A model generated the notes under the pieces. That model saw nothing but the letters and a program-made list of their open reading frames with translations, ran no database searches and had not been told where the DNA came from. Of a stretch of 7,891 bases of DNA, positions 1-7,891 are shown in pieces; within the stretch, counting starts at the first letter, position 1; each line of letters starts with the position of its first letter. The position numbers and the translations under genes are program-made. Origin of the DNA: Lentisphaerota bacterium (lineage in GTDB: Bacteria > Verrucomicrobiota > Kiritimatiellia > RFP12 > UBA1067). The DNA lies in contig SUVZ01000163.1 in NCBI GenBank assembly GCA_015061765.1, forward strand, positions 1-7,891. The letters are read 5' to 3'.

Positions 1-2559
1 CGAAGGTTCTCCATTGACCATTACGCGCCATGTGGAAAAACGCTCAACATCAACCGCATCTGGGAGCGCAACAGGCACTGTGTATCTACGCGGCAGTTCC
101 CCGTTTATTCCCACAAGATTCAGCGTCCCGTTTTCTGCCGGACGGAATTTCACAATGCTGCCGCCTCCCGAAGCGGCGTCAACCGTCAGAGACTTTATGG
201 AGATGTTTTCGTCAGGAACGCATCTCAAATCCAGCACGCCGCCTTCATCGACCTGCACCGTGCCGTCGCAGTCAAACAAGCTGTCGTCCGCCAGACAGCG
301 CCACTGGAAACCTTCTTCGCCGTTGAACATGTTATAGCCATCCCAATCAGTATATTGCGTACCTGCAGTGCTGTACATGTAAATGTCCGCATTTCGCCTC
401 TCGTCAACCGTCCGCCACGTCGTTCCGTCCGAACTCGCCTGCACTTCCCATGCGCAAAGTTTGTCTACGAACCAGTCAGTTGTCAGGTGGTAGCCCAAAA
501 TAGGCAAAGAGACGTCCGCACGCAGCCGGATTGTCAATGTCACCCATGTATTGGGATCCGCAAGGCTCAATCCCCTGTTTTCATTGATCATTACACCGCC
601 CCAGCTGTAGCGGTCCGAAAGGCCGCTAGGTGAATAGACGCAATTTTCGTTGGAACGTTTGCCTTCAGTATACACGATTCCGTTCGGGCACGAATACATA
701 TATTCGCCCTCGGCCAGATCGGATACGGACATGGCATCTTTATCAAGCGAATAGGTCGGAACTGCGGTGGCTGATGTCACACTGAAGGTTCTTCCGCCGT
801 TCCCCATTCGCAGATAAAGTTGGTTGAGTCCGAAAGACTGCCTGTTTTTGCTTTCCTTGAAAATGAACCTGTAGTACCGGTCGGACAGTGCTGACTTGTA
901 GAACTCCACCTTGTTAGTCATTCCCACCCCGCCACGAATGCGCAACGACGCGCCTGATGCGATGGATATGTTTGTTGAGACAAGTCGTCCACGAACGACA
1001 TCGAGAATACCGCCTTCCACATCAACCGCGCCTATTACGGACGCCGCCGGACGCCAAGGCATCTCCGTCGGAGTAATGTTGATAGAGCCGTTCTCGATGC
1101 TGGCTGTACCGCTGCGCACAGTCATAGCCCTTTGCCACACATTGGAAAGCACAGCCTTTCCACCGCTCGCATCGACAACAAACGAGTCGGGGCAGAACCC
1201 GTCGTCCATGGCATTTTTGTTAATATACGGGTGCTTGAGTACCAAAGCGGAACCATTCTTCGCGACAAGATTGCCGCCACGAGATGTGTTTTTCGCGACA
1301 AGCATTCCTTCTGCCACATCGAAACTGCGGACCGCAGGCAGGCTGCCGGAATTGAGCGTCAATACACCTGCGCCTATCTTCTGCAACTTTATGTTGGAAA
1401 CCGCATCTGGGGCGAAGTTGGCCGTAAGCACCTCGTTCAAGTTGGTATCGGAGTCAACATTAAGACGAAGCGTTGCGACCGTTTCAGAAGAGTTCGTGAT
1501 CGAGTTTTTGTCTGCACGGGCACCATCCTTCAGAAGTCCGTTGACCGTGACAGTCTTGCCGTTCAGGTCAATCGTAGTTGGATCTGTCGGATTTGTACTG
1601 TTGTAAAGGACAACCGGGCCGTTATGTGCTCCGTAAGGCAGGATGTTGTCATTTCCCATTAACCAACGTCCCCTACCCGAGAAAACAGTTCTTCCCTTGT
1701 GGTTCCAGATGATTTCGCCGCCATCGTCGTGGGAGAGGGTTATTGTCCAATTGGGGGCGGCGGCGTTGTGATACATCATGAAATCTCCGTCTCCGCGGGT
1801 TTCAAGCGTTCCTGCCCCTTCAAACAGCGTGTAATTCGAAGCCAAGGCTCGCATGTCAATCGGATTGCCGTCCACGCTCTCAAGGATGATCTTCGCGTTG
1901 TTGAGAACGTTGAAGCGCGTTCCTCCCTTGTTCTGCACCCAATGTGCACCACCCTGGAACAGTATCCTTGCTGCGACATTGGGATTGACATTCTTCACTC
2001 TGCGAAAACTCACTGTACCATTGGGAAGGAGCCTCGCGATGTCCATTACGCCGCCAGGTGCCTCAGCGTTGGCGCTGACCTCTACATAGCTGTAGTATCC
2101 CATCGTGCCAAAAGCTGTGGGATAAATATTATCTCCGACTCCCGGCACGTTGGCTTTCGACCCATAAATATACGATGGAGCCTCAGTTTGGGACACCTCT
2201 AAGGTGCCGCCTTTCCCGGTGAAAGTAATTGTATTATTTTCAGGGAGAACCCATTTCGCGCCGTTCTTGACAGTCACAGTTACTGGCTTCGCGGCCTTTG
2301 CTCCTATGATGACGGAAGAACTGTTTGTCAAGCCGGTGCAATATGTGCCGTCGATTGTTAAATCGTCGTTCACATTCACATTGTCGTATATGGTGGCTGC
2401 CTGCGATGCCGTCAGGGTTGTCGGCGAACCGGCAGGAACCGTAAAGTCCTCCGCCAAGGCAGAAGCAGAAGCGATTGCCGCCACCGCAAGGATGCATGCA
2501 ATCCCGTCGATTGATTTGTTCGTCTTCATTTTCACCATCTTTCCTTTATGCAATTTCAT
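1..2559 (-). CDS. Secreted PATR/autotransporter-associated beta-strand repeat protein (partial, 3' end beyond window)
   Basis: The frame starts at the ATG at 2559 and is open for 853 codons to the left edge, so the C-terminus is not visible. The start is chosen for its GGAGG seven bases upstream; in-frame ATGs at 2538 and 2529 are weaker alternatives. Residues 1-36 form a signal peptide: a lysine-rich n-region, a hydrophobic core (about 20-36) and a probable cut after ALA, before EDF. The mature part is rich in G, N, T, V and S with alternating strand patterns, as in beta-helix passengers. Residues 391-422 (KLQKIGAGVLTLNSG ... VAEGMLVA) match the autotransporter-associated beta-strand repeat signature. 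Residues 562-585 (YYRFIF ... LYLR) and 704-718 (WEVQASSDGTTWRTV) recall discoidin/F5-8C-like folds. Known for the family: exported or surface proteins of poorly defined function, common in Verrucomicrobia and Kiritimatiellota. Its position 15 bases after the mannanase gene suggests a glycan-binding or surface-scaffold role, which is inference. No catalytic motif was recognised, and any anchoring domain would lie outside the window. Confidence 0.85.
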   Translation of the reverse strand, partial: MKLHKGKMVKMKTNKSIDGIACILAVAAIASASALAEDFTVPAGSPTTLTASQAATIYDNVNVNDDLTIDGTYCTGLTNSSSVIIGAKAAKPVTVTVKNGAKWVLPENNTITFTGKGGTLEVSQTEAPSYIYGSKANVPGVGDNIYPTAFGTMGYYSYVEVSANAEAPGGVMDIARLLPNGTVSFRRVKNVNPNVAARILFQGGAHWVQNKGGTRFNVLNNAKIILESVDGNPIDMRALASNYTLFEGAGTLETRGDGDFMMYHNAAAPNWTITLSHDDGGEIIWNHKGRTVFSGRGRWLMGNDNILPYGAHNGPVVLYNSTNPTDPTTIDLNGKTVTVNGLLKDGARADKNSITNSSETVATLRLNVDSDTNLNEVLTANFAPDAVSNIKLQKIGAGVLTLNSGSLPAVRSFDVAEGMLVAKNTSRGGNLVAKNGSALVLKHPYINKNAMDDGFCPDSFVVDASGGKAVLSNVWQRAMTVRSGTASIENGSINITPTEMPWRPAASVIGAVDVEGGILDVVRGRLVSTNISIASGASLRIRGGVGMTNKVEFYKSALSDRYYRFIFKESKNRQSFGLNQLYLRMGNGGRTFSVTSATAVPTYSLDKDAMSVSDLAEGEYMYSCPNGIVYTEGKRSNENCVYSPSGLSDRYSWGGVMINENRGLSLADPNTWVTLTIRLRADVSLPILGYHLTTDWFVDKLCAWEVQASSDGTTWRTVDERRNADIYMYSTAGTQYTDWDGYNMFNGEEGFQWRCLADDSLFDCDGTVQVDEGGVLDLRCVPDENISIKSLTVDAASGGGSIVKFRPAENGTLNLVGINGELPRRYTVPVALPDAVDVERFSTWRVMVNGEPS

Positions 2560-2566
2560 AGTTCAA

Positions 2567-2571
2567 CCTCC
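2567..2571 (-). promoter_or_regulatory. Shine-Dalgarno site for the beta-repeat protein
   Basis: The minus strand reads GGAGG, then seven bases, then the ATG at 2559. It lies in the 15-base gap after the TGA (2577-2575) of the upstream enzyme gene. This fixes the start of the partial gene and supports co-transcription of the two. Confidence 0.75.
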
Positions 2572-2574
2572 GTT

Positions 2575-5500
2575 TCATTTCTCCAAGAGAAATTCAAGAA
2601 AGTCCTTGCGCGTACCTTGTCGGCAGAACACCCCTTTAGCCTTGCACAACTCCTCGAACTTTACGCAGAACATCGCGGCGTGGGTCGGATCCTTCGGGAG
2701 TTCACCGGGCGGAGGAAGCGGAGGACACGTGTAGAAGAAACGTGCAGCACTGCCGGACGGACACTTGCGGAGAAGCTCCGCCGGAGAGTATCGCTCTATC
2801 TGATCCAGGCATTCAGAGCGGTGTTCGAGCCATTGATTGAAATCTTTGTACCCGAATGCACTCGCCCCGTATCTGGAATTGGGAATCCACTCCTTCATCT
2901 CCTTCGGATCGAGCGTGGTCTGCGGACTGTTCGCCAAGACCGCCCTGATACCCAGAACATTGCCGTCCATAAGCGAACAGTAGAGAGAAGAGCATCCGCC
3001 CGCACTGCCGCCTGTGAGTCCGATACGGGAAACATCAATGTTCCATTCGGAGGCATGCGCCTTCACGCAGCGAACGGCGGCAACCGCATCGTCCAGGCAC
3101 GCCTTGACCGGCGGTTTGACGTCCTGGTCCTCAGCGTCCGCAAGCAGTCTGTATCCGACCGTAACAAGCGCAATACCCCTTGCCTGGCAATCCTTGAGCA
3201 ATACGGCGGCATCGGCCAGTCTATCTCCTGACGTCCAACCGCCGCCGTGAAATACGATTACGACCGGCGTTCCGCCTTTGGCAGAAGCTTTGCATTTCGG
3301 CAGCCATACGTCCATGCCCTGACGTTCATGAGGACCGTATTTTACGTTCTCGAAATCGGGCACATCCGTGAACTTCGCCTTTTGGACGGGAGCCTTGCTT
3401 CCCTTCCAGTACGGGCAATTGCGGGTGAAGGCATATTTGTCTGATGGCCTGCGTCCGAAAACGCGGGCCAAGGCACGCAGCTTGAGGTCGCCGCGCCGCA
3501 CATCAGGTAGCAGCCAGCAGCCCTCCGTGTATTCGTTCCATGCATTGATGTATACTATGCCCTTTTTTTCAGGGTCGGACATCGCAAAAGCTTTGGCGTC
3601 ACGAAGGTATTTCTCAAAGATGGCATCGGTGTTGTTTGTAAACGTTCCGCAGTACGGATAGATTACATCGCCATTCCACGGGAACGGCACGTCGAATCGA
3701 CACCGAAGAGTGGCATCCCATCCGGTAGGCACGATGGGAAAGTATGGTATAGGTGACGCCTTGCGCTTTTTCGCCCAGCTGTCCTGCAGAAGTCCATCAA
3801 TTTCTCCGTAATCGAAACATGCTTCACCTGCCTTGAAACGTGCATTGAAATTCTTTACGGCGTAGGCGTTGAAACCGTAGTCTGTGAAGGAATCGATTCC
3901 GAGCGCCGCCATCCGCTCCATCATCTCCGGTCGAATTCCCTGAGCGTTGATGTGCAGCTCCCCTAATCCGGCGTCTCGGACGCGCTTCCTCGCCTCCTGA
4001 ATCGCGTCGCGCACTTTGGCGTCGTCCTTGCCCCATTTTTCCCACAGATCAGTAAACCTGTATATCGAAAAGAAGAGCCCACCATCCTTGCGGTAGTACT
4101 CCGGCTGGTTGAAGTAGTGTGCGATGGAATAGTCTATGAGACCGAGAAACTCTTCCGGAGTATGCGCAAGAGACATCAGCTCCCTGCGTTCTTTTGAATA
4201 TGGAGGACGGAACGCATCCCTTCGCTCGTGGTAGCACCACATCAGCGCGAATTTCATCTTGTCGCGGTTCTTCGCCTTGAGGAAACCTTTCTCGATCGCC
4301 TCTTCCTGCGTCTTCTCCCCGTTATACCAGTAGTAATCGTAGAGGAACACGTTAATGCCGGCATTGGAGGCGAGCGCGATCTCAGTCTCGACATGTTCAG
4401 GGTCTGCTCCGTTTAGATAGCCAGCCAGCGGCTTGAAGTTGATCTGCCCTTTGAATCTAGTCTTCGGGGTCTTTACAAATGCCCATTCGCCTTCCTTCCA
4501 TTTTTCCGCACCGAACCACTCGTCGCCCTTCGGATAACGATGCCAATGCGGATAATAAACAACCATCACGTCAGGACTGCGTCCGTCCTTTGCGGCTGAG
4601 GACTTCCGAGACACCCTGAACCCGGTTTCGGGTGTCGCCATCAACACTTCCGGACGGCGTGAGAACGCCAACTCATCCTTTTCAGATGCCGGCGTCGCGG
4701 GAATTGTCCCGTAACGATCACTCCACGTGTCAACAAACGCACAGTGCACACCTTCTGCCGTCATGATGCGGTGCAGGTACACCCAGAAGTCGTCGCGCTT
4801 GTTTTCGCCACCTGTCTCCGTCAGCGCGGCGACCTTTCCCCTCTCCTTCGCGAATGAACTAATTAGCCGCAGTTTGCGAACCGTCTCGTTCAGATTTTCC
4901 TCAACCTTTGCGTCGTTGTCGCGGCCCCGCGCAATCGAATAGTCGTCGAATCCTACGATGTCCACGTACTTGTCGCCCGGATAGTAGGCAAGGTATGTGT
5001 TTTCCGTGTCGCCTTCATTACCAAGGTCGTGCCAAAAACGGTCTGGCGTATAAGCGAAGAGTATCTGTCCGTCCCCACAGGCCGTACGCAGATAGTCGGC
5101 TGTCATCCGGCAGAACGCGCGGAACTCCTCCGGCGTGCACCAGGTGCGTCCCCACCAGAACCACGTGCCCTCCATCTCATGCCCGTAGCGCATTACGACC
5201 GGAATTTTCTCGCCTGTCTCCTCGTCGACAAGTCCGTTGAAAAAATCTGCTATGTTTTTAAGTGCGGCCATGTACCAGGCGCGGGGATTGGGATATGGCT
5301 GACGATAGTTTTTCCCCTCTACGCTGTCCATTCCGCAAGGACCGCCAGTGCCATCGAGAATCTGCCTGATCACATTGCGATCTGCTCCATACGACTTGAA
5401 ACGGTAGGATGCCTTCTCGAAGCCGTTGGTGCAATAGGGGTGGTCCATGTGCCAGGAGAAGACGGTAATGCCGCCCAACTCATGCCAGTGCCGCTTGATT

Positions 5501-5880
5501 GCGGCCGTGAGGGTCGCGCGGTTGGCGGCATAGTACTTGTCCCCCCACCATGTCCCCGTAACGGCATAGAAATCTGAATAGCCTATCACACACCTTTTGC
5601 CGTCCGCATATTTCGAATAGTCGCTCGACAAAGTCACCTCGGCAGTAGGCTTGGGCGCGAACCCTCTCTCCGTCTTCACCGCGAAACGGGCGTCGCCACT
5701 CCGTTTCCAAATGGTCATCCACGGATGCGTCCAGGCCCAATAGTAGTTTTGTGAGTTTGCCGTTTGCTTCAAACGGTTCAGCACCCGTTCGGCATTTGAA
5801 CCCGGTAGAGGTGCGGCCATACTCACAAAGGCGGCGACGAGCATCGCCGACAACATCAGTTTTTTCATACTTGTATCCAT
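2575..5880 (-). CDS. Secreted three-module enzyme: GH26 beta-mannanase-like, WbsX/GH99-like, carbohydrate esterase-like
   Basis: About 1,101 residues from the ATG at 5880. An ATG at 5868 gives a tighter signal peptide (MKKLMLSAMLVAAFVSMAA), and a TTG at 5895 is also possible. After export (cut near residues 22-23) there are three modules. (1) Residues about 30-395 are GH26: RYGHEMEGTWFWWG holds the expected acid/base Glu235, ALTETG the expected nucleophile Glu355, and SWHMDHP and VDIVGFDDY fit the family. GH26 enzymes are mainly endo-beta-1,4-mannanases. (2) Residues about 436-810 are WbsX/GH99-like: VMVVYYPHWH at the start, GINVFLYDYYWYNG, and INAWNEYTEG with Glu783 near the end. This fold occurs in glycan-active proteins of uncertain specificity. 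(3) Residues about 840-1101 are an alpha/beta hydrolase: HGGGW oxyanion-hole motif at 878-882, GGSAGG with nucleophile Ser959, and candidate acid Asp1064. No histidine follows His1067, and the C-terminus is short for this fold. Likely role: cleaving and de-esterifying a mannose-containing polysaccharide outside the cytoplasm. Domain calls are firm; exact substrates are inferred. Confidence 0.9.
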   Translation of the reverse strand: MDTSMKKLMLSAMLVAAFVSMAAPLPGSNAERVLNRLKQTANSQNYYWAWTHPWMTIWKRSGDARFAVKTERGFAPKPTAEVTLSSDYSKYADGKRCVIGYSDFYAVTGTWWGDKYYAANRATLTAAIKRHWHELGGITVFSWHMDHPYCTNGFEKASYRFKSYGADRNVIRQILDGTGGPCGMDSVEGKNYRQPYPNPRAWYMAALKNIADFFNGLVDEETGEKIPVVMRYGHEMEGTWFWWGRTWCTPEEFRAFCRMTADYLRTACGDGQILFAYTPDRFWHDLGNEGDTENTYLAYYPGDKYVDIVGFDDYSIARGRDNDAKVEENLNETVRKLRLISSFAKERGKVAALTETGGENKRDDFWVYLHRIMTAEGVHCAFVDTWSDRYGTIPATPASEKDELAFSRRPEVLMATPETGFRVSRKSSAAKDGRSPDVMVVYYPHWHRYPKGDEWFGAEKWKEGEWAFVKTPKTRFKGQINFKPLAGYLNGADPEHVETEIALASNAGINVFLYDYYWYNGEKTQEEAIEKGFLKAKNRDKMKFALMWCYHERRDAFRPPYSKERRELMSLAHTPEEFLGLIDYSIAHYFNQPEYYRKDGGLFFSIYRFTDLWEKWGKDDAKVRDAIQEARKRVRDAGLGELHINAQGIRPEMMERMAALGIDSFTDYGFNAYAVKNFNARFKAGEACFDYGEIDGLLQDSWAKKRKASPIPYFPIVPTGWDATLRCRFDVPFPWNGDVIYPYCGTFTNNTDAIFEKYLRDAKAFAMSDPEKKGIVYINAWNEYTEGCWLLPDVRRGDLKLRALARVFGRRPSDKYAFTRNCPYWKGSKAPVQKAKFTDVPDFENVKYGPHERQGMDVWLPKCKASAKGGTPVVIVFHGGGWTSGDRLADAAVLLKDCQARGIALVTVGYRLLADAEDQDVKPPVKACLDDAVAAVRCVKAHASEWNIDVSRIGLTGGSAGGCSSLYCSLMDGNVLGIRAVLANSPQTTLDPKEMKEWIPNSRYGASAFGYKDFNQWLEHRSECLDQIERYSPAELLRKCPSGSAARFFYTCPPLPPPGELPKDPTHAAMFCVKFEELCKAKGVFCRQGTRKDFLEFLLEK

Positions 5881-5912
5881 TTTAAGAATTCCCAATTGGA
5901 AGGTTACACAAA

Positions 5913-5942
5913 ATTATCGTGCCCCAATCTCCTTCAATACAA
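5913..5942 (-). promoter_or_regulatory. Possible promoter of the mannanase operon
   Basis: On the minus strand, TTGTAT (5942-5937) and GATAAT (5918-5913) are separated by 18 bases. Transcription would start near 5905, giving a leader of about 25 bases before the ATG at 5880. Each hexamer departs from consensus, and it is the only reasonable pair seen here. A weak GGGA precedes the start codon. Confidence 0.35.
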
Positions 5943-6003
5943 CGTGACGAAATAAGCGCTGCCATCTTTCGATTTTGTAATTTCTGCAACATCAAAGCCC
6001 TCC

Positions 6004-6032
6004 TTGCATTTGTAGTACAGATGTAGTATAAT
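6004..6032 (+). promoter_or_regulatory. Promoter of the toxin-antitoxin operon
   Basis: TTGCAT (6004-6009), a 17-base spacer and a perfect TATAAT (6027-6032) form a strong sigma70-type promoter. It lies about 30 bases before the antitoxin start, whose GAGAGG ribosome-binding site is at 6048-6053. Type II antitoxins usually repress such a promoter themselves, and the repeat inside the spacer is a candidate operator. Confidence 0.65.
6011..6028 (+). repeat. TGTAGTA direct repeat in promoter spacer (candidate operator)
   Basis: TGTAGTA occurs at 6011-6017 and again at 6022-6028, 11 bases apart, which is about one helical turn. Both copies lie between the -35 and the end of the -10. Ribbon-helix-helix proteins such as RelB commonly bind short repeats at this spacing, so autoregulation is plausible but inferred. 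Confidence 0.4.
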
Positions 6033-6064
6033 TGCAATCATCTAAAAGAGAGGTTTTATAGTCT

Positions 6065-6346
6065 ATGGTATCCGCAAAATCAACTGTCATGCAGTTCCGA
6101 ATGGATACGGAACTGAAACAAGAAGCGGAAATTCTTTTCCGTGAGCTTGGCACTTCATTCGCCGAAGCTCTGCGCATATTCGCTCGGCAATGTGTCTTGA
6201 CACGTTCCATGCCTATTTCCATTTCATTGCCGCAACAGGCAACGGCAAGCGGTGCGTTCGCCAAATATGCCGATCCTGAAAAACGCAAACTTGAAAGCGG
6301 TGCTTTCGCCCTAGCCATGAATGCCAAACATGAGAACGCTCGTTGA
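6065..6346 (+). CDS. RelB/DinJ-type ribbon-helix-helix antitoxin
   Basis: A 93-residue protein. Residues 5-45 follow the RelB/DinJ ribbon-helix-helix pattern: a strand (TVMQFRMD), then DTELKQEAEILFRELG, then SFAEALRIFARQCV, followed by the usual MPISISLP segment. This part dimerises and binds DNA. The tail, residues 64-93 (AFAKYADPEKRKLESGAF ... KHENAR), resembles the YA-P/EK-A-KH tails that wrap around PIN toxins, so it probably neutralises the toxin encoded next. The start is supported by GAGAGG 11 bases upstream and the promoter at 6004-6032. The last 26 bases overlap the toxin gene, which implies translational coupling. Known for the family: the antitoxin blocks the toxin and represses its own promoter. 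The exact partner is inferred from adjacency. Confidence 0.85.
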   Translation: MVSAKSTVMQFRMDTELKQEAEILFRELGTSFAEALRIFARQCVLTRSMPISISLPQQATASGAFAKYADPEKRKLESGAFALAMNAKHENAR

Positions 6347-6689
6347 CGCAAACGTCGTGTTGCGGTATATGCTTCACGATGACGAAACACTTTTCCAGAT
6401 TGCCGAACGGGCAATACGCGATGGCGCGTACCTTCTGCCCGAAGTCCTTGCTGAAGTTGTGTATGTTCTTCTTGGCGTATATTCTGTGCCTCGCGAAGAA
6501 CTCGCTTCAAGATTGCAGTCTCTGATAGATGAGGTTCAAACAGAACACCCGGATGTCCTGAAGACGGCATTATCAAGTTTTGGCATGACAAAACTTGATT
6601 TTGTCGATTGTCTGCTTGCGGCATACAATAATATGCTTGGAGACAAGGTTGTAACGTTCGACCGAAAACTGAACCGCCTATTGCGGTAG
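6321..6689 (+). CDS. PIN-domain (VapC-like) toxin ribonuclease
   Basis: 122 residues from the ATG at 6321. An ATG at 6330 gives MRTLVDANVVLRYML, closer to the usual PIN N-terminus, and may be the real start. The fold is visible throughout: TLVDAN with Asp9, LPEVLAEVVYVL with Glu45, LDFVDCLLAAY with Asp93/Asp96, and VVTFDRKLNRL with Asp114. These supply the acidic metal-binding cluster expected of a Mg2+/Mn2+-dependent RNase. Length and layout are typical of VapC-type toxins, which cut tRNA, rRNA or mRNA and stop translation when freed from the antitoxin. No good ribosome-binding site is seen, and the start lies inside the antitoxin gene, so it is probably read by coupled translation. All active-site positions are present, so it looks functional. 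The specific RNA target cannot be read from sequence. Confidence 0.88.
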   Translation: MPNMRTLVDANVVLRYMLHDDETLFQIAERAIRDGAYLLPEVLAEVVYVLLGVYSVPREELASRLQSLIDEVQTEHPDVLKTALSSFGMTKLDFVDCLLAAYNNMLGDKVVTFDRKLNRLLR

Positions 6690-6787
6690 TTCTGTTGATA
6701 TATGCCGTATTGAACAACATTTTTAATGCCAACTTGCCTACTTGCGGCTGTATACGAAATGTGGTATCACGTTCGGCGTTATGTAAA

Positions 6788-6814
6788 ATAGTATAATACA
6801 AAATACTATAATAC
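6788..6814 (+). promoter_or_regulatory. AT-rich palindrome and -10 elements before the ATPase remnant
   Basis: ATAGTAT (6788-6794) and ATACTAT (6803-6809) form an inverted repeat with an 8-base loop. TATAATAC occurs twice, at 6792-6799 and 6807-6814, and each copy contains a perfect TATAAT. No good -35 lies 16-18 bases upstream of either. The arrangement fits a promoter overlapped by an operator for a dimeric repressor. The rest of the 6690-6837 gap shows no terminator or gene. Confidence 0.4.
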
Positions 6815-6837
6815 CAAACACGATAGAGGATCGAAGA

Positions 6838-7038
6838 ATGAACCCTTTCAAGTATGGCTGCGCAGTTGACGGAAAGGCGGTATGCTCCAAGGAGTTCCTC
6901 TCCGCCTCCGCAACCTACAACACCTCCTCTGTAAAGGTGGCACTCTCCAAGATCGAAAAAGCGCAGATACTCTATTGGTTTGACGGAGACTACAGATTCG
7001 TCAACCCGTTTTTCCGCGAGTGGCTGCGAAGGCAGTAG
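6838..7038 (+). CDS. Short ORF, internally deleted remnant of an archaeal-type (AAA) ATPase
   Basis: 66 residues. GAGGA at 6826-6830, seven bases before the ATG, is a strong ribosome-binding site. Residues 1-12 (MNPFKYGCAVDG) match the very start of a family of about 350-380-residue archaeal-type ATPases, which begin in this way and then continue into a cysteine/arginine motif and a Walker A loop. Residues 13-66 match the extreme C-terminus of the same family: SKEFL, then SSVKVALSKIEKAQILYWF, then YRFVNPFFREWLRR. Everything between (Walker A, Walker B and sensor region) is absent, so it cannot bind ATP as the family does. The join lies near residue 12 and keeps the frame. This looks like an in-frame deletion of about 300 codons that left the promoter, start and stop intact. 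Family matches are from memory of the pattern. Whether the short product is made or useful is unknown. Confidence 0.6.
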   Translation: MNPFKYGCAVDGKAVCSKEFLSASATYNTSSVKVALSKIEKAQILYWFDGDYRFVNPFFREWLRRQ

Positions 7039-7058
7039 CGAATCTCGATATATTGCAG

Positions 7059-7817
7059 TCACTTCTCCTCCGTAACGACTACCGTTTCGATTCCGAGGGC
7101 GCGGCCAAGTTTCTTGATTTCGGCGGCGTGATGGCCAATACCGAGAGCGAAGTGGTGCGTCGGGCCTTCGAGCGACCAGTTGCGCAGGAATGTGCGCACG
7201 TCCGGAGGAAACTTTCCGTGCGTGTTGGTGTTGCCGGTTGCCGGGATCGGTCCTGCAAGCGACTCACCTTCTGCGACAATGAACTTGAATGAGCCATCGG
7301 CTTTGAGTCCAATGGAAAGCATCGTTATCGGACCTTCCTTGATGCTGAACTCCACGCCTGCGCCCTTGCCGGGCTTGCCGTGATATTTCTTGAGCGAGCG
7401 GAGGACAGGACGCTTCGCAGCGATGTTCAGGTGGTGAGGTCCGTCGTGTCCGACAAGAACCGTATCGCGATCAAAATCTATCGGATGGAACTCCGCAAAA
7501 CTGCCGCCGATATCGAGACGGTCGAATATCATCATCGCAACGCAGTTCTTGAGGTCGAACTCTCCGCACATCGGAAATCCAGCCGCCGTAAGAAGCGAAT
7601 TACCGACGATGAAGTTGGTTACGAGTTCGCGCGTCATGGAACCGGGTTCACCTTCGTAGTAGTAGGCGAATCCGTCGAGGGTGCGCTTTTCGATGAACTT
7701 TTCAAGCGCGACAGCGGCCTTTGCTGCAACGTCAAGGTCGCGTTCAGTGAGCTTTTCCGTCCAAGGATCGGAAACAGGATCGGGCGTATCGAAGAAGTCG
7801 AGAATGCGCTTTTTCAT
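7059..7817 (-). CDS. L-arabinose/L-fucose isomerase family protein, C-terminal metal-binding half
   Basis: 252 residues from the ATG at 7817. The sequence follows the C-terminal half of the L-arabinose/L-fucose isomerase superfamily, whose members are about 450-500 residues. Candidate metal ligands are all present: Glu86 in GEFDLKN, Glu109 in FAEFHPIDF, His124 in VLVGHDGPHH, and His221/222 in GPTHHFALG. Supporting segments include HGKPGKG, FIVAEGESLAGP and TGNTNTHGKF. Members interconvert aldoses and ketoses in the cytoplasm using Mn2+. The N-terminal domain of about 200 residues, which helps form the sugar site, is missing from this window. There is no Shine-Dalgarno before 7817, and the frame remains open to 7891, so this ATG may be internal. 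The upstream codons EVIA-MKKRILDFF read as natural helix, whereas the codons before them come from a palindromic repeat. It is either a gene continuing past the edge or a truncated remnant. The 3' end is tail-to-tail with the ATPase remnant, 20 bases away. Confidence 0.75.
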   Translation of the reverse strand: MKKRILDFFDTPDPVSDPWTEKLTERDLDVAAKAAVALEKFIEKRTLDGFAYYYEGEPGSMTRELVTNFIVGNSLLTAAGFPMCGEFDLKNCVAMMIFDRLDIGGSFAEFHPIDFDRDTVLVGHDGPHHLNIAAKRPVLRSLKKYHGKPGKGAGVEFSIKEGPITMLSIGLKADGSFKFIVAEGESLAGPIPATGNTNTHGKFPPDVRTFLRNWSLEGPTHHFALGIGHHAAEIKKLGRALGIETVVVTEEK

Positions 7818-7845
7818 CGCGATTACTTCGGCGGCGGCTTGTTGC

Positions 7846-7866
7846 GGCGGTCTCGGAGAGACCGCC
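7846..7866. repeat. REP-like GC-rich palindrome
   Basis: GGCGGTCTC (7846-7854), a GGA loop and GAGACCGCC (7858-7866) form a perfect 9-bp hairpin, flanked by GC-rich low-complexity sequence. It has the look of a dispersed palindromic element of the kind found in multiple copies between genes. Only one copy is in the window, so repetition is inferred. It sits about 29 bases upstream of the isomerase ATG and has no T-run, so it is not a clear terminator. Confidence 0.5.
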
Positions 7867-7891
7867 CTACCAGCTCCACCCCCTTGGGTCG

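Follow-up and report, generated by a model that had tools for sequence, protein, structure and literature searches.

The window, as we call the whole 7,891-nucleotide stretch of DNA analysed here, comes from a bacterium of the Kiritimatiellia with relatives among rumen MAGs. It carries a minus-strand gene in which GH26, WbsX and esterase modules follow one another in a single frame. This frame ends at the stop at 2575 and has no internal stops, and an alternative in-frame start, TTG, lies at 5895. Throughout, Pfam ranges are numbered from ATG 5880 and signature residues from TTG 5895. The features of the window on which the analysis rests are as follows.

1..2559, minus strand: next gene, with a signal-peptide-like start at ATG 2559, 15 bases past the fusion stop; cut by the window end
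2575..5880, minus strand: GH26-WbsX-esterase trimodular protein, 1101 aa from ATG 5880 (frame, Pfam, homologues P0002-P0004)
2578..3363, minus strand: alpha/beta-hydrolase esterase with HGGGW (H883), S964 nucleophile and D1069-P-T-H1072 (TTG numbering)
2680..2691, minus strand: DPTH motif (D1069, H1072), the proposed acid and relocated base, between beta7 and the next long helix
3481..4581, minus strand: WbsX module, a GH99-like barrel with ExxE = E788/E791 in NAWNEYTEG (TTG numbering)
4582..4620, minus strand: junction/linker that replaces the GH26 stop and the WbsX-esterase signal peptide (from six GH26 C-termini and six WbsX-esterase N-termini)
4621..5787, minus strand: GH26 module with acid/base E240 and nucleophile E360 (TTG numbering; roles by analogy; PF02156 and PDB matches)
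5812..5880, minus strand: putative Sec signal peptide MDTSMKKLMLSAMLVAAFVSMAA, by sequence reading
7059..7817, minus strand: C-terminal half of an L-arabinose/L-fucose/sulfoquinovose-isomerase-like gene, upstream of the fusion gene (PF11762, PF02952)

Domain content of the fusion protein

The N-terminus of the fusion protein, MKKLMLSAMLVAAFVSMAAPLPG, looks by eye like a Sec signal peptide, and the protein is probably exported, in line with the exported polypeptide described in the first-pass annotation of this DNA. Pfam searches matched GH26 (PF02156) to residues 126-316 (E 2.7e-25; 89.8 bits against a cut-off of 20.2), WbsX (PF14307) to residues 439-803 (E 1.3e-28; 100.9 bits against 25.1) and BD-FAE (PF20434) to residues 856-971 (E 5.6e-18; 65.7 bits against 26.8), while Abhydrolase_3 (PF07859) also matched the esterase over its cut-off (E 9.4e-13). 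With all matches over their cut-offs and the signature residues intact, this confirmed the annotation's reading of one uninterrupted frame with GH26, WbsX and esterase modules.

Both catalytic Glu residues claimed for the GH26 module were conserved in an alignment of the window sequence with 107 relatives of 360-470 aa, taken from the 120 listed (E240 in 108/108 rows, E360 in 107/108). The nearest solved relatives are the beta-mannanases 6q78 GH26C, 4yn5 and CjMan26C (2vx4), with E values of 5e-27 to 4e-30; they have the HE and E catalytic positions in common with the window module, but differ in that their match does not extend beyond GH26 in the window protein. By analogy, the module would be a retaining endo-beta-mannanase with E240 as acid/base and E360 as nucleophile.

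The WbsX module had been described as GH99-like with an NAWNEYTEG motif, and this description held for the PF14307 match, the fold and the ExxE pair. E788 and E791 were kept in 94/94 WbsX-esterase rows and in 14/14 rows of a WbsX alignment. The single WbsX sequence gave nothing significant against the PDB (best E 0.15), whereas the 14-row profile matched GH99 chains; the module has a (beta/alpha)8 barrel like that of GH99, and its ExxE pair aligned with that of GH99 4acy. OpGH99A (5ngw), the closest solved relative by profile, is without the ExxE pair in the alignment. We filed WbsX as GH99-related and not as GH99 because PF14307 alone matched the region in Pfam at E up to 1; with no GH99 profile match, it differs from the GH99 endo-alpha-mannosidases/mannanases (4acy, 4ad1, MANEA). 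Passages in PMC12394665 and PMC4220041 describe a 1,2-anhydro route for GH99. By analogy, WbsX would be a GH99-like glycosidase in which E788/E791 cut a 1,2-trans linkage (alpha-manno, alpha-L-rhamno or similar). Pfam's name for the family suggests a glycosyltransferase, a role that we do not favour because the protein looks exported and both the barrel and the ExxE pair match GH99. Search listings of the open-licence literature returned no description of a WbsX activity.

A candidate relocated base in the esterase

The HGGGW and GGSAG motifs claimed for the esterase are present (H883 and S964), and its fold, oxyanion motif and nucleophile elbow are those of a BD-FAE/Abhydrolase_3-type enzyme. 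In alpha/beta hydrolases, according to passages in PMC11878206 and PMC7034887, the catalytic His lies in the loop following strand beta8, and part of PMC9487903 places acid and base on separate loops. The window esterase has no His after beta8 (none past residue 1088). The first-pass annotation was silent on this missing usual catalytic His. The same stretch is without His in 87/94 WbsX-fused rows and in 34/116 standalone rows. Besides the oxyanion His, the window esterase has one invariant His, H1072, three residues past the acid Asp. Asp and His of the DPTH motif were found together in 116/116 standalone and 93/94 fused rows, and in both structure models they lie between beta7 and the next long helix. 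A wider search gave 441 relatives of the esterase module (E <= 0.001). The D..H pair is present in each of the 115 that were aligned, among them rows named as Haloferula, Gemmataceae, Chthoniobacteraceae and Kiritimatiellia.

From these alignments and models, we infer that the base of the window esterase has been relocated to His1072. Ser964 would serve as nucleophile and Asp1069 as acid, with His1072 as putative base on the acid's own loop, at +3 (DxxH); the enzyme would strip acyl groups that block the WbsX site. The arrangement differs from that of BD-FAE, a bifunctional feruloyl/acetyl esterase (6tkx/6xyc) for which a section of PMC8165983 gives Ser128/Asp237/His269, with 32 residues between acid and base, whereas the sole invariant candidate base of the window enzyme stands three residues past the acid. 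It resembles the SGNH hydrolases, in which, as described in part of PMC9487903, acid and base are held in DxxH on one loop, and D1069-P-T-H1072 fits this pattern. SGNH enzymes differ, however, in fold and nucleophile motif: the window esterase has a GGSAG elbow in an alpha/beta-hydrolase fold in place of a GDSL-type nucleophile block, and Pfam gave no GDSL family match for the window protein. The DxxH literature, as far as passages of PMC5465549 and PMC9487903 go, concerns plant pectin acetylesterases and SGNH enzymes, respectively.

An alternative, in our view unlikely, is that the esterase is an ordinary alpha/beta hydrolase that takes its base from another His, or a weak or dead enzyme, with DPTH in a structural role. 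Among the standalone rows, a His occupies one particular column of the post-beta8 loop in 45/116, and 37 of the remaining 71 have another His there, so a canonical base is possible for part of this set. His 1012 is also common, both in standalone (101/116) and in fused rows (72/94), but the window has Ser at this position. P0050, which reads NPTH with Asn for the acid Asp, retains Ser and His. Paralogues with the usual acid turn and a later His coexist in the same genomes, as judged by eye from 30 loci; 4 of these gave no parse, the D..H loci were of the family already aligned, and the rest included loci of a different subtype as well as truncated or ambiguous ones. Set against this, nearly all of the fused and standalone rows that are without a post-beta8 His retain the oxyanion motif and Ser964 along with the D..H pair. 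P0103, the sole exception in the fused set, reads HAGD in place of HGGG, and its Ser, Asp and His are all gone, with its WbsX motif intact; D and H are absent where the nucleophile is absent as well. P0103 is in itself a natural pseudo-esterase within a WbsX-esterase protein.

We lean towards the relocated base: a widespread subfamily of alpha/beta-hydrolase esterases may have moved the catalytic His from the post-beta8 loop to the position acid+3 (D-P-T-H), reaching an SGNH-like DxxH independently, and in Kiritimatiellia may have become stably coupled to a GH99-like WbsX module. If true, this would be an exception to the post-beta8 base and to the separate loops described in those passages of PMC11878206, PMC7034887 and PMC9487903, and annotation by the canonical His would mislabel such esterases as inactive.

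The conserved WbsX-esterase unit and its probable substrates

We compared the best 120 of 137 relatives of the fusion protein module by module. WbsX and esterase without GH26 were found in 107, and GH26 without WbsX in eight; three had all three modules, one had GH26 and WbsX, and one had WbsX alone. Most of the 107 WbsX-esterase proteins are 666-745 aa long (94), and 13 are longer. On this comparison, WbsX plus esterase is the conserved unit. Two-module proteins of Kiritimatiellia, such as P0006 (77% identity over 60% of the query) and the protein at locus L001, share the module order, the signature residues and a signal-peptide-like start with the window protein, but have no GH26 in front.

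The genomic surroundings of this unit were examined by Pfam searches of 30 neighbour genes from 11 loci. These genes were called by a codon-usage picker that, on the window, called the fusion gene too short and the downstream gene not at all, and the neighbourhoods are a rough guide. A GH78-type rhamnosidase adjoins WbsX-esterase in L003 and L005, and the start of a similar protein was seen by eye in L006. GH31 genes and GH31-GH127 fusions lie beside it in two Kiritimatiellia-like MAGs (L002 1167-17142 and L012 2873-8310), DUF6259 lies near it in L002 and L004, and L004 also has beta-helix and arabinofuranosidase-C proteins. The neighbours in L001 (GH39-like, oxidoreductase, phosphodiesterase/sulfatase) match no single polymer. 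WbsX-esterase is further fused to GH28 in P0029, to GH88 in P0056 and to DUF6259 in P0049, and precomputed accessions list PF00150, PF02065, PF13472 and PF05448 as additional partners. The neighbours in these few loci, together with the fusion partners, suggest rhamnose/arabinose/pectin-type glycans no less than mannan. Separately, L003 (2526-5720) and L010 (1-2775) each encode a hydrazine-synthase-alpha-like middle domain (PF18582) and an FGE-sulfatase domain in one protein.

The isomerase-like gene upstream of the fusion gene is 92-94% identical at the amino acid level to copies in five MAGs; curated models gave best scores far below their cut-offs for it. Close copies (80-94% aa) were present in 7/9 MAGs searched, and a WbsX gene lay near in 4/7: the two adjoin in G004, G005 and G241, are about 2.1 kb apart in G003, and are not near each other in G001, G002 and G008. 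WbsX/GH26 matches had been the basis for choosing the genomes, and G241 joined the set once its isomerase-WbsX pair was known; leaving it out gives 3/6. In these preselected genomes, the isomerase context favours deoxy-sugar or pentose-bearing substrates.

Taken together, our best explanation (probability about 0.6) is that this Kiritimatiellia gene encodes a putatively exported three-enzyme protein, in which GH26 was fused to a WbsX-esterase unit with a relocated esterase base, and which is directed at an acylated plant polysaccharide. The usual target of the WbsX-esterase pair would probably be an acylated plant polysaccharide that bears rhamnose/arabinose; with GH26 attached, the protein would simultaneously attack mannan and that rhamnose/arabinose polymer, or else a mixed region of the cell wall. 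The stable pairing of WbsX with the esterase, together with the gene neighbourhood, gives a concrete substrate class for testing.

The first-pass annotation had instead proposed that WbsX acts with the mannanase on one polymer and that the fusion packages debranching, backbone cleavage and deacylation. Spelled out as a rival explanation, all three modules would act on one acetylated galactoglucomannan, with GH26 cutting the backbone, WbsX removing or cutting alpha-linked side chains and the esterase taking off acetyl groups. We consider this rather improbable. That three glycan-active modules share one putatively exported polypeptide stands, and the PDB relatives of GH26 are indeed beta-mannanases. 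The two families also meet unfused: in G100 (contig C179, 34638-39146), about 2.4 kb separates a WbsX match from a GH26 match on the other strand. The link of WbsX to the mannanase's polymer, however, was not supported as stated, as the conserved partner of WbsX is the esterase, and the GH26 relatives are mostly separate, single-module proteins of about 420 aa. In the MAGs RUG10884 and RUG572, GH26 and WbsX-esterase are found on separate contigs. Fusions of GH26 to several unrelated modules also occur among the listed relatives: PF00150, PF07519 and PF17678/PF07971, which we take to be GH5, tannase and GH92, and PF13472, PF05448 and PF00295, presumably GDSL, AXE1 and GH28. In the few loci read, the surroundings of WbsX-esterase suggest rhamnose, arabinose or pectin rather than mannan. 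As to other GH26 surroundings, a heparinase II/III-like gene lies immediately upstream of GH26 in L011, and a metallophosphoesterase-like gene in L008 and L009.

Proposed origin of the fusion

Listing proteins of the same architecture, as the annotation had suggested, returned P0002, P0003 and P0004, which are 97, 89 and 87% identical to the window protein over 98-99% of its length and have all three modules with the same junction; P0005 (94% over 69%) has GH26 and WbsX with the same junction and ends early. The frameshift artefact raised in the annotation is not borne out by these database clusters. The three-module clusters comprise 3, 7 and 15 member sequences, and each of the three copies P0002-P0004 comes from one 3.6-11 kb contig in sequence archives. 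Although the three modules were found together in no isolate or complete genome and these copies come from such short contigs, it is most improbable that the frame is an assembly or annotation artefact joining neighbouring genes, because three other clusters, at 87-97% identity, and a GH26+WbsX cluster join at the same place.

Among the window protein and the four GH26-WbsX proteins, the linker sequence varies and the joining place is identical. All six standalone GH26 proteins compared stop near the junction, where each of six standalone WbsX-esterase proteins begins with a signal-peptide-like sequence. We infer from these sequences that one gene fusion put a GH26 protein before WbsX-esterase. 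In eight MAGs, four of them named for sheep or goat rumen or omasum, no match spanned GH26 and WbsX with all candidates scored, and no intact spanning match was among those listed for the class as a whole (288 genomes, matches in 203), with at most two candidates scored per genome. In G100, one match of 28% identity (query 333-809) crosses from GH26 into WbsX and contains four internal stops. Multi-enzyme fusions as such are known, because literature search listings include other carbohydrate-active ones; listings on GH26 and on multi-enzyme fusions contained no GH26-WbsX fusion. As a combination of known modules, the GH26-WbsX-esterase protein is new.

The gene downstream of the fusion, at 1..2559, is preceded by a GGAGG-like site and gave no significant Pfam domain. 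Its product has 27% identity over 289 aa to that of the gene after a standalone GH26 in L008, a hint, at the level of sequence, that the gene once downstream of GH26 stayed with it.

Upstream, the isomerase gene has no N-terminal half: its resemblance to full-length genes (82% DNA identity to L027) breaks off at 7820, with 71 bases of the window left, through either a rearrangement or an artefact of the contig end. Isomerase and WbsX genes adjoin in some relatives; in the window, two plus-strand genes lie between the isomerase and the fusion gene, a RelB/DinJ-type antitoxin gene at 6065-6346 (PF04221; TIGR02384 just over cut-off) and, overlapping it, a PIN toxin gene at 6321-6689 (PF01850). 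The codon-usage picker also called a 66-codon open frame at 6838-7038 (plus strand), between the PIN gene and the isomerase, which was matched in 0/70 compared loci.
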